Shown here piece by piece: positions 1 to 64,000 of a DNA stretch of 64,000 bases; position 1 is the first letter of the stretch, and every line of letters begins with the position of its first letter. A program made the position numbers and the translations under genes. The stretch is taken from positions 2,760,291-2,824,290 of the forward strand of contig NZ_LT629735.1 in NCBI RefSeq assembly GCF_900104925.1, given 5' to 3'. Below the pieces are notes generated by a model that saw only the letters and a program-made list of their open reading frames with translations, had not been told where the DNA came from and searched no databases. Source of the stretch: Opitutus sp. GAS368 (GTDB lineage Bacteria > Verrucomicrobiota > Verrucomicrobiia > Opitutales > Opitutaceae).

Positions 1-918
1 CACAGTCATCCGGCCGGGCCATTGCTTTACGCCCAGTCGCCCCAGGCCCTGGTCTTGGCTGACCGCGTGAGGATCTATTATTCTACCCGGACGATTGATG
101 CCGGAACCATGAAATATATCAGCCACGTGGCTTTCGTGGAGTTCGACCGCCAGTTCTCAGCGATATTGCGCCCTAGCGACCGGCCGATTATCCGCCGCGG
201 GGTTGTTGGTGCCTACGATGAACATGGCATTTTTCCGTTTCATGTCTTCCGTGATCGGACCTCGCTCTATGGCTTCATTTCAGGTTGGAGCCGGCGAAAA
301 TCAGTGCCCGTCGAGACGGCCATCGGCCTGTCCATGAGCGAGGACGGCGGCGAAACCTTCGTGCGCCTCGGCGATGGCCCCGTGCTAGCGAGTTCACCCA
401 AGGAGCCTTTCCTGGTCGGCGACCCTTTCGTTTGCGCAGGCCGCGACCACTATCATATGTGGTATATCTTTGGGGTTGCATGGCACCGTCGTCCCGGGCA
501 CCCCGCGCCTGAACGGACCTATAAGATTGGTCATGCGATCTCCCATGACCTGAAGTACTGGATAAAACCCACCGAGGGCGAGCCGATCGTCAGCGACCGG
601 CTCGGGGAGACGGAAGCGCAGGCCCTGCCCACGGTGATTTTCCGGGATGGTCTGTTCCACATGGTGTTTTGTTACCGCGCGTCCTTTGACTTCCGGCACA
701 ACCGGGAAAACGGATACAGGCTTGGCTATGCGGTTTCGGCCGACGGATACAATTGGAGCCGGGACGACCAATCCTTGGGGCTGGAACGATCTGCGTCCGG
801 CTGGGATTCAGAAATGATGTGCTACCCGCACCTGTTTGAGCTAAACGGACAGGTTCACTTGCTGTACAATGGCAATGCATTTGGCAAAACTGGCTTTGGC
901 TTGGCCGTATTGGAATGA
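1..918 (+). CDS. Glycosidase-like five-bladed beta-propeller protein, 5' truncated
   Basis: The reading frame is open from the first base, so the true start probably lies upstream; the first possible start is a TTG at 22. About 305 residues are visible. The sequence has repeated propeller-type blades with Asp/Trp-rich turns, such as GDPFVCAGRDHYHMWYIFG and a later YNGNAFGKTGFGLAVLE end, as in GH43/GH32-like proteins. Members of this type occur in O-antigen and exopolysaccharide loci, where they may trim or bind sugars. It overlaps the next gene by ATGA (915-918), so the two are translationally coupled. The catalytic acids cannot be assigned with confidence, so the enzymatic activity is inference. 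Confidence 0.7.
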   Translation, partial: HSHPAGPLLYAQSPQALVLADRVRIYYSTRTIDAGTMKYISHVAFVEFDRQFSAILRPSDRPIIRRGVVGAYDEHGIFPFHVFRDRTSLYGFISGWSRRKSVPVETAIGLSMSEDGGETFVRLGDGPVLASSPKEPFLVGDPFVCAGRDHYHMWYIFGVAWHRRPGHPAPERTYKIGHAISHDLKYWIKPTEGEPIVSDRLGETEAQALPTVIFRDGLFHMVFCYRASFDFRHNRENGYRLGYAVSADGYNWSRDDQSLGLERSASGWDSEMMCYPHLFELNGQVHLLYNGNAFGKTGFGLAVLE

Positions 919-1370
919 TCAGATATACCATCAACGAGTCGGGCGACGCCCTGATCAAGGGGCATCTAATAGCCTGCGATGAAGCCTACGTTCCCCGTCT
1001 CAGCGATCGTGTGGACCTCGATCACTACGCCAGCAAGCTGCATCAGCTCGCCACCAGGTATGAAGCCTGGCAGGACGAAAGGCTGATCGGCTTGGTGGCC
1101 GCCTATTTCGGGGCCGGCAATGAGCCGGAAATATTTGTGAGTAACGTCAGCGTGGATCCCAGCCTGACCGGACGCGGGATTGGGACCAGCCTCCTGGCCA
1201 GGTTGATTGCCGATGCCCGGTTGCGCCACTGCGGCAGTATCCGCCTCGAAGTGAGTCCTCAAAATCTTGCCGCCCAAAAGTTTTATTCCAAATTTGGCTT
1301 CGTTGTCTTAGCTGATGGCGAGGACGAACCGGCGAGCATGGTCTTATCTCTGCGTGAAAAGAAACTATAA
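915..1370 (+). CDS. GNAT family N-acetyltransferase
   Basis: This 151-residue protein has the acetyl-CoA pyrophosphate-binding motif A in the form RGIGTSLL (about residues 92-99). It is preceded by the typical beta4 segment IFVSNVSVDPSLTG and followed by QNLAAQKFYSKFGF, the motif B region. Its ATG overlaps the stop of the upstream propeller gene (ATGA), and its 3' end overlaps the methyltransferase that follows. In this setting it probably acetylates an amino sugar or a nucleotide-sugar intermediate of a surface polysaccharide. The substrate is inference from context. Confidence 0.8.
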   Translation: MIRYTINESGDALIKGHLIACDEAYVPRLSDRVDLDHYASKLHQLATRYEAWQDERLIGLVAAYFGAGNEPEIFVSNVSVDPSLTGRGIGTSLLARLIADARLRHCGSIRLEVSPQNLAAQKFYSKFGFVVLADGEDEPASMVLSLREKKL

Positions 1371-2088
1371 TTCCGAACTCAAGAATACGCGGACCCACAA
1401 ATACGCGTATGATTTTGATCTCGAGGTCATGCATCATTACATGATGCGGACGTTTGAGCCGCACTTGCGCCAAGGGAACGCGCTCGAACTGGGCAGCTAT
1501 CAAGGGCTGTTCACCGAACGCCTGCTGGCCCGCTTCAAAAGGGTGGACTGCGTGGAGGCTTCGGCCGCGGCCATTGCGGTGGCAAAGAAAAAAGTCGGGC
1601 GCCGGGCCAAATTCATCCATGGCACCTTCGAGCAGGTTGCCTTGGAGCGGAAATACGACGCAGTCTTCATGACGCACGTGCTTGAGCACGTGGATGACCC
1701 GGTGGCCGTTCTCCGGCGGGTGAATGACGAGTGGCTCGCCGATACCGGCCAGCTGTTTCTTGTCTGTCCCAATGCCCATGCGGCTTCCCGGCAGATCGCG
1801 GCAAAAATGGCTGTGGTATCCCACAATGCCGCCGTGACCGAATCGGAAGGCAGGCACGGGCACCGCGTGACCTATTCGTTTGATACTTTGGAACGCGATG
1901 CCAGGGAGGCCGGGCTTAAGATTGTGGTGCGTTCTGGGATCTTCTTCAAGGCGCTCGCCAACTTCCAGTTGGATGCTGTGATAAAGAACAAGATAGTGTC
2001 CCCGGGATATTTGGAGGGCTGCTATAACCTGGGCATGCAATATCCTGATCTTTGCGCTAGCATATTTCTTCTTTGCTCGAAGGGTTGA
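1354..2088 (+). CDS. Class I SAM-dependent methyltransferase
   Basis: About 244 residues from a GTG at 1354, which overlaps the acetyltransferase by 17 bases. An ATG at 1315 in the same frame would add 13 residues. The GTG is preferred because the protein then begins KRNYNSELKNTRTHKYAYDF, the conserved opening I expect in this family. Motif I is seen as ALELGSYQGLFTE and the acidic post-I residue follows in VDCVEAS. FMTHVLEHVDDP is the motif II region typical of Methyltransf_11/23-type enzymes. It is probably a sugar or polysaccharide-chain methyltransferase acting with the two upstream genes. The substrate is unknown. Confidence 0.78.
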   Translation: MKRNYNSELKNTRTHKYAYDFDLEVMHHYMMRTFEPHLRQGNALELGSYQGLFTERLLARFKRVDCVEASAAAIAVAKKKVGRRAKFIHGTFEQVALERKYDAVFMTHVLEHVDDPVAVLRRVNDEWLADTGQLFLVCPNAHAASRQIAAKMAVVSHNAAVTESEGRHGHRVTYSFDTLERDAREAGLKIVVRSGIFFKALANFQLDAVIKNKIVSPGYLEGCYNLGMQYPDLCASIFLLCSKG

Positions 2089-2183
2089 TGCCCTTGGCCG
2101 CGCAGTGGTCGCTCGTACTACTCAGCCTTGTTAAGGATTGTTCGCGGAAATCGGGGTGCCGCGGTCCGCGTCGCATCCAGCGT

Positions 2184-3578
2184 TCAGCTCTGTTGCATGA
2201 TTATATCCGTATCGATATGAACGGGCCCATAGATGCCGAGATTGAACTGCGGCAAGATGGTGATGAACGCGCTGTAGGAAATGCTATCGGCCACAATGGC
2301 CCGCGTGAAATCGAGCGTGCCATTGGGGAATAGGGCCTCATCCGGAAATAAGAAGACACCCGAATAGATTGAATACTGTCCTGCCCTCAAGGGCAGGCGC
2401 ACCGGCATCGTGACAATTTGACTGCCGCCAGCGGGCAGGTCTAAGCGATACTGATGGGTGCGGTCTGAGAACGAAAGCAGTTCCACGCCATGGAGAGTTA
2501 CGCAAGTTAGGCCGAGGCGGAAGAATCCGGAGTAGCCTCCTGCGCTGCCTAGGACATAGACAGCGGTTAGTTCCTCGTCCCAGCGCATGACAGTCGTGCG
2601 TTTGCCGGTTTCTCCGACGAAGAAAAAATTCAGCAGTTGCACGCGGCCGTTACCGCTTCGCTTGATACGCGCATTCTTATCGAACTCGGCACGGTCTTCC
2701 GTCAACCAGACAGATTGATCAGCGGTCATGAGCTTTGGAGCAACCTGGCTGGTCTTTAGCGGCTCCGCGTGGTCCATCCCCATGGCTCGGGCGCAGTCGC
2801 GATTGTAAGCTCCGCATACCTCTTGGGCGGCACCTTGGGACTGGGCAATGCCGTGGGCCAGCCAGACAGCTTGCTGGCAAAAGGTTTGAACGGTGCCGGG
2901 GTCGTGGGAGACGATAAGGATCGAGCATCCTGTGCTTTGCAGCAGGCGGATGCGCGCAAAACATTTGGCTTGAAATGGAGCATCGCCAACCGACAAGGCT
3001 TCATCGATGATCAATACGTCAGGTTCAACCGCAGTCTGGACGGCAAAGGCAAGACGAAGCATCATGCCACTTGAGTAGATCTTGACGGGCTGATCGATGA
3101 AATCTCCAATATCGGCAAATGTTGCGATCTCAGCAAACTTCGCTTCCATTTGAGTTCTGGAAAATCCGAGGATCGCGCCATTCAGCATGACGTTTTCTCT
3201 CCCAGTAAATTCCGGATTAAAGCCACTTCCGAGTTCCAACAAGGCCGCGACTCTTCCGTTTACTTGCACCGTTCCTGAGGTTGGTTGGAGGGTTCCGGAT
3301 ATGATTTGCAGCAGCGTGGACTTGCCCGATCCATTACGGCCGATGATGCCGACACTTTCACCTTTCTTGACTGCAAAGGAAATGTCCTTGAGGGCCCAGA
3401 AGTCGCGATAGTAACCAGCTGCTATCTTTTGTAACCACTGTCTGGCCTTTCCAGGAAAAATAGTGGCCAGAGTTTCAAGCAAAGGCGCCATCAGGCGTGC
3501 GCCGGGCGACTCCCAGATTTGGTATATTTTGCTGACGCCTTGAACGGAAATGACTGGTTGTGGGGTCATGTCGTTCAA
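2184..3578 (-). CDS. wzt: Polysaccharide ABC exporter ATP-binding protein with C-terminal carbohydrate-binding (Wzt) domain
   Basis: This 464-residue protein has an N-terminal ATPase with Walker A GRNGSGKST (residues 80-88), signature YSSGMMLRL (about 168-176), Walker B VLIIDEALSVGD (about 188-199) and the switch His in SHD (about 225). A beta-rich extension from about residue 290 matches the Wzt C-terminal domain that reads the non-reducing terminal modification of O-antigen chains before export. The extension fits the methyltransferase and acetyltransferase just upstream on the other strand, which could produce such caps. It lies downstream of the permease on the minus strand, and the two are separated by about 350 bases. 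It is convergent with the methyltransferase gene. Confidence 0.92.
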   Translation of the reverse strand: MNDMTPQPVISVQGVSKIYQIWESPGARLMAPLLETLATIFPGKARQWLQKIAAGYYRDFWALKDISFAVKKGESVGIIGRNGSGKSTLLQIISGTLQPTSGTVQVNGRVAALLELGSGFNPEFTGRENVMLNGAILGFSRTQMEAKFAEIATFADIGDFIDQPVKIYSSGMMLRLAFAVQTAVEPDVLIIDEALSVGDAPFQAKCFARIRLLQSTGCSILIVSHDPGTVQTFCQQAVWLAHGIAQSQGAAQEVCGAYNRDCARAMGMDHAEPLKTSQVAPKLMTADQSVWLTEDRAEFDKNARIKRSGNGRVQLLNFFFVGETGKRTTVMRWDEELTAVYVLGSAGGYSGFFRLGLTCVTLHGVELLSFSDRTHQYRLDLPAGGSQIVTMPVRLPLRAGQYSIYSGVFLFPDEALFPNGTLDFTRAIVADSISYSAFITILPQFNLGIYGPVHIDTDIIMQQS

Positions 3579-3929
3579 TGGATTATCCCTGCAGTTTGGG
3601 GGGCGTTCGTAATTTCAAAAACGAGAAACACAGAGCCGGTCAAACGATTCATTCCGTAAGTGTTTCGGGAAACAGGTATTGTGGCGTCAAGGGGTGGCGC
3701 AGGCGAGGTCGTTCATTTGCAAGGAGGAAAGGTTGGCGCTGCGATGCAGGCTGGCAACCTCTACCTTGTGGCGCACAAAGCATTTAACTGCACCGGAAGC
3801 GGCTACATGTTGTAGCGTCGTGAAGCCTCAAGTGGAGGGATTGAATGAGCGGCTTGGCCAGAGTGGCATTGCTTCCCCAGGAGAGCTCGAAAGTCCAGAA
3901 GATAGCATCCGTGGATTGGGGTTGATCTG
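3579..3929. other. 351-bp intergenic gap between wzm and wzt
   Basis: Wzm and Wzt genes are usually adjacent or overlapping, but here 351 bases separate them. Short plus-strand frames at 3560-3787 and 3679-3987 have no recognisable domain, and one overlaps wzm. I see no clear terminator, tRNA or repeat. It may be a decayed gene or an insertion remnant. Confidence 0.5.
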
Positions 3930-4751
3930 TCAGAGAACATCGGCGAAAGCCGGTTTTATCCGCTTGAAAGCGAGATGGCCAAGGTAACAGGCAGCGAACC
4001 CGGTCAGGTAGAGATAACCGAGGTGGTGGTAATTGAGGGGGCGCGCCCAGAGCGCGGCGTCGCGGGTGAGGTCGATGGCGAGCAGCAGTGGATTGAAGCG
4101 CAGGTAGGTCCAGGCGGTCGGGTATTTCTGGGCCGTGAAGAACACGGCGCTCGCCCACATCAGCGCCGTGGAGAGGAATTGCATAACCTGGCCGATGTCA
4201 CGGAAGAACACCCCCAAGGCCGAGATCAGCCATGCTAGCCCCAGTCCTAACAGGACGAGCGGAAAAATAATGACCGGGAGCCACAGGATGCCCGCGGGGA
4301 TGCCATGGCCAAAGAGCAGCAGACTCAGCAACGCGAGCCCGAGGCTGATCAGCAAGTGGAACAGCGCCCCGCCGACGTTCGCCGCAGGCAGAATCTCGAG
4401 AGGAAACACCACCTTCTTCACGAAATTGGGGTTGCCCACGATGATGCTGGAGGAGACGCCCAGCACCTCTGCGACGAAATGAAACAGCGTCAAGCCGAGG
4501 AAGATGCCCAGGGCGTAATCCAGACGGGTCTCGTTGGGGCTTACACCATATTTCCCGCCGAAGATGAAGCCGAAGACGAGCACGTAGAGGCCCAGCATTA
4601 GCAGCGGGTTGAGGATCGACCAGATGAGCCCGAGATGGCTGCCCTTGTGGCGCAATTCCACGTTGCGCAGCGTGAACTGCCAGAGCAGCTCGCGGTGCGT
4701 CCAGAGGTCGGCGGCAAAGGGCAGGAGGCGGCGAAGCATCGATTGATGCAA
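3930..4751 (-). CDS. wzm: Polysaccharide ABC exporter permease (ABC-2 type)
   Basis: This 273-residue integral membrane protein has about six hydrophobic segments. Near the N-terminus is the amphipathic stretch ELLWQFTLRNVELRHKGS, a hallmark of ABC-2 polysaccharide permeases of the Wzm/RfbA/TagG type. LGLIWSILNPLL and NPNFVKKVVFPLEILP are further family motifs. With Wzt it would form the inner-membrane pump that exports undecaprenyl-linked O-antigen or a similar glycan to the periplasm. It starts about 210 bases from the divergent efflux operon. Confidence 0.92.
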   Translation of the reverse strand: MHQSMLRRLLPFAADLWTHRELLWQFTLRNVELRHKGSHLGLIWSILNPLLMLGLYVLVFGFIFGGKYGVSPNETRLDYALGIFLGLTLFHFVAEVLGVSSSIIVGNPNFVKKVVFPLEILPAANVGGALFHLLISLGLALLSLLLFGHGIPAGILWLPVIIFPLVLLGLGLAWLISALGVFFRDIGQVMQFLSTALMWASAVFFTAQKYPTAWTYLRFNPLLLAIDLTRDAALWARPLNYHHLGYLYLTGFAACYLGHLAFKRIKPAFADVL

Positions 4752-4961
4752 AAGCAGTTATAGGGTGGGAGCGGGAGCGCGAGAAAAGAAAAAACACCGG
4801 CGTGGTCGGGAGCCGGCCGGTCCCCGCCATGGCCCATCCGCCCGGACCCGACATGACAGGCCGGCAGGGTCAATCCACCATCGAATTCAGAGGGCAGGCG
4901 ACAAATTTCCTGATTGCCAAGGCACTGCCTTTGCGGCGCCCTGTCCATTCTGCACCTCACT

Positions 4962-6314
4962 ATGAAAACCCTCAGATTGTTCCTCGTGCTGCCGCTGCTG
5001 GCCGGTGAAATCCTGGCTGGAGAGACCGCGGCGGGCGGACCCGTTCTGCCGGAGAAAATCATCCCGCAACTGGAGCCGATCCTGGCGGCGGCGGTGCAGC
5101 AATCCCCGCGCATGCTCAACCGGGTGCTGGATCTCGAGATCGCCGAGAACAACCGGATCCAGGCCCGGGCCAACGTGCTGCCCAGCGTCGGCGGCTGGGC
5201 CAGCTACTACGACTCCCGCGACACCCGGGCCGATCTTACCGGGCCCCTGAATGTCATCAAGATCGCCTACAATCTCTCCGTCAACCAGCCCGTGTTCTAT
5301 TGGGGCGAGCGTCGTAATAACGCCAAGATGGGTGAGATCCAGGCGAGCATCGCCAAGGGGCAATTTCAGGACGGCTACCGCGCCTTGGCCCAGACCCTGC
5401 GCGGGGACTACATGCGGCTGATCGTGCAGAAACTTTCCGTGAAGCGGGCGGTGGCCTACCAGGAATACACCAAGGACCAGCTGCAGAAAGAAGAGACCCG
5501 CCTGGCCCAGAAGGTGATTTCCGAGTTTCAGATCTTTCCGATCCGGCTGGCGGCGGAACAGGCGCAGATCGCCAGCGAACGGGCGCAATTCGACTTCGAG
5601 ATGGCGAAGGTCTCATTCGCCCGGCTGTCCGGCCAGCCGCTCCTGGACGATGCGATTCCAGATACGATCCCGGTGGCCGCCTACGAGGCGGCCGTCTACG
5701 ACCGCCAGCTGGCGGACTATCTTGGCCAGAAGGAACCGCCCACGATGGAGGCGGTTATCATGCGCAAGCAGCTGGAAAATGAAAAACTGAATTATTTAAA
5801 CCAGACCACCCGGCTAAAGCCCAAATTCAACGCGGTGCTGGGGGCCAGCCAGGACCAGCAGAGCTATACCCTCAACGTGGCGCAGAAATACCGGGTCAAC
5901 TCGCTCTTTGGCGGCGTCTCCGCCAGCTGGACGATCTTTGACGGCTTCTCCTCGCAGGCCGCCGTGCGCTCCGAGATCGCCCGGAAGCGGCAGATGGAAA
6001 ACGATTACAAGGACCTGACCGAGCGGCTGGCCCAGCAGGCCCAGACGCAGGTCAAGCAGCTCAATTTTTCGGCCCGCAGCATGGTCATCACCGACCGCGC
6101 GATGGTCGCAAGCGAGGGCAATCTCAAGACCAAGCAAGATGAGTTTGCCCGGGGTGTCTGCTCCGAGGACGATGTGAGCTGGGCTCGGATCGCCCTGATG
6201 GATGCCCAGATCAACGCATACAACGGGCGCAGTGATTATCTTTACCGGATCGGCGACTTCCTCGGCACGGTCATGGCCGATCCGGTGGTGGCGAACGTCG
6301 CGGCGAACAAATGA
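4962..6314 (+). CDS. TolC family outer-membrane efflux protein
   Basis: About 450 residues. The start is placed at ATG 4962 because it begins a clean signal peptide, KTLRLFLVLPLLAGEILAG. An upstream in-frame ATG at 4914 would bury that signal. The rest is rich in long coiled helices with Ala/Gln/Leu heptads and two internal halves, as in OEP/TolC proteins. Examples are NNRIQARANVLPSVGGWASY and a later FDGFSSQAAVRSEIARKRQ. It overlaps the adaptor gene by ATGA at 6311-6314 and heads a four-gene efflux operon. The exported substrate is unknown. Confidence 0.88.
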   Translation: MKTLRLFLVLPLLAGEILAGETAAGGPVLPEKIIPQLEPILAAAVQQSPRMLNRVLDLEIAENNRIQARANVLPSVGGWASYYDSRDTRADLTGPLNVIKIAYNLSVNQPVFYWGERRNNAKMGEIQASIAKGQFQDGYRALAQTLRGDYMRLIVQKLSVKRAVAYQEYTKDQLQKEETRLAQKVISEFQIFPIRLAAEQAQIASERAQFDFEMAKVSFARLSGQPLLDDAIPDTIPVAAYEAAVYDRQLADYLGQKEPPTMEAVIMRKQLENEKLNYLNQTTRLKPKFNAVLGASQDQQSYTLNVAQKYRVNSLFGGVSASWTIFDGFSSQAAVRSEIARKRQMENDYKDLTERLAQQAQTQVKQLNFSARSMVITDRAMVASEGNLKTKQDEFARGVCSEDDVSWARIALMDAQINAYNGRSDYLYRIGDFLGTVMADPVVANVAANK

Positions 6315-7447
6315 GCCAGGTCAAATCAGCATCTCCGAACTGGTTCCTCCGGCTGGCGGTGGCGGCCGTCGTGGTGGCCGGCATCGCGTATGGCGTTTCC
6401 TACACCCTGCGCCCGGTGGCGCTGGTTGCGCCGGCGGTCACGGCCATCGCGGTGCGCACCGTGCCCGGCACCGTCGAGGTGAAGGCCGAGTTCGCCATCG
6501 AGCTCAAGAGCGAGGTGGGCGGCCGCGTCAGCGCGAGTTCGCTGGATGTGGGCAAGCGGGTCTACAAGAACGACACCCTGGTCCAGATTGACACCGGCGA
6601 CGTCGACCTGGACATCGAGCGCATCAAGAACGAGATCACCGCGGCCAAGCGGAAGGTGGAACTCGGCTCGACCCTCCGGCCCGAGGTGCTCAATTCCAAG
6701 GACACCCTCGACAACCTGGAGCGCCAGACGAAGGCCGGCGCCTATCCGGCCGCCGAGTTCGAGAAGCAGCGCCGGCTCCACCAGCAGCTCGAGCAGAAAA
6801 TGGAGCTCGACGAGGTGAACAACCGCCTGGCGCTGGAGAATTGGGAGAACAGCCTCCGCGCCAAGGAGCGGGAAAAGGCCAAAATGACCGTGATCGCCCC
6901 CTCGGACGGCGTGGTCACGAGCGTCACCACGCGCGTGGGCGACCTGATCGGAAGCAACTCGCCCATCGCCACCATCATCGCCGTCGGCCGCACCGTCGAG
7001 GCGAAGATCAGCGAAGAGAATTTCGCGGCCATCAAGCTCGGGCAGAAGGCCTCCGTGCGCTTCCTCACCTTCGGGGCCGACCAATACAACGCGAAGATTT
7101 CCAAGATCCTGCCGTCCGCCGACGCGGCCACCCAGCGCTATACCCTCTTCCTCGACATCGCCCTGCCGGAGGGCCGCGTGCTGCTGCCCGGCCTGACCGG
7201 CGAGGTGAGCATCATCATCGCGGAGCGCGCCAACGCGGTGACCATCCCGCGTCGCGCGCTGGTCGGGGATTACATCTATGTGGTCGCCGGCGGCCAGCTC
7301 GAGCGCCGCAAGATCACGAAGGGCTACGAGGGCCTCAACTCGGTCGAGATTCTCAGCGGCCTGGCCGCGGGCGAATTGGTGGTGGTCGAGCAGCAGGATC
7401 GTTTCCGCGAGGGCGAACGCGTGCGCACCCAGGTTCTGTCGAACTAA
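6311..7447 (+). CDS. Periplasmic adaptor (membrane fusion) subunit, HlyD/MacA type
   Basis: This 378-residue protein has one N-terminal membrane segment (about residues 13-31). A biotinyl-lipoyl half-motif (EVGGRVSASSLDVGKRVYKND) comes next, then an alpha-helical hairpin (about 95-180). The second lipoyl half follows (VIAPSDGVVTSVTTRVGD), and then the beta-barrel and membrane-proximal domains. It links the TolC-like outer-membrane channel to the FtsX-type permease encoded next. It is translationally coupled to the TolC gene by an ATGA overlap. Confidence 0.9.
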   Translation: MSQVKSASPNWFLRLAVAAVVVAGIAYGVSYTLRPVALVAPAVTAIAVRTVPGTVEVKAEFAIELKSEVGGRVSASSLDVGKRVYKNDTLVQIDTGDVDLDIERIKNEITAAKRKVELGSTLRPEVLNSKDTLDNLERQTKAGAYPAAEFEKQRRLHQQLEQKMELDEVNNRLALENWENSLRAKEREKAKMTVIAPSDGVVTSVTTRVGDLIGSNSPIATIIAVGRTVEAKISEENFAAIKLGQKASVRFLTFGADQYNAKISKILPSADAATQRYTLFLDIALPEGRVLLPGLTGEVSIIIAERANAVTIPRRALVGDYIYVVAGGQLERRKITKGYEGLNSVEILSGLAAGELVVVEQQDRFREGERVRTQVLSN

Positions 7448-7465
7448 CCGCCGGGCCAGCGCGCC

Positions 7466-8724
7466 GTGTCCAACAATCTCCGCATCGCCCTCCGCTTCCT
7501 GACGGCCCGCAAGCGCTCCATGCTCATGAGCCTGGCCGGCATCATCTTTGGCGTGGGCTTCTTCATCGTCACCCAGGCGCAGACCAGCGGGTTCGAGCAG
7601 TTCTTCATCCGGACGATCCTGGGCACCAACGGCGCCATCCGCATCGAGGACAAGATGCAGGACACGATCTTCGCGATGGCCGCGGCCGGCCACGACATCG
7701 GCGGCAGCAAGTTCGAGGTCGGGGCCGACCGCGCGGCGCGCAAATACATCGAGGGCGTGGAGGATCCGGAGCTCCTGACCAAGGCCCTGCGCGAGTTCCG
7801 CAACGTCGCCGGCGTCTCCATCGTGGTCGAGGGCTCGGTCATCGCCGACAGCTCCTTCAAGAATGACTCCGCCAAGATCTACGGCATCAAGCTCGACGAC
7901 CACCTCGCCGTCTCCGACCTGGCCGCGCAGGTGTTGCGGGGCAGCGGCAGCCTGGACGATTTTCGCAGCAGCCCGCAGGGCATCATCATGGGGAAGGTGC
8001 TGGCGGACCGCCTGCAGGTCGTGGTGGGCGACTCCCTGATCCTGCAGGCCGGCACCGAGCAACGCCGTTACCGGGTGTCGGCCATCTATTCGACCGGCGT
8101 CAGCGACATCGACCGGGTGCGCATCTACCTGCACCTTGGCGAGGCGCGCTCACTGCTGAAAAAAACCAGCGGGGCCTCCTTCATCCAGGTGGCGCTGTTT
8201 GACCGCGACCGGGCCCCGCAGGATGCGGTGCAAATGGAGGAAGTGCTCCGGCACAGCTCCAAGAGCTGGCAGGAGCGGGAGGAGAGCTGGCTCTCGGCCT
8301 TCAAGGCGCTGCAGATCTCGGCGGCCCTGACCGTCTCAACCATCATTCTCATTTCCGGCCTGGGCATGTTCAACACCCTCGCGATGATCGTCATCGAGAA
8401 GACCAAGGAGATCGCGATCCTCCGTTCCATGGGCTACACCCGGAGCGATATTTCACGGATCTTCATCTGGCTTGGCGCGATCGTGTTGGTGATCGGCACC
8501 GTTGGCGGCTGGGGGCTGGGCGCCGCCGTGACCTATGGCGTCTCGAAATATCCGATCAAGATCCGCGGTATCTTTTCGGCCGACAGCTTCCAGGTCTCCT
8601 GGAATATCTGGCATTACGTGGTGGCCACCGTAACCGCCGCCGTGGTCGTGATGACCGCCGCCGTCATTCCCGCCCGCCGGGCCGCCCGCCTGGAGCCGGG
8701 CGACATCATCCGCGGCACTTCCCA

Positions 8725-8728
<4 letters not shown>
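7466..8728 (+). CDS. ABC transporter permease, FtsX/MacB-like
   Basis: This 420-residue protein starts at GTG 7466. One membrane segment lies near the N-terminus (after LTARKRSMLMSLAGIIFGVGF) and is followed by a large periplasmic MacB_PCD-type domain. Three membrane segments follow from about residue 285. The conserved cytoplasmic loop EKTKEIAILRSMGYTRSDI, typical of FtsX permeases, is present. It ends in an ATGA overlap with the ATPase gene. With the adaptor and TolC it forms a tripartite, mechanotransmission-type exporter. Confidence 0.9.
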
Positions 8729-9423
<695 letters not shown>

Positions 9424-9668
9424 ACTGCCCCGCTGCATGCGGGGGAGAAATCGAATGACAGTGTGGGCGGTTCCGGCGTGATATGGCCAAATCGTTGGTT
9501 TAAAATAGGGCACACTGGATTTTTCCCGCGATGAACGGGAGCGAATCAGTTCCTCTTATCGGTCCCATGTTGGCGAGGAACAATGTCCCGATTGGGACTT
9601 GCCGGGTTGCAAGCGGTCTGCAATCTATTCAACTCAAAATGATTGTGGTGGATGCATGGGCCGATGCA

Positions 9669-9700
9669 TTGATCATATATAGTATAAAAATATACGTTAT
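9669..9700 (+). promoter_or_regulatory. AT-rich putative promoter/operator upstream of the sulfotransferase gene
   Basis: An unusually AT-rich stretch in a GC-rich region contains TTGATC (9669) spaced 16 bases from TATACG (9691). It also holds the inverted repeat GTATA-AAAA-TATAC at 9682-9695. The predicted transcript would begin very near the ATG at 9701. The rest of 9424-9668 shows no gene. Confidence 0.3.
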
Positions 9701-10348
9701 ATGCTGCTCAGCGTTCACATTCCAAAGACCGGAGGCGTCAGCTTCCGGAACATGCTCAAGGAATTCTATGGTCCGGGCTTTGTTCTCAGCTATTGGGATA
9801 TCACCGATGCTTGGGGCCGGGTTCTCCCCGAAATCCCGAAGAGTGCCACCTGCGTCCACGGGCACTTCGTGGCGCACGAGCTGGCGGAGCGCTTTCCCTC
9901 GGCCAACCTGATCACCTGGGTGCGCAATCCCGTCGAGCGGGTGGTTTCATCCTATTACCACCGGCTGCGCGATCCCGACCCGCGGAACTACGTCAGCCGG
10001 ATGATTCACGAGCAGGGGCTCGGCTTGCTCGAATTTGCGGAATTGCCCGAGGCCAGGAACGAGATGGCGGTGTTCATGGGCCGCAAGCAGCCGGCGGATT
10101 TCGCCTTCATCGGCATCACGGAGTATTATGAGGAAGCCATGGAACGCTATTGCCAGGAATTCGGCCTGCCGCGGCAACCGGTCAGGCGGGACAATATCAA
10201 TCCGGCGCGCGAGCACACCGGTTATGCCCTCGGGCCGGAAGTGCGGGCCCGCATCCTGGCCTGGAACGAGATCGATGCGGGAATCTACTCCGAGTGCCAT
10301 GATCAGTTCACGGCCCGGCGCAAGGTCGCCCTGCGGTTTGTCGGATGA
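9701..10348 (+). CDS. Sulfotransferase family 2-like protein
   Basis: This 215-residue protein has the 5'-phosphosulfate-binding loop HIPKTGGVSFRNML at residues 6-19, the HxPKTGGTS motif of the family-2 sulfotransferases. The 3'-phosphate-binding element WVRNPVERVVSSYYH (about 74-88) is also present. It would transfer sulfate from PAPS to a carbohydrate acceptor. It overlaps the APS kinase gene by ATGA, so PAPS formation and use are encoded together. The acceptor is unknown; a surface polysaccharide is plausible given the nearby export locus. Confidence 0.85.
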   Translation: MLLSVHIPKTGGVSFRNMLKEFYGPGFVLSYWDITDAWGRVLPEIPKSATCVHGHFVAHELAERFPSANLITWVRNPVERVVSSYYHRLRDPDPRNYVSRMIHEQGLGLLEFAELPEARNEMAVFMGRKQPADFAFIGITEYYEEAMERYCQEFGLPRQPVRRDNINPAREHTGYALGPEVRARILAWNEIDAGIYSECHDQFTARRKVALRFVG

Positions 10349-10929
10349 AAACCACCCCGGCTCCTGCATCCCCAGCGACAGCGAATTCATCGGTTGAACG
10401 GACAGGGCGGGGCCATGTGTTCTGGTTTTTCGGCCTGAGCGGCGCCGGCAAGACCACGCTGGCCACGGGCCTGGCGGAGGGGTTGCGCGCGGAGGGAAGA
10501 ACCGTTCTCCTGCTCGATGGCGACGAACTGCGGGCGGGTTTGTGCCACGACCTGGGATTTTCGGACGACGCCCGCGCCGAGAACATCCGGCGCGCGGCGG
10601 AACTGGCCAAGCTCGCGAAGGAGCAGGGTCAGGTGGTCCTGGCGGCATTCATCACGCCCCGGGAGAACCTGCGCCGGCTCGTCAGAAGCATTATCGGCGT
10701 AGACCGGCTCGATATGATCTGGGTCGATGCGCCATTGGAAGTCTGCCGCCGGCGCGATCCGAAGGGCCTTTACCAGCGATCTGCGGCAGGAATGGTTCCA
10801 TTCTTTACCGGTGTGGATTCGATTTTCGAGAAACCGGTCCGGCCGGAATTGCGCATGCAAACCGACCGGCATACGGTGGAGGAGCTGCAGCTTGAATTGA
10901 TGAAATTCTGTTGGAAGCGCTTTGGTTGA
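10345..10929 (+). CDS. cysC: Adenylyl-sulfate (APS) kinase
   Basis: This 194-residue P-loop kinase has Walker A FGLSGAGKTTLA (about residues 29-40) and the DGDELRAGLCHDLGFS motif. DARAENIRRAAELAKLA and the lid region DPKGLYQRSAAGMVPFFTG are also CysC signatures. It phosphorylates adenosine 5'-phosphosulfate to PAPS. Coupling to a sulfotransferase, and the absence of cysDN or reductive cysH genes nearby, suggest a dedicated role in sulfation rather than sulfate assimilation. Confidence 0.95.
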   Translation: MKTTPAPASPATANSSVERTGRGHVFWFFGLSGAGKTTLATGLAEGLRAEGRTVLLLDGDELRAGLCHDLGFSDDARAENIRRAAELAKLAKEQGQVVLAAFITPRENLRRLVRSIIGVDRLDMIWVDAPLEVCRRRDPKGLYQRSAAGMVPFFTGVDSIFEKPVRPELRMQTDRHTVEELQLELMKFCWKRFG

Positions 10930-11296
10930 CCAGAGGTGGGAGAAAGGGGAAGGGAGAATGAAGAAGGCAGAAGGAAATCTGAGACCTGAAACCTGAGGAC
11001 ATACGCCAGCAGCTAAGCGCAAAACGGTGAAGGCAAAGAAGGATGGCACCAAGGGCGCGGCTAAGAGCCCGGGCAAATCGTGTCCCGGCGCTTCGCCCTT
11101 GGCCTTTACCACTTGCCTCCTCCCACTTCGCCCTCCGTCTCCGAATCCCAAGCCATGGAGTTTGCGCAATTAGCGGGAAAATTTCCGACGTCGACGTGGC
11201 TAATAAGCGCCTGACGGGCGGGTTGGGTGGAAATTTTGTTTTACATTGGAGAAAGGGCTTCTTCTCCTACAGGGGATTTTGAACCGCACACACACC
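10930..11296. other. Intergenic region, low-complexity, no supported gene
   Basis: The first part is purine-rich and contains the short tandem phrase ACCTGAA-ACCTGA near 10985-10997. Short frames here show no family features. A promoter for the respiratory operon probably lies in the last 150 bases, but I cannot pick convincing hexamers. Confidence 0.4.
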
Positions 11297-11473
11297 GTGA
11301 GTTCGCCTTGTTCGCGTAAATCATTCTTGGCCAAACTGGGGGGCTTGGTCGCCGCCGCCGGTCTGGTTCCGGCGTTTTTGACGCGGTCCGCCATGGCCAT
11401 GGCCGCCAAACCCGCATCCGTGGCCCTGCGCCCCGAAATCCGCGCCGTGCCGCGCAAGGAAGGCAGCTGCTAA
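11297..11473 (+). CDS. Small twin-arginine-like leader protein upstream of ACIII
   Basis: 58 residues from GTG 11297; a longer frame runs back to 11246. It begins SSPCSRKSFLAKLGGLVAAAG, an S-R-K-x-F-L Tat-like motif (RK instead of RR) before a hydrophobic core and an AMA/AKP cleavage-like region. About 20 residues remain after cleavage, ending KEGSC. It lies 12 bases before actA and is probably co-transcribed. The function is unknown. It could be a tiny exported protein or a degenerate leader, and I cannot tell which. Confidence 0.55.
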   Translation: MSSPCSRKSFLAKLGGLVAAAGLVPAFLTRSAMAMAAKPASVALRPEIRAVPRKEGSC

Positions 11474-11485
11474 CCGGCTTCCGTC

Positions 11486-12139
11486 ATGTCGAAGATTTTT
11501 CCGAAATCCGCCAACGCCCTGCCGCTGCAGATCATCATTTTCTTGGGCGTCCTTGGCGGCGTCGCGGCGGCCGGCATCACCTATTACGCCACGCCGGCCT
11601 ACCTGCGCGTCGGCTACCAGCCGGTCCAGCCCGTCCCGTTTGAGCACAGCCTGCATGCAGGCCAGCTCGGCATCGACTGCCGCTACTGCCACGCGGCCGT
11701 CGAGAAATCGGCCACCTCGAGCCTCCCGGCCGCGCAGACCTGCATGAACTGCCACAGCATCATCAAGACCACGAGCCCGCTGCTCGAGGTCGTGCGGCAG
11801 AGTTATGCGACCGGCGAGCCCGTGCCGTGGGTCCGGATCCACCAGAACCCCGACTACGTCTATTTCAACCACTCGGTCCACGTGAACCGCGGCGTCAGCT
11901 GCGTCGAGTGCCACGGCAAGATCAACGAGATGCGGGTCGTCCACCAGGACAAGTCGCACAGCATGAGCTGGTGCCTCGACTGCCACCGCAATCCCGCCGG
12001 GCGCATCCGCAACCCGCAGGATGTCTTCAATCTCGATTCCCAAACGCTCGCCGCTCAGGGCAAACTGGCGGACGCCCAGAAGTTCGTCCACGACTGGAAG
12101 GTTAAACCGCCGACGAGCTGCTCCGGCTGCCACCGCTGA
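11486..12139 (+). CDS. actA: Alternative complex III subunit A, pentaheme cytochrome c
   Basis: This 217-residue protein has an N-terminal membrane anchor (about residues 12-35). It has five CxxCH heme sites: CRYCH (about 65), CMNCH (about 86), CVECH (about 138), CLDCH (about 163) and CSGCH (about 212). Five hemes and this size are standard for ActA, the periplasmic electron conduit of the quinol:acceptor oxidoreductase ACIII. It overlaps actB by one base (TGATG). Confidence 0.95.
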   Translation: MSKIFPKSANALPLQIIIFLGVLGGVAAAGITYYATPAYLRVGYQPVQPVPFEHSLHAGQLGIDCRYCHAAVEKSATSSLPAAQTCMNCHSIIKTTSPLLEVVRQSYATGEPVPWVRIHQNPDYVYFNHSVHVNRGVSCVECHGKINEMRVVHQDKSHSMSWCLDCHRNPAGRIRNPQDVFNLDSQTLAAQGKLADAQKFVHDWKVKPPTSCSGCHR

Positions 12140-15100
12140 TGAAACGCAAATTTGATCATTCCGCCCCCGCCGGCCCCGCCCCGACCGGCCCGAAATACTG
12201 GCGCAGCCTCGACGAGCTGGCCGAGACGCCCGGCTTCAAGGAGCACCTGGCCCGCGAATTCCCCGAGGGCGCGTCCTCCATCGAGGGGGTCGACCGCCGA
12301 CAGTTCATGAAGCTGATGGCGGCGTCGTTCGCGCTCGGCGGCCTCGGCCTCGCCGGCTGCCGCCGCCCCGAGGCGCACATCCTGCCCTACGGCAAGTCCG
12401 TCGAATACACCGTCCCGGGCCTCCCGCTTTATTTCGCCACCGCGATGCCGCTGCGCAAGTCGGCCCTCCCGCTGCTGGCCGAGACCCACCAGGGCCGCCC
12501 GACCAAGCTCGAGGGCAACCCGAGCTACCTGCCGCATGGCGGCGCCAGCTCGCTCCTCGCGCAGGCCTCGGTGCTCGACCTCTACGACCCGGAGCGCGCC
12601 ACGGCGCACACGAAGAAGGGCGACACGCTTTCCCCGACCCAGGTCAACGACCTGCTCGCCAGCATCAACAAGGCCTACGCCGGCAGCGGCGAGGGCCTGG
12701 CGTTCCTCGCCGACGAGTCCGCCTCGCCGACGCGCGCCCGCCTCGTGGCGAAGCTGAAGGCACAGTTCCCGAAGGCCATCTGGGCCGAATACGAGCCCGT
12801 GCAGGACGAGCCGCCGGTCGCCGCCGCGCAGGTCGCGTTCGGCAAGAGCGTCAAGCCGCTCTACCGCTTCGCCAAGGCCAGGCGCATCCTCTCGCTCGAC
12901 GCCGATTTTTTCCACGCCGAGTCCGGTTCGCTCTACTACGCCCGCGAGTTCGCCAAGGGCCGCCGCGTCACGAAGCCGACCGACCCGATGAACCGCCTCT
13001 ATGTGGCGGAGAGCAGCTTCTCCCTCACCGGCAGCATGGCGGACCACCGCCTGCGCCTCGCGAGCAACCACATCCTCGCCCTGGCCGCCGCCATCGGCGG
13101 CAAGGTGCTGGAGTCGAACATGCTCGAGCCGCTGACCAAGGGCCTCGAGGTCAACGCCGACTGGGTCGAGCAGTGCGCCAAGGATCTCATGGAGCATCGC
13201 GGCGAGTCGCTCGTCGTCGCCGGCGCCGACCAGCCGGTGGCGGTGCACGTCATCGCCTACGCGATGAACGCCAAGCTCGGCAACCTCGGCCAGACGATCG
13301 ATTTCGTGGAGATCGAGCCCGCCGCGGCCTCGACCATCTCGGCGCTCGCCACGGCCATCAAGGCCGGCTCGGTCAAGACCCTCTTCATCCTCAACGGCAA
13401 CCCGGCCTACAACGCGCCCGCCGACCTCGATTTTGGCGCGCTGCTGAAATCCGTGCCGGACGTCATCCGCTTCGGTTATTATAACGACGAGACCTCCGCG
13501 CTCGCCGGCACGCACCTCGCCGCGACGCACTACCTCGAGTCGTGGGGCGACGCCCGCACGGCCGACGGCACCATCGTGCCGGTGCAGCCGATGATCATGC
13601 CGCTCTTCAACGGCCTGATGGAGGTCGAGCTGCTCGCCCGCCTCGCCGGCGAAGCCAAGCCCGAGGCCTACGAGCAGGTCCACGCCACTCGCGGCGGCGA
13701 CCAGAAGGCCTTTGAGAAATTCCTGCACGACGGCCTGGTCGAGGGTTCGGCCTACCCGGTCGTTCCCGTCGCCTTCGACGTGCAGCGCTCCGGCGCCGCG
13801 TTCGCCAAGCTCCCCGCCTTTGCCGCCCTGTCGAAAGACAATCTCGAGGTCCGCTTCGTCACCGACCACAAGATGGACGACGGGCGCTTCGCCAACAACG
13901 GCTGGCTGCAGGAATGTCCGGATCCCATGACGAAGATCTCGTGGGACAACGCCATCCTCGTCAGCCCGCGCCTCGCCAGTGAGCTCGGCATCGTGCCGGC
14001 CGGCAGCCTCCTGCAGGTCGCGCGCAAGGAGGAAGCCGAGTTCTACCAGGGCAAGGAAAACGCCCGCATTTTCGAGCTCACCCTGAACGGCCGCACGATC
14101 CGGGGCCCGGTGCACATCCAGCCCGGCCTGTCGAACTACACGGTCGTCCTCCCGCTCGGCTACGGCCGCAAGGCTTCCGGCCACATCGGCACGAACACCG
14201 GCTTCAGCGCCTACGTGTTGCGCACCAGCGACGCCCTGGCCTTTGCCACCGGCGCCACGCTCCGCGACACCGGCGAGCGCATGCTGCTGGCCAACATGCA
14301 GGAACACTGGTCGATGGAGGGCCGCGACATCGTTCGCGAGGCCAACCTCGACGAGTTCAAGGAGAACCCCGCTTTCGTCGCCGGCATCGGTATGGAGGGG
14401 CACTCGCCCGCCATCTACGGCGACTACACGCCGGAGCAGTTCGCCAAGCTCCCGGCCGAGGAACGCCAGAGGCTCGCCATCGCCCGGGCCACCGAGACCC
14501 CGCGCGGCAATTCCCTCTACGAGACGCCCGACCTGACCGGCACCCACCAGTGGGGCATGTCGATCGATCTCAACACCTGCATCGGCTGCAACGCCTGCGT
14601 CGTGGCCTGCCAGGCGGAGAACAACATCCCGATCGTCGGCAAGGACCAGGTGCTGCGCGGCCGCGAGATGCACTGGATCCGCCTCGACCGCTACTACTCC
14701 GATGGCCACATCGACGCGGAGGCCTTCGGGGCCGAAGGCAACAAGCGGCTTCCCGAGGACCCCCAGGTCTCGATGCAGCCCATGACCTGCCAGCATTGCG
14801 AACTCGCGCCCTGCGAGACCGTGTGTCCGGTCAACGCCACCGTCCACGACGAGGAGGGCATCAACGTCATGGCCTACAACCGCTGCATCGGCACCCGCTA
14901 CTGCGCGAACAACTGTCCCTACAAGGTGCGCCGGTTCAATTTCTTCGACTACAACAAGCGCGCCACCGACGCCCTCTACATGGGCCCGCTCGGCCACCAG
15001 AGCGACATGCCGGAGCTGGTCAAGATGGTGAAGAATCCCGACGTGACCGTGCGCATGCGCGGCGTCATGGAAAAGTGCACCTATTGCGTCCAGCGCGTGC

Positions 15101-15486
15101 AGCAGGCCAAGATCGCCCAGAAGCGGAAGGCCGGCGCCAGCGGCGACATCGAGATCCCGGACGGCACGATCAAGACCGCCTGCCAGCAGGTGTGCCCGGT
15201 CGAGGCCATTGTCTTCGGCAACATCAAGGACGAGCACAGCGCCGTCTCGCGCGCCAAGCTGCAGGACCGGACCTACGCCGTCCTCGGTTATCTGAACATC
15301 CGCCCGCGCACGACCTATCTCGGCAAGCTCCGCAATCCGAACCCGCACATGCCCGATTACTCCGCGCTCCCGCTCAGCCGGGTCGAGTATAACACGAAGA
15401 ACGGCCACGGCGGCACCCACGGGGCCGTGCACGGCGAGGGCCACGAAGCTGAGAAGCACGAGGCCAAGAACGGAGGGCACGGCTAA
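12139..15486 (+). CDS. actB: Alternative complex III subunit B, molybdopterin-oxidoreductase-like / Fe-S fusion
   Basis: This 1115-residue protein has a Tat signal, [17 protein letters not shown], and a lipobox-like LAGC near residues 55-80. A large domain resembling molybdopterin oxidoreductases (about 85-790) follows. The C-terminal ferredoxin domain has Cys clusters at about 814-824 ([11 protein letters not shown]), 884-896 ([13 protein letters not shown]), 916-926 ([11 protein letters not shown]), 980 (CTYC) and 1015 (CQQVCPVEA). Fusion of the two parts is normal for ActB, whose first domain is known to lack molybdenum cofactor in this family. It passes electrons from quinol toward ActA/ActE. 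Confidence 0.95.
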
Positions 15487-16919
15487 TGGGCGCGCCCGCT
15501 TCCGATCAACCCGCCCCGGCGATCCTGGCCGAGGTCAAGCCCGCGCTCGTTCCGCGCCGCGAGCTGGTGGAGCACCACCGCGACTTCCACTGGATCACCG
15601 AGAAGATCTGCGGCATCGTCGAGGGCAAACCCCCCGTCTGGTGGTGGTGGTGCCTGGGCGTCGCCGCCTTCGTCGCCTCGTTCACCGTCGCCGGTCTGAC
15701 CTACCTGGTCGCCACCGGGGTCGGCGTCTGGGGTCACCGCACCCCGGTCAACTGGGCGTGGGACATCGTCAACTTCGTGTTCTGGATCGGCATCGGCCAC
15801 GCCGGCACGCTCATCTCGGCCATCCTCTGCCTGCTGCGCCAGAAGTGGCGCACGTCCATCAACCGCCCGGCCGAGGCCATGACGATCTTCGCGGTCGTCT
15901 GCGCCGCGATCTTCCCGGTCTTCCACGTCGGCCGCATCTGGTTCGCCGTGCTGCCAGGCTACCTGTTCCCGTTCCCGAACGCGAACGGCATCTGGCAGAA
16001 CTTCCGCTCGCCGCTGGAGTGGGACGTGTTCGCGGTCTCGACCTACGGCACCGTGTCCGTGCTCTTCTGGTATATCGGCCTCATCCCCGACCTCGGCACG
16101 ATGCGCGACCGCTTTACCCGCGCCGGCAACGTTTTCAAGGCGCGCATCTACGGCTTTTTCGCCATGGGCTGGCGCGGTTCCAACCGCGCGTGGAGCAACT
16201 ACGAGATGGCCTACCTCATCCTGGCCGGCATCGCGACCCCGCTGGTGCTCTCCGTGCACACCATCGTGTCGTTCGACTTCGCCGTCTCGCTGATTCCCGG
16301 CTGGCATACGACCATCTTCCCGCCGTATTTCGTCGCGGGCGCCATCTTCTCCGGCTTCGGCATGGTGCTCACGCTCATGCTGCCGCTGCGGGCCATCTAC
16401 CGCCTCGAGGACGTGATCACGCAGTATCACATCGACTGCATGTGCAAGATCACCCTGGCGACGGGCACCATGGTGGGCTACGCCTACTCGATGGAGTTCT
16501 TCATCGCGTGGTATGGCGCGAACCCGTATGAGGGCTTCGCGTTCGTCAACCGCGCGTTCGGCCACTACGCCTGGGCCTACTGGATCATGATCACCTGCAA
16601 CGTGGTCACCCCGCAGTTCTTCTGGTTCAAGTCCGTCCGCGAGAACACCACCCTGGTCTGGATCCTCTGCATCTTCGTCAACGTCGGCATGTGGTTCGAG
16701 CGCTTCGTGATCATCGTCACCTCGCTGGCCCGCGACTTCCTGCCGTCGAGCTGGGGCTACTATTCGCCGTCCATCGTCGAGATCTTCACGTTCTTCGGCA
16801 CCTTCGGCGTGTTCTCCTTCCTGTTCCTGCTGTTCATCCGCTTCGTGCCCATCATGCCGATGTCGGAAATCAAGATGGTCATCCCCGCGGCCGATCCCCA
16901 CGGATCGTCGAAACACTGA
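15486..16919 (+). CDS. actC: Alternative complex III subunit C, NrfD-type quinol-binding membrane protein
   Basis: This 477-residue protein has about ten membrane segments and NrfD/PsrC family character. [24 protein letters not shown] and the Trp/His-rich [26 protein letters not shown] loop are typical of ActC. The N-terminal cytoplasmic segment, [20 protein letters not shown], also matches. It is a likely quinol oxidation site and coupling subunit. Its start overlaps the actB stop (TAATG). Confidence 0.95.
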
Positions 16920-16928
16920 GGCGCCGCC

Positions 16929-17459
16929 ATGAACAAGAACTACGGCATCATCGCCGCCTTCGACACCACGCCGGAGCTCTACCATGCCTGCGAGCAGGTG
17001 CGGGACGCCGGCTATTCGCAGTGGGACGCGCTCACGCCGTTCCCCATCCACGGCCTCGACGCCGCCATGGGCATGCCCCGCTCCAAGGTGCCGCGCTTCT
17101 CCCTCGCCGGCGGCATCACCGGCTTCTGCACCGGCATGTCGCTCATCTGGTGGACCGGCGCCTATGAATACCCGCTGATCGTCGGCGGCAAGCCCCTGTT
17201 CAGCCCGATGTTCGCCTTCCCGATCTCCTACGAACTCACCATCCTCTTCACCGCCTTCGCGACCATCTTCGGCATGTTCTTCCTGAACAAGCTGCCCATG
17301 CATTACCACCCGGTGATGAAGGCGCCGCAGTTCGTCCGCGCCATGGACGACCGCTTCTACATCGTGATCGAGGCGAACGACCCGAAATTCAACACCACGG
17401 CCACCCGTGACCTGCTCGTGAAGGCCGGCGGCAAGGACATCGCGGAGCTGGAATCATAA
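16929..17459 (+). CDS. actD: Alternative complex III subunit D (DUF3341)
   Basis: This 176-residue protein has a soluble N-terminal domain (YGIIAAFDTTPELYHACEQVRDAG) that contains LTPFPIHGLDAAMGM, the family's signature. Two membrane segments follow. DUF3341/ActD anchors the ACIII complex and contacts ActC. It lies 9 bases after actC and 1 base before actE. Confidence 0.93.
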   Translation: MNKNYGIIAAFDTTPELYHACEQVRDAGYSQWDALTPFPIHGLDAAMGMPRSKVPRFSLAGGITGFCTGMSLIWWTGAYEYPLIVGGKPLFSPMFAFPISYELTILFTAFATIFGMFFLNKLPMHYHPVMKAPQFVRAMDDRFYIVIEANDPKFNTTATRDLLVKAGGKDIAELES

Positions 17460-17460
17460 G

Positions 17461-18132
17461 ATGCGCTACGCCTACTACACTCTCGCCTTCGTGGTCGTCC
17501 TCCTGCTGTCCGTCATGGGCTTCCGGGGCATGCGCTCGACGGAGCCGCCGATCGAGGTTTTCCCCGACATGGACCACCAGGCCAAATACAAGCCGCAGGC
17601 CGAGTCCAAGTTCTTCGCCGACGGCCGCGCCGACCGCCCGATTCCCGCCGGCACCGTGCCCTTTGGCCGCGATGTCATCGAAAAACACGACAAGGACGGC
17701 AGGGTTCATTTTGACGACCCGGCCTTCCTTCGCGCCGACGATTTCCACTATGACGGCAAGCTGCCGGACGGCACCTTCGGTCGCGGTTTCCCCGCCGGGA
17801 TCGAGGTCACGCGCGACTTCGTCCTCCGCGGCCAGGGCCGCTTCATGATCTACTGCGCCCCCTGCCACGGCCAGCTCGGCGACGGCAACGGCATCACCAA
17901 GTCCTACGGCATGCTGACGACGCCCAGCTATCACGACGACCGCATCCGCAACATGCCCGAGGGCGAGATCTTCAACACCATCACCCACGGCAAGAACACG
18001 ATGATGTCCTACGCCGACAAGCTGGCGCCCGACGACCGCTGGGCCGTGGTCGCCTATGTGCGCGCCCTCCAGCGCGCCGCGCACGGCTCCATCAATGATG
18101 TCCCCCTCGAGCAACGCGGAGGGCTGAAATAA
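17461..18132 (+). CDS. actE: Alternative complex III subunit E, monoheme cytochrome c
   Basis: This 223-residue protein has an N-terminal hydrophobic segment and one heme site, CAPCHGQLGDGNG (about residue 139). A Met axial-ligand region (NTMMSYADKLAPDDRWAVVAYVRAL) follows. In ACIII this is the periplasmic monoheme subunit that hands electrons on, possibly to a terminal oxidase. It sits between actD and actF with 1-base gaps. Confidence 0.93.
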   Translation: MRYAYYTLAFVVVLLLSVMGFRGMRSTEPPIEVFPDMDHQAKYKPQAESKFFADGRADRPIPAGTVPFGRDVIEKHDKDGRVHFDDPAFLRADDFHYDGKLPDGTFGRGFPAGIEVTRDFVLRGQGRFMIYCAPCHGQLGDGNGITKSYGMLTTPSYHDDRIRNMPEGEIFNTITHGKNTMMSYADKLAPDDRWAVVAYVRALQRAAHGSINDVPLEQRGGLK

Positions 18133-18133
18133 C

Positions 18134-19390
18134 ATGAGCGCCCCCGCTTCCACCGCCTCCCTGGCGAACAAATTCCTCGGCGCCGGCCTCGCCGGCCTGG
18201 CCGTCACCGCGCTCGGCCTGTTCGTCTCCCCGGCCCAGCACGTGGCGCTGTCCTACCTCGTCGGCGTCGCCTACTGGGTCGCCATCTCGGTGGGCATGCT
18301 GCTCCTGATCCTGATCCATCACCTGACCGACGCCGGCTGGTCCACGGTCATCCGCCGCCAATACGAGCACGGCATCTCCGCCTTCAAGTGGCTCTTCGTC
18401 CTGTTTCTGCCGCTGCTCATCAGCGCGTGGGTGAAGCCCGGCCTCGTCTGGCCGTGGATGGACCTGGGCCACACGATCCACGGCGGTCACACCGTCGGCG
18501 CCGACCCGCTTTACCTGAAGAAGGCAGGCTTCCTGAACCTGAACATGTTCACGGGCATGACGCTCGGCTTCTTCGCCGTCTGGACCGGGCTCGCCTGGCT
18601 CCTGCGCAAGGCCTCGTTCAGCCAGGACCAGGACGGCGACGCCAAGTGGACCTTCATGAACCGGCGCACCGCGGCCGGCGGCATCGTGCTGACCGCGCTC
18701 TCGCTGACCTTCGCCGCCATCTACTGGATGAAGAGCCTCGAGTATCACTGGTTCTCGACGATGTATGGCGTGTGGTTCTTCGCCAACTGCGTGCGCGGCG
18801 GCCTGGCCTTCGCCGTGTTCATCACCTGCTGGCTCTACGCCCGCGGCGACTACAAGGGCATCTTCAACACCGGCCACTTCCACGCGCTCGTCGCGCTGGC
18901 CTTCGCCTTCGTGGTGTTCTGGGGCTACGTCACCTTCTCCCAATACTTCCTGATCTGGAACGCCAACGTCCCCGAGGAGACCTTCTGGTATAACATCCGC
19001 GAGTCCGGCGACTGGTGGTATGTCGGCATGCTGATCCTGTTCGGCCACTTCTTCGTGCCGTTCCTGGCGTGGCTGTATTATCCCTTCAAGTCCAACCGCA
19101 AGCCGGCGGCCATCATCAGCGGCTGGGTCGCTTTCATCATTCTGGTGGACCTCTGCTACAACGTGCTGCCCGCCCTGAAGGATGCGCACGACGAGCCGCT
19201 GCCGTTCCTCTCGATCAACCTGCTGTGGGTGCTGACCTCCGTCATCGGCGTCGGCGGCGTCTGCGTCTGGTCCTACCTGCGGAGCCTGCCCACGGCGAAG
19301 CTCATCCCGATCCGCGACCCGCGCATCGTCGAGTCCCTCACGCATCACGACGCCACCGCCCCGGAGCCGGGCGCCGCCTCGGCCCACTAA
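18134..19390 (+). CDS. actF: Alternative complex III subunit F, NrfD-like membrane protein
   Basis: This 418-residue polytopic protein has about ten membrane segments and is related to ActC/NrfD. Features include the early HHLTDAGWSTVIRRQYE and the HWFSTMYGVWFFAN stretch typical of ActF. It forms the second membrane module of ACIII, opposite ActC. It is followed after 3 bases by a small membrane protein. Confidence 0.92.
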   Translation: MSAPASTASLANKFLGAGLAGLAVTALGLFVSPAQHVALSYLVGVAYWVAISVGMLLLILIHHLTDAGWSTVIRRQYEHGISAFKWLFVLFLPLLISAWVKPGLVWPWMDLGHTIHGGHTVGADPLYLKKAGFLNLNMFTGMTLGFFAVWTGLAWLLRKASFSQDQDGDAKWTFMNRRTAAGGIVLTALSLTFAAIYWMKSLEYHWFSTMYGVWFFANCVRGGLAFAVFITCWLYARGDYKGIFNTGHFHALVALAFAFVVFWGYVTFSQYFLIWNANVPEETFWYNIRESGDWWYVGMLILFGHFFVPFLAWLYYPFKSNRKPAAIISGWVAFIILVDLCYNVLPALKDAHDEPLPFLSINLLWVLTSVIGVGGVCVWSYLRSLPTAKLIPIRDPRIVESLTHHDATAPEPGAASAH

Positions 19391-19393
19391 GCC

Positions 19394-19699
19394 ATGAGCG
19401 ATTCCTCCAATTTCTCCTTCCCGCACCGCACGCCGGTGTTCACCACGGTCATCGTGCTGCTCTGCTTCGCCCTGTTCGGCTGGCTGGCGCGCAAGGTCTA
19501 CGCCCCGCACGCCTACGCCGTGGACAAGGTCGAGGGCGTCAAGACCCCGGCCGAGCGCAAGAAGCTGCTCACCGACAAGCTGGAGGCGGAGCACACCGCC
19601 GCCACGGGCTACGCCTGGATCGACCAGAAGGCTGGCACCGTCCGCCTGCCCATCGAGCGCGCCATCGAACTCACCGTCCGTGACCACGCCCAGAAGTAA
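19394..19699 (+). CDS. Small single-span membrane protein of the respiratory operon
   Basis: This 101-residue protein has one membrane helix (about residues 14-30) and a soluble tail. The tail ends with GYAWIDQKAGTVRLPIERAIEL, a YxWxDxxxGxxRxPIxxAM-like motif that I associate with short proteins in cytochrome-oxidase operons. It sits between actF and the CcoN-like gene and may be an assembly or linker subunit. The function is inferred from position only. Confidence 0.7.
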   Translation: MSDSSNFSFPHRTPVFTTVIVLLCFALFGWLARKVYAPHAYAVDKVEGVKTPAERKKLLTDKLEAEHTAATGYAWIDQKAGTVRLPIERAIELTVRDHAQK

Positions 19700-19707
19700 G
19701 CCTTGTG

Positions 19708-21153
19708 ATGAATCCTCCCGCTAACAACCGCACCGAGCAGATCGAGATCGATGCTTCCGCCAAGTGGCCGGTGCTGGTCTTCCTCGCCTCGGCCATGGTC
19801 TGGCTCATTCTCGGCGGCGTGCTGCAGCTGGCCGCGAACATGCAGCTGTATCAGCCGGGCTTCCTGGCCGACTGTGCGTGGTTCACCCACGGCCGGCTCG
19901 CGCCCGCCGCGCAGAACGCCCTGGTCTACGGCTGGGGCATGAACGCCGCCTTTGCCTTCGGCCTCTGGCTGATGGCCCGCCTGTCCGCGACCACCCTCCG
20001 CCACGGCGGCTGGCTTTTCATCGCCGCCAAGTTCTGGAACCTCGGCGTCACCCTCGGCGTGCTGGGCATCCTTGGCGGCTACTCGACCTCCTTCGAGCTG
20101 CTCGAGATGCCGCGCTTCGTCTGTTTCCTCCTGCTCGCGGCCTACGCGCTCGTCGGAGTCTGGGCGGTCACCACCTTCAGCATCCGCAACACCGAGAACG
20201 TCTACGCCTCGCAGTGGTATCTCTTCGGCGCAGCGTTCTGGTTCCCCTGGCTCTACGCCATCGCGCAGGTGATGCTCTTCCAGGCCCCCGTGCGCGGCGT
20301 GCTCCAGCCCGTCGTCAATGCCTGGTATGCCCACGGCCTCTACAACCTCTGGTTCGTGCCGATGGCCCTGGCCGCCGCGTATTACTTCCTGCCCAAGATC
20401 CTCGGCAAGCCCGTCTCCAACTACTACCTGGCCTCGCTGGCCTTCTGGTGGTTGTCCATCACCTCGGCTTTCGCCGGCGGCAGCCGCCTGATCGGCGCGC
20501 CGGTGCCGGTGTGGATCCCGACCTTGGGCATCGTCGCCAACATGCTGGTCGTCGTCGGCGTGGTCATCGTGGCGATCAACCTCTTCGGCACGGTGTCCGG
20601 CCGCTTCGCGGCCGCCCGGGCCAGCCTGACGCTCCGCTTTATCCTGATCAGCATCGTGAGCTTCGTGCTCGCCGCGGTCATGAACCTCGCGCTCTCGATG
20701 CGCGACTTCGCCGCGGTGGTCCAGTTCACCCTGCTGGACGGCCTGCGCGACTGGCTGACCTTCTACGCCTGCTTCTCCACCGCGATGTTCGGCGCCGCGT
20801 ATTTCCTCCTGCCGCGCCTGACGGGCAAGGAGTGGCGCTCCGCCGCGCTGATCAAGCTGCACCTCGGCGCCACCGCGCTCGGCGTGATTCTGATGGTCGT
20901 GGGCATGACCTACGCCGGCTGGCACCAGGGCCGGCTGCTCAATGACGCCGCCGTGCCGTTTGCCGAGATCACGAAGGCCATGTCCTTCTGGTTCGCCTTC
21001 CGCACCGGTGTGCTGGGCCTGTTGCTCCTCGGCCACGTGGCCTTCCTCCTCAACTTCATCTGGATCGCGTGCCCGCTCAATTCGCAGGGCACCGCGGCCG
21101 CCACGTTCCGCCCTCCGCCCGAGCTGGGGCTCGCCAAGGAGGGCCACGCATGA
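19708..21153 (+). CDS. ccoN: CcoN-like heme-copper oxidase subunit I lacking metal ligands
   Basis: About 481 residues from ATG 19708; a GTG at 19705 is one codon earlier. It has about 12 membrane segments and aligns clearly with cbb3 oxidase CcoN (WYAHGLYNLW, YYFLPKILGKPVSNY, FLLPRLTGKEW). The key residues are missing. The first low-spin heme His is Ala68. The CuB pair HH is Ser259-Arg260, and the active-site Tyr is Ser253. The HxH of helix X is Tyr353-Ala-Cys355. Only the first CuB His (His209) remains. It is intact, without stops, and overlaps the CcoO-like gene by ATGA. It probably cannot bind heme b3/CuB and may act as a structural or electron-relay partner of ACIII. Confidence 0.85.
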   Translation: MNPPANNRTEQIEIDASAKWPVLVFLASAMVWLILGGVLQLAANMQLYQPGFLADCAWFTHGRLAPAAQNALVYGWGMNAAFAFGLWLMARLSATTLRHGGWLFIAAKFWNLGVTLGVLGILGGYSTSFELLEMPRFVCFLLLAAYALVGVWAVTTFSIRNTENVYASQWYLFGAAFWFPWLYAIAQVMLFQAPVRGVLQPVVNAWYAHGLYNLWFVPMALAAAYYFLPKILGKPVSNYYLASLAFWWLSITSAFAGGSRLIGAPVPVWIPTLGIVANMLVVVGVVIVAINLFGTVSGRFAAARASLTLRFILISIVSFVLAAVMNLALSMRDFAAVVQFTLLDGLRDWLTFYACFSTAMFGAAYFLLPRLTGKEWRSAALIKLHLGATALGVILMVVGMTYAGWHQGRLLNDAAVPFAEITKAMSFWFAFRTGVLGLLLLGHVAFLLNFIWIACPLNSQGTAAATFRPPPELGLAKEGHA

Positions 21154-21824
21154 AAAACGGACTGGCCCTTTTCCTCGGCGTCTTCGCCACCCTCGCGCTT
21201 TCCTGGACCGGCCTGTTGCTGACCGCCCACCGGCAGATCGGCGGCCTCGGCCAGTTCAAGGACCCGGCGGATGACTCGCTGCATCCGGCGGCGATGTCCG
21301 GTCTGGCCCACCAGGGCCTCCTCGTTTACCAGGACCTCGGTTGCGTCACCTGCCACACCCAGCAGGTCCGCCAGCACGGTTTCGGCAACGATCTCAATGA
21401 GGGCGGCCGCAAGTGGGGCGAGCGCGGCAGCTACGCCCGCGACTACATCCGCGACGCCACCGTCCTGATCGGCCAGAACCGCCTCGGGCCCGACCTCCGC
21501 AATGTGGGCGCCCGGCTCGGTGACGCCACGCCCCAGGAATACGCCGAGTGGTTCTACAAGCTGCTCTACGCCCCGCAATCGGTCGCCGCCGGCACCAACA
21601 TGCCGGCCCACACCTTCCTGTTCGACGTCCACCCGTTGGCCGGCCGCCAGCCCTCGGCCCACGCCCTGGCGCTGCCGTCCAAGTTCTCGCCCGGCCCCGG
21701 CCTCGAAGTGGTGCCCACGTCGCGCGCCGTCGCGCTGGTGGCCTATCTGCAAAGCTTGAAGGACACCTACGACTATCCCACCGAGCGCAGCCGGAATGAA
21801 CCCGCCAAGGAGGGCGGCCACTAA
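21150..21824 (+). CDS. ccoO: CcoO-like monoheme cytochrome c (cbb3 oxidase subunit II)
   Basis: About 224 residues from ATG 21150, which overlaps the CcoN-like stop and has a good AAGGAGGG-type ribosome site at about 21137. One N-terminal membrane helix is followed by YQDLGCVTCHTQQVRQHG (heme site CVTCH). Downstream are RLGPDLRNVGAR and the Met ligand region GTNMPAHTFLF, all CcoO hallmarks. The heme site is intact even though its CcoN partner lacks its ligands. Confidence 0.9.
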   Translation: MKNGLALFLGVFATLALSWTGLLLTAHRQIGGLGQFKDPADDSLHPAAMSGLAHQGLLVYQDLGCVTCHTQQVRQHGFGNDLNEGGRKWGERGSYARDYIRDATVLIGQNRLGPDLRNVGARLGDATPQEYAEWFYKLLYAPQSVAAGTNMPAHTFLFDVHPLAGRQPSAHALALPSKFSPGPGLEVVPTSRAVALVAYLQSLKDTYDYPTERSRNEPAKEGGH

Positions 21825-21825
21825 G

Positions 21826-22476
21826 ATGAGCGCGAACGATTCCAATTTCCGCGCGGAGCAGGCCGGCGCCAGCGACGAGAGCATCCAGCAGGTCCACGCC
21901 CGGCTGCAGACGACCAAGCCCGAGAAGACCGACGGTTATTCCAAGCTGCCGCTCGTGCTGCTCGGCCTGATGTGCTCGGCCATTTTCTTCGGCTCGATCT
22001 ACCTCGCGCACTATTCGCTCCGCTTCGACCCGCTCGTCTACAGCGAGCACGCCAGCCGCGAGAAGCCGGGTGCCGTCAAGATCGTTCCGCTCACCCGCGC
22101 CCAGCTGGGCAAGAAGGTCTTCGACGCCACCTGCATCACCTGCCACCAGGCCAACGGCCTCGGGGTTCCCGGCCAGTATCCGCCGCTGGCGGGCTCCGAG
22201 TGGGCCCAGGGCAACGAGGAACGCGTCATCCGCATCGTGCTCCACGGCCTCAACGGCCCGATCACGGTCGAGGGCAAGGAATTCAACAACGTCATGGCCC
22301 CGCTCGGGGCGGCCTTGAAGGACGAGCAGATTGCCAACGCGCTTTCCTATGTGCGCTCCTCCTGGGGCAACAAGGCCCCCGAGGTGCAGCCCGAGACCGT
22401 CGCCAAGGTCCGCGCCGACACCGCCAGCCGCAGCGGCTACTGGACCGCCGCCGAACTGCAGAAGATCGGCAACTGA
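21826..22476 (+). CDS. Membrane-anchored monoheme cytochrome c, CcoP-like
   Basis: About 216 residues from ATG 21826. There is one membrane helix (about residues 42-62) and one heme site, CITCHQANGLGVPGQYPPL. A Met-ligand stretch (NNVMAPLGAALKDEQIANAL) follows. It resembles the cytochrome domains that end cbb3-type gene sets but has a single heme, whereas CcoP usually has two. It is the last gene before a strong terminator. Confidence 0.85.
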   Translation: MSANDSNFRAEQAGASDESIQQVHARLQTTKPEKTDGYSKLPLVLLGLMCSAIFFGSIYLAHYSLRFDPLVYSEHASREKPGAVKIVPLTRAQLGKKVFDATCITCHQANGLGVPGQYPPLAGSEWAQGNEERVIRIVLHGLNGPITVEGKEFNNVMAPLGAALKDEQIANALSYVRSSWGNKAPEVQPETVAKVRADTASRSGYWTAAELQKIGN

Positions 22477-22503
22477 GTTTCTTTCAGGACTACGAACACA
22501 ACA

Positions 22504-22529
22504 AAAAGCCGGGCGAAAGCCCGGCTTTT
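22504..22529 (+). terminator. Rho-independent terminator of the ACIII operon
   Basis: A perfect 11-bp stem, AAAAGCCGGGC, with a GAAA tetraloop and a T-tract, 28 bases after the last cytochrome gene. It is strong and nearly symmetrical, so it may act in both directions. Confidence 0.93.
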
Positions 22530-22549
22530 GTTTGGCGGAGAATCTGTAG

Positions 22550-22628
22550 CGGCGGTCTATGACCGCCGTATTTTGTAGGAGCTTGCTTGCAAGCGATGCG
22601 GAACACTCGCCTGTAAACAGGCTCCTAC
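22550..22628. repeat. Palindromic REP-like element
   Basis: Two successive hairpins. CGGCGGTC-TAT-GACCGCCG spans 22550-22568. The outer pair GTAGGAGC (22575) / GCTCCTAC (22621) encloses GCTTGC-TT-GCAAGC and CCTGT-AAA-CAGG. It lies between the terminator and the convergent DUF4412 gene. It differs in sequence from the repeat at 23866 and 27269. Confidence 0.7.
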
Positions 22629-22640
22629 ACCAAGCCACGC

Positions 22641-23345
22641 TTACTCTCCGCCCGGCTTGAACATGCCGCCCATGTCCGGCATCGAGAATTTCTGATAGCC
22701 GGCGGGCGGGCTGAATAGCGAATCGCCCAGGGAGCCGGGTTCGATCTTGGTGGCCTCCATCTTGAAGGTCTGTTTGCCCGCGGCGTCGCGCGAGATCACC
22801 CGCAGCGGAAAGCCGCCCTTGCCCTTGAGGGCCTCCTCCCACTTGGCGGCATTGGCGCCGCCACCGCGCCGGCCACCGCCAAACATACCGCCGCCACCGC
22901 CGCCGAGGCCCATGAAGGCGCCGAGGCCTTCCGCGGCCCACACCTCGGTGACCGCGCCCTTGTCCTTCACGAGGATCTGGTTGCACTTGTAGCCGAGGAT
23001 GGTCTCGGTTTTGCCGGTGACCTCGACGTCCGCGGAGCCCGCGCCCTGCTTCTCCAGGGCCTGCTCGATGGGTTTCTTCATCGGCATGACCATATACATG
23101 TGCTGCTCCGCCATGAGCATGAGCATCTCCATCTTGCCCAGGTCCATGATCGTCGCGACCTCATGGCCCTCGGCGTTCATATCCATGCGGATCTTCTGGC
23201 CCTTGAGCGAGTAGTCCAGGTTCATGGCGCGGCCCTGGTCGGCGGTGATCGCGAGGCTGACCTTGCCCTCGAAGGTATCGGCGGCGAACATCTGGACGGC
23301 GCTGAGCAGCGCGCCCACGGCGAGAAGTCGGGATAGGAGTTTCAT
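22641..23345 (-). CDS. DUF4412 domain secreted protein
   Basis: This 234-residue protein starts with a signal peptide (KLLSRLLAVGALLSAVQMFA). The beta-rich body has the family pattern FEGKVSLAITADQGRAMNLDY and a KIRMDM motif, a Met-rich stretch (KMEMLMLMAEQHMYMVMPM) and a Gly-rich insert (about 152-170). DUF4412 proteins are periplasmic or lipoprotein-like, and their function is not established. It is convergent with the respiratory operon. Confidence 0.8.
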   Translation of the reverse strand: MKLLSRLLAVGALLSAVQMFAADTFEGKVSLAITADQGRAMNLDYSLKGQKIRMDMNAEGHEVATIMDLGKMEMLMLMAEQHMYMVMPMKKPIEQALEKQGAGSADVEVTGKTETILGYKCNQILVKDKGAVTEVWAAEGLGAFMGLGGGGGGMFGGGRRGGGANAAKWEEALKGKGGFPLRVISRDAAGKQTFKMEATKIEPGSLGDSLFSPPAGYQKFSMPDMGGMFKPGGE

Positions 23346-23433
23346 GGGCCGCAGCCTGACAGCCCGCTGCCCTGGTTCAAGTCACGGTTGAACGGCGTTG
23401 CCACGGCGGGGTGGTTTCAGGGAGCATTTACCC

Positions 23434-23865
23434 ATGCCCTCCGAGTTCAGCCTTACCCGCCAGGTCGAGTTTCATGAAACCGACATGGCCGGCATCATGC
23501 ACTTCGCCAATTTCTTCCGCTGGATGGAAACCTGCGAGACCGCCTTCTACCGCTCACTGGGCCTGCCGCTGATCTCCTTTGTGCCGGGCAAGGTGGTCGG
23601 CTGGCCGCGGGTGAATGTCAGCTGCGCCTACCGGGCCCCGCTGCGCTTCAACGACACCGTGGTCGTGAAGCTCTTCGTGAAGAAGCTCACCACGCGCTCC
23701 GTGACCTATGTCTTCCAGTTTCGGAAGGACGGGGCGCTGTGCGCCACCGGCGAGGTGACGGCGGTGTGCGTGACCGGCGACGCCGGGAGCGGGATGGTGG
23801 CCCAGCCGATCCCGGCTGACGTCCGGGCGCAGTTGCAGGAAGCTTCGGAAGCGGCGTGGTCTTGA
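23434..23865 (+). CDS. Acyl-CoA thioesterase, 4HBT/YbgC-like hotdog fold
   Basis: About 143 residues from ATG 23434, chosen because CAGGGAGC lies about 10 bases upstream. The 4-hydroxybenzoyl-CoA thioesterase motif is clear, HETDMAGIMHFANFFRWMETCE, with the catalytic Asp in TDMAG. The substrate is not predictable. Its stop codon abuts a REPIN-like repeat at 23866. Confidence 0.88.
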   Translation: MPSEFSLTRQVEFHETDMAGIMHFANFFRWMETCETAFYRSLGLPLISFVPGKVVGWPRVNVSCAYRAPLRFNDTVVVKLFVKKLTTRSVTYVFQFRKDGALCATGEVTAVCVTGDAGSGMVAQPIPADVRAQLQEASEAAWS

Positions 23866-23940
23866 TGCAGGGTCGCCGCTGGTCGGCGGACCAGATTGGG
23901 AAGCCGCAGAGGAGATCCGGCGACAAGCGCCGATCCTACA
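23866..23940. repeat. REPIN-like repeat, copy A
   Basis: 75 bases made of two inverted arms, each itself a CGCCG-N5-CGGCG hairpin: TGCAGGGTCGCCGC on the left and GCGCCGATCCTACA on the right. It begins one base after the thioesterase stop and ends directly against the stop codon (23941-23943) of the cyclase gene. A second copy in the same orientation lies at 27269-27341. Confidence 0.85.
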
Positions 23941-25701
23941 TTAAGCAGTCCCGTAAGGCGGCATCGATTCGCCCTTGGCCGACAGGGCGAAGATTTTCAC
24001 GGCCTGGGCCTTGCCCTTCACCTTGACCTCGCCGAGTTCGCGGGCCGGCAGCCGCACCTTCATGGCGGCGAGGGTGGCTTCGCTGACGATGATCGGGGTG
24101 GCGTAAGCCGGGTCCTTGGTCAGGCCCTCCAACCGGGAGGCGAGGTTCACGCCGTCGCCAAGGACCGTGTAGTTGAGGCGGGTCTTGGAGCCCATGTTGC
24201 CGGCGACGACGCGCGCGGTGTTGATGCCGATGCCGAAGGCGAGGGTGGGCTTGCCTTCCGCGTCCAGCTCGCAATTGAGGAGGTCCAGGGCCCGGGCCAT
24301 GTCACGCGCGGCGGCGATCGCCCGCTCGGGCGCCTCAGGCGTGGCCACGGGTGCGCCGAAGAGAGCCATGATCGCATCGCCGATGTATTTGTCGATCACG
24401 CCGCCGTGCTGTTCGATGATCGTGCTCATGCGGTCGAGGTAGCGGTTGAGCAGGGCCAGCACGTCCGTGGGCGGCAGTTTCTCGCTCAGGGTGGTGAAGT
24501 CGCGCAGGTCGCAAAACAGGATGGTGACCTCGCGTTCCTCGCCGCCGAGTTGGAGGTCCGACTGGAGGAGCTGGGCGGCGATCTCGGGGGACACGACCTT
24601 GCCGAGCAGGTCGCGCACCTTGTCGCGCTCGGCGAGACCGGCGGTCATGTGGTTGAAGGCCGTGGCCAGCTGGCCGATCTCGTCCTCGCGCGGGAGCTCG
24701 ATGCGCCGGGTGTAGTCGCCGGCGGCGACCAGCTTGGTGTGGCCGGCCAGCTGCTGGAGCGGCTGGCTGACGCCGCGGGCGATCCACAGCGCGGCGATGG
24801 TGGCGGCGGCCAGCGCGGCCAGCGAGATGAGCAGCACGATGTTCTCGAGTTCGCGGGCCGGGGCCAGCTCGGCGTTCAACGAACGTTGCAACGCGATACG
24901 AACAGGGGCTTCGCCGAGCAGATCCCAGGACTGGAACAGCGTGACATAGGGCTCGCCGCCCAGGGTGAGCATCTCGCTGTCGGCGGCGGCCTCCTGCTTG
25001 GTCGTGGCGTGCCGGGCGATGGCCTCCGCCATGGCGCGATTGAGCGTGGTGGACAGCACCCGCGGGTTCGGCTCGTCGGGATTGGAGGTGAAGGTCACGT
25101 CCAGCAGGGTTGTTTTCTTGATGGCGTTGGCGAAGGCGGTGTCGATCGGGTAGGCGAGGCCGAACCAAGCGCCGACATTGGGGTAGGGTGCGTAGAGGGG
25201 CACGACGACCAGCACGTGCAGTTTGCCGCCGAGGTAGGAGTAACCGCTGGCCTGCTCCATGTCGCCGGTGGTGGCCTGGCGGATGAGGTAGCGGAAGGGC
25301 CCGACGTTCTCCGTGCCCAGCACCTCATCGGTCCCGGCCAGCAGGTCGCCTTCGGGGGAAAAGATGGTGATGACCGGCGCCTTAACCCGGTCGATGTAGC
25401 TGAGCAGGACCGAGCGCAGCGTGCTCTTGTCGACCGAGCTCTGCATCAGCAGCGGTTTGATGGCATAGTCGCCGCTCATGATCTTGGCGCTGCCGGCGAG
25501 GTAATCGATGCGCTCGCTCAGGTTTTGCCGGAAGATATTCGCGCCGATCTGCAGGTTCTGCTCGATGTGCTTGCGGGCGTTGCTCTCGTTGGCGCGCGTC
25601 ACGAGCAGGTAGACGGCGACCTGCACCACGGCGATCAACCCGGCCAGAAGCAGCATCAACTGCCGGCTGAAGCTGCGGAAGCGGAAGACGCGGAAAGCCA
25701 C
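23941..25701 (-). CDS. Membrane-bound class III adenylate/guanylate cyclase with periplasmic sensor and HAMP
   Basis: 586 residues. There is a membrane helix at about 15-35, a periplasmic Cache-like sensor to about 285, a second helix (VLLISLAALAAATIAALWIA) and a HAMP domain (GDYTRRIELPREDEIGQLATAF). A class III catalytic domain follows from about residue 395. Metal-binding Asp residues are in FCDLRDFT and YIGDAIMALFG. The purine-selecting Lys is in VIDKYIGD and the Asp in YTVLGDGVN; the transition-state Asn/Arg are in NLASRLE. It should make cAMP in response to a periplasmic signal. It lies 4 bases after the cupredoxin gene, in the same operon. Confidence 0.92.
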   Translation of the reverse strand: MAFRVFRFRSFSRQLMLLLAGLIAVVQVAVYLLVTRANESNARKHIEQNLQIGANIFRQNLSERIDYLAGSAKIMSGDYAIKPLLMQSSVDKSTLRSVLLSYIDRVKAPVITIFSPEGDLLAGTDEVLGTENVGPFRYLIRQATTGDMEQASGYSYLGGKLHVLVVVPLYAPYPNVGAWFGLAYPIDTAFANAIKKTTLLDVTFTSNPDEPNPRVLSTTLNRAMAEAIARHATTKQEAAADSEMLTLGGEPYVTLFQSWDLLGEAPVRIALQRSLNAELAPARELENIVLLISLAALAAATIAALWIARGVSQPLQQLAGHTKLVAAGDYTRRIELPREDEIGQLATAFNHMTAGLAERDKVRDLLGKVVSPEIAAQLLQSDLQLGGEEREVTILFCDLRDFTTLSEKLPPTDVLALLNRYLDRMSTIIEQHGGVIDKYIGDAIMALFGAPVATPEAPERAIAAARDMARALDLLNCELDAEGKPTLAFGIGINTARVVAGNMGSKTRLNYTVLGDGVNLASRLEGLTKDPAYATPIIVSEATLAAMKVRLPARELGEVKVKGKAQAVKIFALSAKGESMPPYGTA

Positions 25702-25705
25702 GGGA

Positions 25706-26347
25706 TCAGTAGCCGCCCGACTTGGTGACGCCGGCGCGCCGGATGCGGCGGTCGGGTTTCAGGGTCAGCGTGAACTCGCGCTTGGTGGCATCCGCCTCGG
25801 CCAGGGTGAGCTCCTGTGTGACGCTGCCGGCGAGACGCGGATGCCAGAGCTCAAGGCGGTAGCGGCCGGCGGGGGCGGCCACGGTGGCCAGGCCCAGGGC
25901 ATTGGTTTTCGCGAACCAGGGCGTCGGCACCACGACGATGTAAGCGAGCATCCAGTCGTGGATGTTGCAGCCGAGCGTCACCAGGCCGGCGGTCTCGAAG
26001 ACGATCGATTCGGCCTGGCCGGGATTGTAGAGCGGCAGCTCGAATTTCTTGGCCTTGGACAGGGAGTAGACATGGTGCTGCACCTTGTCGCGGTTGGGGA
26101 AGACGATCTTGGCGCCCGCCTGCACGACGGTCACGAAGGTCGAAAATTCCTGGTCCTGCTGGGCGATTTCGCCGGCGGTCACGGGCGGGGGGATCGCCGC
26201 GCCGTCCAGCGGGATCAACGATACGACGGCATCGGCCACCGGCTCGCCTTTGGTTCCCTTGACGGTCACCGCGAGCTCCGCCGGAGCGGCCAGGGCCAGC
26301 GGTGCGACGGCGAGGGCAGACAGGGCAAAAAGGAGCCGGAGACTCAT
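25706..26347 (-). CDS. Cupredoxin-like methylamine-utilization-type protein
   Basis: 213 residues from ATG 26347, chosen because it starts a signal peptide (SLRLLFALSALAVAPLALA). The family combines a carboxypeptidase-regulatory-like beta domain with a plastocyanin-type copper site. Visible ligands are His91/92 in QHHVYS, then Cys127, His130 and Met133 in GCNIHDWM. Such proteins are labelled methylamine utilization protein, but no other methylamine genes are here. Sitting between an outer-membrane barrel and a cyclase, it may be a copper or redox sensing partner; this is inference. Confidence 0.82.
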   Translation of the reverse strand: MSLRLLFALSALAVAPLALAAPAELAVTVKGTKGEPVADAVVSLIPLDGAAIPPPVTAGEIAQQDQEFSTFVTVVQAGAKIVFPNRDKVQHHVYSLSKAKKFELPLYNPGQAESIVFETAGLVTLGCNIHDWMLAYIVVVPTPWFAKTNALGLATVAAPAGRYRLELWHPRLAGSVTQELTLAEADATKREFTLTLKPDRRIRRAGVTKSGGY

Positions 26348-26354
26348 GGGCGGA

Positions 26355-27368
26355 TTAGAACCGATGAACCACGCCAAGTCCCCAAGATTCCGTCGGGTAG
26401 CGGATGCCGATTTTATTGACGACAAACGCGCTGCTGTAGCGGAACTCGGCCGTCGTGTGGTCGGAAATCGCATAGGTGGTCGCCAGCGACCAGAGATCGA
26501 CATCCGCCTCCACGTTGTAGGAGACCCAGCCGCTGCCGTAGAGGTTGGTGACTTCCCAGGGACGGGAGTTGTAGTAAGTCGACACCACCGGCCCAAAGCC
26601 GCCGTAAATGGCCTGGCCCCACACGGACCAGGCGGCGTTGGCGACGATGTTCCCGCTCAGCCGGCCGGCGCTCCCGCTGAGGCTCCAGTGCTCGGTGATA
26701 TCCCACGTGGCATCGACCGAGTAGGAGTATTGATCGAGATCGAAGGTCGCGCTGCGGGCGTCATGCTTGAGCCATTGGCCGGTGAGGCCGGCCTTGAGCG
26801 AGGGCGTGAAACGCTTGGCCAGGCGCAGGCTGGCCTCGGCGCTCCAACCGCGGTCCGCGTCCAGCCGCGCCGCCTTGTAGCTGAACGCAGTGTCGAGCTG
26901 GAGCACGGGCGCGAGCGGGCCGAGACCGAACTTGCGCTGCAGCCCCAGCCGCGGACCGAGTTTGAGGTTATTAGTGAGATCGTAGTCGGGGGCGGTGAAG
27001 AAGCTGGCATCGGCGCCGCCGTGCAACAGCCAGTCGGGCGCGAGCTGCTGGTGCCGGGTGGCGCTGAGGTCGAGTTCGTAGGTGGCGGCATTCTTGCGCG
27101 TCGGAGCAAACGAGGTGCGGCTGAGATTTTCCACCCAGTTCGCCGCGCCGGTCGCGGTCACCGCCAGATTGTCGAGCCAGCTCGCGGCAGGAGCACGGTC
27201 TTGGGCGAAGGCTTCGCCGGTCAGGAGAATGAATCCGATAATAGCGTAACGGATCTGATGGATTGAAATGTAGGGTCGCCGCTTGTCGGCGGACCGTTCT
27301 GCGGGCGAATACATGGTCCGGCGACAAGCGCCGACCCTACATTCTGATACATGATCGCCTCGGTTCAT
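26355..27368 (-). CDS. Outer-membrane beta-barrel protein of unknown function
   Basis: 337 residues from ATG 27368, which overlaps the stop of the esterase gene (ATGA). The hydrophobic signal-like segment RYAIIGFILLTGEAFAQ begins only about 40 residues in. The residues before it are encoded by a REPIN-like repeat, so the true start is doubtful; ATG 27314, inside the repeat, is an alternative. The body has alternating aromatic strands and ends in Phe (GLGVVHRF), the usual barrel signature. It is the first gene of the barrel-cupredoxin-cyclase operon. No specific family is recognised. Confidence 0.7.
   Translation of the reverse strand: MNRGDHVSECRVGACRRTMYSPAERSADKRRPYISIHQIRYAIIGFILLTGEAFAQDRAPAASWLDNLAVTATGAANWVENLSRTSFAPTRKNAATYELDLSATRHQQLAPDWLLHGGADASFFTAPDYDLTNNLKLGPRLGLQRKFGLGPLAPVLQLDTAFSYKAARLDADRGWSAEASLRLAKRFTPSLKAGLTGQWLKHDARSATFDLDQYSYSVDATWDITEHWSLSGSAGRLSGNIVANAAWSVWGQAIYGGFGPVVSTYYNSRPWEVTNLYGSGWVSYNVEADVDLWSLATTYAISDHTTAEFRYSSAFVVNKIGIRYPTESWGLGVVHRF
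27269..27341. repeat. REPIN-like repeat, copy B
   Basis: 73 bases, with arms TGTAGGGTCGCCGCTTGTCG on the left and its near-perfect inverted partner ending CCGACCCTACA (2 mismatches in 27). It is in direct orientation relative to copy A at 23866 and lies within the annotated N-terminus of the barrel gene. Confidence 0.87.
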
Positions 27369-28018
27369 AGCAGCGGCTGCAAGGCGCGCCAGACGGTATC
27401 GGCGACGATTTTGTGGCCGGCGGCGGTCGGATGGATGCCATCGGCCTGATTCAGGCTGGCCACGCCGCCGATGCCTTCCAGTAGAAAAGGAATGAGGGTG
27501 AGGTGGTTCTCGCGGGCGAGATCGGGATACATGGCGGCGAACTGGCGGGTGTAGTCAGGACCCATGTTCGCAGGCATCTGCATTCCCGCCAGGACCAGCT
27601 TTACGTTTGGCTGGCGCTCCCGGATGCGTGTGATCATGGCCTGGAGGTTGGCCCGCGAGGATTCCGGGGATATGCCGCGCAGCCCGTCGTTGCCGCCGAG
27701 CTCGAGCACGAAGATGTCCACCGGCTGCTTCAAAATCCAGTCCAAGCGGCGCAGGCCGCCCGCGGTCGTCTCACCACTCAGGCCGGCGTTGACGACCCGC
27801 CACGACTGCCCGGTTGCCTTCAAGCGCTGCTGGATCAGGGCGGGAAAGGCCTCGTCGGGCGATTCCAGTCCGAGGCCGGCCGTCAGGCTGTCGCCAAAAA
27901 ATACCACGGTCTTGGTTTCCGCCGCCCCCAGGCCCGCGACCAGCCCCAGGGCAAGAAAGACCGCCCGCCATGTTTGGCTTTTGCCCTTTGGGGGAAATTC
28001 ACTCTTGTTCAGGCCCAT
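27365..28018 (-). CDS. tesA: GDSL-type arylesterase / lysophospholipase (TesA-like)
   Basis: 217 residues with an N-terminal hydrophobic export signal (about residues 18-33). The SGNH blocks are present: block I FFGDSLTAG (nucleophile Ser44), block II Gly in NAGLSGETTAGG, block III GGND and block V DGIHPTAAGH. It is a periplasmic esterase or thioesterase. It is divergent from ybbA with only 11 bases between the starts, the same tesA / ybbA-ybbP layout as in enterobacteria, which supports the assignment. Confidence 0.92.
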   Translation of the reverse strand: MGLNKSEFPPKGKSQTWRAVFLALGLVAGLGAAETKTVVFFGDSLTAGLGLESPDEAFPALIQQRLKATGQSWRVVNAGLSGETTAGGLRRLDWILKQPVDIFVLELGGNDGLRGISPESSRANLQAMITRIRERQPNVKLVLAGMQMPANMGPDYTRQFAAMYPDLARENHLTLIPFLLEGIGGVASLNQADGIHPTAAGHKIVADTVWRALQPLL

Positions 28019-28029
28019 TTGCAGGATTC

Positions 28030-28716
28030 ATGAGTGCCCAAACTATCCTAAAAGTCGAGCGCCTGACCAAGACCTACGCGACCGCGGCCGGCCCGCTGAC
28101 GGTCCTTCATGAAGTGTCGTTCGAGCTCACGACCGGGGGCAGCTGCGCCATTGTCGGCCCGTCGGGCAGCGGCAAGACCACGCTGCTGGGCCTGTGTGCG
28201 GGTCTCGACCAGCCCTCGGGCGGACGCGTGCACCTCGATGGCCGCGAGATCGGGGGGCTGGACGAGGACGGCCGGGCGCGCGTCCGCAACGAGTGCGTCG
28301 GTTTCGTGTTCCAGAATTTCCAGCTCATCCCGACCCTGACCGCGCTCGAGAACGTGCTGGTGCCGCTCGAGCTGCGCGGCGAGGCCGGCGGCGAGGCCGA
28401 GGCGCGGGCCCTGCTGGTGCGGGTGGGTCTGGGTGCGCGGCTGGACCACTATCCGGTGAAGCTTTCCGGCGGCGAGCAGCAGCGCGTGGCGCTGGCCCGG
28501 GCCTTCATCAACCGCCCGCGCATCCTCTTCTGCGACGAGCCGACCGGCAACCTCGACGGCGACACGGCGCACGCGATGGTGGACCTGATCTTCGGCCTCA
28601 ACCGCGAGCGCGGCACGACGCTGGTGCTGGTGACGCATGACCTCGAGCTGGCCGGCCGGACCCAGCGCATCATGCGCCTGCGCAGCGGGGCGGTGATCTC
28701 CGACGAAAAGACTTAA
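28030..28716 (+). CDS. ybbA: ABC transporter ATP-binding protein YbbA
   Basis: About 228 residues from ATG 28030. It has Walker A GPSGSGKTT, signature LSGGEQQRV, Walker [13 protein letters not shown] and switch VTHD. It belongs to the LolD/MacB class. It pairs with the large YbbP-type permease at 29200. The two are normally adjacent, but here a GxxExxY gene lies between them. Confidence 0.92.
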   Translation: MSAQTILKVERLTKTYATAAGPLTVLHEVSFELTTGGSCAIVGPSGSGKTTLLGLCAGLDQPSGGRVHLDGREIGGLDEDGRARVRNECVGFVFQNFQLIPTLTALENVLVPLELRGEAGGEAEARALLVRVGLGARLDHYPVKLSGGEQQRVALARAFINRPRILFCDEPTGNLDGDTAHAMVDLIFGLNRERGTTLVLVTHDLELAGRTQRIMRLRSGAVISDEKT

Positions 28717-28746
28717 CTTGTGTCACCACGGACAAAACCAATCAGG

Positions 28747-28775
28747 GCCCACGAAACACACGAAAGGACACGAAG
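28747..28775 (+). repeat. 29-bp inverted repeat, left arm
   Basis: Ends directly at the base before the ATG of the GxxExxY gene. It contains three ACGAAA-like units (CACGAAA, CACGAAA, CACGAAG). Confidence 0.88.
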
Positions 28776-29153
28776 ATGAAAGACCTGATCTATGCTGAAG
28801 AATGTTATAGAATAATTGGAGCCGGGTTTGAGGTTTATAAAGACAAGGGCAGTGGTTTTTTGGAAGCGGTATTCCAGGAATGTCTGGAACTGGAGTTCGG
28901 GTTACAACAGATCGCCTATGCGGCGCAGCGGCCACTGGCTCTTAGCTACAAAGGGCATGCCCTCCGCCAGTCTTACGTCGCAGATTTTGTTTGTTACGAC
29001 AAAATCATAGTCGAACTGAAGGCGGTTGAGAAACTGGCCGACGAACATCGGGCGCAGCTGTTGAATTATCTGAACGCCACCGGTCTTCGACTTGGTCTGT
29101 TGATCAACTTTGGCCACCACCCGAAGTTGGAATGGGAGCGAATGGTGCTATGA
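28776..29153 (+). CDS. GxxExxY family protein, PD-(D/E)XK nuclease-like
   Basis: 125 residues. The family motif is GFLEAVFQ (residues 27-34), with Phe instead of Tyr at the last position. A nuclease-like core follows: Asp70 in VADFVCYDK and Glu80-x-Lys82 in VELKAVE, the PD-(D/E)XK pattern. The family is common in Verrucomicrobiota and Planctomycetota and its role is not established. Here the gene is enclosed by 29-bp inverted repeats and interrupts the ybbA-ybbP pair. A conserved nuclease core plus inverted-repeat borders suggests a selfish cassette. Confidence 0.85.
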   Translation: MKDLIYAEECYRIIGAGFEVYKDKGSGFLEAVFQECLELEFGLQQIAYAAQRPLALSYKGHALRQSYVADFVCYDKIIVELKAVEKLADEHRAQLLNYLNATGLRLGLLINFGHHPKLEWERMVL

Positions 29154-29159
29154 AAAGCC

Positions 29160-29188
29160 CTTCGTGTCTTTTCGTGTGTTTCGTGGGC
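29160..29188 (-). repeat. 29-bp inverted repeat, right arm
   Basis: Inverted copy of 28747-28775 with one mismatch. It ends 11 bases before the ybbP start codon, so any ribosome site for ybbP must lie within or just after it. Confidence 0.88.
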
Positions 29189-29199
29189 AATCCTGTCGC

Positions 29200-31719
29200 A
29201 TGAATTTCATCCTCCAGATGGCCTGGCGGGACACGCGGGCGAGCCGGCGCCGCCTGCTGCTTTATTCCCTGTCCATCGTGCTCGGGGTGGCGGCGCTCAT
29301 CGGCATCAGCTCGCTCGGCGACAGCCTGCGCGCCGCGGTGGACTCGCAGGCCAAGGGCCTGCTCGGGGCCGACCTGTCGGCCACGGCTCGGCAGGATTTT
29401 TCCGCCAAGGCGCTCGCCCGGTTCCGCGCCGCCGGCGGGGAGCTGGCGACCGGCGTCGCCACCACCACCATGGCGACTTTTGGCAACGGCTCGCCCCGGC
29501 TCGTCCAGCTGACCGCAGTGGAAGGCGGGTTTCCATTCTACGGCGAGGTGGAGACGGCGCCCGCGGATGCCTTTGCGCTGCTGGCCGACGGCCACAGCGC
29601 CATTGTCGAGGAGACGGCCCTGGCCCAGGCCGGGGCCGCGGTCGGCGGGGAGATCAAGCTCGGCGGCATCACCTTCACGGTGGTCGGTGCACTGAAGAAA
29701 TACCCGGGCCAGTCGCCGTTCGCCTCGATGTTCGCCCCGCGGGTGCAGGTGTCCAAGGCGGCGCTGGAGGCCACGAACCTGCTCCGCAAGGGCAGTTTCT
29801 CGCAACACACCGTCTACCTGAAGCTCCCGCCGGCGACCGACGCGAAGGAGCTGGAAAAGAAGCTCCGCGCAGACCTGCGCGGGGAACGCCTGAATTTTGC
29901 CACGGCGGAGGAACGCAAGGAGCAGATCGGCGACGCGTTGCAGAACGTCTTTTCGTTCACGAGCCTCGTGGGTTTCCTCGCGCTGTTCCTCGGCGCGGTC
30001 GGCGTGGCGAGCGCCATGCACGTGTTCATCCGCCAGCGGCTGGCGACCGTGGCGATCCTGCGCTGCCTCGGCACGAGCGCCCGGACGAGTTTCTCGATCT
30101 ACCTCGTGCAGGGCCTCGGGTTGGGCCTGGTCGGCAGTGCGCTCGGGACGGGGCTGGGCCTGAGCCTGCAATTCGTGCTGCCGTTCCTGCTGCAGAAATT
30201 CCTGCCCTACCATCTGGAGTTCGCCATTTCCTGGTCGGCGGTCCTGAAGGGCGTGAGTGCCGGGGTGGGGGTGAGCGCGTTGTTCACGCTGCTGCCGTTG
30301 CTCGAGGTGCGGCGCGTGTCGCCGTTGCACGTGCTGCGCTCGGGGTATGAGGATGACAGTCGCCCCGACCCGCTGCGCTGGCTGATTTATGTGGCGATCG
30401 GTTGTTCGGTGTTCGGCTTTGCCACGCTGCAGACCGGTTACTGGCAGGCCGGACTCGCCTTCAGCGCGGCGATGGGGGTGAGCTTTGCCGTCCTCGCCGG
30501 TGCGGCGCACGGCCTCATCTGGCTGGCGCGGCGGCTGCGGACCGGCTGGCTGCCCTATACCTGGCGGCAGGGGGTCGCCAATGTGCACCGGCCCAACAAC
30601 CGGACGCTGCTGCTCATGATGTCGCTCGGCCTCGGCACCTTCATGCTGCTCACGCTCCTGCTCGTGCGGGCGGGCCTGCTGGAGCAGCTGCAGGGCATGG
30701 GCAGCGGGGACCGGCCGAACCTGATGTTCTTCGACGTGCAGGCCGACCAGATCGACCAGCTGGTGGCGATCGCCAAGCGCGAGGGCGTGCCGCTGACGAA
30801 AACCTCGCCCATCATCACGATGCGGCTGAGCGCCCTGAAGGGCCGCACGGCGGAGGAAATCGCCGCGGACAAGACCAGCAGCCTCCCGAATTGGGCGCTG
30901 CGCCGCGAATACCGCTCGACCTATCGCACCGCGCTCGACGACGCCGAGAAGTTGCTCGAAGGCAGCTTCGTCGGGCAGGTGCCGGCCGACGGCCCGGCGC
31001 GCGTGCCCGTTTCCGTCGAGCAGGGCATCGCGAAGGACCTGCAGCTGAAGCTCGGCGACGAACTGGACTTTAATGTGCAGGGCGTGACGGTCAAGGCGGT
31101 CATCGGCAGCATCCGACAGGTCGAGTGGCGGCGCATGCAGACGAATTTCTTCTTCGTGTTCCCGCAGGGCCCGCTGGACAGCGCCCCGGCGACGTTCGCC
31201 GCGGCGGCCAAGGCCAGCAGTCCCGAGGACACGGCGCGCCTGCAGCGCGCGGTGGCGAAGGAGCTGGCGAACGTGTCGGCGATCGACCTGGGCTTCGTGC
31301 TGCGTTTGCTCGACGGGATTTTCACGAAGATCGCGTGGGCGATCTCGTTCCTCGCCAGTTTCACAGTCATCACGGGCCTCGTGGTGCTCGTCAGCGCGGT
31401 GCTGATGGGCCGGCACCAGCGGGTGCGCGAGGCGGTGTTGCTGCGGACCCTCGGGGCGCAGCGCACCCAGCTGCGGCAGATCATGTTGGCGGAATACGCC
31501 GTGCTCGGCCTGCTGGCCGCCGCGACCGGCGGCGGGCTGGCGGTGGCCGCGAACGGCCTGCTGGCCAGGTTTCTCTTCAAGGTCTCCCCGGTGCCACCGT
31601 TGCCCCTGCTGGCCGGCGCGGTGGCGGCGGTGACGGCGCTGACCATCATTACGGGCTGGCTCGCCAACCGCGGAGTGAGCAATCATCCGCCGCTCGCCGT
31701 CCTGCGCGAAGAGACCTGA
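29200..31719 (+). CDS. ybbP: YbbP-like ABC transporter permease (two FtsX modules)
   Basis: About 839 residues from ATG 29200, close to the usual YbbP length of about 800. The N-terminal helix (RLLLYSLSIVLGVAALIGISS), a periplasmic region, a first FtsX module (about 250-400) and a second C-terminal module ending NHPPLAVLREET are recognisable. With YbbA it belongs to the LolCDE/MacB-type ABC superfamily. In E. coli the pair is linked to the TesA esterase. The substrate is uncertain. Confidence 0.9.
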   Translation: MNFILQMAWRDTRASRRRLLLYSLSIVLGVAALIGISSLGDSLRAAVDSQAKGLLGADLSATARQDFSAKALARFRAAGGELATGVATTTMATFGNGSPRLVQLTAVEGGFPFYGEVETAPADAFALLADGHSAIVEETALAQAGAAVGGEIKLGGITFTVVGALKKYPGQSPFASMFAPRVQVSKAALEATNLLRKGSFSQHTVYLKLPPATDAKELEKKLRADLRGERLNFATAEERKEQIGDALQNVFSFTSLVGFLALFLGAVGVASAMHVFIRQRLATVAILRCLGTSARTSFSIYLVQGLGLGLVGSALGTGLGLSLQFVLPFLLQKFLPYHLEFAISWSAVLKGVSAGVGVSALFTLLPLLEVRRVSPLHVLRSGYEDDSRPDPLRWLIYVAIGCSVFGFATLQTGYWQAGLAFSAAMGVSFAVLAGAAHGLIWLARRLRTGWLPYTWRQGVANVHRPNNRTLLLMMSLGLGTFMLLTLLLVRAGLLEQLQGMGSGDRPNLMFFDVQADQIDQLVAIAKREGVPLTKTSPIITMRLSALKGRTAEEIAADKTSSLPNWALRREYRSTYRTALDDAEKLLEGSFVGQVPADGPARVPVSVEQGIAKDLQLKLGDELDFNVQGVTVKAVIGSIRQVEWRRMQTNFFFVFPQGPLDSAPATFAAAAKASSPEDTARLQRAVAKELANVSAIDLGFVLRLLDGIFTKIAWAISFLASFTVITGLVVLVSAVLMGRHQRVREAVLLRTLGAQRTQLRQIMLAEYAVLGLLAAATGGGLAVAANGLLARFLFKVSPVPPLPLLAGAVAAVTALTIITGWLANRGVSNHPPLAVLREET

Positions 31720-31795
31720 TCGGCGGGAAAGTGGGGAAGTAACAGGTATCAAGAGCTCGCGAGGTGCATGCATCGAAGTCGCTTGCGGTGTTTGG

Positions 31796-31828
31796 ACTTG
31801 TCACTTGTCACCTGTCACTTGTCACTTG
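31796..31828 (+). repeat. Heptanucleotide tandem repeat next to the FKBP start
   Basis: Almost five copies of the 7-mer ACTTGTC (one copy is ACCTGTC). The run ends 6 bases before the ATG at 31835, so it covers the place of the ribosome-binding site. Confidence 0.8.
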
Positions 31829-31834
31829 CGGCCA

Positions 31835-32290
31835 ATGGTCGCTCCCCGCCTGCTCACCTTTCATTACACCCTGCGCGATGCGGGCGGCCGGGTGCTCGAT
31901 ACCTCCCGTGGCGGCGAGCCGATGCCGTTCCTGGAGGGCGCGGGCCAGATCATCGAGGGCCTGGAGGAGCCGTTGCGGGCAATGACTGCCGGCGAGACGC
32001 GCACCGTCGTGGTGCCGCCGGAGCGCGCCTACGGCGTGCGTGAGGCCGAGCTGGTGCAAAAGGTGCCCAAGGCGCGGCTGCCCGTGGACGATATCAAGGT
32101 GGGCGACCAGTTCCAGACCGGGCCGGACCGGCAGGCGCCCGTGGTCACGGTGGTGGCCATCGAGGGCGACGAGGTGATGCTGGACGCGAATCACCCGCTG
32201 GCGGGGCAGGAACTGCATTTCGAAGTCGAGCTGGTGGCGGTGCGGGCGGCCACACCCGCGGAGTTGCAACAGGTCCGCAATCCCACCTAG
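31835..32290 (+). CDS. FKBP-type peptidyl-prolyl isomerase, SlyD-like
   Basis: About 151 residues from ATG 31835. The split FKBP fold is visible: HYTLRDAGGRVLDTS, then GAGQIIEGLEEPLRAMTAGE, an insert-in-flap region (about 70-115), and DANHPLAGQELHFEVELV, all as in SlyD. The metal-binding His-rich tail of enterobacterial SlyD is missing. It is a cytoplasmic folding catalyst or chaperone. No clear Shine-Dalgarno is visible because of the tandem repeat upstream. Confidence 0.9.
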   Translation: MVAPRLLTFHYTLRDAGGRVLDTSRGGEPMPFLEGAGQIIEGLEEPLRAMTAGETRTVVVPPERAYGVREAELVQKVPKARLPVDDIKVGDQFQTGPDRQAPVVTVVAIEGDEVMLDANHPLAGQELHFEVELVAVRAATPAELQQVRNPT

Positions 32291-32300
32291 CTGGGGAACC

Positions 32301-33041
32301 ATGAAAGTCCTTGGCATCGATATCGGCGGTTCGGCCTTCAAGGGCGCCCCCGTGGACACGAAGACCGGCAAGCTGCTCGCGGAACGGCTCCGCGTGGAGA
32401 TTGGTGCCCCGTGCCCGACGGCGCAGGGCTTGGCCGCCGCCCGGGAAATCGCGCGGCATTTCAATTGGAAAGGGCCGATCGGGATCGGCTTCCCGGGCGT
32501 CATCCAGCACGACCGCATCGGCGTGGTCGGCAACCTCGGAAGGAATTGGGAAAACAAAGACGGGGCGGCGCTGTTCGGGCGGGCGACCGGCGGCCGGGTG
32601 CGGCTGTCCAACGACGCCGATGCGGCCGGCCGGGCGGAGATGAAATTCGGGGCGGGGAAGGGCCACCAGGGTTCGGTGCTGATGCTGACCTTCGGCACGG
32701 GCATCGGCTCGGCGCTGTTTTACCAGGGGCGGTTGATGCCCAGCATCGAGTTCGGCCACATCCCGTGGAAGGGGAAGCCCATCGAGCGTTTCGCCGCGGC
32801 CGCCGTGAAGAAGCGGTGCGGGCTGACCTGGCGGCAATGGGCGCGGCGGGTGAACGTCTTTTTGGCGGTGGCCGAGCGCATCTGTTCGCCCGAGCTGATC
32901 ATCATCGGCGGCGGCGTGAGCAAAAAATCCGCGAAGTGGTTCAAATACCTCAAGGCCAAGGCCCGGATCGTGCCGGCCCGGATGCATAACGACGCCGGGA
33001 TTGTCGGGGCCGCGCTGACTTGGGAACAGTCCGCGCGCTGA
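32301..33041 (+). CDS. ppgK: Polyphosphate glucokinase, ROK family
   Basis: 246 residues. Phosphate-1 motif is GIDIGGSAFKG (residues 5-15), catalytic Asp is in SNDADAAGRAE, phosphate-2 region is LTFGTGIGSALF, and IIGGGVSKKSAKWF is the adenosine-type motif. IEFGHIPWKGKPIE carries the GH pair of PPGK proteins. It would phosphorylate glucose with polyphosphate (or ATP). It lies 10 bases after the FKBP gene. Confidence 0.88.
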   Translation: MKVLGIDIGGSAFKGAPVDTKTGKLLAERLRVEIGAPCPTAQGLAAAREIARHFNWKGPIGIGFPGVIQHDRIGVVGNLGRNWENKDGAALFGRATGGRVRLSNDADAAGRAEMKFGAGKGHQGSVLMLTFGTGIGSALFYQGRLMPSIEFGHIPWKGKPIERFAAAAVKKRCGLTWRQWARRVNVFLAVAERICSPELIIIGGGVSKKSAKWFKYLKAKARIVPARMHNDAGIVGAALTWEQSAR

Positions 33042-33385
33042 TCCGCCGCCGCCACTCATCCGGGCCCGGCGCCCGTTCATCAAAACTGGGTGCAACTTTC
33101 GGGGAAAATCGGGTGTTTTGACCCCATGCCCAGCACCACCCGCGGCCTGCCGCTTTTCATCCCGATCCCGGGGGGCTTTGTCGCTAAAACTTCCAACTTC
33201 ATCGCTCTGGCATTCTCCCGCTGCACCACCCCGGTTTCACTGCGCCCGTTCGTAGTTATCAGTTGTGTTGCAGAGGGGCCCATGGGGGCCCTTCTGTGTT
33301 TACAAGGCGGTCTGGTCGGGAAATTGCGTAAAGCGCTGGCCAACCGTCCTGCTTTCACCTCAATCTAACCGACCAACTGATCCCC
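33042..33385. other. Intergenic region between ppgK and macA-like gene
   Basis: A 344-base stretch with no supported gene. It contains one terminator-like hairpin (33271-33296). The remaining sequence is pyrimidine-rich; promoter elements for the efflux operon are not obvious. Confidence 0.5.
33271..33296 (+). terminator. Possible terminator hairpin
   Basis: Stem CAGAGGGGCCC / GGGCCCTTCTG with one G-T wobble and a four-base loop, followed only by TGTTTAC. The T-tract is weak, so this is a candidate only. Confidence 0.45.
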
Positions 33386-34768
33386 ATGCCTGCACCTACG
33401 AACCCATCCGCCCCCACGGCGCCCGTCGCTCCCCTGAAAAAGAAATCCCGCCGCAAGCTGTTCATTGTGCTTGGCGTGCTGGCCGTCATCGTTATCGCGG
33501 CCGTCGCTTTCAGTGCATCGCGGAACAAGGACGCGGGCATCCCGGTGACCACCGAGAAAGCCATCGTGAAGACCATCACCCAGCTCGTGACCGCCACGGG
33601 CAAGGTCCAGCCCGAGATCGAGGTGAAGATCTCCCCCGAAGTGGCCGGTGAAATCACCGCAATTCCCATCAAGGAGGGTGGCTCGGTCAAGAAGGGCGAC
33701 CTGCTCGTCAGCATCCGGCCCGACCAATATCAGGCGCAGGTCGACCAGCAGGAAGCGAACCTCGTCGCGGCCCGGGCCACCGCCGTGCAGGCCAAGTCCC
33801 AGCTCGTCAAGGCGACGGACGACTTTAAGCGCAGCGCCGACCTGTTCGCCAAGAAACTCATCTCCGACTCCGACTACGACGCGGCCAGGAGCAACCTCGA
33901 GGTGGCCCAGGCCAACTACGACAACGCCTCGGCGCAGATCCGCCGCACCGAGGGATCCCTCAGCCAGTTCCGCGACCAGCTGAGCAAGACGACCATCTAC
34001 TCCCCGATGGATGGCAGCATCAGCTCGCTCAGCAGCGAGATCGGCGAGCGGGTCGTGGGCACGGGTTCCTTCGCCGGCACGGAAATCATGCGCGTGGCCG
34101 ATCTCTCCAACATGGAGGTCCGTATCAAGGTAAACGAAAACGACATCGTGAACGTGAAGCTCGGCGACCACGCACTGATCAGCATCGACGCCTATCCCGG
34201 CCGCAAATTCACCGGCGCCGTCAAGGAAATCTCCAGTTCCGCCGCCGGCACCGGGGCCACGGGCAGTGGCAACAACGCGGTCCCCACCGACGACGTCACC
34301 AACTTCCTCGTCAAGATTCGCATCACCGACCGCGACGCGAGCCTTCGTCCGGGCATGAGCGGCACCGTGGACATCGAGACCCAGACGGTCACCAACGTCG
34401 TCGCGATCCCGGTCCAGAGCGTCACCGTCCGCGCGGCGGGCGGCAAGACCTCCGAGGAACTCCAGCAGGCCAAGGCCAAGGAGGCCAAGGAGCGCTCCGG
34501 CAACGATCTCGACCTGGCCAAGGAAAAGGAGGACGCGCGCCGCAATCTCGAGAAGCTCGACCGCGTGGTCTTCGTCAAGACCGGCGACACCGTCAAGCTG
34601 CGCAAGGTCGAGACCGGCATCGCCGACAACGCTTCCATCGAGGTCAAATCCGGCCTCAAGGCCGGCGAGGAGGTCGTATCCGGCAGCTACGCCGCCATCA
34701 GCCGCAAGCTGAAGGACGGCAGCAAGGTCATGATCGAGAAACCCAAGAAAGAGGAAGCCGCCAAATGA
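33386..34768 (+). CDS. macA: MacA-like periplasmic adaptor subunit
   Basis: 460 residues. A Lys/Arg-rich start precedes a membrane helix ([19 protein letters not shown]). The lipoyl halves follow ([22 protein letters not shown] and [20 protein letters not shown]), with a helical hairpin between them (about 115-205), then beta-barrel and membrane-proximal domains. A charged Lys/Glu-rich insert lies at about 355-390. It heads an operon with one ATPase and two permeases. No TolC gene is in this operon. Confidence 0.9.
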
Positions 34769-34808
34769 TCTGCCGCGGCGCCGCGAGGCACCGCCCAGGC
34801 TCCCCGCC

Positions 34809-35552
<744 letters not shown>

Positions 35553-35564
35553 CCCCCGCCCGCC

Positions 35565-36815
35565 ATGCAACGCCTCTACAACGAGTTCATCGAGTCCTTC
35601 CGCATCGCGCTCACTCAGATCCGGGCGAACAAGATGCGTTCCGTCCTGACCGCGCTGGGCGTCATCATCGGCATCGTGGCCGTCACGCTCATGGGCACCG
35701 CCATCAAGGGCATCGATACGGGATTCAACAACAGCCTCGCCATGCTCGGTGACGACGTGCTCTACGTCCAGAAATGGCCTTGGGGCGGCGTCGAGGACTG
35801 GTGGAACTACGCGAACCGTCCGCCCATCCGCCCGGAATCCGCGGAGAAACTCAACCGGATCATCGAGCAGACGCCCAATTCCCTGCTCGAGGTCGCCGTG
35901 CCCGTGGCCGGCACCGGCGCCCCGATCAAGTCCGGCGACAACAAGGTCAACGGCGTGACCATTTTTGGCACCACGGCCGATTACGGCCGCCTCATCAGCG
36001 CGGATTTCAGCGAGGGCCGGCTTTTCAACGAGACCGAGGCGGCCGGCGCGCGCCCCGTCTGCGTGCTCGGCTTCGACGTGGCCGAGGCCCTCTTTCAGGG
36101 TCAGTCGCCGCTCGACCAGTCGGTCGTCATCGCCGGGCATCCCTTCACGGTCATCGGCGTGATTGCCAAGCAAGGCTCCTTCCTCGGCCTGTTCAGCTTC
36201 GACAACCAGGCCATCGTGCCGCTCGAGGCGTTCCGGCGCTATGCGGGCGTGCGCCGCGGGGCGGAGATCCGGGTGAAGGTCAAGGACAAGACCCGCCTGA
36301 TGGACGCGAAGGAGGAACTGATCGGCGCCATGCGCCGCGTGCGCGGCCAGCTGCCCGGCGAGCGGGACAACTTCACGGTCAATGAGCAGCAGGCCTTCAA
36401 GGCGCAGCTCGATCCGATCAAGCAGGGCATCGCCCTGGCGGGCCTGTTCATCACCGGCCTGTCGCTTTTCGTCGGTGCCATCGGCATCATGAACATCACC
36501 TTCGTCAGCGTGAAGGAACGCACCAAGGAGATCGGCACGCGCAAGGCCCTGGGGGCCCGCCGCCGCAGCATCCTGCTCCAGTTCCTGATCGAGGCCGTCT
36601 CGATCTGCCTCATCGGCGGCACGGTCGGGCTCCTGCTCACCTACGGGATGGTCTTCGGCGTCGGCAAGGCCTTTCCCGCCATGCCGGTCGAATTCTCCGT
36701 CGGGCTCGTCTTCATCAGCATGGCGGTCTCGGTGGCCACCGGTATCGCCTCGGGTTTCGTGCCCGCCTGGGGTGCCTCCCGCCTCGATCCCGTGGTGGCG
36801 CTACGCTATGAGTGA
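35565..36815 (+). CDS. MacB-like ABC transporter permease, first copy
   Basis: 416 residues. The N-terminal membrane helix follows ALTQIRANKMRSVLTALGV. The periplasmic MacB_PCD domain covers about 45-270 and three C-terminal helices follow. The FtsX coupling loop VKERTKEIGTRKALGARRRS is clear, and the end is RLDPVVALRYE. It normally would be adjacent to the second permease, but a four-helix-bundle gene intervenes. Its stop codon lies at the edge of the repeat border. Confidence 0.92.
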   Translation: MQRLYNEFIESFRIALTQIRANKMRSVLTALGVIIGIVAVTLMGTAIKGIDTGFNNSLAMLGDDVLYVQKWPWGGVEDWWNYANRPPIRPESAEKLNRIIEQTPNSLLEVAVPVAGTGAPIKSGDNKVNGVTIFGTTADYGRLISADFSEGRLFNETEAAGARPVCVLGFDVAEALFQGQSPLDQSVVIAGHPFTVIGVIAKQGSFLGLFSFDNQAIVPLEAFRRYAGVRRGAEIRVKVKDKTRLMDAKEELIGAMRRVRGQLPGERDNFTVNEQQAFKAQLDPIKQGIALAGLFITGLSLFVGAIGIMNITFVSVKERTKEIGTRKALGARRRSILLQFLIEAVSICLIGGTVGLLLTYGMVFGVGKAFPAMPVEFSVGLVFISMAVSVATGIASGFVPAWGASRLDPVVALRYE

Positions 36816-36848
36816 GTGCGGAATGCAGATTTCGGAGTGCGGAATTTC
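36814..36848 (+). repeat. Left border repeat (GAGTGCGGA x2)
   Basis: Two 9-mer copies separated by 12 bases. The first overlaps the TGA stop of the permease (36813-36815). Confidence 0.75.
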
Positions 36849-36852
36849 AAAC

Positions 36853-37245
36853 ATGAACCACGACAAGCTTAAGCAACGAACCAAGCAGTTTGCCTTGCGG
36901 GTGGTCCGTATGAGCGAAGCCCTGCCGCGTTCGATTTCGGGCGATGGGCTGAGCCGCCAGATTGTCCGTTCCGCGACCTCGGTAGCCGCCAACTACCGGT
37001 CCGCGTGCCGCGGAAAATCGCGGGCGGATTTTGTGGCTAAAATGGGCCTCGTTGAGGAAGAGGCTGATGAGTCCGCGCTTTGGCTGGAGCTTATCGCCGA
37101 AGCCGGGCTGCTGCCGGAGGCCAAAACCGCCGCCTTGCATGCCGAGGCCGGCGAACTCACGGCCATTGCGGTTTCGTCCATCCGCACCGCCCGTGCAGGC
37201 AGGGTCACTCCGCACTCCGCAGTCCGTAGTCCGCACTCGAAATGA
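36853..37245 (+). CDS. Four-helix-bundle protein (23S rRNA intervening-sequence type)
   Basis: 130 residues from ATG 36853. The family core is clear: FALRVVRMSEALPRS, SRQIVRSATSVAANYRSACR and a third helix with VEEEADESALWLELI. This family is often found in 23S rRNA intervening sequences and as scattered solo genes; its role is unknown. The last about 20 residues are translated from the right border repeat, and the stop overlaps the next permease start (ATGA). The borders and the location between two permeases suggest insertion into the operon. Confidence 0.88.
   Translation: MNHDKLKQRTKQFALRVVRMSEALPRSISGDGLSRQIVRSATSVAANYRSACRGKSRADFVAKMGLVEEEADESALWLELIAEAGLLPEAKTAALHAEAGELTAIAVSSIRTARAGRVTPHSAVRSPHSK
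37207..37238 (-). repeat. Right border repeat (TCCGCACTC x2)
   Basis: Inverted relative to the left border; the unit occurs at 37209 and 37230, with a related TCCGCAGTCC between them. It forms the 3' end of the four-helix-bundle reading frame, 3 bases from the next ATG (37242). Confidence 0.75.
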
Positions 37246-38483
37246 TCTTCGCCGAGATTCTCCGGATGGCGCTGAGTTCGCTCGGGGCGAACAAGCTGCG
37301 CTCGTCGCTCACGATGCTCGGCATCACCATCGGCGTGTTTTCCGTCATCGGCGTGATGACCGCCGTCTCCGCGTTGCGGCAGTCGGTCGAGAGCGGCCTC
37401 AGTTTCCTCGGTTCGAACATCATCCAGATCGCCAAATATCCCATCGGGCCGGTCGGGGACGACAACAGCCGCCGCCGCATCCGGGCCCGGCGCGACATCA
37501 CCCTCGCCAATGCCCAGCGGTTTGTGCAGCTGATGGAGGGGATCAGCGACGTCATCTGCCTCAAGACCTTCCAGAACGACGACCCGCCCCAGGCCACCTA
37601 CGAGAACCGCAAGACGAATCCGAACATAACGTTCGGCGGCTCCAACGAGTATTTCCTCGAGGCCAACCAGTACACCATTGAGTTCGGCCGCAATTACACG
37701 CCGGCGGATGTCGAGCTCGCCCGGCCGCTGGCCATCATCGGCAAGGGCATCGTCGACAAGCTGTTTCCCGGGGAAGATCCCCTCGGCAAACGCCTCAAGG
37801 TCGCCGGACACACCTACACGGTCGTCGGGGTTTTTGCGGAAAAAGGCTCCGCGTTCGGCAACAGCCAGGATGACATCATCATGGTGCCGATCACCCGCTT
37901 CATCACCGATTACGGCGCCAACCGGCGTTCCATCAACATCGCCATCCAGTCGCCCAGCCAGGATCGCTACAACGAGACGGTCGACAAGGCCATCACCATG
38001 ATGCGCATCGTCCGCGGGCTGAGGCCCGACCAGGAAAATGATTTTGAACTCTATTCCAACGACTCGCTCATCGCCGCCTTCGCCAAGGTTGCCGACGTCA
38101 TCAGTGCCGGCGCCTTTGTCATCAGCGCCATCGCCCTGCTGGCCGCCGGCGTGGGCATCATGAACATCATGCTCGTCAGCGTGACCGAGCGGACGAAGGA
38201 GATCGGCATCCGCAAATCCATCGGGGCCCGCAAGGTCAGCATCCTGACCCAGTTTCTCGTCGAGTCCGTCTGCATCTCGGTGGCCGGCGGCCTGCTCGGC
38301 ATCCTCATTGGCATCGGGGCGGGCAACGGCCTGGCGCTGATGCTGAAGGCGTCACTGGTTTTCCCGTGGGGCTGGGCCCTCACGGCCCTCCTCGTGTGTG
38401 GTGGCATCGGCATCGGCTTCGGTTTCTACCCGGCGTGGAAAGCCGCCGCACTCGACCCGATCGAGGCCCTCCGTTACGAGTAA
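37242..38483 (+). CDS. MacB-like ABC transporter permease, second copy
   Basis: 413 residues, paralogous to the first permease. Features are LGANKLRSSLTMLGITIGVFS, a periplasmic domain, then VTERTKEIGIRKSIGARKVS and the end LDPIEALRYE. Two different permeases with one ATPase suggest a heterodimeric MacB-type exporter. Its start codon overlaps the four-helix-bundle stop. Confidence 0.92.
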   Translation: MIFAEILRMALSSLGANKLRSSLTMLGITIGVFSVIGVMTAVSALRQSVESGLSFLGSNIIQIAKYPIGPVGDDNSRRRIRARRDITLANAQRFVQLMEGISDVICLKTFQNDDPPQATYENRKTNPNITFGGSNEYFLEANQYTIEFGRNYTPADVELARPLAIIGKGIVDKLFPGEDPLGKRLKVAGHTYTVVGVFAEKGSAFGNSQDDIIMVPITRFITDYGANRRSINIAIQSPSQDRYNETVDKAITMMRIVRGLRPDQENDFELYSNDSLIAAFAKVADVISAGAFVISAIALLAAGVGIMNIMLVSVTERTKEIGIRKSIGARKVSILTQFLVESVCISVAGGLLGILIGIGAGNGLALMLKASLVFPWGWALTALLVCGGIGIGFGFYPAWKAAALDPIEALRYE

Positions 38484-38510
38484 TCGCCGGGTGGGGGAAT
38501 CCCGGGGCAA

Positions 38511-40907
38511 TTGCGGATTGCCCGCGACCGGTTGTTCCGGCTTCATGGCCGGCGCGTGCAGCTCCACTTCAAGCTAAACCCCTCGCTGACGCGCGTGCTG
38601 GCGCCCGGCGACCGCCGGCTCTGGCTGTTGCGCTCCGTGGCCCTGCGCATCGAGCAGCAGGCCAATCCGCTATGGCGGTTCGAGATCTATCACCGCCGGT
38701 TGTTGATGGCGCTGTCCCTTCTGGCCGTGATCGGCTGGTTGCTGGCGACTTCCGCGCTTTATCTCTGGCTGGATCGCCAGCCGCACAACCAGGTCGGTTG
38801 GTTCGACCTCGCGGCGCCCTGGCGCTGGCCGGGCTTGCGCGCCAAGCGGGGCGACACGGCGGTGCTCGCGGCCCTGGATGAGCTCAAGGCCCGGGACTTC
38901 ACGTCCGCCTACTACGATCTCCGGGTCGGTCTCGACCGCTCCCCGGGAAATGTCGAGGGCCGCTTGATGTTGGCCCGGCTGGTGGCCGGCTCGGAACCGG
39001 CCCGGGCGGTCGCCCTGGTGGAGGAGGGCCTGCCCTTTGCCGGTGGCAACCCCAAGCTGATCTCCGGCCTGCTCGCTTTTTATGCCACCTTCCAAATCCA
39101 GTCGCATGGGCTGGAAGTCGTGGAGGGCCTGCTGCGGGCCGCCCGGCCGGACCCGTTGCCGTCCGAAACCCGACGGCTGCTGGAGCGGGCGCGCGTCGGT
39201 TTCCTGTTGCAACTCGGGCGCTACCCCGAGGCGGAGGCGGCGTTTGCCGCCATCCCTCCGGCCCAGACTCCCGCCGAGCAGGCCGCGGCGGCGGCCCTGC
39301 AGGTGGAGTTGTTGCTGCGCACGGGACATGCCGCGGAAGCGAAGATTGTCTTGGACCGGAATCTGGCCGTTCCCTCCGTCGAGCCGGCGGTCTGGCGGCA
39401 GGCCGTGGAGGTCGCCGTGGCCGTGGGTGATGCCGACGCCCTGCTCTCGGCGCTGCGTCACCTCAAAGCCCGGGCCCCCGAGGCGCCCGGCGTCTACCTG
39501 CTGGCCTTCCAGTCCTGGCACCGTCTGAAACGGTGGAGTTACCGCGATGCGGCGGAACAGGAATACTACCAGCTTTTCCGCCACAGCGACGGCGCACTGC
39601 AGGCGCTGGCCGCGCTGGCGGTCACGCTGGATCTGCCGGACGTCGTTTCCCGGGTCCAACAGGTCGCGACGGGCGCCCGCTTGAGTCCCTTTGCCTTCCA
39701 GGTTCACCAGACGGAGCTGGCCCTCCGGCGGGGCGCAATCGAGGCCGCCACCCGGCTTCTGCGCAATTGGGAGAACAATATCGATACGCTCAAGACGCCC
39801 CAGCGTTTTCACCCCGAGTTCATCAAGCGGCTGACGCGAGCGGCTTTTGCCGGCACGCCCGACCAGGTCACTTTCTTGCTGGGCCATCTCACGGCGGCCC
39901 GCGGCCTGGCCGCGGTGCCGGTCTACCAACTGGCCGGCAGCGTGCTGGAAAAATCGGGCAATGTGACCGGTGCGGCCGAGGTGGTGCGCGCCGGATTGCA
40001 GGTTTACCCGCTAAGCGAGCCGTTGCTGGTCGCGCAGCGGCATTTGGCCGAAGTGGCGGCCGCCACGGCGGTCGCGACCGCCCCCGCGGCCATCCCGGCC
40101 GATCCCACGGTGCGCGTGTTGCTGCTGCCGGTGACCGCCGGCGAGGCCCGCCAGCAGCTCGATGAACTCCTGCAGCAGGATTCCCTCGTGGCGGCCCGCA
40201 ACCTGGCCCGGGCCATCCGCACCCAAAAGCCGGCCTGGCTGCCGCTCCTGGAGCGCGACCTGGCCGCGCGCGAAGTCGAATTGGCCTACCTGACGCTCGA
40301 CCAGATCGCCAGCCGCACCGCAGCCCGGGCCTATCTCGGCCGTTACCGCAACGAGGCCGATATGCTGCCGTTGGTTGCGGTGGTGCAGCGGTTGGCCGCG
40401 CGCAACCAGCTGGCCGACGCCCGGCTGTTGTTTGACGAGATCAATGGGGCGGCGCCCGCCACCGTTCGCGTGCAGCAGGCGTTGCGGGACCTCAAGCTGG
40501 GGGACGAGACGACGCCCGATACCGGCACCCAAGCCGCGGCCTTGGCCGCGCTGGACCGCAGCGTCCTCGGCCAGGAATGGCCGCAGGCGGAACGCCTCTT
40601 GAAACTGCTGCACGACAAGCCGCCCAATTGGCTGGCCGCGGCCGAGGCGGAGGTAAAGGTGCGCGAGGTCCAGGTGCGTCTCGGTTTGGACCAGCGCCCG
40701 CTCGCGCTCGCCGCCTTCAAGGAACTGGTCATCAAGGGTGGGGCGTCGCGGAGCGCGGCGTTCAGGCTCGTGCGCGACCTGCTGGCCCGGGACGAAAGCG
40801 CGAATGCGCTGCTGCTGGCCCGCGAGGTCAGCCGGCTGTTGCCCGACGATCAGGCGGCGGCGCGATTGGTGAAGGAGGCCGAAGCGCCGCGTCCGGCCGG
40901 GCCGTGA
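38511..40907 (+). CDS. Large TPR-like protein with one membrane helix
   Basis: 798 residues from TTG 38511; a GTG at 38556 is an alternative start. A membrane helix lies at about 65-88 (LLMALSLLAVIGWLLATSALYLWL), preceded by a basic cytoplasmic segment. The remaining 700 residues are Ala/Leu/Arg-rich helical repeats of tetratricopeptide character. No catalytic motif is seen. It follows the efflux operon by 27 bases and may be co-transcribed. Its 3' end overlaps the convergent GNAT gene by 80 bases. Confidence 0.65.
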   Translation: MRIARDRLFRLHGRRVQLHFKLNPSLTRVLAPGDRRLWLLRSVALRIEQQANPLWRFEIYHRRLLMALSLLAVIGWLLATSALYLWLDRQPHNQVGWFDLAAPWRWPGLRAKRGDTAVLAALDELKARDFTSAYYDLRVGLDRSPGNVEGRLMLARLVAGSEPARAVALVEEGLPFAGGNPKLISGLLAFYATFQIQSHGLEVVEGLLRAARPDPLPSETRRLLERARVGFLLQLGRYPEAEAAFAAIPPAQTPAEQAAAAALQVELLLRTGHAAEAKIVLDRNLAVPSVEPAVWRQAVEVAVAVGDADALLSALRHLKARAPEAPGVYLLAFQSWHRLKRWSYRDAAEQEYYQLFRHSDGALQALAALAVTLDLPDVVSRVQQVATGARLSPFAFQVHQTELALRRGAIEAATRLLRNWENNIDTLKTPQRFHPEFIKRLTRAAFAGTPDQVTFLLGHLTAARGLAAVPVYQLAGSVLEKSGNVTGAAEVVRAGLQVYPLSEPLLVAQRHLAEVAAATAVATAPAAIPADPTVRVLLLPVTAGEARQQLDELLQQDSLVAARNLARAIRTQKPAWLPLLERDLAAREVELAYLTLDQIASRTAARAYLGRYRNEADMLPLVAVVQRLAARNQLADARLLFDEINGAAPATVRVQQALRDLKLGDETTPDTGTQAAALAALDRSVLGQEWPQAERLLKLLHDKPPNWLAAAEAEVKVREVQVRLGLDQRPLALAAFKELVIKGGASRSAAFRLVRDLLARDESANALLLAREVSRLLPDDQAAARLVKEAEAPRPAGP

Positions 40908-41415
40908 CCTGGTCCACCGGCGTGAACAGCAGGCTCGGTTCCTTGTAGCCGGGCAGCGGCAGGGTCTGCGTGTGGTGCAGGCCGATTTTCCTGAGCACGT
41001 TGCCCGAGGCGACGTTGTCCGGGGCCGTAATGGCGACGATGCGCCGGATGCCCAGCCGGCGCCCGTAACTGACCGTGGCGGCGGCGGCCTCGGTGGCATA
41101 GCCGTTGCCGCCATACCGGCTGAGAAATCCGAAACCCACGTCGACGTCCTCCAGCACGGCGCGTTTCAGCAGGCCGCACATGCCGATCGGCGTGCCGTCC
41201 GCCTTGAGCGACACCAGGAACAGGCCGAAGCCGTGTTGCGAGTAGCTGGCGACGGGGCCGTGCCGGATGTATTCCACCGCGTCTTCGCGGGTGCGCACGC
41301 CCTTGTCGCCCACGAAGTGCAGGAACAGCGGGTCGTTCAGCAGTTCGAGGATGAACGCGGCGTCCTCCGGCGTCAGCCGGCGCAGCACCAATCGCTCGGT
41401 TTCCAGCACCTGCAT
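40828..41415 (-). CDS. GNAT acetyltransferase, RimJ/RimL type
   Basis: About 195 residues from ATG 41415, inside a longer open frame. ETERLVLRRLTPEDAAFI is the standard start of Acetyltransf_3 proteins. RYGGNGYATEAAAATVSYG is motif A with the acetyl-CoA loop, and ITAPDNVASGNVLRKIGL is motif B. The substrate may be a protein N-terminus or a small amine. Its C-terminus overlaps the convergent TPR gene, unusual but small. Confidence 0.85.
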   Translation of the reverse strand: MQVLETERLVLRRLTPEDAAFILELLNDPLFLHFVGDKGVRTREDAVEYIRHGPVASYSQHGFGLFLVSLKADGTPIGMCGLLKRAVLEDVDVGFGFLSRYGGNGYATEAAAATVSYGRRLGIRRIVAITAPDNVASGNVLRKIGLHHTQTLPLPGYKEPSLLFTPVDQVTARPDAALRPPSPIAPPPDRRATAG

Positions 41416-41426
41416 GGCGGCGGCGG

Positions 41427-42647
41427 TCACCCGCGGCGGATTTCCGAGCCCTTGAACCGGATGATGCAGCGGTAGACCTTCTTCAGGCGGCAGGTGATCT
41501 TGCCGGTCTTCAGGTCCACCGTCTCGGGAATCTCGATGCGATGCACGTCCACGACGGCATGATAGCCGCGTTCCGAAAAGATATCGATCAGCATGGCGAG
41601 CGCGAGGGGTTCGTCGAAGACGGTGTCCTCGCTGTTGATGTTGGCGTGGCCGGAGAGGGCGTGCCGGGTGATGATCGGCATCATCTTTTTCTCGATCAGG
41701 GTCACGACCCGCTGGAAAACCTCGGGGTGGCTGATCTCGTAGCCGTCGAGCCGCTTGACCAGCTCCTGCCGGGCGTGGACGATGATTTCGCTGGCCAGCG
41801 GCAGCAGTCGCAAGCGGTCGTAAGTCCGCGGGTCGAGCTCGAGGGAGCTCTGATACTCCAGTTCCTCGAGGATGTTCTGCTCGACCTCCCCAAAGGCCCC
41901 CTCGGCGTTGATCAGGTGATAGTGGAAGACGTCCTTCAGGGACAGCAGCGCGTCCCACGTCTGTTCCTTGAAGACCCGGTAGCGGCGGCGGGCGAGCTTT
42001 TCGTCAAAGTCGGTGGCGCGTTCCTCCAGCAGCTGGCCGTGGCCGCTGCGGCGAACCTCGTCGTTGTGCGCCTTGGTTTCCACGCCGCGCTTGAGCTGGC
42101 GGGCCACGCTCTCCTTCTCGTCGACGAAAAGCACCACGATCTGCACGACCGGCTGACGGAAATGGATGGCCAGCGGTGTGCCGTAGAACTCGCGCCAGAG
42201 CTGCGTCATCTTCTCGTAAAGCATCTTCAGGCACTCGACCTGCACCTTGGTGCGGGGGAAGCCGTCGAGGATGACTCCGTCGCGGTATTCGGGTTTGAGC
42301 AGCCGGCGCAAGAGCACGGCCAGCACCTCGCGGTCGCCGATCATGTTGCCGGCGTCCTTGATCCGCTTCATCTCCGGCGTGTCGAGCAATGAACTCATCA
42401 CGATCGGGGTGCAGGTCAGGCCGCGGGTCTTGGCGATGAAAGCGGTGTTGGTGCCCTTGCCGGCGCCGGGGGCGCCGCCGAGCAGGATGATCTCCTTCGG
42501 GAAACGCAGGTGCTGGCGGCCGAAGTGGGCCTCCAGGTCGTCCCAGATGGGATCAAAAATTATCCGGGCGTCCTTGATTTCCAGGTCGGCGGAAGGCAGG
42601 GCCGCCGGCGTCAGCGTCGGGGCGGAGGTTTTCAGGGCTTCGCTCAT
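41427..42647 (-). CDS. Adenylate-kinase-like nucleoside monophosphate kinase with long C-terminal extension
   Basis: About 406 residues from ATG 42647; a further ATG at 42662 is possible. Walker A is GGAPGAGKGT (57-66), the NMP region VMSSLLDTPEMKRI and ILDGFPRTKVQVECL follow, then a lid with LKRGVETKAHNDEVRRSG. Adenylate kinases are about 215 residues, so about 150 C-terminal residues (from about 255, ISHPEVFQRVVTLIEKKMMP onward) are additional and unrecognised. The extension could alter substrate or add a regulatory function. It lies 11 bases upstream of the GNAT gene on the same strand. Confidence 0.82.
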   Translation of the reverse strand: MSEALKTSAPTLTPAALPSADLEIKDARIIFDPIWDDLEAHFGRQHLRFPKEIILLGGAPGAGKGTNTAFIAKTRGLTCTPIVMSSLLDTPEMKRIKDAGNMIGDREVLAVLLRRLLKPEYRDGVILDGFPRTKVQVECLKMLYEKMTQLWREFYGTPLAIHFRQPVVQIVVLFVDEKESVARQLKRGVETKAHNDEVRRSGHGQLLEERATDFDEKLARRRYRVFKEQTWDALLSLKDVFHYHLINAEGAFGEVEQNILEELEYQSSLELDPRTYDRLRLLPLASEIIVHARQELVKRLDGYEISHPEVFQRVVTLIEKKMMPIITRHALSGHANINSEDTVFDEPLALAMLIDIFSERGYHAVVDVHRIEIPETVDLKTGKITCRLKKVYRCIIRFKGSEIRRG

Positions 42648-42738
42648 GTCAGGGTGCGGCAAGCCTAGGGGCCGGCCTTCGCCCGAGGCGACAAAATTTG
42701 CTTCGGCCCGTAAGGAATTGCCCCCTTCGGCGTAGGCC

Positions 42739-45300
42739 TCAGCTCTTGCGCGGCAGGACGCGGGCGGGGGTTTCCATCTGGCCGCGTGTGACGCCCAGCT
42801 GATTGATCAGTTTCAGCTCGCGCCACAGCTCGGCGCCGGTGATCTGTCCGCCGAGTAGCTGGCGGTAGCGCTCGACGGTGCGCGTCACCTCGTCGGCGGA
42901 CTCGGTCAGGAATTCCACGCGAAAACTCCGGGCGCCGAGGGCCATCAGTCGCGCGGCGTATTCCGCGCCGGTTTGCGCGCGGCTATTGTAGACGGTGTTG
43001 CGGCAGCCGGCGTCGGCTTTGAGCGGATGTTCGGCGCCGACGCGGTCGCGCAACGCCACGCGATGGGTGTCGCACGGCCGGCCGCAGTCGCGGTAGTCCT
43101 TGCCCGTCGACAGGAACGCACAGAACACGCAGTGCTCCATGTGAAACATCGGCATATGCTGGTGCAGCGTGATGTCGAACCACGTGCCGGGAGCATTCTG
43201 CAACAGCGCTTCGAGCTGGCCGATGTTCAGGTCGTAGGAGGCGGTCACGCGCTCCAGTCCGTGGTGGTTGACGAAGTAATCCGCCGTGAGCGGATTGGCG
43301 ACATTGAGCGAGAAATCGCCACGCAGACGTCGGCCGGCGAAGGCTTTCAGGTGGTCGTAGTTGCGCACCAGGTAGCCGTCGGCCTCGCACGACAGCACCT
43401 GCTTGATGATCCATTCCTCGCCGGGTTTGAACACACGCGGCGCCGCAACCCAGATCGAGGCGGTCGGTTGGTCGCCCTGCAACGCGCGAAAGCGGACGAC
43501 GGTATCGCGGTAGTGCTTCGGGTTCTCGAATTCGCAATAGAAGGTCCGGGCTCCGGCGGCCCACGCGGCCTCGAGCTGGTGCGGTTCGCGGATCACGACA
43601 ATCAATTCGGCGGCGGTGACAGCGGGTGCGGCCGGGAAGGCGGGTGGGGAGAAATTTTCCGGGAACTGCCAGCGCGGCGGCACGGCCCGCTGCGCCTCGA
43701 GCTCGGTGGCGGTGCGCCGGCGCAGCTCGTTGAGTTCCTTGACCGGCAGGATGACGTCGCCCTCGAGATGGTTCTGCAGCGTGCCAAGCCGGAACGGCGT
43801 GCCGCCGAGCCGGCCGAGCTGGTCGGTCAGGCGTTCGGTCGTGAGCGGCTGCTTCTCGGCGCGGGCCAGCGGCAGGGTGGATCCGGCCTTCGTTACATGG
43901 CCTTGTTCGTCGCGGGCAAAAAGGGTCAGCGGCGTGCCGGCGGCGCCGTGCACCTCGAGGTGAATCTCACGGCGGAAGCGGATCTGGTCGCCCTCGAAGG
44001 TCGCACGCACACGGCGGTCGAGTTCGGGGTCGTTTGTTTTCCAGATGCGGTCGCCGACATGGATGCGGGCAAAATCGATGTCGCCGCGGCCGAAGCGCAG
44101 CGTGGTCTCACCCCCGTGCTGGTCGACGTAGTAGATGCGGCCGCCTTCCTCCCTTTCGTCGGGCCGGCCGGCATCGAATACGATGCCATCGCCGGGCTTG
44201 GCCGGGGCGGTGAGCTTGAGGGTCACGCTGTCCGCGCTCAGCCGGGTGACTTGGCCGAGGTAGACGCCGCGCTTGGTGCCGAAACGGGCGTGCGCGAGTT
44301 CCTGGTTCTGGATGCCGCGGAACCAGCCGGTGTAGAGGCCGCGCGAGAAGCCCATTTCCAAATCGTAGAGCGATTCCTTTCGCACCCCAGCCATCACGGC
44401 CGCCTCGGGGGCGGGCGTCGGGCCGAAGACCTCGGCCATCACCTTGTCGAGCGCCTGGCGGTAGACACGCGTGATGTTGGCGACGTATTCGGGGCTCTTC
44501 AGCCGGCCTTCAATCTTGAGCGAGGCGACACCGGAACGCACCAGGTCCGGCAGCACGTCGAGGCCGGAGAGATCCTGCGGGCTGAGCAGATAGCGGCGGT
44601 CGCCGAGGTCGACCTTCTGGCCGTCGGAAACGAGCTCGTAGGGCATGCGGCAGGCCTGGGCGCATTCGCCACGGTTGGCCGAGCGGCCGCCGAGCGACTC
44701 GCTCGTGAGGCACTGGCCGGAATAGGCGACGCAGAGCGCGCCATGCACGAAGACCTCCAGGGGCAGCGCGGTGCCGGCCGCCAGCTGGGCGTCGCGGATG
44801 GCGGCGATTTCCTTGAGGGAGTTTTCGCGGGCGAGCACGACCAGGTGGGCCCCGAGTTCACGCGCGAATTCCACGCCGGCCGCGCTCGTCACCGTCATCT
44901 GCGTGGAGGTGTGGATGGGAAAGTCCGGCGAGAGCGAGCGGATGAGCCGGCAGATGCCGACGTCCTGCACGATGGCGGCGTCAACGCCGGCGGTGATGAT
45001 GGCCTTCAGGTAGTCCACGGTCGCGGCGAGTTCATCGGCGAAGACTAGGGTGTTGAACGTCACGTAGCCGCGCACGCCGCGCCGGTGGAGGAACTCCATG
45101 AGCTTCGGCAGGTCGGCGACCGTGAAGTTCTTGGCGCGCATCCGGGCGTTGAAGCGCTCGAGGCCGAAGTAGATCGCATCGGCGCCGTTTTCCACCGCGG
45201 CCTTGGCGCACTCCCAGTCGCCCGCCGGCGCCAGCAACTCCGGCCGCACCGGCACAGGGCGCGGAGCGGCGGCAGATTCAAGGCTGGGGGCGGTCGGCAT
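42739..45300 (-). CDS. rlhA: U32 family protein, RlhA-like (23S rRNA C2501 hydroxylation)
   Basis: 853 residues, longer than E. coli RlhA (about 650). The first U32 part begins ELLAPAGDWECAKAAVENGADAIYFG, with the Cys region CVAYSGQCLTSESLGGRSANRGECAQAC. A DUF3656-type middle domain follows. A second U32-like half at the C-terminus holds EHCVFCAFLS and DCGRPCDTHRV. Its four Cys residues probably bind an Fe-S cluster. The family hydroxylates rRNA rather than being a peptidase. The symbol is by similarity only. Confidence 0.83.
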   Translation of the reverse strand: MPTAPSLESAAAPRPVPVRPELLAPAGDWECAKAAVENGADAIYFGLERFNARMRAKNFTVADLPKLMEFLHRRGVRGYVTFNTLVFADELAATVDYLKAIITAGVDAAIVQDVGICRLIRSLSPDFPIHTSTQMTVTSAAGVEFARELGAHLVVLARENSLKEIAAIRDAQLAAGTALPLEVFVHGALCVAYSGQCLTSESLGGRSANRGECAQACRMPYELVSDGQKVDLGDRRYLLSPQDLSGLDVLPDLVRSGVASLKIEGRLKSPEYVANITRVYRQALDKVMAEVFGPTPAPEAAVMAGVRKESLYDLEMGFSRGLYTGWFRGIQNQELAHARFGTKRGVYLGQVTRLSADSVTLKLTAPAKPGDGIVFDAGRPDEREEGGRIYYVDQHGGETTLRFGRGDIDFARIHVGDRIWKTNDPELDRRVRATFEGDQIRFRREIHLEVHGAAGTPLTLFARDEQGHVTKAGSTLPLARAEKQPLTTERLTDQLGRLGGTPFRLGTLQNHLEGDVILPVKELNELRRRTATELEAQRAVPPRWQFPENFSPPAFPAAPAVTAAELIVVIREPHQLEAAWAAGARTFYCEFENPKHYRDTVVRFRALQGDQPTASIWVAAPRVFKPGEEWIIKQVLSCEADGYLVRNYDHLKAFAGRRLRGDFSLNVANPLTADYFVNHHGLERVTASYDLNIGQLEALLQNAPGTWFDITLHQHMPMFHMEHCVFCAFLSTGKDYRDCGRPCDTHRVALRDRVGAEHPLKADAGCRNTVYNSRAQTGAEYAARLMALGARSFRVEFLTESADEVTRTVERYRQLLGGQITGAELWRELKLINQLGVTRGQMETPARVLPRKS

Positions 45301-45305
45301 GGCGG

Positions 45306-46586
45306 TCAGGCGGCAGCACTGTCCGGTGAGGGTGGCGGCGGCGGCGCGTCTTTTTTCGCATGGCTCGCGACGTGCGGGGCGGCGGCCCGGAGTTCAAAAG
45401 CAAAAAGCAGCGTCAGGATGAAGAAGCCGGTCGCGACGTAGCTCACCATTGGCAGTCCCCGCAGGTGCCCGGCTGCGTCCTTGGAAACGAACCAGCCGGC
45501 GAGGATGCTCGCCACGGCGTTGGCCGCCAGTTGCAGGGCCGAGATGATGCTCATGAAGCCGCCGCGATAGCGGGCCTCGACCGCGTTGGTGATCATCGTC
45601 ATGGCGGGAGCGTAGCGGCCGGACATGGTGACCATGAACAGCGCCATCATCAGGCTGGCAATCACGACCGAGGCCGGCCCGAGCCGCATGATGACCAGGG
45701 TGACAACCACGGCACCGAGGGACATGATGACCAGCAGTCGCAGCCGGTCCATGTGATCGCTGAGCCAGCCGATGATCGGGGTGCTGATGGCGGTGGCGAC
45801 GCCGCCGACGGCATAGGCGATGGGCAGCTCGACCCCCTCGTTCAGGCCGACGTTGGCGATGAACGAGGGCGCCAGGAATGGCACCAGGATGCCGCCGGCC
45901 ATGCCCAGCATCGAGCCCACGGCAAAAGCGCGCAGATGGACGCCATGCGTCATGATTTGCTTCATCTGTTGCCACGGTTCATGGCCGTGCACGGCAGTGC
46001 GCAAATGAGGCAGGGCCAGCGAACCGATGATGAGGTTCACCACCACACAGCCGGCCAGCAGGAAAAACGCGGCATGCCAGCCGAAGTGTCCCGCCAGCAT
46101 CAGGCCGGCCGGCACGCCGAGGACCGAGGCGACCGGAAACGCCGCCGTCACGATGCCCATGGCCCGGCCGCGCCGGGCGGGCGGGATGAAGTCACCGACC
46201 ATGGCGGTGACCAGCGAACTGGCGAGTCCGCCGAAGGCGCCGGCCGCGAGCCGCGCCAGGAGCAGCAGATGGTAGGTGGGCGCGAGGCCGCAGGCGAGCG
46301 TGGCCAGTCCGAAGCCGGCGTAAAGGACGAGGAGGGCGCGTTTCCGGTCGAATTTGTCGAGCAGGAAGCCGCCGGCAAACCCGCTCACTGCCGCCGCGAT
46401 TCCGTAGCACGCCACCAGCTGGGAGAATTGCGCGGGCGTGATATTGAAGGCCGACATGAGCTGCGCGCCCAGCGGCATCATGATCATGAAGTCCAGGATA
46501 TGGGTGAACTGCACGGCGCCGAGCACGAGCAGCGTGGCGCGCTCGCGGCCCCGCGGCAGGTGATGGTGCTGGTCGGTTGCAGGCAT
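45306..46586 (-). CDS. MFS transporter
   Basis: 426 residues with twelve hydrophobic segments. GGFLLDKFDRKRALL is the loop 2-3 MFS motif, and a long loop follows helix 6. The drug-resistance/sugar-efflux type is likely (ITPAQFSQLVACYGIAAAVSG), but the substrate is unknown. It lies 5 bases downstream of the LysR operon direction and next to the U32 gene. The upstream LysR gene is a plausible regulator. Confidence 0.88.
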   Translation of the reverse strand: MPATDQHHHLPRGRERATLLVLGAVQFTHILDFMIMMPLGAQLMSAFNITPAQFSQLVACYGIAAAVSGFAGGFLLDKFDRKRALLVLYAGFGLATLACGLAPTYHLLLLARLAAGAFGGLASSLVTAMVGDFIPPARRGRAMGIVTAAFPVASVLGVPAGLMLAGHFGWHAAFFLLAGCVVVNLIIGSLALPHLRTAVHGHEPWQQMKQIMTHGVHLRAFAVGSMLGMAGGILVPFLAPSFIANVGLNEGVELPIAYAVGGVATAISTPIIGWLSDHMDRLRLLVIMSLGAVVVTLVIMRLGPASVVIASLMMALFMVTMSGRYAPAMTMITNAVEARYRGGFMSIISALQLAANAVASILAGWFVSKDAAGHLRGLPMVSYVATGFFILTLLFAFELRAAAPHVASHAKKDAPPPPPSPDSAAA

Positions 46587-46624
46587 GAAAGGTCAGGATT
46601 TCACGGAATCAGGCGCGGTGCAAC

Positions 46625-47560
46625 TCAGCTTGCGGGAAGCGGGGTGGGCCGAAAGGGTGGGGCGGATTCCGTCGGGGCCGGGCCGACCACCGCGCGGGCC
46701 ACCTCGGCAAAGAGCAAGGCCCCCCTGCCCAGATGCCGCCGGCGGTGCCGCACCAGGGCGATGTCGCGCGAGGGCTGGACGGGCCCGCTGAACTTGCGGA
46801 AAATCAGTCCCTCGGGGTCGGTCGCGCTGCGGGCGCTCTTGGGCAGGACTGTGACCCCGAGCCCCATGGCCGTAAGCGATTTGGCAGTGGCGAGCTGCCC
46901 GCAGCGGTGACTGATCCGCGGCTCGAAGTCATGATCGCCGCAGAAGTGCTGGATCTGCAGCGTGAGCGTGGAGGCATCGCCGAGCAGAATGAAGTTTTCC
47001 TCGCGGAGGGACTCGAAAGTCAGAGTGGCGGCCTGCGCCAGACGATGGGTCGCGCTCATGGCGACCCAGAGGGGCTCGCTGTAGAGTTTTTCGATGTGCA
47101 GGCGAGGTTCGTTGAAGGGGAGGGAGATCAAAGCCCAGTCTAAGTGTCCATCTAGAACTGCCTCGGCGAGCGGCCGGCGAAAATCCTCCTGCGTCTGGAT
47201 GTTGAGCTGGATTTCACTCGCCCGACAGTAAGCCAGGACCGCTGGAAAGAAGAACGGGGCGACCGTGGGGATGGCTCCAACAACAACCTTCGGGCCTATG
47301 CCCGTATTCTCTTTGAGTTCCTGCAGGGTCTGGTCGACATCTCCCAAGATGCGGCGGGCGCCCTCCATCAGGGTCTTGCCCGCTTCAGTAAGCACGGCCT
47401 TGCGGCCGAGCCGGTGAAAGAGCTGCTGCCCGAACTCTTCCTCGAGGTTCAGGATTTGCTGGCTGAGCGATGGCTGGGAGATGAAAGAGCGTTGGGCGGC
47501 TTTCGTAAAATTGCCTGTCTCAGCGACTGCCAAGAAGTAACGCAATTGGTATAATTCCAT
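46625..47560 (-). CDS. LysR family transcriptional regulator
   Basis: 311 residues. The N-terminal winged helix-turn-helix is MELYQLRYFLAVAETGNFTKAA, followed by QPSLSQQILNLEEEFGQQLFHR, and then an effector-binding domain (about 90-295). The first helices resemble the OxyR/CynR type (YQLRYF). It precedes the MFS gene on the same strand by 38 bases, so they may be one transcript, and it is divergent from the 56-residue membrane-protein gene. Confidence 0.92.
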   Translation of the reverse strand: MELYQLRYFLAVAETGNFTKAAQRSFISQPSLSQQILNLEEEFGQQLFHRLGRKAVLTEAGKTLMEGARRILGDVDQTLQELKENTGIGPKVVVGAIPTVAPFFFPAVLAYCRASEIQLNIQTQEDFRRPLAEAVLDGHLDWALISLPFNEPRLHIEKLYSEPLWVAMSATHRLAQAATLTFESLREENFILLGDASTLTLQIQHFCGDHDFEPRISHRCGQLATAKSLTAMGLGVTVLPKSARSATDPEGLIFRKFSGPVQPSRDIALVRHRRRHLGRGALLFAEVARAVVGPAPTESAPPFRPTPLPAS

Positions 47561-47677
47561 AGCTAAATCAGATAGTTAAAATAGAAACTAAGTATTTAGG
47601 CTATTGAAAGAGTTAAGGTATACTCAGGCCAGCACCAAATCAGGTGCTCAGAGAAAAACACCAAACCAATCAACTTT

Positions 47678-47848
47678 ATGAAGACCAACACTCTCCAGAT
47701 CACCCTTACGGCAATCGTCGCCAGCAGCCTGGCGCTGTTCGCGGTCACGACCATCGCGGTCAGCATCAGCTACCTCGCCGTAGGCATCCTCATCGCGGTG
47801 GCGGCCGTGGACTACCGGCAGGGGCCCAAGAACTACGCTGCGCGGTAA
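47678..47848 (+). CDS. Small membrane protein, 56 residues
   Basis: A short frame starting at ATG 47678. The sequence KTNTLQITLTAIVASSLALF begins a long hydrophobic region. Segments of about 18-20 residues suggest two helices, and the tail is charged (DYRQGPKNYAAR). A strong terminator follows directly at 47881, so the gene is a separate small transcript. It lies opposite a LysR gene, with an AT-rich region (TATACT at 47619) between the two starts. No family is recognised. Confidence 0.65.
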   Translation: MKTNTLQITLTAIVASSLALFAVTTIAVSISYLAVGILIAVAAVDYRQGPKNYAAR

Positions 47849-47880
47849 GCGCCTATTTTAAGTCAGTGTCAGTGTGTAAC

Positions 47881-47910
47881 AGAGGCCGGGGCGAACCCCC
47901 GGCCTCTTTT
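47881..47910 (+). terminator. Rho-independent terminator after the 56-residue gene
   Basis: Stem AGAGGCCGGGG / CCCCGGCCTCT with a 5-base loop and TTTT tail. This confirms a short transcript ending 33 bases after the stop. Confidence 0.93.
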
Positions 47911-47998
47911 AATGTCTGCACCCGGCGCCTTCCGGGCGCAACGTAGACAAAATTCCGGCCCCGTGACGCTCTTCAGGAAACAACCCCCGACGGATTGC

Positions 47999-48514
47999 AT
48001 GGAGGCGACACATGATCATGGCACCTGGAAACACTGGCTCGAAGCCCACGGCCCCAAGCTGCTGCTGTGCGCCCGTCAGTGGACCCGTTCGCTCGCCGAT
48101 GCCGAGGATGTGGTCCAGGAAGCCTTCGTGCGCTATTGGCGCCACCAACGGCACCTCCCCGGCGATCCGCAGGCCCTGCTTATCACGTCCATCCGCCGGG
48201 CCGCGCTGGACCACGCCCGCCGGCACGCCCGCCGCACGGCCCGCGAAGAGAAGGCCGATGGCGGACTCGAGGAGCGTGAATACACTTTCGAACCCCAGCC
48301 CGGAGAGGACGCCGATCGCCGCCATGAGATCGAAGCTGCGCTGCAACGCCTGCCCGCCGGCCAGCGCGAGGTCCTCGTGCTCAAGATCTGGAATGAGCTC
48401 ACTTTCGAACAAATCGGCGAGACCCTTGAAATCCCGCCCAACACCGCCGCTTCGCGCTACCGCTACGCGCTGGCCGCGCTCCGCAAGGAATTGAAGCCCG
48501 CCTGCCATGGATGA
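47999..48514 (+). CDS. ECF-type RNA polymerase sigma factor
   Basis: About 171 residues from ATG 47999. Region 2 is ARQWTRSLADAEDVVQEAFVRYW and region 4 is LPAGQREVLVLKIWNELTFEQIGETLEIPPN, an intact helix-turn-helix. There is no sigma-1 or sigma-3 domain, as usual for ECF factors. It overlaps the next gene, encoding a membrane protein, by 8 bases. It probably controls the envelope-related operon that follows. Confidence 0.92.
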   Translation: MEATHDHGTWKHWLEAHGPKLLLCARQWTRSLADAEDVVQEAFVRYWRHQRHLPGDPQALLITSIRRAALDHARRHARRTAREEKADGGLEEREYTFEPQPGEDADRRHEIEAALQRLPAGQREVLVLKIWNELTFEQIGETLEIPPNTAASRYRYALAALRKELKPACHG

Positions 48515-49025
48515 ATCACTCCAGGAACTGGAAGCCGAATTGAAAACGCTGCAGCCGCGCCGCGCCGCGCCGCGGTGGCTTGCCCAGGTCAACCGGGAGC
48601 TGGCCGCCGAACTGCCCGCGTCCGTGCGTCCCCGCTATGCCACGGCGACCAATCTGAGCTCTTGGAAATGGCTGGGCTGGCGCACGGCCGGTCTCGCCGC
48701 GCTGGCGCTGGTGGCTGCATTCGTCGCGATCAATTTCCGTCAGCCGCAATCCGCACCCACGGATCGCACCCTGGCGGCCGCCACTCCGGCGGTGCCGGCC
48801 CCGGCCAGTGTCGCGGCTTATCAGCCGGTGACGGCCACAAACGTCCTCTACGACCTGAAGGACGAGGGCGCGGTGAAGATCGACGGGGACACTTCCGCCC
48901 GGCAGGTCCGGGCGCGTTTTGTGGACACATACACTTGGAAGAACCCGCGCAACAATGCCTCGATCAAATGGACCGTCCCGCGCGACGAGGTCCGCGTCAT
49001 GCCCGCCAGCTACAACCCGAATTAA
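48507..49025 (+). CDS. Putative membrane-anchored anti-sigma-like protein
   Basis: 172 residues. A cytoplasmic N-terminus, one membrane helix (about 57-73, TAGLAALALVAAFVAINF) and a periplasmic tail are seen. No zinc-binding HxxxCxxC anti-sigma motif is present. It overlaps the sigma factor start-to-stop, a strong positional argument for an anti-sigma role. The call is based on position and topology only. Confidence 0.6.
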   Translation: MDESLQELEAELKTLQPRRAAPRWLAQVNRELAAELPASVRPRYATATNLSSWKWLGWRTAGLAALALVAAFVAINFRQPQSAPTDRTLAAATPAVPAPASVAAYQPVTATNVLYDLKDEGAVKIDGDTSARQVRARFVDTYTWKNPRNNASIKWTVPRDEVRVMPASYNPN

Positions 49026-49058
49026 TCCTCCTCCGAAACCCAACCCTCAATTCCCCTT

Positions 49059-50057
49059 ATGAAAGCATCCCTCAAATACCTGCTGCCGGCTCTCGCCGTG
49101 GCCGCTGTCACTCCTTCCGCCTGGGCCGAAAAGGAAATCACCATTCGTCGCCTCGACCAAGACGCGCCGCACCATGGCATGCCAATGCGCGACGACGATG
49201 ACGACCGGATGGAAAAGGAGAAGGTCACTTTCCTGGGGGTCGAGACCGCACCGGTCAGCCGCACCCTGACCGCCCAGCTCGGGCTCGGTCGCGATACCGG
49301 CTTGGTGGTCACGCGCCTTGCGGAGAAAAGCCCGGCGGCCGACCTCTTGAAGGAAGACGATGTGCTGATCAAGCTGGACGACCAGATCTTGGTGAACCAG
49401 CAGCAGCTCGGTGTACTGGTGCGGGCCAAAAAGGAAGGTGATGAGGTCAGGCTGACCGTGATACGCGGCGGCAAGGAAACGACGGTCAAGGCGAAGCTCG
49501 GCAGCCACGAGGTGCCGAAGATGGCGGGTAATTTCTTCTTCCAAAACGGCCCCGGTGGTTTTGGCGGGACCATGCCGCTGCCGCCTGAGGGCCTTGCCCG
49601 CCTGCGTGAGCTGCCGGGCATGGACGATGATCATGCGCGGGATGTCCTGAGCATGATTGGCCGGGAACATCGGAATTTCATGACTGGTCCCGGCGTGCGC
49701 ATCTTCCGGCGCGGCGGACAAGGCTCCACCATCCTCGATCTGCCCAACAGCAATATCTCCTACTCGGACGACGACGGTTCGGTCGAAATCAAGGCGAATG
49801 ACGGGAAGCGCGAGCTCACGGTGAAGGACGCCAAGGGCAAGGTGACCTTCCAGGGGCCGGTTAACACGGAGGAGGATCGCAAGAAGCTCCCGCCCGAGGT
49901 GCTGCAGCAGCTTGAGAAGCTGGATCCCGACAGCATCAACTTCGAGCCGGGCGAAAAATTCCGGCGCGACGTGCTGCCGCTGCCGGGGGAACCGGCCAAG
50001 ACCAAGATCCGTCAGGAACTCGGCCGTCCGGTCGATCCGCAGCAGCGCCCGCTGTAA
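49059..50057 (+). CDS. Secreted PDZ-domain protein
   Basis: 332 residues with a signal peptide (KASLKYLLPALAVAAVTPSAWA). A His/Asp/Met-rich stretch (PHHGMPMRDDDDD) is followed by a PDZ domain: TFLGVETAPVSRTLTAQLGLG and GLVVTRLAEKSPAADLLKEDDVLIKLDDQ. The C-terminal part has no clear fold. No protease domain is present. It is the third gene of the ECF sigma unit and may be a substrate-sensing partner for an envelope protease. Confidence 0.8.
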   Translation: MKASLKYLLPALAVAAVTPSAWAEKEITIRRLDQDAPHHGMPMRDDDDDRMEKEKVTFLGVETAPVSRTLTAQLGLGRDTGLVVTRLAEKSPAADLLKEDDVLIKLDDQILVNQQQLGVLVRAKKEGDEVRLTVIRGGKETTVKAKLGSHEVPKMAGNFFFQNGPGGFGGTMPLPPEGLARLRELPGMDDDHARDVLSMIGREHRNFMTGPGVRIFRRGGQGSTILDLPNSNISYSDDDGSVEIKANDGKRELTVKDAKGKVTFQGPVNTEEDRKKLPPEVLQQLEKLDPDSINFEPGEKFRRDVLPLPGEPAKTKIRQELGRPVDPQQRPL

Positions 50058-50065
50058 AACAATTA

Positions 50066-50085
50066 GGCGCGGCCTGGGCCGCGCC
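50066..50085 (+). repeat. Perfect hairpin after the PDZ gene
   Basis: GGCGCGGCC-TG-GGCCGCGCC, 9-bp stem with 2-base loop and no T-tract. It lies just before a terminator. Confidence 0.6.
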
Positions 50086-50101
50086 AGTGTGTGTGCAATG
50101 C

Positions 50102-50131
50102 ACCGGGGTGACGTGAAAGCGTCGCCCCGGT
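50102..50131. terminator. Terminator between convergent genes
   Basis: Stem ACCGGGGTGACG / CGTCGCCCCGGT with one wobble, then TTTGCTTT. It serves the PDZ operon and possibly the convergent DUF4199 gene, whose stop lies 6 bases further on. Confidence 0.8.
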
Positions 50132-50136
50132 TTGCT

Positions 50137-50661
50137 TTAGGCAGCCGGCTTCAGCTCGTCCGGAGCGGGGCGCTTCAGGATGGCGGCGATGATCAAGCTG
50201 ATGACAAAGCAGACGATAAAACCGATCACAAAACCGAAGCCGGCGTAGAGGCCAGGACCAGACCATTTTTCCGTCATGTCAGCCATCCGGTCGATCTGGG
50301 CATCGGGAATGCCTTTGGCGGCCCACTGCTCGCGCATCATATTAAGCTGGTAGGTGAAGAAATTCGGGTTGACGAACTTGAAGTGGATATAGGCGTAAAC
50401 CGATCCCATGAGCGTGGCATAAAGGCTGATCAAGGTGCCGGCACCCAAGGCCTGACCGTAGCTAAAGCCTTTGCCGGGCGTTTCCTCGCGCACTGCTTTG
50501 ACGCCGAGATAGAGCACCGCGATGGTGATAAGGAGGCGAAGCCACTCGATCTTTTGGCCGATCGCCAGTTTTTCGGTCTGAAACCCGGTGAAGAACATCA
50601 GGAGGCTGAAAACGGCGCCGCAGATAGTCAGGGTGAGTGCGTAGAGGAATTTGGTGCTCAT
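50137..50661 (-). CDS. DUF4199 family membrane protein
   Basis: 174 residues with four hydrophobic segments. The N-terminal pair is FLYALTLTICGAVFSLLMFF and LRLLITIAVLYLGVKAVRE, and YGQALGAGTLISLYATLMGSV is a family hallmark. A charged loop (about 108-130) precedes the last helix. DUF4199 proteins are typical of Bacteroidota and Verrucomicrobiota. The function is not known. Confidence 0.82.
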   Translation of the reverse strand: MSTKFLYALTLTICGAVFSLLMFFTGFQTEKLAIGQKIEWLRLLITIAVLYLGVKAVREETPGKGFSYGQALGAGTLISLYATLMGSVYAYIHFKFVNPNFFTYQLNMMREQWAAKGIPDAQIDRMADMTEKWSGPGLYAGFGFVIGFIVCFVISLIIAAILKRPAPDELKPAA

Positions 50662-50909
50662 GGCCGAACCTTGAGGGTGACGGCTGGCAAGCTCAATGCC
50701 GTTGTGACAGACGGCAGTCAGCCCAGATGGGCGGTTTTAACGATTGTCGCCGGCGAGCACACGGCCGAGTCCGCCCAAGATGGAGCCTTCCTCGCGACCG
50801 CCTGGCCTGTCTTAGGGCGCCGCAGCCACGATCCGGCCGGACCAGGGAGGAGAAGGGGAGAGGGACTGGAGTCAGGTCCTGCCTGGACCATCGGTCAGGC
50901 GGATCGGGA

Positions 50910-51203
50910 TCATTGATCTGAGGGCTTGAGTGTAACGATCGTCGCACCCCAGCTGCCCGATGTTTCATCACCCTGAACAAAGCCGGCCACGCCGGGAGAG
51001 CGGCGGAGATGCGTGTGCACGGTTTCGCGCAGCGTGCCCGTCCCTTTGCCGTGCACCACCCGCACGCGGCGGATGCCGCGCTGTCTGCATTCCGCAAAAT
51101 AGTCATCGAGTAACGGTATGACCTCCACCGGCCGAAAGGTATGCAGATCCAGTTCGCCCGTGATGGGAAGAGAGATTGGTTTGTTCGGTTCCTCCGTCGG
51201 CAC
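50910..51203 (-). CDS. Smr (MutS2 C-terminal) domain protein
   Basis: 97 residues, essentially a stand-alone Smr domain. ELDLHTFRPVEVIPLL is the DLHG-like motif (here DLHT). VRVVHGKGTGTLRETVHTHL contains the HGKGxGxLR motif. This domain is an endonuclease-type or RNA-binding module. The short length matches minimal Smr proteins. Confidence 0.9.
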   Translation of the reverse strand: MPTEEPNKPISLPITGELDLHTFRPVEVIPLLDDYFAECRQRGIRRVRVVHGKGTGTLRETVHTHLRRSPGVAGFVQGDETSGSWGATIVTLKPSDQ

Positions 51204-51240
51204 AGGTCTTATTCTCAGTGGCGGTCAAAAACAGGCGACA

Positions 51241-51270
51241 AAAAACCCGCCCCTTTCGAGGCGGGCTTTT
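51241..51270 (-). terminator. Terminator downstream of the secreted 93-residue gene
   Basis: On the minus strand, stem CCCGCC / GGCGGG with an 8-base loop is followed by a run of T. It separates the 93-residue gene from the Smr gene. Confidence 0.85.
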
Positions 51271-51312
51271 GACACACACACACTAGCAAAGAACACACTG
51301 AACAACCAAAAA

Positions 51313-51594
51313 TCAGGATTTCGCGAGACGCACCGCGCCGAGTGGCTTGAAAACCTGCGCGATCCGGGCCTTGAGTGCGGGCAATTCCAGCGATACGGCC
51401 ACCGGCTTGGCGGCTTGGGCGCGGAGTGCATCCAGGCTGGCGGCGATGTATTGCTCGACCGATGAATTGCGGGTGCTCTCGACGAGAAAAGTAGGAAGAA
51501 CGACGAACTCAGACCGTGACTGGCTTTGAGCGGCACTGGCGCCAGTGGCGAGCACCACGAGAAGGACGAGGGAGAGAAGGGAAGTCGTTTTCAT
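51313..51594 (-). CDS. Small secreted protein, unknown function
   Basis: 93 residues with a signal peptide (KTTSLLSLVLLVVLATGASA), cleaved near ASA-AQ. The mature part is about 70 residues, mostly helical (SVEQYIAASLDALRAQ). No family or motif is recognised. It has its own terminator at 51241. Confidence 0.65.
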   Translation of the reverse strand: MKTTSLLSLVLLVVLATGASAAQSQSRSEFVVLPTFLVESTRNSSVEQYIAASLDALRAQAAKPVAVSLELPALKARIAQVFKPLGAVRLAKS

Positions 51595-51777
51595 GAGAAA
51601 TGTTTTGTTGCCCTACATACACGCAAGCGATGTGCCAAGTTACAGGCGCTCGCGTAAACCATTGTCACCTAGCCGATAGAAATATTCTTCACGCTTTTTG
51701 CCCAAGTCACATGAAGGCATGGATGCACGAAGTTGAAATCGGTGGTTCCCACGAATGGGACAATTCCCCGGTCATGC

Positions 51778-52167
51778 ATGACCATGACTTCCGTCCGCGC
51801 CGGTGAGCCGCGCCCAACTGAGGTGGAGCCGGTTTTTCCACGAGTACTCTTCGGCCTCATTCAATTGATGGCGCTCTTTTTCGCCGGGCATTTGTTCTAC
51901 GGGGTCGATGTCTTCGGCCACTTCGGCAACCTGCTCATCGCGCGTGCCAGCGGCGCTTGGTTCCCCGTCAGCTTCATGCCGGAGTTCAAGCAGCACATTG
52001 CGCGGTTCACGATCGCCTACTGGGTGATCGACGGTTTCGGCGGGGTGCTCTGGACCGGTAGCAGTCTCACGCAGCTCCTGCCGACGCTGCGCATCCTGCT
52101 CGGCACCACCGCGGTCGCGATGACGATTGCGGTGTGGCGGTTCAACCGCAGCCGGCTCTTTGATTAA
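51778..52167 (+). CDS. Small polytopic membrane protein, unknown function
   Basis: About 129 residues from ATG 51778 (51784 and 51733 are alternatives). Three hydrophobic stretches are visible: FGLIQLMALFFAGHLFYG, a central FTIAYWVIDGFGGVLW, and LRILLGTTAVAMTIAVW. The N-terminus is Pro/Arg-rich. The gene is convergent with tatA (one base between the stops). No family is assigned. Confidence 0.55.
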   Translation: MTMTSVRAGEPRPTEVEPVFPRVLFGLIQLMALFFAGHLFYGVDVFGHFGNLLIARASGAWFPVSFMPEFKQHIARFTIAYWVIDGFGGVLWTGSSLTQLLPTLRILLGTTAVAMTIAVWRFNRSRLFD

Positions 52168-52168
52168 T

Positions 52169-52423
52169 CTAATCCGCGGCGGGCGGGGGTGACGGCTTTT
52201 CCGGCGCGGCCTGCTGGATGGCACCGACGGGCTTCGGGGCCGGTTTGACCGGCTCCTCTTCCATTGCGCGGCGAACCTCCTCCTCCACGCCGCTCGCGGC
52301 CTTCTTGAACTCCCGGATCGATTTGCCGATGCCGCGGGCAAGCTCCGGCATCTTGTCTGCCCCGAACAGGAGCAAAAAGATGAAGAGAATCAGCATTACT
52401 TCGGGACCACCGATGTCGAACAT
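52169..52423 (-). CDS. tatA: Sec-independent translocase TatA family protein
   Basis: 84 residues. N-terminal membrane helix GGPEVMLILFIFLLLFGADKMPELARGIG and amphipathic helix IREFKKAASGVEEEVRRAM are standard TatA/TatB architecture. The FGADKMPELAR hinge matches TatA. The tail is Pro/Lys-rich. Tat export is consistent with the Tat signal on ActB. tatC is not in the window. Confidence 0.92.
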   Translation of the reverse strand: MFDIGGPEVMLILFIFLLLFGADKMPELARGIGKSIREFKKAASGVEEEVRRAMEEEPVKPAPKPVGAIQQAAPEKPSPPPAAD

Positions 52424-52472
52424 GGGGAAAGTAGACGGTGAAGTGGGGAAAAAGTAACGGAAAAATCCGCGG

Positions 52473-53558
52473 TTATTTCTCGATCTCGTAACGGCCCACC
52501 ATTCCGGCCTTCACGTGGTCGTCCACGTGGCAGTGGTAAAGCCAGATGCCGGGGTTGTCGGCGCGCATGTCGGCCACCTTCATACTGGCGGGGAGGAGCT
52601 CCACGACGTCCGTGCGCCGGCCCTCGTGCAGCACGGTGTTGCCGTGCCAGTGGGGCGTGTGGACGTCGGTGCTGTCACCCAGTGCGACCAGATACCAGCG
52701 CACCCGTTCGCCGACCCTCATGCGCAGCATGGGCAGGTTGCCAAAGACATAACCGTTGATGCTGTGGAAGCGATTGAGGCTGGTGGCGTTGGAACCGGAG
52801 GCGAGCAGCGCGGCGTTGCGCAGAGAGAACCGGCTCTGGGTCTCGTCAAAGTTCATGAAGAGCGTGATAAATTCGCGGTCCACGTCCTTCGGCGATCCGT
52901 CGGGGCGGGCTTCGCCGTGGCGAGTGACGATCAACGCGCCGACCAGTCCGGTATTGATGTCCTGCGGGCTGTTCACGTGTGCGTGATACAGCCACACGAC
53001 GGAACTGGGATCCTGCGGGCCGGGCCCGGAGCGGGTGGGGACCTGCCAGCGGTAGGTGTAGGTGTCGCTTGGCGCGATGGCTTCGTCGTCCTTGTCGGAA
53101 CCACTCGTGCCGTCCGGGTAGCGGGCCCCCTCGTAGGGTTTCAGGTAATGCACCCCGTGCGCGTGCAGGCTGACAGGGAACGAGGTGTTGTTCTTCAACG
53201 TGACCTCGATACGGTCGCCAACCTCGGCGCGGATGATGGGGCCAAGGATGCCCGCATGCTCCCAAGCGGACGGCCGGGGCTTGAGCCGGGTGAAGGTCTC
53301 ATCGGTGTATTCGCGGAAGACGGCCTTCTTGAAGACAGGCGGCCGGCCGTCGGCGCCGCGTTTGAGCCAGGGGGTATCATCGCCGCAACACTCGAGACTG
53401 AAGACCACGTTGCCGGCCGGGGCGTAGTTCCAGTCCACTTCATCCGCGGCGATGTAGTAGATGCGGGTCTCACCGGTCAGCGGTTCGGTTTCCGCGGCGG
53501 CCAATCTGACGGCCACCACCGCCGCCAGCCCGGCGGCGCGGATCCAGCGCAGGTTCAT
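52473..53558 (-). CDS. Two-domain multicopper oxidase
   Basis: 361 residues from ATG 53558, chosen to begin a signal peptide (NLRWIRAAGLAAVVAVRLAAA) and overlap the epimerase-like gene. The trinuclear-site ligands are His132/134 (HAHG), His192/194 (YHAH) and His303/305 (HWHG). The type 1 site is only in the second domain: His300, Cys343, His348 and Met353 in LYHCHVDDHVKAGM. Two-domain form (small-laccase-like) is shorter than three-domain oxidases. Substrate may be phenolics or metal ions; copper resistance is one option. Confidence 0.9.
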   Translation of the reverse strand: MNLRWIRAAGLAAVVAVRLAAAETEPLTGETRIYYIAADEVDWNYAPAGNVVFSLECCGDDTPWLKRGADGRPPVFKKAVFREYTDETFTRLKPRPSAWEHAGILGPIIRAEVGDRIEVTLKNNTSFPVSLHAHGVHYLKPYEGARYPDGTSGSDKDDEAIAPSDTYTYRWQVPTRSGPGPQDPSSVVWLYHAHVNSPQDINTGLVGALIVTRHGEARPDGSPKDVDREFITLFMNFDETQSRFSLRNAALLASGSNATSLNRFHSINGYVFGNLPMLRMRVGERVRWYLVALGDSTDVHTPHWHGNTVLHEGRRTDVVELLPASMKVADMRADNPGIWLYHCHVDDHVKAGMVGRYEIEK

Positions 53559-54475
53559 CCGAGCGTGATCTCGACGTAGAATTTCTGGGTTTGCCCGGGC
53601 ACGACCGAGTGGAGCCCGATCTTGGTCTCGGCGGCATTGGGCGGCCCCATCCAAGGCTCGATGCAATAGTAGGGCGATTTGTCGTCCGCGGTCCACGTGA
53701 CCACGGCGAGGTCACCGGCCGGGCTGTTGGCCATGCCGCTTCGGAAGTGCAGGCGGTTGCCGGTCGGTAGCTCGGTGACGGCAAAGACCTCGCGGCGCAG
53801 GCCGGTGTGGATGAGGTCGATGAGACTGGGGTTGGCGAGCGTCTCGCGGGCACTGACTTTGGTGAATGGCACCAGCCCGCCGCGCTCGTCACGTTGGAAA
53901 TACTTGGTCGCGGTGGTTTCGAACAGATAGTCCTTGCGGGTGCGGCCGGCACTCCACGGCAAGGTGAAGTAGAAATGGTGGCCTGCGGACCAAGGCATCG
54001 GCTTGCTGCCGAGGTTGGTCAGTTGCAGTTCCACAAACAGCCCGCGCGGGTCGAAGCGGTAGCTGACGACGAATTCGTAGTCGTAGGGATAGGCGGCCTT
54101 GGCGGCTTCGTCGGGTACGAACTGTGCGGAGAAGCCGCCTTCGTCGAGCCGGATGGTGCGGAACTTGCCCTGCCGGGCGAGACCATGCATCGGCATCGGA
54201 CGGCGCACGCCATCTTCTGCGCGCCAGTGGTGGATTTCACCCTGATCGTAGGAGCGTCCGCCGAAAGGAAAGAGGATCGGATTGCCGCCACGGACACTGG
54301 CGATGGCGTCGAGGTTTCCCACCTCGGGCCAGTAGACGATGTCGCGCACGCTGCCATCTCCCAGCGTGACATTCCAATTCATGAGCCGGGCGCCCTTTTC
54401 CGGCAACGCCAGGAAGGAGGAGGTGCCGACCTGCCATTTGAAAATCGTTTGCCCGAGATACGGGATGCGTTCCAT
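53555..54475 (-). CDS. Aldose 1-epimerase (galactose mutarotase)-like protein
   Basis: 306 residues. The beta-sandwich pattern is visible: GGNPILFPFGGRSYD, MPMHGLARQGKF with a catalytic-type His, and WSAGHHFYFTLP with the second His region. YYCIEPWMGPPNAAET carries the acidic residue near the C-terminus. It overlaps the multicopper oxidase start by ATGA and is on the same strand. The YeaD-like hexose-6-phosphate form cannot be excluded. Reason for coupling to a copper oxidase is not evident. Confidence 0.85.
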   Translation of the reverse strand: MERIPYLGQTIFKWQVGTSSFLALPEKGARLMNWNVTLGDGSVRDIVYWPEVGNLDAIASVRGGNPILFPFGGRSYDQGEIHHWRAEDGVRRPMPMHGLARQGKFRTIRLDEGGFSAQFVPDEAAKAAYPYDYEFVVSYRFDPRGLFVELQLTNLGSKPMPWSAGHHFYFTLPWSAGRTRKDYLFETTATKYFQRDERGGLVPFTKVSARETLANPSLIDLIHTGLRREVFAVTELPTGNRLHFRSGMANSPAGDLAVVTWTADDKSPYYCIEPWMGPPNAAETKIGLHSVVPGQTQKFYVEITLG

Positions 54476-54641
54476 GGGTAACTTGGTAAACCAAAATGAC
54501 CGCAGCGTTCCAATACAAAGTCAGTTAAATTCTCGTTCTGCCTCGGAATGGGGCCAACGCGGGCGATTTTTGAAAGAAGGAGCCGGATTATAAGTTGGTG
54601 GTGCTTGCTAGCCGGTCGGTCAGGCGTAGACTGCCTCCCTG

Positions 54642-56081
54642 ATGTTCAAACGGGCACGCCTTCTTATGGGGTTCCTCCTCGGGGTCCTGGCCGGCCGGGC
54701 GGCCGAGCTGGCACCGGCTGGGGCCATGCCGCCGGCGATCATTGCGAGCAAAAAGACGGTGGTTTACGTCATCCCGGTCAAGGATGAGATCAACCGCCCG
54801 ACCCTCTATATCCTGCGCCGCGGCCTGAAGGAGGCGATCGAGCAAAAAGCCGACGTGGTGCTGCTCGATATGAATACCCCAGGCGGCGCGTTGGATGTGA
54901 CTTTCGAGATCATGGAGGCGCTGGAGAAATTTCCGGGAAAGAAGCTGACCTTTGTGGATAAGGAGGCAATGTCGGCCGGAGCCTTTATCTCCGCCGTGAC
55001 CGACGAGATCTATTTCGTGCCCACCGGTGTCATCGGCGCGGCGGCCCCCGTGCTCTCGACCGGCGGGGACGTCGACAAGACGATGAAGCAGAAAATCGTG
55101 AGCTACCTGCGGGCCCGCATGCGTGCCAGCTCCGAGGGCAAGGGCTACCGCGGTCAGGTCATCTCCGCGATGATCGACGAGGATTATGAGCTCAAGATCG
55201 GTGAAAAGGTGCTAAAACCCAAAGGGGAGTTGCTGTCGCTCACCGCCAGCGAGGCGATGGAGAAATACGGCGAGCCGCCGCAGGCGCTGCTTGGCGCGGG
55301 CAAGGCCGCGGACCTCGCCGCGCTGCTGACCGCGAAATTCGGCGCCGGCGGCTACGAGATGCGGCAATACAAGGTCACGTGGTCGGAGGAATTCGCCCAA
55401 TACCTGAATGCGTTTTCTTCGATCCTCATGGGTCTCGGGCTGCTCGCGATTTTCATCGAGTTCAAGGCGCCGTCGCACGGGGTGTTCGCGGGCATCGGCG
55501 TGCTCCTGCTGCTCATCGTCTTCTTCGGGCACTATGTAGCCGGGCTTTCGGGGCACGAACCGGTGCTGCTGTTCAGCCTTGGCCTGGTGCTGCTGGCGGT
55601 GGAGATATTCTTCTTCCCCGGCATGGCGTTGCCGGCGCTGACGGGCGTCGCACTGATGCTGATTTCGCTCGTGTGGGCCATGGCGGACTTCTGGCCGAAC
55701 GAGCCGCTCAATTTTTCCGGTGGTGTCCTGGTGCGGCCGCTCACCAACCTCGGGCTCGGGCTGGTGCTCTCCCTGGTATTCGGCACGCTGTTGCTGCGCT
55801 ACCTGCCCAAGGGATGGATGTGGGACAAGATGATCGTCGGCTCCGCCATCGGCGGGACCGCGCAGGTGGCCGGGTTCGCGCCGGAGGCGGCGCATGAGGT
55901 GGCGAGCCTCATCGGGCAGCGCGGAGTAGCCATGACGGTGTTGCGACCCAGCGGACAGATTGAGATCGGTGGCCGGCGTTTTGAGGCCACGGTCGAGGTC
56001 GGAGCGGTGGACGCCGGCGACGCGGTCATCGTCTGCGGACGCACGGACTTCGCCCTCATCGTGCAAAAGGCCTCCGTATGA
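54642..56081 (+). CDS. NfeD long-form membrane serine protease (ClpP-like)
   Basis: 479 residues. A signal-like N-terminus is followed by a ClpP-type protease domain (about 40-215) with the catalytic Ser in DKEAMSAGAFISA and a conserved VLLDMNTPGGALDVT. Four or more membrane helices follow (about 265-395). The C-terminal OB-like NfeD domain is at about 410-479 (RGVAMTVLRPSGQIEIGG). It overlaps the short NfeD gene by ATGA. With FloA downstream it resembles the membrane-quality-control set in other bacteria. Confidence 0.9.
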   Translation: MFKRARLLMGFLLGVLAGRAAELAPAGAMPPAIIASKKTVVYVIPVKDEINRPTLYILRRGLKEAIEQKADVVLLDMNTPGGALDVTFEIMEALEKFPGKKLTFVDKEAMSAGAFISAVTDEIYFVPTGVIGAAAPVLSTGGDVDKTMKQKIVSYLRARMRASSEGKGYRGQVISAMIDEDYELKIGEKVLKPKGELLSLTASEAMEKYGEPPQALLGAGKAADLAALLTAKFGAGGYEMRQYKVTWSEEFAQYLNAFSSILMGLGLLAIFIEFKAPSHGVFAGIGVLLLLIVFFGHYVAGLSGHEPVLLFSLGLVLLAVEIFFFPGMALPALTGVALMLISLVWAMADFWPNEPLNFSGGVLVRPLTNLGLGLVLSLVFGTLLLRYLPKGWMWDKMIVGSAIGGTAQVAGFAPEAAHEVASLIGQRGVAMTVLRPSGQIEIGGRRFEATVEVGAVDAGDAVIVCGRTDFALIVQKASV

Positions 56082-56545
56082 ACGCCATCATCATTCTCTA
56101 TGTCATCGGGGCCCTGCTGCTGGCGGCCGAGATCTTCCTGCCCGGCGCGATTGCGGGCATCATCGGCGGGATCGCGTTGCTGGCCGGCAGCGTGCTGTCT
56201 TTCCGGGAATTCGGCCTCGGCGGTGGCCTGGCCGCGAGCGCGGGAGCCCTGGCCTTGGTGATGCTGATGCTTTACCTTGAACTTGTCGTGCTGCCGAAGA
56301 CCGCGTTCGGCCGGAAGCTGGTCGTGCAGGCCGTGGTGGACGCCACGAGTCAGCCGCCGCTCGCCAGCCTGGAGGCCGTGGTGGACAAGCCCGCCGAGGC
56401 ACTCACGACCCTTGCGCCCAGCGGCTACGTGCTGGTCGAAGGCCGGCGCTACGAGGCTTTCTGCCGGTCCGGCCACGTCGCCAAAGGCGCCGCGCTGCGC
56501 GTGGTCGGCGTCGACAATTTTCGCGTCATCGTAACCCAATCCTGA
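56078..56545 (+). CDS. NfeD short-form membrane protein
   Basis: 155 residues. Three to four membrane segments ([20 protein letters not shown] onward) and a C-terminal OB-like domain ([21 protein letters not shown]) are present. There is no protease domain. It lies between long NfeD and FloA, the usual partner of flotillin-like proteins. Confidence 0.88.
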
Positions 56546-56555
56546 TTTACTTCCC

Positions 56556-57560
56556 ATGAACTCCATCCCGTTGGTTTTTGCCATTCCGCTCGTCGTCGTT
56601 GTTCTCATCGTCGTCGGCGTTTTTCTTTCGTTCATCGGCGTCTGGCTCAAGGCCCGCCTGAACGGCGCCCCGGTGGGCATCCTCAACCTGCTTGGCATGC
56701 GCCTTGGCGGCGTGCCCTACAGCCTCGTGGTCGACGCCCGCATCACGGCGGTGAAAGCCGGCATCGAGGTGACGACCGACAAGATTTCCGCGCACTACCT
56801 GGCAGGCGGCAACGTTGTCCCGACCGTGCAGGCGCTGGTCGCCGCGCAGAAGGCCGGCATTGTTCTCGACTGGGACCGCGCCTGCGCCATCGATCTCGCG
56901 ACCAAGGGGTCCGGCAAGTCCGTGGTCGAGGCCGTGCGCACCTCGGTGGATCCCAAGGTCATCGACTGCCCGAATCCCGAGAGCGGCCGCACGACTATCG
57001 ACGGCGTCGCGAAGGACGGCATCCAGGTGAAGGTGAAGGCGCGCGTCACCGTGCGCACGCACCTCGACCGCTTTGTCGGCGGCGCCAAGGAGGAGACCAT
57101 CATCGCCCGCGTCGGCGAGGGCATCGTCTCCACCATCGGTTCGTCCGAGAGCTACAAGGTCGTGCTCGAGTCGCCCGACAGTATTTCCAAGACCGTGCTG
57201 GCGCGCGGGCTCGATGTCGGCTCGGCGTTCGAAATCCTCTCCATTGACATCGCCGACGTGGATGTGGGCGAGAACGTCGGCGCCAAGCTGCAGGAGGCGC
57301 AGGCCGAGGCGAACAAGAGCATTGCGCAGGCGCAGGCGGAAATCCGTCGCGCGGCCGCCGTGGCGGTCGAGCAGGAGATGAAGGCGCGCGTGCAGGAGAT
57401 GCAGGCGAAGGTCGTCGAGGCGCAGGCCCAGGTGCCGCTTGCGATGGCCGAGGCCTTCCGCTCGGGCCGCTTGGGCGTCATGGACTATTATAAAATGGAA
57501 AACATCCAGTCCGACACGGCGATGCGCGGTTCGATTGCGCACCCCGAGGGAAAGAAGTAA
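56556..57560 (+). CDS. floA: Flotillin-like protein FloA
   Basis: 334 residues. One N-terminal membrane hairpin (about 6-30), a PHB/SPFH domain with [19 protein letters not shown], and a long Ala/Glu/Gln-rich coiled-coil (about 235-300). The arrangement with NfeD proteins is the same as yqeZ-floA-type clusters. It would organise membrane microdomains. A hypothetical gene follows after 20 bases. Confidence 0.93.
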
Positions 57561-57580
57561 CCAGTCGCTGACCGATCTCC

Positions 57581-58147
57581 ATGGATTGGGTTTTCAATCA
57601 TCTGCAGTTGATCATCGCCATCGCCGGTGCGATCGGGTGGTGGCTGAGCCAGAGAAAGCAGGTGCGGGCCGGCGACGAAGCTCCGCCGCCGGAGCAGCGG
57701 GGCTTCGAGGACCCCGAGCTGGCCGAGCGCACCCGCCGGATCCGCGAGGAAATCCAGCGCAAGATCGAGCAACGGGCGAAGGGCTACGCCACCGAACAGC
57801 CCAGGCTGCCCCGCGCCGAGACGGCCGAGCCACCACCGGTGGTGCGGGAAGTCGTGATTACCCGTGCAGCGCCGGAAATGCGCCGGGGCATGTCGCAGGC
57901 CGAGGCCCAGCAACAGACCGAGATACTCGCGCAGCAGGCGACACTGGCCGATAAGTTGCGTGAAGCCGAGCTGATGAAGGCCGCGGCCCTGAAGCGGACC
58001 GAGTTTGAGGCGGCGACGGCCGATCATTCGGTTGCGGCGAGAACGCTGTCGCGCTCGACGGTGCTGGATGATTTGCGCGACCCGGCGGCTCTGCGTCGGG
58101 CGTTCATCCTGCGCGAGGTGCTCGGGCCACCCGTGGCCCTGCGCTGA
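57581..58147 (+). CDS. Hypothetical membrane-anchored coiled-coil protein
   Basis: 188 residues. An N-terminal membrane helix (HLQLIIAIAGAIGWWLS) is followed by charged helical regions (ELAERTRRIREEIQRKIEQRAKG) and ends in a conserved-looking stretch (LRDPAALRRAFILREVLGPP). No known family. It probably belongs to the NfeD-FloA operon, which ends at a terminator 7 bases downstream. Confidence 0.7.
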   Translation: MDWVFNHLQLIIAIAGAIGWWLSQRKQVRAGDEAPPPEQRGFEDPELAERTRRIREEIQRKIEQRAKGYATEQPRLPRAETAEPPPVVREVVITRAAPEMRRGMSQAEAQQQTEILAQQATLADKLREAELMKAAALKRTEFEAATADHSVAARTLSRSTVLDDLRDPAALRRAFILREVLGPPVALR

Positions 58148-58153
58148 AAGGGC

Positions 58154-58180
58154 AAAGGCCGGCGATTGCCGGCCTTTTTT
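58154..58180. terminator. Terminator of the NfeD-FloA operon
   Basis: Stem AAAGGCCGGC / GCCGGCCTTT, GATT loop and T6 tail. It sits between convergent genes, 2 bases from the stop of rodZ, so it may work in both directions. Confidence 0.93.
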
Positions 58181-58181
58181 A

Positions 58182-58919
58182 TCAGTCGAGGCCGAAGCGC
58201 CCGTAACCGTCAATCGGCACGGGGTAGTTGCGGCCGTTGACCTCCATGCGGAGGTTTTTTCCGGCTTCGACCGTGATGAGCAACTTGCCTTGCTTCTTAA
58301 TGGATTTGCTCTCGGCGCGGGCGAGGGCGCCGTTGAACAGCACGGTGCCATCCAGGTCCTGCACGACCTTCACGCGAGTGGCATCGATGGCCGTGAGCGT
58401 GAGCGTCTGGGCGGCCTCGGCTTGCACCGTGGCCGTCGGTCCTTGAGCGGAGCCCGAAGTCTTGGCCGGGGAGCGGGAAAACAGGACGTTGATCAGCAAG
58501 ATAACGACCACGATGGCCACCACGGCGCCGCCGAGGAGCAAACCATACTTCAGCATCACGGCCTGTTCCTGGGCCGAGCGGTCGCCAGCGGGGATGGCCT
58601 CGCCGCCTTCGGGGCTGCCGGCGGTTTCGTTGAAGTCCACCCGGCCGTAGACCTCGCGGGTTTCGCGGCGGGCGGGTTTGCGTTCGCGACCGCCCAAGGC
58701 GTCGTAGTCGCTGACGATACGGTCGGGCTCGAGGTCCAGGTAGCGCGCATACGAGCGCAGGAAACCGCGAATATAGAGCGGAGGCAGGTCGACGTCGAAA
58801 GAGTTGGCCTCGAACTTCTGCAGGTAGTCGCCACGAATCTTGGTGGATTCCGCGGCCTCGCGGATGGAGATGCCCTTGCGCTTGCGCGCCTCCTCGAGCT
58901 TTTCGCCGATGGTCTGCAT
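58182..58919 (-). CDS. rodZ: RodZ-like cytoskeletal protein
   Basis: 245 residues. N-terminal helix-turn-helix (GEKLEEARKRKGISIREAAE, then YIRGFLRSYARYLDL), the RodZ HTH_25 pattern. One membrane helix lies at about 125-145 and a C-terminal periplasmic DUF4115 domain has KVVQDLDGTVLFNGALARAES. RodZ links MreB to the envelope. It follows ftsK on the same strand by 49 bases. Confidence 0.9.
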   Translation of the reverse strand: MQTIGEKLEEARKRKGISIREAAESTKIRGDYLQKFEANSFDVDLPPLYIRGFLRSYARYLDLEPDRIVSDYDALGGRERKPARRETREVYGRVDFNETAGSPEGGEAIPAGDRSAQEQAVMLKYGLLLGGAVVAIVVVILLINVLFSRSPAKTSGSAQGPTATVQAEAAQTLTLTAIDATRVKVVQDLDGTVLFNGALARAESKSIKKQGKLLITVEAGKNLRMEVNGRNYPVPIDGYGRFGLD

Positions 58920-58968
58920 GGTGATTGGTTAAGTGGTTTTGGCGGGGTTTTGAAAGTCTAATCGCGAC

Positions 58969-61443
58969 TCAGGGCTGGTAAGTGTCCAGATCGACCAGGA
59001 TTTCACGGGGCGAGGAGCCGTTCTCGGGGCCGACAATGCCCTTGTCCTCCATCAGGTCCATGATGCGGGCGGCGCGGTTGTAGCCGATGCGCAGGCGGCG
59101 CTGCATCATCGAGGTGGAGGCGCGTTTGGTCGATTTCAGCACGTCAAGGGCCTGCTGGAAGAGCTCACTGTCGTCGCCCATGTCGCCGTCCTCGTCTTCG
59201 CCGCCGCCTTCACCCTCCTCGTCCTCCTTGGCGGCGCGGTCAATCTGCTGTTGGACGGACTGGTCGTATTGCGGCGGGCCGTTGCGCTTGAGGAACTCCA
59301 CGATGCTCTGGACTTCCTCGTCGGCCACGAAGGCGCCTTGGGCCCGCACGAGCTTGGAGGTGCCCGGAGGCGAGAAGAGCATGTCACCACGGCCGATGAG
59401 CGTGTCGGCGCCCTTGCCGTCGAGGATGGTGCGGGAGTCGACCTGCGAGGCGACCTGGAAGGCGATGCGGGAGGGCAGGTTGGCCTTGATGACGCCGGTG
59501 ATGACGTTCACCGACGGGCGCTGGGTCGCGATGATCAGGTGGATGCCGGCGGCGCGGGCCAGCTGGGCGAGGCGGGCGATGGAGGTCTCGATCTCGGCGG
59601 GCGCGACCATCATGAGGTCGGCGAGCTCGTCGACGATGGCGACGATGTAGGGCAGACGGTCCGGAATCTCGATCTCGTCGGCGACGCCGTCCAGCTCAGC
59701 TTGCTGCTCGATGGGCAGGGGCTCGGGCTTTTCCTTCTTGCGGTTGTTGAAGCCGGTGATGTTGCGGACGTTGACCTTGGCGAAAACCTGGTAGCGGCGC
59801 TCCATTTCCTTAAGGAGGATCTTCAGGGCGGCCGGCACCTTCTTGGGCTCGGTCACGACCGGAATCAGCATGTGCGGCAGCGGATTGAAGATCTTCAGTT
59901 CGACGACCTTCGGGTCCACCATGATGAGCCGGACATCCTTCGGGCTCTTGGAGTAGAGGATGGAGGCGACAATAGAATTGATGCAGACGGATTTGCCCGA
60001 GCCAGTGGCACCGGCGATCAGCAAGTGCGGCATCTTTGTGAGGTCGGAGATGAGCGGTTTACCGCTGACGTCCTTGCCCAGCGCGATGGGCAGCTCGCGC
60101 TTCTCGTCGTTCCACGCCGAGCTCTCGAGGATCTCGCGCATGCCGACGGGCGTCGATTTCTGGTTGGGCACCTCGACGCCGACGGCGGCCTTGCCGGGAA
60201 TCGGGGCGAGGATGCGCACCGACTGGGCGCGCATGCCGAGGGCGATGTTCTTGTCGAGACCCGAGATTTTTTCCACGCGCACACCGGCCGCGGGCACGAC
60301 CTCATAGCAGGTGATGACAGGTCCGACATGAATTTCGCCCAAGGTGACTTCGACGCCGAATTCACTGAGGATTCGGAGGAGATTCTCGGCGTTCTGGCGA
60401 TGCTCCTCCTCGGAGTTGGAAACGTCGCCCTTCACCTGCTCGCGCAGCAGCTTGAGCGGGGGAAATTCGTAGTTCTTGTCGTCGCTCTGGGGCAGGGCGA
60501 CCTTGGCCTTCTTGGTCTCCTCCGCCTTGACAATGTTGAGTTCGATCTTGCCGGTGGCAGGCGATTTGGCGTCGGCTGCGGGCTCGGGCCGGATCGGCGG
60601 GCGGGTGACGGTTTTTGGGGCGGAAGCCTCGGCGGGCGGCTTGGCCATCGGAGCGACCGTGGCGGTGCGGGCGGTCTCGACGAGCGGATCGTCACCCTTG
60701 GGCACGACCATCTTTTTGGTGGAGCCAGGCGCCATCGGTGGGGTGGTGGTCGTGGCGGCCTTGGCGGCGAGGGCAGCGGCCTCCTTGGCCGCCGTTTCGC
60801 GCTTTTGCCGCAGCTCCTCGGCGCGGGCGACAGCGAGGGCGGCACGTTTCTGGCGCCACTCGGTGAAGGCATGGATCAACCGGGCAACATCGGCGATAAA
60901 GTCGCGGGTGAAAATGTAGATGAAGCCGAGGAGGTAAATGGTGCCAAAGATCAGCGCGGAGCCGAAGACGCCCAGGCTGTCTTTCAACAGGGTCAGGTAG
61001 AGGAACGCGCCGAACTGACCACCGGGGCCACCGGTGAAGATTTCCTTGTTGGTGAAGACGGTCTCCTGCATCGCCATGAGCGCGGAGAAAGAGACCAGGC
61101 AGCAGAGGATGGCGAGCAGGCGGGTGGTAGTGAGGCTGCGCGAGCTGCGCAGGTAAATGTAGGCCATGCGCAGGAGAAAGGCCGGGATAAGCCACGCCGC
61201 GGCGCCGAGCAGATGGAAGATCCACCACGTGTATTCGGCGCCGATCACGCCGACGAGGTTGACGCTCGTGGGATTGGTCGTCTTTTGGATGCTCTGCGTG
61301 GGTTCGAAATCGAGCATCGCGACGATGATCAGAATGCCGAAAACCAGGCAGGTGAAGGCAGCGAGCCAGTGCGGACGATGGCGGGGGCCTTCGAAGGACG
61401 GCGTGTCCTTGTCCTTTGCGTTTGAGTTCTCCGCTTTGGGCAT
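58969..61443 (-). CDS. ftsK: DNA translocase FtsK/SpoIIIE
   Basis: About 824 residues from ATG 61443; a start at 61548 is possible but would overlap manA. Four or five membrane segments occupy about 25-200. A Lys/Ala/Pro-rich linker (about 210-360) is followed by the motor with Walker A GATGSGKSVC (about 480) and Walker B IVAIVDELADLMM. The C-terminal gamma winged helix is RRLRIGYNRAARIMDLMEDKG. It pumps chromosomal DNA at the division septum. It is divergent from manA (95 bases). Confidence 0.95.
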   Translation of the reverse strand: MPKAENSNAKDKDTPSFEGPRHRPHWLAAFTCLVFGILIIVAMLDFEPTQSIQKTTNPTSVNLVGVIGAEYTWWIFHLLGAAAWLIPAFLLRMAYIYLRSSRSLTTTRLLAILCCLVSFSALMAMQETVFTNKEIFTGGPGGQFGAFLYLTLLKDSLGVFGSALIFGTIYLLGFIYIFTRDFIADVARLIHAFTEWRQKRAALAVARAEELRQKRETAAKEAAALAAKAATTTTPPMAPGSTKKMVVPKGDDPLVETARTATVAPMAKPPAEASAPKTVTRPPIRPEPAADAKSPATGKIELNIVKAEETKKAKVALPQSDDKNYEFPPLKLLREQVKGDVSNSEEEHRQNAENLLRILSEFGVEVTLGEIHVGPVITCYEVVPAAGVRVEKISGLDKNIALGMRAQSVRILAPIPGKAAVGVEVPNQKSTPVGMREILESSAWNDEKRELPIALGKDVSGKPLISDLTKMPHLLIAGATGSGKSVCINSIVASILYSKSPKDVRLIMVDPKVVELKIFNPLPHMLIPVVTEPKKVPAALKILLKEMERRYQVFAKVNVRNITGFNNRKKEKPEPLPIEQQAELDGVADEIEIPDRLPYIVAIVDELADLMMVAPAEIETSIARLAQLARAAGIHLIIATQRPSVNVITGVIKANLPSRIAFQVASQVDSRTILDGKGADTLIGRGDMLFSPPGTSKLVRAQGAFVADEEVQSIVEFLKRNGPPQYDQSVQQQIDRAAKEDEEGEGGGEDEDGDMGDDSELFQQALDVLKSTKRASTSMMQRRLRIGYNRAARIMDLMEDKGIVGPENGSSPREILVDLDTYQP

Positions 61444-61538
61444 TTGTGTGGGTATCCGAATTATTGCAGGTCCATCAGGTCGGAGGGTCAATGTAAAATC
61501 CCCCGCCAAGATCTGCACAAGCCACTTACGCCCAACGA

Positions 61539-62489
61539 ATGACGCCATTTCTCAGTTTCAAGCCAGTCTATCAGGAACGTGTCTGGGGCGGCCGGGCGTT
61601 GGCGACATTTCTGGGGCGAAAACTGCCCGGGTCCTTACCGATCGGTGAAAGCTGGGAGATGGTTGACCGGCCCGAGGCCCAATCGGTTGTTACGAACGGC
61701 CCTTGGGAGGGCCAGACCTTGCGCGAAGTCATGGCGGTCCACGCCGCAGAAATCATGGGCCCGGCCTGGCCGATGGAGCGGCCGTTTCCGATTCTCGTGA
61801 AGTGGCTGGATTGCCGCGAGCGGCTGAGTCTCCAGGTGCACCCGCCCGCGGCGGTCGCGGCGCGACTGGGCGGCGAGCCCAAGACGGAAAACTGGTATGT
61901 GGCGCGGGCCGAGCCGGGCGCCGCCGTTCTTGCCGGGCTGAAGCCCGGGGTGGATGTGGCGCGATTCCGCGCGGCGCTGAAGGACAACACGGCGGAGTCG
62001 CTGGTGCACCGCCTGCCCACCGTGGCGGGCGATTCAATCCTCATTCACAGCGGGGTTATGCACGCGATCGACGGCGGCAACCTCATTCTAGAGATCCAGC
62101 AGAACTCCGACACAACCTACCGCGTCTACGACTGGGGCCGGATGGGGCTCGACGGCAAGCCGCGCGCAATGCACCTTGAGCAGTCGATGGCCTCGCTTGA
62201 GGCCAACACGGCGGCTGCACCGCAACTCGTGCGCACGCCGGGCAAGTTGGCCGTGCTGGCCGAGTGCCGTGAGTTCCGTATCACCCGCCACCGGCTAGCC
62301 CGCGGGGAGAGGCTGGCCTTCGCTGCCGGCGAGCAGGCCCGGATCCTCTCCTTGATTGAGGGCAGCCTGGAGGCCGGGGCCGCTGTCGGGGCCGGTGACA
62401 ACATCCTGCTGCCCCAGGCCGGCAGCTTCACTTTTACGGCCCAGGATGCGGCCATCGTCCTGGTAACCGAAAACTTCGGCCGCGCGTAA
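61539..62489 (+). CDS. manA: Mannose-6-phosphate isomerase, class I
   Basis: 316 residues. YQERVWGGRAL and GESWEMVDRP are family blocks. The zinc ligands include LQVHP (Gln/His), a Glu in KTENWYV, and His in HSGVMHAIDGGNLILEIQQNSD. It interconverts mannose-6-phosphate and fructose-6-phosphate, feeding GDP-mannose for polysaccharides. This is a short, bacterial type. Confidence 0.93.
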   Translation: MTPFLSFKPVYQERVWGGRALATFLGRKLPGSLPIGESWEMVDRPEAQSVVTNGPWEGQTLREVMAVHAAEIMGPAWPMERPFPILVKWLDCRERLSLQVHPPAAVAARLGGEPKTENWYVARAEPGAAVLAGLKPGVDVARFRAALKDNTAESLVHRLPTVAGDSILIHSGVMHAIDGGNLILEIQQNSDTTYRVYDWGRMGLDGKPRAMHLEQSMASLEANTAAAPQLVRTPGKLAVLAECREFRITRHRLARGERLAFAAGEQARILSLIEGSLEAGAAVGAGDNILLPQAGSFTFTAQDAAIVLVTENFGRA

Positions 62490-62537
62490 TAGACTCGCTT
62501 GAAAACCCGAAACCATGCGCTTTAGTGGCGCGTTCCC

Positions 62538-63098
62538 ATGAGCGAATCCTCCTCCACCGACCTCAAAGACACCACGCCCGCCGCCACGCCGGAACCGGCG
62601 GCACCTGCGGCTGTGCCCAAACCGGAGGAGCAACTGGCCGCGGCCAAGCAGGAGGCGGCCGCCAATTACGACCGTTACATGCGCGCCGTGGCTGATCTGG
62701 AGAATTTCCGCAAGCGCACGCTGCGCGAGAAGGACGAACTGCGGCAGTTTGCGGCCTCCGGATTGATGGAGGATGTGATTCCAATCCTCGACAACCTGAG
62801 CCTCGGGCTTGCCGCCGCGAAGCAGCAGACCGACGTGAAGGCCATCGTCGATGGCGTGAACCTCGTGCTAGAGCAGTTCAAGACCACGCTGGCGCGCCAC
62901 GGCCTCAAGGAGATCAAGCCCGAAGGCCAGCGCTTCGACCCGAATTTCCACGAGTGCATCTCGCACCAGCCCAGCACCGACATTGTTGAGGAGCACGTGA
63001 TGCAGGTGGTGCGACCCGGTTACGCACTCAACGGACGGCTGCTGCGTCCGGCCTCTGTGATCGTGTCCAGTGGCCCGACGAAGGAGACGCAAGTCTGA
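62538..63098 (+). CDS. grpE: Nucleotide exchange factor GrpE
   Basis: 186 residues. Disordered acidic start, coiled coil ([24 protein letters not shown]), then the beta-domain with [17 protein letters not shown] and [20 protein letters not shown]. It resets DnaK by nucleotide exchange. It sits 4 bases before dnaJ, the standard pairing. dnaK is not in this window. Confidence 0.97.
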
Positions 63099-63102
63099 CA
63101 CC

Positions 63103-64000
63103 ATGGCCACCGGACAAAAACAGGATTACTACGAGCTGCTCGGCGTCGCGAAAGGCGTGAGCGAGGAGGACCTGAAGAAGGCCTATCGCAAGAAGGCCGT
63201 GCAGTTCCACCCGGACAAGAACCCCGGCAACAAGGAGGCGGAGGAGATGTTCAAGAAAGTTTCCGAGGCCTACGAGGTGCTGAAAGACCCGGAGAAGCGC
63301 GCGGCCTACGACCGCTATGGGCATGCGGCCTTCCAGCAAGGCGGCGGCCCGCGCGGAGCTGGCGGCTTTGGCGGCGGGGCCGGCGGCGGTTTTCACGATC
63401 CGTTCGACATTTTCCGCGAGGTCTTCGGCCAGCAAGGCGGGGGTGGCGGCGGGATCTTCGATCAGTTTTTCGGCGGCGATGACAATGGGGGCGGGGCCGG
63501 CCGCGGCTCGGACCTGCGCTACGACATCGAGATCACGCTCGAGGAGGCCGCGCACGGCGTGGAAAAGGAGATTTCATTTCGCAAGCTCGGGGCCTGCGAT
63601 CATTGCCATGGTAGTGGCGCTGAGCCGGGTTCGAAGAAGACCACGTGCCCGACCTGTCGCGGCGCGGGGCAGGTGACGACTTCGCGCGGGTTCTTCCACG
63701 TGCGGCAGGCGTGCCCCACCTGTCATGGCTCCGGCCAGAAGTTCGAGAAAGTCTGCGCCAAGTGCCACGGCGAAGGCCGGCTCAACGAGACGGCCAAGGT
63801 CAAGGTGCGCATCCCGACCGGGGTCGACACCGGCAACAAGCTGCGCTCCGCTGGCAACGGCGAGGCCGGCGCGATGGGCGGCGAGGCCGGCGACCTCTAC
63901 ATCGTCGTGCACGTTAAGGACCACGAGGTCTTCGAGCGACAGGGCGATGACCTTTACTGCGAGATCCCGATCAAGTTCACCCTGGCCGCGCTCGGCGGCA
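63103..64000 (+). CDS. dnaJ: Chaperone DnaJ, 3' truncated by the window
   Basis: About 299 residues are visible from ATG 63103; the window ends before the stop. The J-domain has [20 protein letters not shown] and the HPD motif at residues 36-38. A Gly/Phe-rich linker follows (about 77-130). The zinc fingers are [24 protein letters not shown] and CAKCHGEG (about 165-230). The start of the C-terminal substrate-binding domain is visible. It works with DnaK and GrpE. Confidence 0.97.

Follow-up and report, generated by a model that had tools for sequence, protein, structure and literature searches.

A CcoN-like protein without cofactor ligands in the alternative complex III operon of Opitutus sp. 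GAS368 and its relatives in Verrucomicrobiota

The window, a stretch of 64,000 nucleotides from Opitutus sp. GAS368 (NZ_LT629735.1, positions 2,760,291 to 2,824,290), is part of a complete 4.15 Mb chromosome and carries an operon of alternative complex III (ACIII) in the order actA-actB-actC-actD-actE-actF-orf101-NL-OL-PL, followed by a terminator-like palindrome. The features are given below with the evidence for each assignment in brackets; replaced residues are those of CcoN of Pseudomonas stutzeri (3MK7).

11486..12139, + strand: actA, pentaheme cytochrome c subunit of ACIII with five CxxCH (sequence; gene order in related loci)
12139..15486, + strand: actB, iron-sulfur subunit of ACIII (sequence; conserved order)
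15486..16919, + strand: actC, NrfD-like quinol subunit of ACIII (PF03916, 77 bits; conserved order)
16929..17459, + strand: actD of ACIII (PF11821 ActD, 218 bits)
17461..18132, + strand: actE, monoheme cytochrome c subunit of ACIII (PF13442/PF00034; conserved order)
18134..19390, + strand: actF of ACIII (without Pfam match; position and conservation)
19394..19699, + strand: orf101, small protein that probably has a single membrane helix (open reading frame; no family match)
19708..21153, + strand: NL, ligand-less CcoN-like protein (frame, Pfam, alignment to 3MK7, AlphaFold/Foldseek)
19909..19911, + strand: codon of Ala68, replacing the low-spin heme b ligand His60 (3MK7 alignment; invariant in 23 clade members)
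20332..20334, + strand: codon of His209, sole retained ligand position, CuB His207 (3MK7 alignment; Asn in 4 of 23 clade members)
20464..20466, + strand: codon of Ser253, replacing the active-site Tyr251 (3MK7 alignment)
20482..20487, + strand: codons of Ser259-Arg260, replacing CuB His257-His258 (3MK7 alignment; Arg260 invariant in 23 clade members)
20746..20754, + strand: codons of Arg347-Asp348-Trp349, replacing His345-x-His347 of helix X (phmmer, MAFFT; all three invariant in the clade)
21150..21824, + strand: OL, CcoO-like monoheme cytochrome c (PF02433 FixO; CxxCH in relatives)
21826..22476, + strand: PL, monoheme cytochrome c anchored in the membrane, similar to CcoP but with a single heme motif where CcoP has two (PF00034/PF13442; start by alignment)
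22504..22529, no strand: palindromic terminator-like hairpin after PL (consensus match only)

The hairpin is probably the end of the operon. NL directly follows actF and orf101 and precedes the O and P genes, as expected of an ACIII-linked C-type oxidase module, and its stop codon overlaps the start of OL (21150) as ATGA, in agreement with the intact, translationally coupled frame described in an earlier note on this DNA. Compared with CcoO and diheme CcoP, OL shows the FixO domain and PL a single CxxCH, and both score under the respective TIGR cut-offs. Homologues of orf101 occupy this position in most related loci, whether the ligands of NL are present there or not.

The frame of NL runs from an ATG at 19708 to the stop codon at 21151-21153 and encodes 481 amino acids, with a GTG at 19705 as possible alternative start. 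It matched Pfam COX1 (PF00115) with 138.5 bits over residues 22-433 and CcoN of 3MK7 over residues 24-414 in phmmer (E 2.5e-21). Its AlphaFold model reached a mean pLDDT of 93, and the best solved matches to the predicted fold in Foldseek were cbb3 CcoN chains with TM-scores of 0.86-0.88 (0.88 at 22% identity for 3MK7), so that both PF00115 and the predicted structure identify a COX1 fold with 12 membrane helices. The homology to CcoN claimed in the earlier note was thereby borne out, and so was its claim that most catalytic residues are missing. In 3MK7 we take His60 to be the ligand of low-spin heme b, His207, His257 and His258 those of CuB, Tyr251 the active-site tyrosine, and His345 and His347 the helix X pair; these seven positions were read from the alignment of NL and scored. 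The low-spin heme b histidines are absent, as helix 2 presents Ala68 and helix X is devoid of His; of the heme b3 histidine and the CuB triad only His209 is kept, beside Ser259-Arg260, Arg347 and Trp349; the tyrosine of helix VII is replaced by Ser253 (Ser or Thr across the clade). Ala68, Ser253 and Ser259-Arg260 had been assigned identically before, whereas helix X had been placed at Tyr353-Ala-Cys355, six residues off the position given by both phmmer and MAFFT, which nevertheless holds no His either. That only His209 remains is correct for the window protein, but not for four sister sequences with Asn instead.

On the evidence of its sequence NL is a CcoN-fold protein without the residues for heme b, heme b3, CuB and the tyrosine, His209 alone being left, and should be no oxygen reductase in the window lineage. 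Nor does it qualify as a nitric oxide reductase of the heme-copper type, since the ligands for two heme b sites and a three-His FeB are missing. The TIGR00780 (ccoN) model gave 100.7 bits, under its cut-off of 583.15; even fully liganded orthologues scored merely 225-254.

NL had a match in 50 of the 57 relatives and, order-wide, in 208 of 277 genomes, both counts including a few genomes in which a cbb3 CcoN alone was matched, and the order of the actABCDEF-orf101-N-O-P operon is conserved across the order. Eighteen same-genus orthologues (70-92% identical) were recovered across the ligand positions, two more matches being split between contigs and one genome being without match; all 18 carry A, S/T, S/A-R and R-W at these positions. 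The substitutions are thus conserved next to actF, and because they are shared to this extent, chance or an error of annotation or assembly could be ruled out as their cause. Among 155 NL proteins from the whole order, 45 possess all seven ligand positions and 110 lack the full set (hereafter lost); most of the latter retain zero or one ligand, with highly varied replacements. In related genera this place in the operon is taken by orthologues with all ligands, which NL matches over the full length with up to 44-48% identity, and the alignment register is therefore not in doubt. Homologues with retained histidines, which had been named as grounds for refutation, do exist at this locus, but they point to repeated loss and not to misalignment.

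An intact query gave 80 named relatives, a few of them on contigs too short to show Act genes; in this set intact NL adjoins ActC/E/F, OL and PL in six orders (Opitutales, Puniceicoccales, Pedosphaerales, Chthoniobacterales, Terrimicrobiales and Verrucomicrobiales). Intact forms also occurred in metagenome-assembled genomes labelled Planctomycetota, Omnitrophota and Myxococcales, labels that may be wrong. The same 80 include partly degraded proteins with six (L246, His257 gone), five (L199) and four (L195) of the seven ligands, in which the CuB and Tyr residues go first and the heme ligands stay, and more ligand losses were detected in other families of the class.

The loss of ligands could mean that NL is a slowly decaying relic, kept only by its place inside an essential operon, and lost proteins do differ more among themselves than intact ones do (35% versus 58% mean pairwise identity in thinned sets). 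However, dN/dS of NL within the genus is 0.22-0.44, in the range of OL, PL and ActF, the aligned frames of sampled relatives are free of stops, about 32% of the columns are invariant in the 23-member clade of the window protein, and lost lineages maintain a full-length frame down to 31-34% identity with it. Owing to these dN/dS values and open frames NL is not regarded as decaying, as had been stated before, and the relic explanation is considered very improbable. With its catalytic residues gone and the protein conserved under selection, NL would classify as a pseudoenzyme.

Conservation after the loss is unevenly distributed. With sidedness taken from CcoN topology and the pocket approximated by the helix neighbours of the ligand positions, the ratio of conservation between lost and intact proteins is lowest in the cofactor pocket (0.43) and highest in the periplasmic loops (0.72). 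The full-length cytochromes OL and PL keep the two Cys and the His of their CxxCH motifs in 100% of cases, both in the lost loci (96) and in the intact ones (41). Met167 of PL is present in 98% of lost loci; the axial Met153 of OL is found in 74% of lost compared with 100% of intact loci, so that part of the lost loci may have a changed O heme. Trp136 and His140 of OL, invariant in intact loci, are relaxed to 41% and 40% in lost ones, together with NL. The docking of cytochromes proposed in the earlier note is consistent with the constant heme motifs and the well-kept periplasmic loops. In two families (f2, which keeps His257, His258 and one helix X His, and f18) OL is extended to 370-435 amino acids and carries two CxxCH (L060, L062, L165, L169-L172, L175, L177 and L179).

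Within the window clade the emptied pocket shows Arg260, Arg347, Asp348 and Trp349 in 23 of 23 members. This invariance, charges included, goes beyond neutral plugging and would suit a protein which gained new chemistry or a transport role in the former cofactor cavity, such as quinone binding or an ion path. Yet other lost lineages carry wholly different residues there, hence no new site is shared family-wide, and when lost proteins are compared with one another the other membrane parts are slightly better conserved than the pocket; a new role is for these reasons deemed rather unlikely. It might also be supposed that heme or metal is still bound via shifted ligands and NL remains a redox enzyme, as His385 hardly varies among either intact or lost forms, His443 is invariant in the window clade and His209 is mostly kept. 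Against this, the gapless alignment and the confident CcoN-like fold leave His209, which is Asn in sister species, as the sole histidine near the old sites, and His385 aligns with a His of 3MK7 and is thus an old feature and no replacement ligand. To this second alternative we give hardly any credence.

The number of losses was approached by trees of NL and of its operon partners. The ActA-F tree showed 11 changes of NL state, seven of them forced by well-supported branches, and the OL+PL tree 12 changes, six of them forced; a single lost clade was rejected by both data sets (AU p 5e-5 and p 1.4e-4, respectively). The NL tree of the order required at least three changes and grouped 105 of the 110 lost proteins, and a wider NL tree gave six changes, five forced; in the latter one row (L039) had been wrongly cut and labelled as lost, but lies inside the large lost clade and was judged not to alter the count. 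On 35 loci NL united all 23 lost members (support 95) and rejected one ACIII-like grouping (p 0.001), whereas dropping columns tied to the intact state raised the NL count from one to three. Ligand loss appears to have arisen at least three to six times according to the N-protein trees and six to 12 times according to the partner trees; repeated loss is supported by every widely sampled data set. The conflict between NL and partner trees is probably due to long branches and shared relaxation. A single origin of the loss, favoured by NL data, was rejected on the ACIII and OL+PL data.

The grouping of most lost proteins and the rejection of an ACIII-like topology by NL would also be expected if a paralogue without ligands had arisen by one ancient loss, and lineages had then exchanged the two kinds of copy, intact and lost, in place. 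Given the ACIII and OL+PL results, such exchange would need NL alone to be swapped many times between two fixed neighbours; moreover, the count rises once state-associated columns are removed, the partly degraded forms stand among intact ones, and the NL tree itself demands at least three or, in the wider set, five changes. Exchange is accordingly thought to be an unlikely explanation. The repurposed module envisaged in the earlier note keeps its basis in the missing ligands and the heme proteins adjoining ACIII, but is not one odd protein; it is one of many conversions of a C-type oxidase linked to ACIII, of which related genera and other orders still possess the intact form.

A candidate for loss within one genus (g41, with intact L080 and L083 and lost L130) was given up, as L130 has another place in the OL+PL tree. 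The ligand-less NL of L130 (G270) belongs to a genus otherwise intact among its sampled members, and its OL and PL group with those of another genus (L047), which suggests transfer of that operon part.

The presence of other oxidases differs between genomes. In two genomes of one genus, 99% and 98% complete (G046 and G108), intact NL is the sole COX1 gene, a third member of this genus (G163) likewise has a single COX1 gene, and no bd oxidase was found in G046; in G046 and G108 intact NL is probably the terminal oxidase. Every lost genome checked contains at least one further COX1 gene, in one case only a fragment, and the window chromosome has genes for an aa3-type subunit (C1:598828) and for a fused CcoNO cbb3 oxidase (C1:844061), both intact. 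This would fit a loss of the metal sites that is tolerated only where another oxidase exists, a contrast resting on few cases, since most intact genomes have another oxidase too. In four families of other orders (f29, f33, f30 and f37) A-type oxidase genes come directly after lost NL-OL-PL on the same strand. CtaD/E/C and COX4 were located directly after ligand-less NL-OL-PL behind ACIII genes in L312 (12240-18911) and L313-L316. In G306 (L326) CtaE/CtaC-like A-type oxidase genes directly follow ACIII and NL, OL and PL are all gone, the module seemingly having been lost as a unit. Genomes of the order without NL are without ActD as well (21 of 21).

Our preferred explanation, to which we assign a probability of roughly 0.58, is that NL descends from a C-type oxidase core and is now a non-catalytic scaffold, which holds the O and P cytochromes on ACIII while the electrons go to another oxidase. 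NL would have originated as the catalytic subunit of a cbb3-like oxidase that was the last module of the ACIII operon; the window genus and, independently, several other lineages would then have lost the heme b, heme b3, CuB and Tyr sites, retaining the fold, the operon position and both heme c partners. NL would anchor the O and P cytochromes beside ActA/ActE within the ACIII assembly, and these c hemes would relay quinol-derived electrons to an oxidase with genes of its own (aa3/caa3 or fused cbb3), either directly or via a soluble cytochrome c. The physical complex of NL with ACIII, the docking role and the electron route are what we infer from gene order and conservation. The scaffold is suggested by the retained predicted fold, a dN/dS unlike that of decay, conserved operon order, retained CxxCH motifs and best-kept periplasmic loops; furthermore by the relaxation of Trp136 and His140 of OL along with NL, the probable service of intact NL as terminal oxidase in G046 and G108, the additional COX1 genes of lost genomes, the joint absence of NL and ActD, and the A-type oxidase genes behind lost modules in four families. 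Four points count against it: ACIII of G306 dispenses with the module, so at least one lineage does without such a scaffold; in the window genome the genes for the aa3 and cbb3 oxidases lie far from the operon and no partner is indicated; the lower retention of Met153 of OL in lost loci may mean an altered O heme; and the NL tree pulls most lost proteins together, as a single ancient loss with gene exchange would. The broader proposition, that in Verrucomicrobiota an ACIII-linked oxidase core was converted many times to a cofactor-free structural subunit, a dead core bridging the quinol dehydrogenase and another, active oxidase, in a replicated series with intermediates, is put forward at even odds.

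The neighbourhood as such is known. Refojo et al. (2010), as quoted in PMC8498564, noted an ACIII operon beside a C-type oxidase in Opitutaceae and in methanotrophs of the Verrucomicrobiota, with actABCDEF followed by genes for CcoN-like and CcoO-like proteins and cytochrome c as in the window, and it is most likely this oxidase that the intact orthologues represent. In contrast to that system the CcoN-like subunit of the window is without cofactor ligands, and the passages of PMC8498564 on this operon are silent on ligand loss. With cbb3 CcoN (3MK7) NL shares end-to-end homology and the predicted fold, but all heme b, b3, CuB and Tyr residues except His209 are replaced. In the ACIII-aa3 supercomplex of Flavobacterium johnsoniae and ACIII of Rhodothermus marinus electrons reach a partner oxidase via heme c subunits (PMC8552683, PMC8361435), and the A-type oxidase genes behind the operon in other verrucomicrobial families resemble this arrangement; the oxidase there, however, is catalytic and, in F. 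johnsoniae, contacts ACIII via its subunit III, with no dead core between the two, unlike the arrangement proposed for NL. Pseudoenzymes are likewise conserved and selected without the catalytic residues of their family (review PMC10211241). In open-access papers no pseudoenzyme was found described for the heme-copper oxidase superfamily, and in the open-access full texts searched neither a CcoN lacking its ligands nor a recurrence of such loss was described.

The metal sites are regarded as what defines the core subunit of a terminal oxidase. In NL and its relatives the fold has repeatedly survived the loss of that chemistry, and one syntenic position, held in many genomes by intact, partly degraded or fully degraded forms, allows asking what a respiratory assembly needs from an oxidase besides oxygen reduction. 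The repeated loss of ligands in a gene that stays intact between ACIII and two genes of heme proteins suggests that a respiratory enzyme was turned into a structural part several times, and a ccoN-like annotation beside ACIII in Verrucomicrobiota often does not denote a working oxidase.

Intact relatives of NL were also encountered outside the ACIII operon. Second, intact copies exist in G033 (L329), near A-type oxidase genes and with an open frame of 995 amino acids, and in G297 (L330), with OL and PL of its own. A further intact C-type oxidase family (L063 and L064; 558-618 amino acids, about 27% identical to NL) scores under the ccoN cut-off and has a two-heme OL-like partner.
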